A stretch of 6,886 nucleotides of DNA from Flavobacteriaceae bacterium (GTDB taxonomy: Bacteria > Bacteroidota > Bacteroidia > Flavobacteriales > Flavobacteriaceae), in contig JAESTN010000391.1 in assembly GCA_016763595.1 (NCBI GenBank), positions 1 through 6,886 on the forward strand, given 5' to 3'. This document shows, piece by piece, positions 1 to 6,886 of this stretch; position 1 is the first letter of the stretch, and every line of letters begins with the position of its first letter. The position numbers and the translations under genes were made by a program. A model generated the notes under the pieces. That model was given only the letters and a program-made list of their open reading frames with translations. It had not been told where the DNA came from and did no database searches.

Positions 1-1229
1 TGAGACAAGGCATTGTCAATTAACGGAATTAAATTTTGCCATTGTAACACAGAAGTATCTTGCATTTCATCAATAAAATAATGCATAAATTTTTGTCCAA
101 TTCTTTCATAAATAAAAGGAGCTGGTTCTTCTTTGATATTATTAGAAATTAACTGATTAAATTCTGAGATTAATCGAATGTTATTTTCTTCTTTTATGGT
201 TGATAATTCTGCATTTATTTTTGTTAAAACCGCCAATGGAATGATGCTTTTTAACACCAATTGATTCAATATATATTGCTCATATAATTGCTCTGACTCA
301 TTATATAATTGAATTAATTCTGGTAAGAGTCCTTCAATAGTCGCTTCTATTTCATCCGATTTAGACTTTGCATAAAACAAGTTTTCTTCTATGCGCTGCT
401 TTAATTTTGATTCGTCAAAAAACTTTGCTTTTTCAGGATTATTAAGAGATATAAAATGCTTTGGTATTAAAGAATAATAGAAATCATTATGCTTCAAATT
501 CATGCTATCAATTATAAACAACCCTTTTTCGCCTATTTCATTAAACCGTAACTTAAGAAGTTTTTGACTTTTATTTAGTTTCTTTTTTAGTGATGTAAAA
601 TCGCTAATGGTTTTTGAACTTAAGGTTTTAAAGTGTTGCGCATCCTCATCATTTAGCAAAATTTTAGCAAAATCATTTAAATCATGAGAAATATCCCAAG
701 ACTTATCTTCTTTCGCTTTTTCTAAAGAAAAATCAATCAATGTATTTGTTACGTCATTTTCAATTCCAATTTTCGAAATCAAAATAGCGACTGCTTGATT
801 CAATAAGGTTTCCGAATCTAGCTCTACTTCAAAATTTAGATTCAACCCCAAATCAAAAGCAAAACTCTTAATAATTTTGTGCGTAAAACTATCAATTGTT
901 GTAATTCCAAAAGCACTGTAATTTTGAAGAATCGCTTCTAACGCCTTACGACTTCTGTTTTGAATTGTTTCCTTTTCTAAACCCGTTTCTTCAATTAATA
1001 CTTTTAATAAATCATTTTCATTTCCTTCAGATAAAAGATGCAAACTATCTAAAATTCGCTCTTTCATTTCTGCAGCCGCCTTATTGGTAAACGTAATTGC
1101 TAATATGCTTTGAAAGGTATATCGATCATCAGAATTTAAAACAACTTTTAGATACTCTTTTACAAGCGTAAACGTTTTACCACTTCCTGCGGATGCATTG
1201 TAAACTTGAAAATTTGATGCTATTTGCAC
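1..1229 (-). CDS. UvrD/Rep-family (AddA/RecB-like) helicase, N-terminal part, cut by window edge
   Basis: Superfamily 1A DNA helicase of the kind that, in Bacteroidota, forms the helicase-nuclease subunit of an AddAB/RecBCD-like double-strand-break repair enzyme. About 409 codons are visible. Residues 12-19 are the Walker A motif ASAGSGKT. Residues 47-58 are FTNKAAAEMKER (motif Ia). Residues 110-115 are TTIDSF (motif Ic). Residues 387-391 are DEMQD, the Walker B/motif II (usually DExQD), followed by TSVLQWQNLIPLID. The frame stays open to the left edge, so motifs III-VI and any C-terminal nuclease domain lie outside; full-length relatives are about 1000 residues. The start is placed at a GTG (1229-1227): an in-frame TAA lies 9 bases upstream, and the next in-frame ATG falls inside motif Ia. 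The resulting N-terminus, reading MQIASNFQVYNASAGSGKT with fMet at GTG, is right for the family. It follows the metal operon in the same direction after 175 bases, with no evident functional link. Family is certain; the AddA-like assignment is inference. Confidence 0.93.
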   Translation of the reverse strand, partial: MQIASNFQVYNASAGSGKTFTLVKEYLKVVLNSDDRYTFQSILAITFTNKAAAEMKERILDSLHLLSEGNENDLLKVLIEETGLEKETIQNRSRKALEAILQNYSAFGITTIDSFTHKIIKSFAFDLGLNLNFEVELDSETLLNQAVAILISKIGIENDVTNTLIDFSLEKAKEDKSWDISHDLNDFAKILLNDEDAQHFKTLSSKTISDFTSLKKKLNKSQKLLKLRFNEIGEKGLFIIDSMNLKHNDFYYSLIPKHFISLNNPEKAKFFDESKLKQRIEENLFYAKSKSDEIEATIEGLLPELIQLYNESEQLYEQYILNQLVLKSIIPLAVLTKINAELSTIKEENNIRLISEFNQLISNNIKEEPAPFIYERIGQKFMHYFIDEMQDTSVLQWQNLIPLIDNALS

Positions 1230-1404
1230 AATTTGATTTTAGTGCAAATTAGGTATTTTTTAGAACAAGAGAAAAAAGAAAAGAGAAAAAAACAAGATAA
1301 ACGCTGACTGAAAATAAAAATGGAAAAACTACAGAGTAGCAAAGCGACAAAGCAAAAAATATACGGTCTCTTCTCTATCTTCTTTTTATCTTTTTTCTAA
1401 ACGG
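1230..1404. other. Intergenic gap with polypurine/polypyrimidine tracts
   Basis: No gene is seen here. On the plus strand, 1267-1292 is almost all purine and contains AAGAGAAAAAA twice (1267-1277 and 1281-1291). The stretch 1367-1399 is almost all pyrimidine, so the two ends of the gap are roughly complementary. On the minus strand AGAAAAAAGATAAA (about 1398-1385) can pair with TTTATCTT then TTTTTTTCT (about 1302-1285) with one extra base or so, enclosing about 80 bases. Between them are a small palindrome CTACAGAGTAG (1330-1340) and the direct repeat GCAAAGC/ACAAAGC. This could be where permease-operon transcription ends and where the helicase promoter sits, but no compact hairpin plus U-tract and no good TAnnTTTG box was found for the helicase. 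Confidence 0.5.
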
Positions 1405-2565
1405 CTACCCTCTAAACAAAAAGAAATCCTCTTTAATAGATTCTATTTTAGAATCGTCGTTAGTAATGATATAATCAATAGCTTTATCTGTAAAGTTTTT
1501 ACCTTTTTCAGTTAACGAAATAATGTCTTTATCAATAGTTATCATATTGTTTCTCAATGCCAAATCTACAACCGATTTAGAGCGCACTTTTTGCCAGTTA
1601 ATATGCTCATTTAAATGGTTGATATGACGTTCGTTTTTTTCTGTATGATTATTTAAATGCAACAGAAATGTCAACAAAGAAACCTCTATTTGTTGCTGTT
1701 TATTTCGATACAAAACAGAAATCAACCCTCTTTTCGGAGCAAATAAATACACCAGTAAAAAAACCATTCCTAAAATAGTAGTCATAGATCCAGAAATTGA
1801 AGCATCTAACCAATGCGCCAACCAGTATCCGGAAATTGCCGAAAAAACACCAAAAAAGACCGAAAGCAATAGCATTTTTTTTAGATTATCAGTCAATAAA
1901 TAAGCAGTAGCAGCTGGTGCTATCATCAAAGCAACAACCAAAATTGCACCTACAGCATCAAAAGCACCAACCGTTGTTACTGAAGCAACACTCATCAATC
2001 CATAATGTAGTACCGCTGGCGAAAAACCTAAAGCAGTAGCCAACCCTGCATCAAAAGTGCTTATTTTTAATTCTTTAAAAAAGGCAAACAATAGGCTTAA
2101 AGTAATAATCAATATCACTCCAATAGTCCATAAGGATTTTGGGCCTAAATCCATTCCATCTAAGAGAAACCTATCAAAAGGAGCAAACGCCAACTCACCC
2201 AATAAAACTACATCGGTATCTAAATGAATATCGTTGGCGTTTTTTGAAATCAATATGACACCAATACTAAACATAGCAGGAAAAACCAACCCTATAGCGG
2301 TGTCTTCTTTTACCAATTTTGTTTTCTGAATAAACTCCACCAACACCACAGTTACAACACCAGATAAAGCAGCCATTATTATTAGTAATGGTGAACCTAA
2401 ATCGTGTGTAATAAAAAAACCGATTACCAATCCTGGTAAAATTGAATGACTAATTGCATCACTAATCAAAGCCATTTTACGCAACACCAAAAAAGTCCCT
2501 GGAATTGCACAAGCTATCGCGACCAAACTCGCAATTAACTGTATTTCTAATTGAGCACTAGTCAT
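1405..2565 (-). CDS. Metal ABC transporter permease (ABC-3/TroD-MntD type) with C-terminal winged-helix-like tail
   Basis: Inner-membrane permease of the ABC-3 family (PF00950), expected to pair with the neighbouring permease to form the channel for Mn(II), Fe(II) or Zn(II). Residues 1-285 are mostly hydrophobic membrane segments. The family motif SDAISHSILPG is at residues 35-45. The stretch ALGFSPAVL followed by the long hydrophobic run to LLTDNLKK (about 178-230) is typical of the second half. Family members are usually 270-300 residues; this one is 386 because of a soluble tail from about 286. The tail has a helix (VSLLTFLLHL), a second helix pair (KVRSKSVVDLALRNNMI) and a wing-like end with LTEKG at 351-355, as in winged-helix regulators. 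The ATG lies inside the end of the upstream permease gene (8-base overlap), implying translational coupling. This is the last gene of the operon. The exact metal cannot be read from the permease. Confidence 0.9.
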   Translation of the reverse strand: MTSAQLEIQLIASLVAIACAIPGTFLVLRKMALISDAISHSILPGLVIGFFITHDLGSPLLIIMAALSGVVTVVLVEFIQKTKLVKEDTAIGLVFPAMFSIGVILISKNANDIHLDTDVVLLGELAFAPFDRFLLDGMDLGPKSLWTIGVILIITLSLLFAFFKELKISTFDAGLATALGFSPAVLHYGLMSVASVTTVGAFDAVGAILVVALMIAPAATAYLLTDNLKKMLLLSVFFGVFSAISGYWLAHWLDASISGSMTTILGMVFLLVYLFAPKRGLISVLYRNKQQQIEVSLLTFLLHLNNHTEKNERHINHLNEHINWQKVRSKSVVDLALRNNMITIDKDIISLTEKGKNFTDKAIDYIITNDDSKIESIKEDFFLFRG

Positions 2566-3685
2566 TTTCTTCTACTTGTTGATTGTATAAATTTTCGGCA
2601 AAATGAAATCCCTTTTCTGTCATTGCCCACATCAAACCTTCTACACGGATATACTCTTTATCTTCTAATTTACTTAGTGACTTTCTAGTATAGCCGTGAA
2701 AATTATTCAAAATCTTAACGGTATGTGGATGTGAAATATTTTCGTGACTTTTAGCAATATCAAACATAAAGGCCAATGTTTTATGTAGTTGCAAATCCTT
2801 TCTGTTTTTAACAAATCGTATTTGTCTAAATAGCAAACCTCTTGATGGAGAGAAAATAAAAGAGAAAACCACAAAAGCTGCCGCTACTAACACAATAACG
2901 GGTCCAGTAGATAAATTATTTTGACTGGCACTAATTGCTGTACCTATGACTCCAGAAGTTGCTCCAAAAAACGCAGCCAACACCACCATAATCCCTAAAC
3001 TATTTGTCCATTGTCTTGCCGCTGCGGCAGGTGCTAATAACATTGCACTCATTAAAACAACACCAACTGTTTGCAAACCTAAAACAATTGCCAACACAAT
3101 AAATGACGTAATTAATGTGTCAATCATTTTGGTATTAAAACCCAATGTTTTTGCATAGTCTGCATCAAAAAGTAAAATTTTAAACTCTTTCCAAAACAAC
3201 AAGAGTACCAATAAACAAACCAACGTTACAGTTGCCATAAACCATACATCTCTGGCCAATAAAGTGGCTGCTTGTCCAAACAAAAATTTATCTAAACCTG
3301 CTTGATTTGCATTGGGTTGTTTTTGTATATAGGTCAATAACAACATCCCAAATCCAAAGAAAATCGACAGAATTAACCCAAGAGCCGTGTCAGATTTCAA
3401 ATGTGTTCTTCTGGTAATTCCACGAATCCAAAACGCACCTATTAAACCACTAATCAGTGCCCCAATTAACAATACGTTTGTTTCTTTAGTTCCGGTAATC
3501 AAAAATGCAATTGCAATTCCCGGCAACGCCGCATGCGATATAGCATCTCCCAACAAGCTCTGTTTTCTTAATACTGCAAAACTCCCCAACATTCCGCAAA
3601 TTGCACCTAAAATTGCAGTTCCCAAACTGATAGTTCGTAGCGTGTAATCGTTAAAAAGTAATTCAAAATATTCTGTAAAGCTCAT
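2558..3685 (-). CDS. Metal ABC transporter permease (ABC-3/TroC-MntC type) with C-terminal winged-helix-like tail
   Basis: Second ABC-3 family permease of the importer, paralogous to the gene that follows it. Membrane segments run through about residue 283. The family motif GDAISHAALPG is at 46-56, and the conserved second-half segments TLGFNTKMID and LMSAMLLAPAAAARQWT are at 180-189 and 211-227. At 375 residues it is about 90 longer than a minimal permease. The tail (about 290-375) contains a helix (LHKTLAFMFDIAK), the segment TRKSLSKLEDKEYIRVEG at 333-350, and MTEKG at 355-359. This is the same helix-helix-wing order as in the other permease's tail and in the operon's DtxR-type regulator. 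It starts with ATG 19 bases after the ATPase stop and overlaps the next permease by 8 bases. TroC/MntC-like is chosen from operon position and the extended C-terminus; the substrate metal is inferred. Confidence 0.9.
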   Translation of the reverse strand: MSFTEYFELLFNDYTLRTISLGTAILGAICGMLGSFAVLRKQSLLGDAISHAALPGIAIAFLITGTKETNVLLIGALISGLIGAFWIRGITRRTHLKSDTALGLILSIFFGFGMLLLTYIQKQPNANQAGLDKFLFGQAATLLARDVWFMATVTLVCLLVLLLFWKEFKILLFDADYAKTLGFNTKMIDTLITSFIVLAIVLGLQTVGVVLMSAMLLAPAAAARQWTNSLGIMVVLAAFFGATSGVIGTAISASQNNLSTGPVIVLVAAAFVVFSFIFSPSRGLLFRQIRFVKNRKDLQLHKTLAFMFDIAKSHENISHPHTVKILNNFHGYTRKSLSKLEDKEYIRVEGLMWAMTEKGFHFAENLYNQQVEEND

Positions 3686-3704
3686 TGCTTTTATTCTTTT
3701 TTAT

Positions 3705-4445
3705 TTATTTCTGCACACTTACTTTGTAATTAATTCCGTAAGTTTTGGTCAAGTTATCGTCATTAAAAATCTCTTTTACTGGACCCGTTGCAATCTTTTT
3801 TACATTTAAAAAAGTTACCCAATCAAAATATTCTGGTACTGTTTGCAAATCATGATGAACCACCACCACTGTTTTTCCTTCTTTACGCAATTCTTTTAAA
3901 ATATTTATAATGGCAATTTCTGTCGTTGCATCCACTCCTTGAAAAGGTTCATCCATAAAATAAATGGCTGCATCTTGCGCCAAAGCTCTTGCTAAGAACA
4001 CGCGTTGTTGTTGCCCACCAGACAACTGACTAATTTGTCGATCTTTAAAAGACAACATTCCTACTTTTTCTAAAGATTCTAACGCTGTTTTTTTCTCTTT
4101 TTTCCCTGGTCTTTTAATCCAGCCCAAACTCCCATAAGTCCCCATCAATACAACGTCTAAAGCGGTGGTTGGAAAATCCCAATCTACACTTCCTTTTTGC
4201 GGAACATATCCAACTAATTTTCGTTGTTTCTTATATGGTTTTCCATAAATAGATACACTACCAGCTATGGGGTCAATAATTCCTAAAATAGCTTTTATCA
4301 AGGTTGATTTACCCGCACCATTGGGGCCAACAATTGCCATCATTACTCCTTCAGGAATCGCTAAATCAATATCCCACAATACAGGTTTGTAATTATACGC
4401 AACTGTTAAATCATCTACGGTTACTGCAAATTTTTGTTGTTTCAC
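3705..4445 (-). CDS. Metal ABC transporter ATP-binding protein (TroB/MntB/ZnuC type)
   Basis: Cytoplasmic ATPase that powers the importer formed with the two downstream permeases. All nucleotide-binding motifs are intact in its 246 residues: Walker [10 protein letters not shown] at 40-48, the Q-loop glutamine in [13 protein letters not shown] at 83, the ABC signature LSGGQQQR at 141-148, Walker B IYFMDEP at 161-167 with the catalytic Glu166, the D-loop around 170-172, and the switch His198 in VVVHHD. The [10 protein letters not shown] segment after the Q-loop is characteristic of manganese/zinc/iron-type ATPases (COG1121). The start is a GTG at 4445-4443: an in-frame TAG lies two codons upstream, and the first in-frame ATG would remove most of the fold's first strand. 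The gap to the binding-protein gene upstream is 90 bases, the largest inside this operon. Confidence 0.93.
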
Positions 4446-4535
4446 GTGTTTCTATTTATTGTTTTTTGACGATCATATACTGTTCGTTGTTCATCATTCT
4501 TTTAATGATGAATTTTTTAGCATGCTCGTTTCCTG
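4446..4535 (-). other. Intra-operon gap with small hairpin and a 13-codon ORF
   Basis: The gap between the binding-protein stop and the ATPase GTG contains a perfect inverted repeat, TTCATCATT (4490-4498) and AATGATGAA (4504-4512), with a 5-base loop. On the minus, transcribed strand it is not followed by a U-tract, so it is not a convincing terminator for the operon. It could be a processing or stability element that sets different levels of binding protein and transporter. On the plus strand six T residues follow (4513-4518), but no plus-strand gene ends there. A 13-codon minus-strand ORF, MMNNEQYMIVKKQ (4497-4456), begins in the stem and ends 10 bases before the ATPase start. It may be a chance ORF or a small leader. 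Confidence 0.4.
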
Positions 4536-5450
4536 TTATTTTTGTAATGAACTAATAATTGTCTTCACATTGTGGGTATACATTCCTATATACGTTCCTT
4601 CAATAGTTCCAAAATCTCCCAACGCATCAGAAAACAAAGTTCCGCCTATTTCAATTTCATGCCCTTTAGATCTTACAGCTTCCTGCAAAGCCTCTACGGT
4701 TCTTCTAGGAACAGAACTCTCAATAAAAATCGACTTCACATTTTGCTCCATAATAAAAGCCGCCATTTTTTGAACATCTTTTACTCCAGCCTCTGTTGCT
4801 GTTGATAACCCCTGCAAACCAACTACGTTAAATTGAAATGCTTTCCCAAAATAATTAAAAGCATCGTGTGCGGTTACCAATATTCTTTTCTCTATTGGCA
4901 ATGGATCGATCATTTCTGTAATTACTATTTTTAATGTCGCTAATTCTTTTAAATATGCTTCTCCATTTTCTTTATAAAAAGCAGCATTTTTTGAATCTAA
5001 TTCTGACAACTGGCTGATTAAATATTTTGTAATTATTTCCCAGTTTGTAATATCAAACCAAATATGTGGGTCGTAATTTGAAGCAAAAAATTCAGATTCT
5101 ATCAGACTGCTTTTATCAATTGCATCAGAAACAGCAATTGTTTTTTTATTTTGGTGACGCATTTTTTCAAATACTTCCTCCAACTTTCCTTCTAAATGAA
5201 TTCCGTTATAAATAATCACATCAGCATTAAAAAGCTTGCTAACATCCCCTGCACTTGCTTTGTACAAGTGCGGATCTACTCCTGCTCCCATTAAGCCTTT
5301 CACCTCAATTTTATCACCCCCAATGTTCTTTACCAAATCGGTAATCATCGTTGTTGTTGTTACAATCTGAAGTTTTCCGTTTTTAGACTTCTCCTTTTGC
5401 TTACACCCGATTATGGCTACAACCAACACTATATATAAATATTTTTTCAT
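4536..5450 (-). CDS. Metal-binding lipoprotein of an ABC importer (TroA/ZnuA family, cluster A-I)
   Basis: Periplasmic substrate-binding protein (PF01297) anchored as a lipoprotein; it captures the divalent metal and delivers it to the permeases. From the ATG at 5450 the protein is 304 residues, beginning with a short lipoprotein signal (MKKYLYIVLVVAIIGC) and lipidation at Cys16. The metal ligands are visible: His61 in GVDPHLYKAS, His129 in DPHIWFD, His195 in TAHDAFNYFG, and Asp275 in LFSDALG. This is the His-His-His-Asp set of Treponema TroA (His68, His133, His199, Asp279 there), not the Glu-containing site of PsaA-type Mn proteins. The His-rich loop typical of ZnuA zinc proteins is absent. 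An ATG four codons upstream (5462) is also possible and would overlap the regulator gene by 11 bases; with 5450 the genes are 1 base apart. Family is certain. Metal preference (Mn, Fe or Zn) is unresolved. Confidence 0.94.
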   Translation of the reverse strand: MKKYLYIVLVVAIIGCKQKEKSKNGKLQIVTTTTMITDLVKNIGGDKIEVKGLMGAGVDPHLYKASAGDVSKLFNADVIIYNGIHLEGKLEEVFEKMRHQNKKTIAVSDAIDKSSLIESEFFASNYDPHIWFDITNWEIITKYLISQLSELDSKNAAFYKENGEAYLKELATLKIVITEMIDPLPIEKRILVTAHDAFNYFGKAFQFNVVGLQGLSTATEAGVKDVQKMAAFIMEQNVKSIFIESSVPRRTVEALQEAVRSKGHEIEIGGTLFSDALGDFGTIEGTYIGMYTHNVKTIISSLQK

Positions 5451-5451
5451 T

Positions 5452-6117
5452 TTAAACTGCATTGCTCTCTTTTACTAATAAATTTTCTGCTACTTCATTT
5501 GTGATTAACAATTCAACATCATTAATTTGAACCAATGTCGAATGATCGAAAGGCTCGATATGGATTACCTTTATTGTATTGCCAATGGCTATTTTCTTTT
5601 TATTTAAATACCTTAAAAAATCATCTGACGAATCTTTAACCGCCAGCAAAACAGTTTCTTCATTCTCTTTTAAAGTTGATAATTTAACTTTTTTTCTAAG
5701 GGTAATTTCTCCTTCTTTATCAGGAATAGGATCTCCATGTGGGTCTACTGTAGGAAAACCCAGTAATGCATCTATCTCGTCAATTAGTTTTGGTGATTTT
5801 ATATGCTCTAATTGCTCTGCAACATCATGTACCTCATCCCAATTAAAATTAAGCTTCTCCACCAAAAACACTTCCCACAAACGATGCTTTCTTATAATTA
5901 AAGCGGCTATCTTCTTCCCTTCAATAGTCAAATTTACCCCTTGGTACTTCTGATAAATTAGCACCTTTTTATCTGCTAGTTTTTTTACCATATCCGTAAC
6001 AGAAGAAGCTTTGGTATCTAATTTTTTAGCAATCGCATTGGTACTCACCCCTTTTTTAGCAACCAACCCCAAATGGTAAATTGCTTTTAAATAGTTCTCT
6101 TCAGAAGATGTAAACAT
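5452..6117 (-). CDS. DtxR/MntR-family metal-dependent transcriptional regulator
   Basis: Cytoplasmic metal-sensing repressor, first gene of the operon and probably its regulator. It has 221 residues from the ATG at 6117. The winged-helix DNA-binding domain spans about 1-70 (recognition helix around ASSVTDMVKKLADK, 37-50; wing ending LTIEGKK, 63-69). The dimerization and metal-binding domain spans about 71-140 (RKHRLWEVFLVEKL and VHDVAEQLEHI), and an SH3/FeoA-like C-terminal domain about 150-217. Candidate ligands by alignment from memory are His78, Glu82, His97, Glu101, Glu104 and His105. Glu101 replaces the DtxR Cys102, as in MntR. Residue 8 is Asn where MntR has Asp and DtxR has Met. An in-frame ATG at 6147 is rejected as the start because it lies just upstream of the putative -7 promoter box (6143-6136), so it would not be transcribed from that promoter; MFTSSEENYLKAIY is also the usual family N-terminus. 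The gene abuts the binding-protein gene. Family is certain; Mn-type sensing is inference. Confidence 0.93.
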   Translation of the reverse strand: MFTSSEENYLKAIYHLGLVAKKGVSTNAIAKKLDTKASSVTDMVKKLADKKVLIYQKYQGVNLTIEGKKIAALIIRKHRLWEVFLVEKLNFNWDEVHDVAEQLEHIKSPKLIDEIDALLGFPTVDPHGDPIPDKEGEITLRKKVKLSTLKENEETVLLAVKDSSDDFLRYLNKKKIAIGNTIKVIHIEPFDHSTLVQINDVELLITNEVAENLLVKESNAV

Positions 6118-6135
6118 ATTGTATTGATTATATAG

Positions 6136-6143
6136 CAAATATA
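6136..6143 (-). promoter_or_regulatory. Putative promoter -7 box of the metal operon
   Basis: On the minus strand this reads TATATTTG, a full match to the Bacteroidota primary sigma -7 consensus TAnnTTTG. It lies 18 bases before the regulator ATG at 6117, leaving a short leader. With the usual 19-base spacer the -33 element would be TTTT at about 6166-6163, a weak match that touches the edge of the palindrome. Confidence is moderate because the motif is short and the region is AT-rich. Confidence 0.6.
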
Positions 6144-6161
6144 CCATTTTTTTGACTTGTT

Positions 6162-6197
6162 TAAAATAATTTTTAGGCTTATCTAAAAATTATTTTA
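6162..6197. promoter_or_regulatory. Perfect 15-bp inverted repeat, candidate DtxR/MntR-family operator
   Basis: The left arm TAAAATAATTTTTAG (6162-6176) and right arm CTAAAAATTATTTTA (6183-6197) are exact reverse complements around the 6-base spacer GCTTAT. The core, TTAGG at 6173-6177 facing TCTAA at 6182-6186, resembles the TTAGG...CCTAA half-sites of DtxR-family operators. It lies between the divergent metal operon and the heme-protein gene. It reaches the expected -33 position of the leftward promoter and spans the -33 to -7 region of the rightward one, so a bound repressor could block both. Symmetry is seen directly; binding by the adjacent regulator is inferred from position and half-site resemblance. 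Confidence 0.7.
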
Positions 6198-6203
6198 TCT
6201 TTG
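6196..6203 (+). promoter_or_regulatory. Putative promoter -7 box of the di-heme oxidoreductase gene
   Basis: This reads TATCTTTG, a full match to the Bacteroidota consensus TAnnTTTG, 24 bases before the ATG at 6228. A 19-base spacer puts the -33 element at TTAG (6173-6176), three of four bases of TTTG. The box overlaps the last two bases of the inverted repeat, so the promoter core and the candidate operator are interleaved. Confidence 0.65.
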
Positions 6204-6227
6204 CATAAAATTATAGATCATAAAATA

Positions 6228-6886
6228 ATGAAAACACCACGTTTTTACCACTTAATAGCCATTATTAGTTTCATTTTTATCTCCTCTTCTTGTAGTAAAA
6301 CACTACCAGGTGCGCCAGAAGAAAATCTTCTTCTAGACGGACCTATAGAAGGGCTAACCACTGAGCAACAGATTCAGTTTTTAAAAGGTGATGTCGCTTT
6401 TAATGACGATATTTTTACTGTTGAAAAAGGTCTTGGCCCAATTTTTAACGCAAACAGCTGTGCAACTTGCCATGCCGGAGATGGTAAAGGACATCCTTTT
6501 ATTGGTTTTACCCGTTTTGGACAAACGGATGCTACTGGAAACAAGTTTTTAAATCAAGGAGCGCCACAGTTACAGAACAAAGCAATCCCAGGTTACACAC
6601 CAGAAACATTGCCCGCTGGAGCTACCTTTAGTACTTTACTAGCACCAGCAGTAACAGGTCTTGGTCTTTTAGATGCAGTAAGTGATGCTGATCTAATTGC
6701 ACTGTCTGACCCTAACGATACAAACAATGACGGAATAAGCGGTGTACCACATTGGAACAACATTCCCGAATATGCAAAAGCACAATTACGACCAAATACC
6801 ATTATAAATGGAGGGAAATACATCACTCGATTTGGAAAAAAAGGAGCAGCTTACAACCTCCTTCAGCAAACATCAGAGGCTTACAA
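6228..6886 (+). CDS. Di-heme oxidoreductase (DHOR/DUF1111) family c-type cytochrome, probable lipoprotein, N-terminal part
   Basis: Exported heme protein of the DHOR family (PF06537, formerly DUF1111, putative di-heme peroxidase or thiol oxidoreductase). 219 codons are visible and the frame is open at the right edge. Residues 1-21 form a signal peptide ending ISSSC, with probable lipidation at Cys22; serine at -3 makes this lipobox slightly atypical. The first c-type heme site is CATCH at 78-82 (Cys78, Cys81, His82), followed by GDGKGHPF. The aspartate/asparagine-rich DPNDTNNDGISG at 161-172 and RFGKKGAAYNLLQQTSEAY at 201-219 match conserved family segments; a second heme motif would be expected beyond the edge. 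The ATG is the first in frame after the promoter box. In Bacteroidota and Proteobacteria such genes commonly sit with imelysin-like iron-uptake genes, so an imelysin gene may follow, but none is visible here. Reaction and substrate are not established. Confidence 0.88.
   Translation, partial: MKTPRFYHLIAIISFIFISSSCSKTLPGAPEENLLLDGPIEGLTTEQQIQFLKGDVAFNDDIFTVEKGLGPIFNANSCATCHAGDGKGHPFIGFTRFGQTDATGNKFLNQGAPQLQNKAIPGYTPETLPAGATFSTLLAPAVTGLGLLDAVSDADLIALSDPNDTNNDGISGVPHWNNIPEYAKAQLRPNTIINGGKYITRFGKKGAAYNLLQQTSEAY

What the first reader, a model, noticed from the sequence alone, without database searches (positions are those of the whole stretch)
1405..3685. Both permeases carry a winged-helix-like tail resembling the operon's own repressor
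Each permease has 90-100 residues beyond the membrane domain. The two tails can be aligned to each other by eye: helix (LLTFLLHL / TLAFMFDI), then a helix ending in a turn (SVVDLALRNNMITI / SLSKLEDKEYIRV), then a wing closing in LTEKG (351-355) or MTEKG (355-359). The regulator in the same operon shows the same pattern, VTDMVKKLADKKVLIYQ to LTIEGKK (40-69). The closest known parallel is Chlamydia YtgCR, where a permease is fused to a DtxR-like repressor that is released by proteolysis. Here the tails lack the dimerization/metal domain and are doubled, so they may be sensors that gate transport, docking sites for the regulator, or releasable DNA-binding pieces.
Basis: partly seen in the sequence, partly recalled or inferred. 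Interest (0 to 1): 0.7.

Follow-up and report, generated by a model that had tools for sequence, protein, structure and literature searches.

The report
Metal importer wearing repressor-derived histidine tails
Both channel proteins of this bacterial metal importer end in a tail predicted to fold like the DNA-binding part of the operon's own metal repressor; in relatives this tail lacks the repressor's metal domain but keeps nearly invariant histidines, so it likely senses metal inside the cell and would slow uptake.

Summary
Both ABC-3 permeases of the mntR-SBP-ATPase-permB-permA operon carry a 93-107 residue tail, predicted by AlphaFold2 to be a winged helix. Related operons suggest its origin: in many Bacteroidota the PermB equivalent is fused to a DtxR/MntR-like winged helix plus the DtxR metal/dimerisation domain (YtgCR architecture, already known). 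Profile comparison links the window's tails to those winged helices. The window type is a separate branch: wHTH only, on both permeases, in Flavobacteriaceae and other classes of the phylum (one homologue is named Rhodothermales). It lacks the DtxR metal domain and has nearly invariant histidines instead: PermA H303, H307, H321 and W324 in 43 of 43 tails, with identity to the window down to 19% (H317 in 38 of 43); PermB H314 and H321 in 40 of 41. No such columns occur in 114 fused-tail rows or 73 stand-alone MntR. I read the tails as DtxR-derived winged helices turned into a cis-acting metal sensor that probably trans-inhibits the importer. Release as a repressor, or docking on MntR, is less likely: there is no dimer domain, and two near-complete genomes keep tails and histidines with no DtxR-C protein found. 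Metal binding and inhibition are untested.

The parts
5452..6147 (-). mntR: stand-alone DtxR-family regulator with wHTH, metal/dimerisation and FeoA domains
   Evidence: Pfam PF01325 8.9e-15, PF02742 1.9e-31, PF04023 4.1e-11
4536..5462 (-). metal-binding SBP (ZnuA family)
   Evidence: PF01297 4e-73
3705..4445 (-). ABC ATPase, 246 aa; Pfam calls only the ATPase domain (plus overlapping P-loop families)
   Evidence: PF00005 4.7e-31
2558..3685 (-). PermB, ABC-3 permease with winged-helix tail
   Evidence: PF00950 5.4e-73 over residues 14-277; D47/H51 transport-metal pair
2561..2842 (-). PermB tail, residues 282-375: predicted winged helix
2723..2746 (-). PermB H314 to H321 ('H....HPH'), conserved histidines between predicted helices 1 and 2
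   Evidence: H314 and H321 in 40 of 41 tails, W353 in 41 of 41
1405..2565 (-). PermA, ABC-3 permease with winged-helix tail; overlaps permB by 8 bases
   Evidence: PF00950 1.3e-51 over residues 9-274; D36/H40 pair
1408..1731 (-). PermA tail, residues 279-386: predicted winged helix plus C-terminal helix
1594..1659 (-). PermA HxxxH...HxxxHxxW motif: H303, H307, H317, H321, W324
   Evidence: H303, H307, H321, W324 in 43 of 43 tails; H317 in 38 of 43; 3-His+W motif in 0 of 114 fused rows and 0 of 73 MntR
6162..6197 (.). perfect 15-nt inverted repeat with 6-nt spacer upstream of mntR, core TTTAG-N6-CTAAA: predicted MntR operator
   Evidence: this core or a close variant lies near the start of mntR or the SBP gene in 82 of 146 loci against 5.6 expected

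Best explanation
The two tails are predicted winged-helix domains, related by profile to the DtxR/MntR DNA-binding domain, that have no DtxR metal/dimerisation domain and instead carry nearly invariant histidines, and together they likely act in place as a cytoplasmic metal sensor that would slow or stop the importer when the cell is metal-replete. Steps: (1) shown by sequence: the tails, the absence of the DtxR metal domain, the histidine columns, the presence on both permeases. (2) Predicted: winged-helix fold of each tail (the membrane part was not modelled). (3) Inferred from the family's known architecture, recalled: the tails lie in the cytoplasm near the ATPases. (4) Inferred: the histidines (4 in PermA, 2-3 in PermB) bind Mn, Zn or Fe. 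(5) Inferred: metal binding changes how the tails pack on each other or on the ATPases and arrests the transport cycle, in the manner of MetNI or ModABC trans-inhibition. Transcriptional control is left to the stand-alone MntR.
For: Fold. Ancestry: HHalign with shuffle controls; PDB profile search, where the top five of nine hits for PermA tails are MntR sequences (E 0.043-0.046, variants apparently of one protein) and DtxR-family entries (ScaR, SloR, DtxR, IdeR) recur among 49 hits for PermB tails (E 0.065-1). Related operons carry PermB fused to wHTH + Fe_dep_repr_C; in 114 fused rows (109 distinct), chosen by their HxxWExY motif, which holds the first two ligands, the DtxR-type pattern H,E,H,E/D,E,H is complete in 112. 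Tail-only permeases form their own clades, one for A (98*) and one for B (99*), each with one or two untailed rows (quick method). The ligand pattern is in 0 of 43 and 0 of 41 tail-only tails, whereas 4 (A) and 2 (B) columns are at least 85% His there and no column is even 50% His in fused tails (114) or MntR (73). The PermA 3-His+W motif is in 43 of 43 tails, in 120 of 120 listed homologues (the best 120 of 2577, 87-100% identical) and in 26 of 27 homologues of one Rhodothermales-type tail. In the family survey 80 of 84 genomes with a PermA match align through residue 386. G629 and G780 (99% and 98% complete) have tails and histidines but no DtxR-C protein found, so the tail's role does not appear to need MntR. 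Precedent: cytoplasmic domains that trans-inhibit MetNI and ModABC (PMC10710835, passages).
Against: No metal binding, inhibition or structure has been measured; the tools gave no coordinates, so clustering of the histidines in space is unchecked, and the tails' side of the membrane was not tested (simple hydropathy gives 9 segments for PermA and 8 for PermB). In MetNI and ModABC the regulatory domain is on the ATPase, not the permease. Invariant histidines could hold a structural zinc or contact the ATPase. One tail has been lost now and then (PermB: L083, L261, eroded in L279; PermA: L277, and L287 cut by a stop), so a two-tail pair is not always needed. Foldseek found no match at E <= 0.001 and fold searches rank MarR, CggR and cullin winged helices above DtxR. 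The best PDB profile hit for PermB tails is a ribosomal protein S19 (E 0.0038), and PermA vs MntR directly is weak (63.9%). Tails are less conserved than the membrane domains (mean information 3.34 vs 3.79 bits in PermA, 3.51 vs 3.94 in PermB).
Confidence: 0.5

Rival explanations
1. The tails are assembly or stability domains: the two winged helices pair with each other or with the ATPase to make the A/B heteromer, and the histidines hold a structural zinc or a contact.
For: Both permeases are tailed in most such loci; winged helices also serve as protein-protein modules (cullin WHB domains are among the fold hits); invariant G280, W324 and G355 look structural.
Against: Sister fused systems have an untailed PermA, and L037 has two untailed permeases; one tail can be lost (L083, L261, L277); so many nearly invariant histidines exceed what packing alone needs.
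Confidence: 0.22
2. The tails are releasable or membrane-tethered DNA-binding pieces that repress the operon, as YtgR does in Chlamydia.
For: YtgCR precedent (PMC5599777 section 9 part 1); DtxR-type wHTH kinship; genome G780 has the predicted operator upstream of the operon but no MntR was found.
Against: No DtxR metal or dimerisation domain, so no evident metal-dependent dimer; predicted helix 1 starts about 6 residues after the last hydrophobic segment, which leaves little linker; 21 of 23 tail-bearing genomes searched have a DtxR-C protein as well; across groups the histidines and core residues are conserved rather than a DNA-reading helix.
Confidence: 0.08
3. The tails dock the stand-alone MntR, through wHTH-like contacts, and couple transporter state to repression.
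For: A mntR gene lies nearby in 15 of 17 window-type loci of the first set, on the same strand in 12.
Against: G629 (99% complete) and G780 (98%) have tails and histidines but no DtxR-C protein found, though both have sub-cut-off PF01325 matches; DtxR-type proteins dimerise through the C-terminal domain (recalled), which the tails lack.
Confidence: 0.08
4. The histidines form a hand-off site that passes the imported ion to cytoplasmic acceptors rather than a sensor.
For: His-rich site on the permease itself; same conservation data.
Against: Does not explain why a repressor-type module was used, nor the sister state in which the intact DtxR metal site occupies the same end of PermB.
Confidence: 0.1

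Closest known systems
Chlamydia YtgCR permease-repressor fusion (fusions reported in 11 phyla by Thompson 2012, as told in PMC5599777)
   Same: ABC-3 permease with a C-terminal DtxR-type winged helix, in a metal-uptake operon
   Different: Here there is no metal/dimerisation domain, both permeases are tailed, a separate MntR is encoded, and conserved histidines are present
Fused PermB of Bacteroidota (Pontibacter, Chryseobacterium, Reichenbachiella, Schleiferiaceae and others)
   Same: Same operon order; related wHTH tail on PermB
   Different: Tail mostly 145-160 aa with intact DtxR-type metal ligands; PermA untailed wherever recovered; no histidine columns in the wHTH
MetNI and ModABC trans-inhibited importers (PMC10710835, passages)
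   Same: Add-on domains that could sense the internal substrate (inferred here)
   Different: Domains there are on the ATPase; inhibition is shown there, not here
MntR/DtxR repressors
   Same: Winged-helix domain by profile and predicted fold
   Different: Tails lack the metal ligands and the dimer domain
Untailed PsaC/MntB-type ABC-3 permeases
   Same: Membrane domain with the D-H metal pair (PsaBC D46/H50, PMC11779740, passages; here D36/H40 and D47/H51)
   Different: The Pfam and NCBIfam permease models end with the membrane domain

Membership tests
YtgCR-type permease-DtxR fusion | ABC-3 permease with C-terminal DtxR-type winged helix | tested here: met
   by profile and predicted fold; for PermA the link to MntR is mainly through the fused intermediates
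YtgCR-type permease-DtxR fusion | DtxR metal-binding/dimerisation domain in the tail | tested here: not met
   no PF02742 match in PermA or PermB at E 0.1; ligand pattern in 0 of 43 and 0 of 41 tails
YtgCR-type permease-DtxR fusion | proteolytic release and operator binding | not testable with these tools
   needs immunoblot and EMSA
DtxR/MntR metal-dependent repressor | winged-helix domain of DtxR type | tested here: met
   HHalign; PDB profile hits (E 0.04-1, marginal alone); Pfam PF01325 did not call single tails
DtxR/MntR metal-dependent repressor | metal ligands and dimerisation domain | tested here: not met
ABC-3 metal importer | PF00950 permeases with cognate ATPase and ZnuA-type SBP | tested here: met
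ABC-3 metal importer | transmembrane D-H metal pair | tested here: met
   D36/H40 and D47/H51, compared with PsaBC D46/H50 (PMC11779740, passages)
Trans-inhibited ABC importers (MetNI, ModABC) | regulatory domain on the ATPase | tested here: not met
   ATPase is 246 aa; Pfam calls no added domain; the add-ons are on the permeases
Trans-inhibited ABC importers (MetNI, ModABC) | internal substrate binds the domain and stops transport | not testable with these tools
   needs metal binding and uptake assays
MarR-type zinc sensors (ZitR) | winged helix closest to MarR/ZitR | tested here: inconclusive

The most novel reading that the evidence does not exclude
A transcription factor's DNA-binding domain has been turned into the metal-sensing brake of an ABC importer: both permeases wear a DtxR-derived winged helix that lost the repressor's metal domain and evolved its own histidine metal site, giving direct feedback on uptake beside, and separate from, MntR's control of transcription.
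Probability: 0.4. Interest if true: 0.82.

Novelty: new variant of a known kind. Interest (0 to 1): 0.62.

Why it matters
Permease-repressor fusions have been read through the Chlamydia case, where the tail is cut off and represses. Here, fused relatives often lie beside a separate MntR (recognised in 44 of 80 named loci, some of them short), and a second branch lacks the DtxR metal domain yet keeps both tails with nearly invariant histidines. If the tails sense metal in place, this is a case of a repressor domain re-used as a post-translational transporter switch. It would make testable how Mn/Zn ABC importers are shut off faster than transcription allows, and suggest a new reading of the permease-DtxR fusions in other phyla.

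Tried and rejected
Tail as a generic feature of the family: rejected, since the Pfam and NCBIfam models stop at the membrane domain and relatives such as L037 have untailed permeases. Tail as by-eye chance: rejected by HHalign against column shuffles. Recent decay in this one genome: rejected, since 80 of 84 family genomes with a PermA match keep the tail to residue 386. Exclusive to Flavobacteriaceae: rejected by the phylum survey. MarR rather than DtxR origin: not excluded by fold search; sequence profiles favour DtxR/MntR, but Pfam scans of single tails gave only scattered weak wHTH hits, none to Fe_dep_repress at E 0.01. The PermA-tail profile made from flavobacterial rows alone matched MntR very weakly (15.7%). 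The loose PermB motif also occurs in 146 of 2050 shuffled tails and in 1 of 114 fused rows, so PermB conservation is judged by column, not by motif. No paper on the wHTH-only double tail was seen in the listings; most subscription journals are not held.

Full report

Where the tails come from. In other families of the same order the operon is laid out the same way, but PermB is 412-454 aa and ends in a winged helix plus Fe_dep_repr_C (PF02742 E 2e-17 to 1e-22 in the four tested; 30 loci). In L033 the tail matches the window's MntR over its residues 16-142 (E 2e-18). In the four tested, Pfam calls the metal domain but not the DNA-binding domain. Of the 80 best named loci from one genome scan, 79 have such a fused permease ORF; in the other, L165, it was not recovered. 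PermA is untailed wherever it was recovered (0-30 residues past the membrane domain). Examples are Pontibacter, Chryseobacterium, Reichenbachiella, Ekhidna, Lishizhenia and Schleiferiaceae, with outliers in Ignavibacteria, Hydrogenedentota, Thiomicrorhabdus and Metabacillus. The scan's query was built mostly from fused proteins and kept only the best 80 matches, so it is not a frequency count. Permease-DtxR fusions are known: PMC5599777 (section 9 part 1 read) says that Thompson et al. found them in 11 phyla.

Two states of one transporter. In a tree of 207 membrane domains (quick method, SH-aLRT), the tail-only PermA rows (42 tailed, 1 untailed) are one side of a branch with support 98*, and the tail-only PermB rows (41 tailed, 2 untailed) with 99*. 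The fused PermB rows lie outside these: 55 fused rows and untailed L037 form a set with 98*, Hydrogenedentota L154 joins it with 84, and Metabacillus L192 stands apart. The program warns of long branches between the A and B halves. The tail-only type is in Flavobacteriaceae and in other classes of the phylum; 17 of 23 such loci checked have GC of 55% or more, against 29-50% in 16 loci of the window's own order. A homologue of one of these PermA tails is named 'Rhodothermales bacterium'. In the family survey 84 of 199 genomes had a PermA match: 80 align through residue 386, G491 keeps the tail after an insertion, G476 is a fragment with the tail, G368 aligns to 322 with a stop, and G350 has only an untailed permease.

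Homology of the tails. HHalign with broad alignments (43 PermA tails, 41 PermB tails, 114 fused wHTH, 73 stand-alone MntR wHTH): B-F 98.3% (1.0e-14), F-MntR 98.6% (9.0e-16), A-F 96.3% (1.6e-9), A-B 96.3% (1.6e-9), B-MntR 95.3% (2.2e-8), A-MntR 63.9% (6.6e-5). Sixty column shuffles per pair never passed score 18.5, against real scores of 28.1-74.1. In a PDB profile search the top five of nine hits for PermA tails are MntR sequences (E 0.043-0.046, variants apparently of one protein), with MarR entries next. For PermB tails the 49 hits mix DtxR-family entries with ZitR and ribosomal winged helices, with a ribosomal S19 first (E 0.0038).

What stands in place of the metal domain. Among 114 fused rows (109 distinct), chosen by the HxxWExY motif that holds the first two ligands, the pattern H,E,H,E/D,E,H is complete in 112 (105 with E, 7 with D; 2 have P there); it is in none of the tail-only tails. 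Instead, the PermA tails have G280, Q291, H303, H307, H321, W324 and G355 in 43 of 43 and H317 in 38 of 43. Identity to the window is 19-30% in the other classes and 35-95% in the order's own rows. PermB tails have H314 and H321 in 40 of 41 (the exception, L279, is eroded), H319 in 29, and W353 in all 41. Fused tails and MntR have no column with even 50% His. The PermA motif is in 120 of 120 listed flavobacterial homologues (a capped list of near kin), in 26 of 27 homologues of a Rhodothermales-type tail, in 0 of 114 fused rows, 0 of 73 MntR and 1 of 2150 shuffled tails. PermA H307 and PermB H314 are paired in the A-B profile alignment, both just after predicted helix 1. Overall the tails are somewhat less conserved than the membrane domains.

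Mechanism. I infer a metal site in each tail and a brake on the transport cycle, by analogy with MetNI and ModABC (PMC10710835, passages). For: a metal-sensing module sits at the same end of PermB in the sister type; histidines stand where the DtxR site is missing; the tail persists without a DtxR-C protein in 2 of 23 tail-bearing genomes (G629 99%, G780 98% complete), although both have sub-cut-off PF01325 matches and a gene may be missing from the assembly. Against: no binding data, no coordinates, untested topology, occasional loss of one tail, and the regulatory domains of MetNI and ModABC sit on the ATPase.

Operator. A perfect 15-nt inverted repeat with a 6-nt spacer at 6162-6197 has the core TTTAG-N6-CTAAA. 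This core or a close variant lies from 200 bases upstream to 40 inside the start of mntR or the SBP gene in 82 of 146 loci, against 5.6 expected from its density in the same DNA. It is found in both states and fits a stand-alone MntR as the repressor. G780 has the site but no MntR found, which leaves a little room for the DNA-binding rival; G629 has neither.

Verdict. A new variant of the permease-DtxR fusion, with the repressor domain apparently re-used. Literature searches listed no description of it; the library lacks most subscription journals.

Noticed in passing
window 6162-6197: Perfect 15-nt inverted repeat with core TTTAG-N6-CTAAA between divergent mntR and a di-haem (DHOR) gene: predicted MntR operator, possibly shared by both genes.
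   Followed up: partly
L271-L273, L275, L276: Stretches in which only one permease was found, fused to a DtxR-like wHTH and metal domain; in L275 (Pfam, just under its cut-off) and by eye L276 a FeoA-like domain as well. A homodimer would place two DtxR modules side by side.
   Followed up: partly
L255 (G780): Operator-like site upstream of the operon but no DtxR-C protein or MntR match in a 98% complete genome.
   Followed up: partly
L278 (G491) 3605-4999: PermA of 464 aa with a hydrophobic insertion of some 60 or more residues between membrane domain and tail; tail and histidines kept.
   Followed up: no
G000 contig C136:6757-7254: Second, 92% identical PermA piece at a contig end of the same assembly, perhaps strain variation.
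   Followed up: no
L104 3684-4718, L105 4280-5302: 340-344 aa proteins with DtxR metal and FeoA domains and an unassigned middle part, next to a stand-alone MntR; no permease recognised in the same stretch.
   Followed up: partly
L088, L094-L097, L100, L101, L103: Fused PermB with PermA and SBP but no ATPase gene recognised in the same stretch.
   Followed up: no
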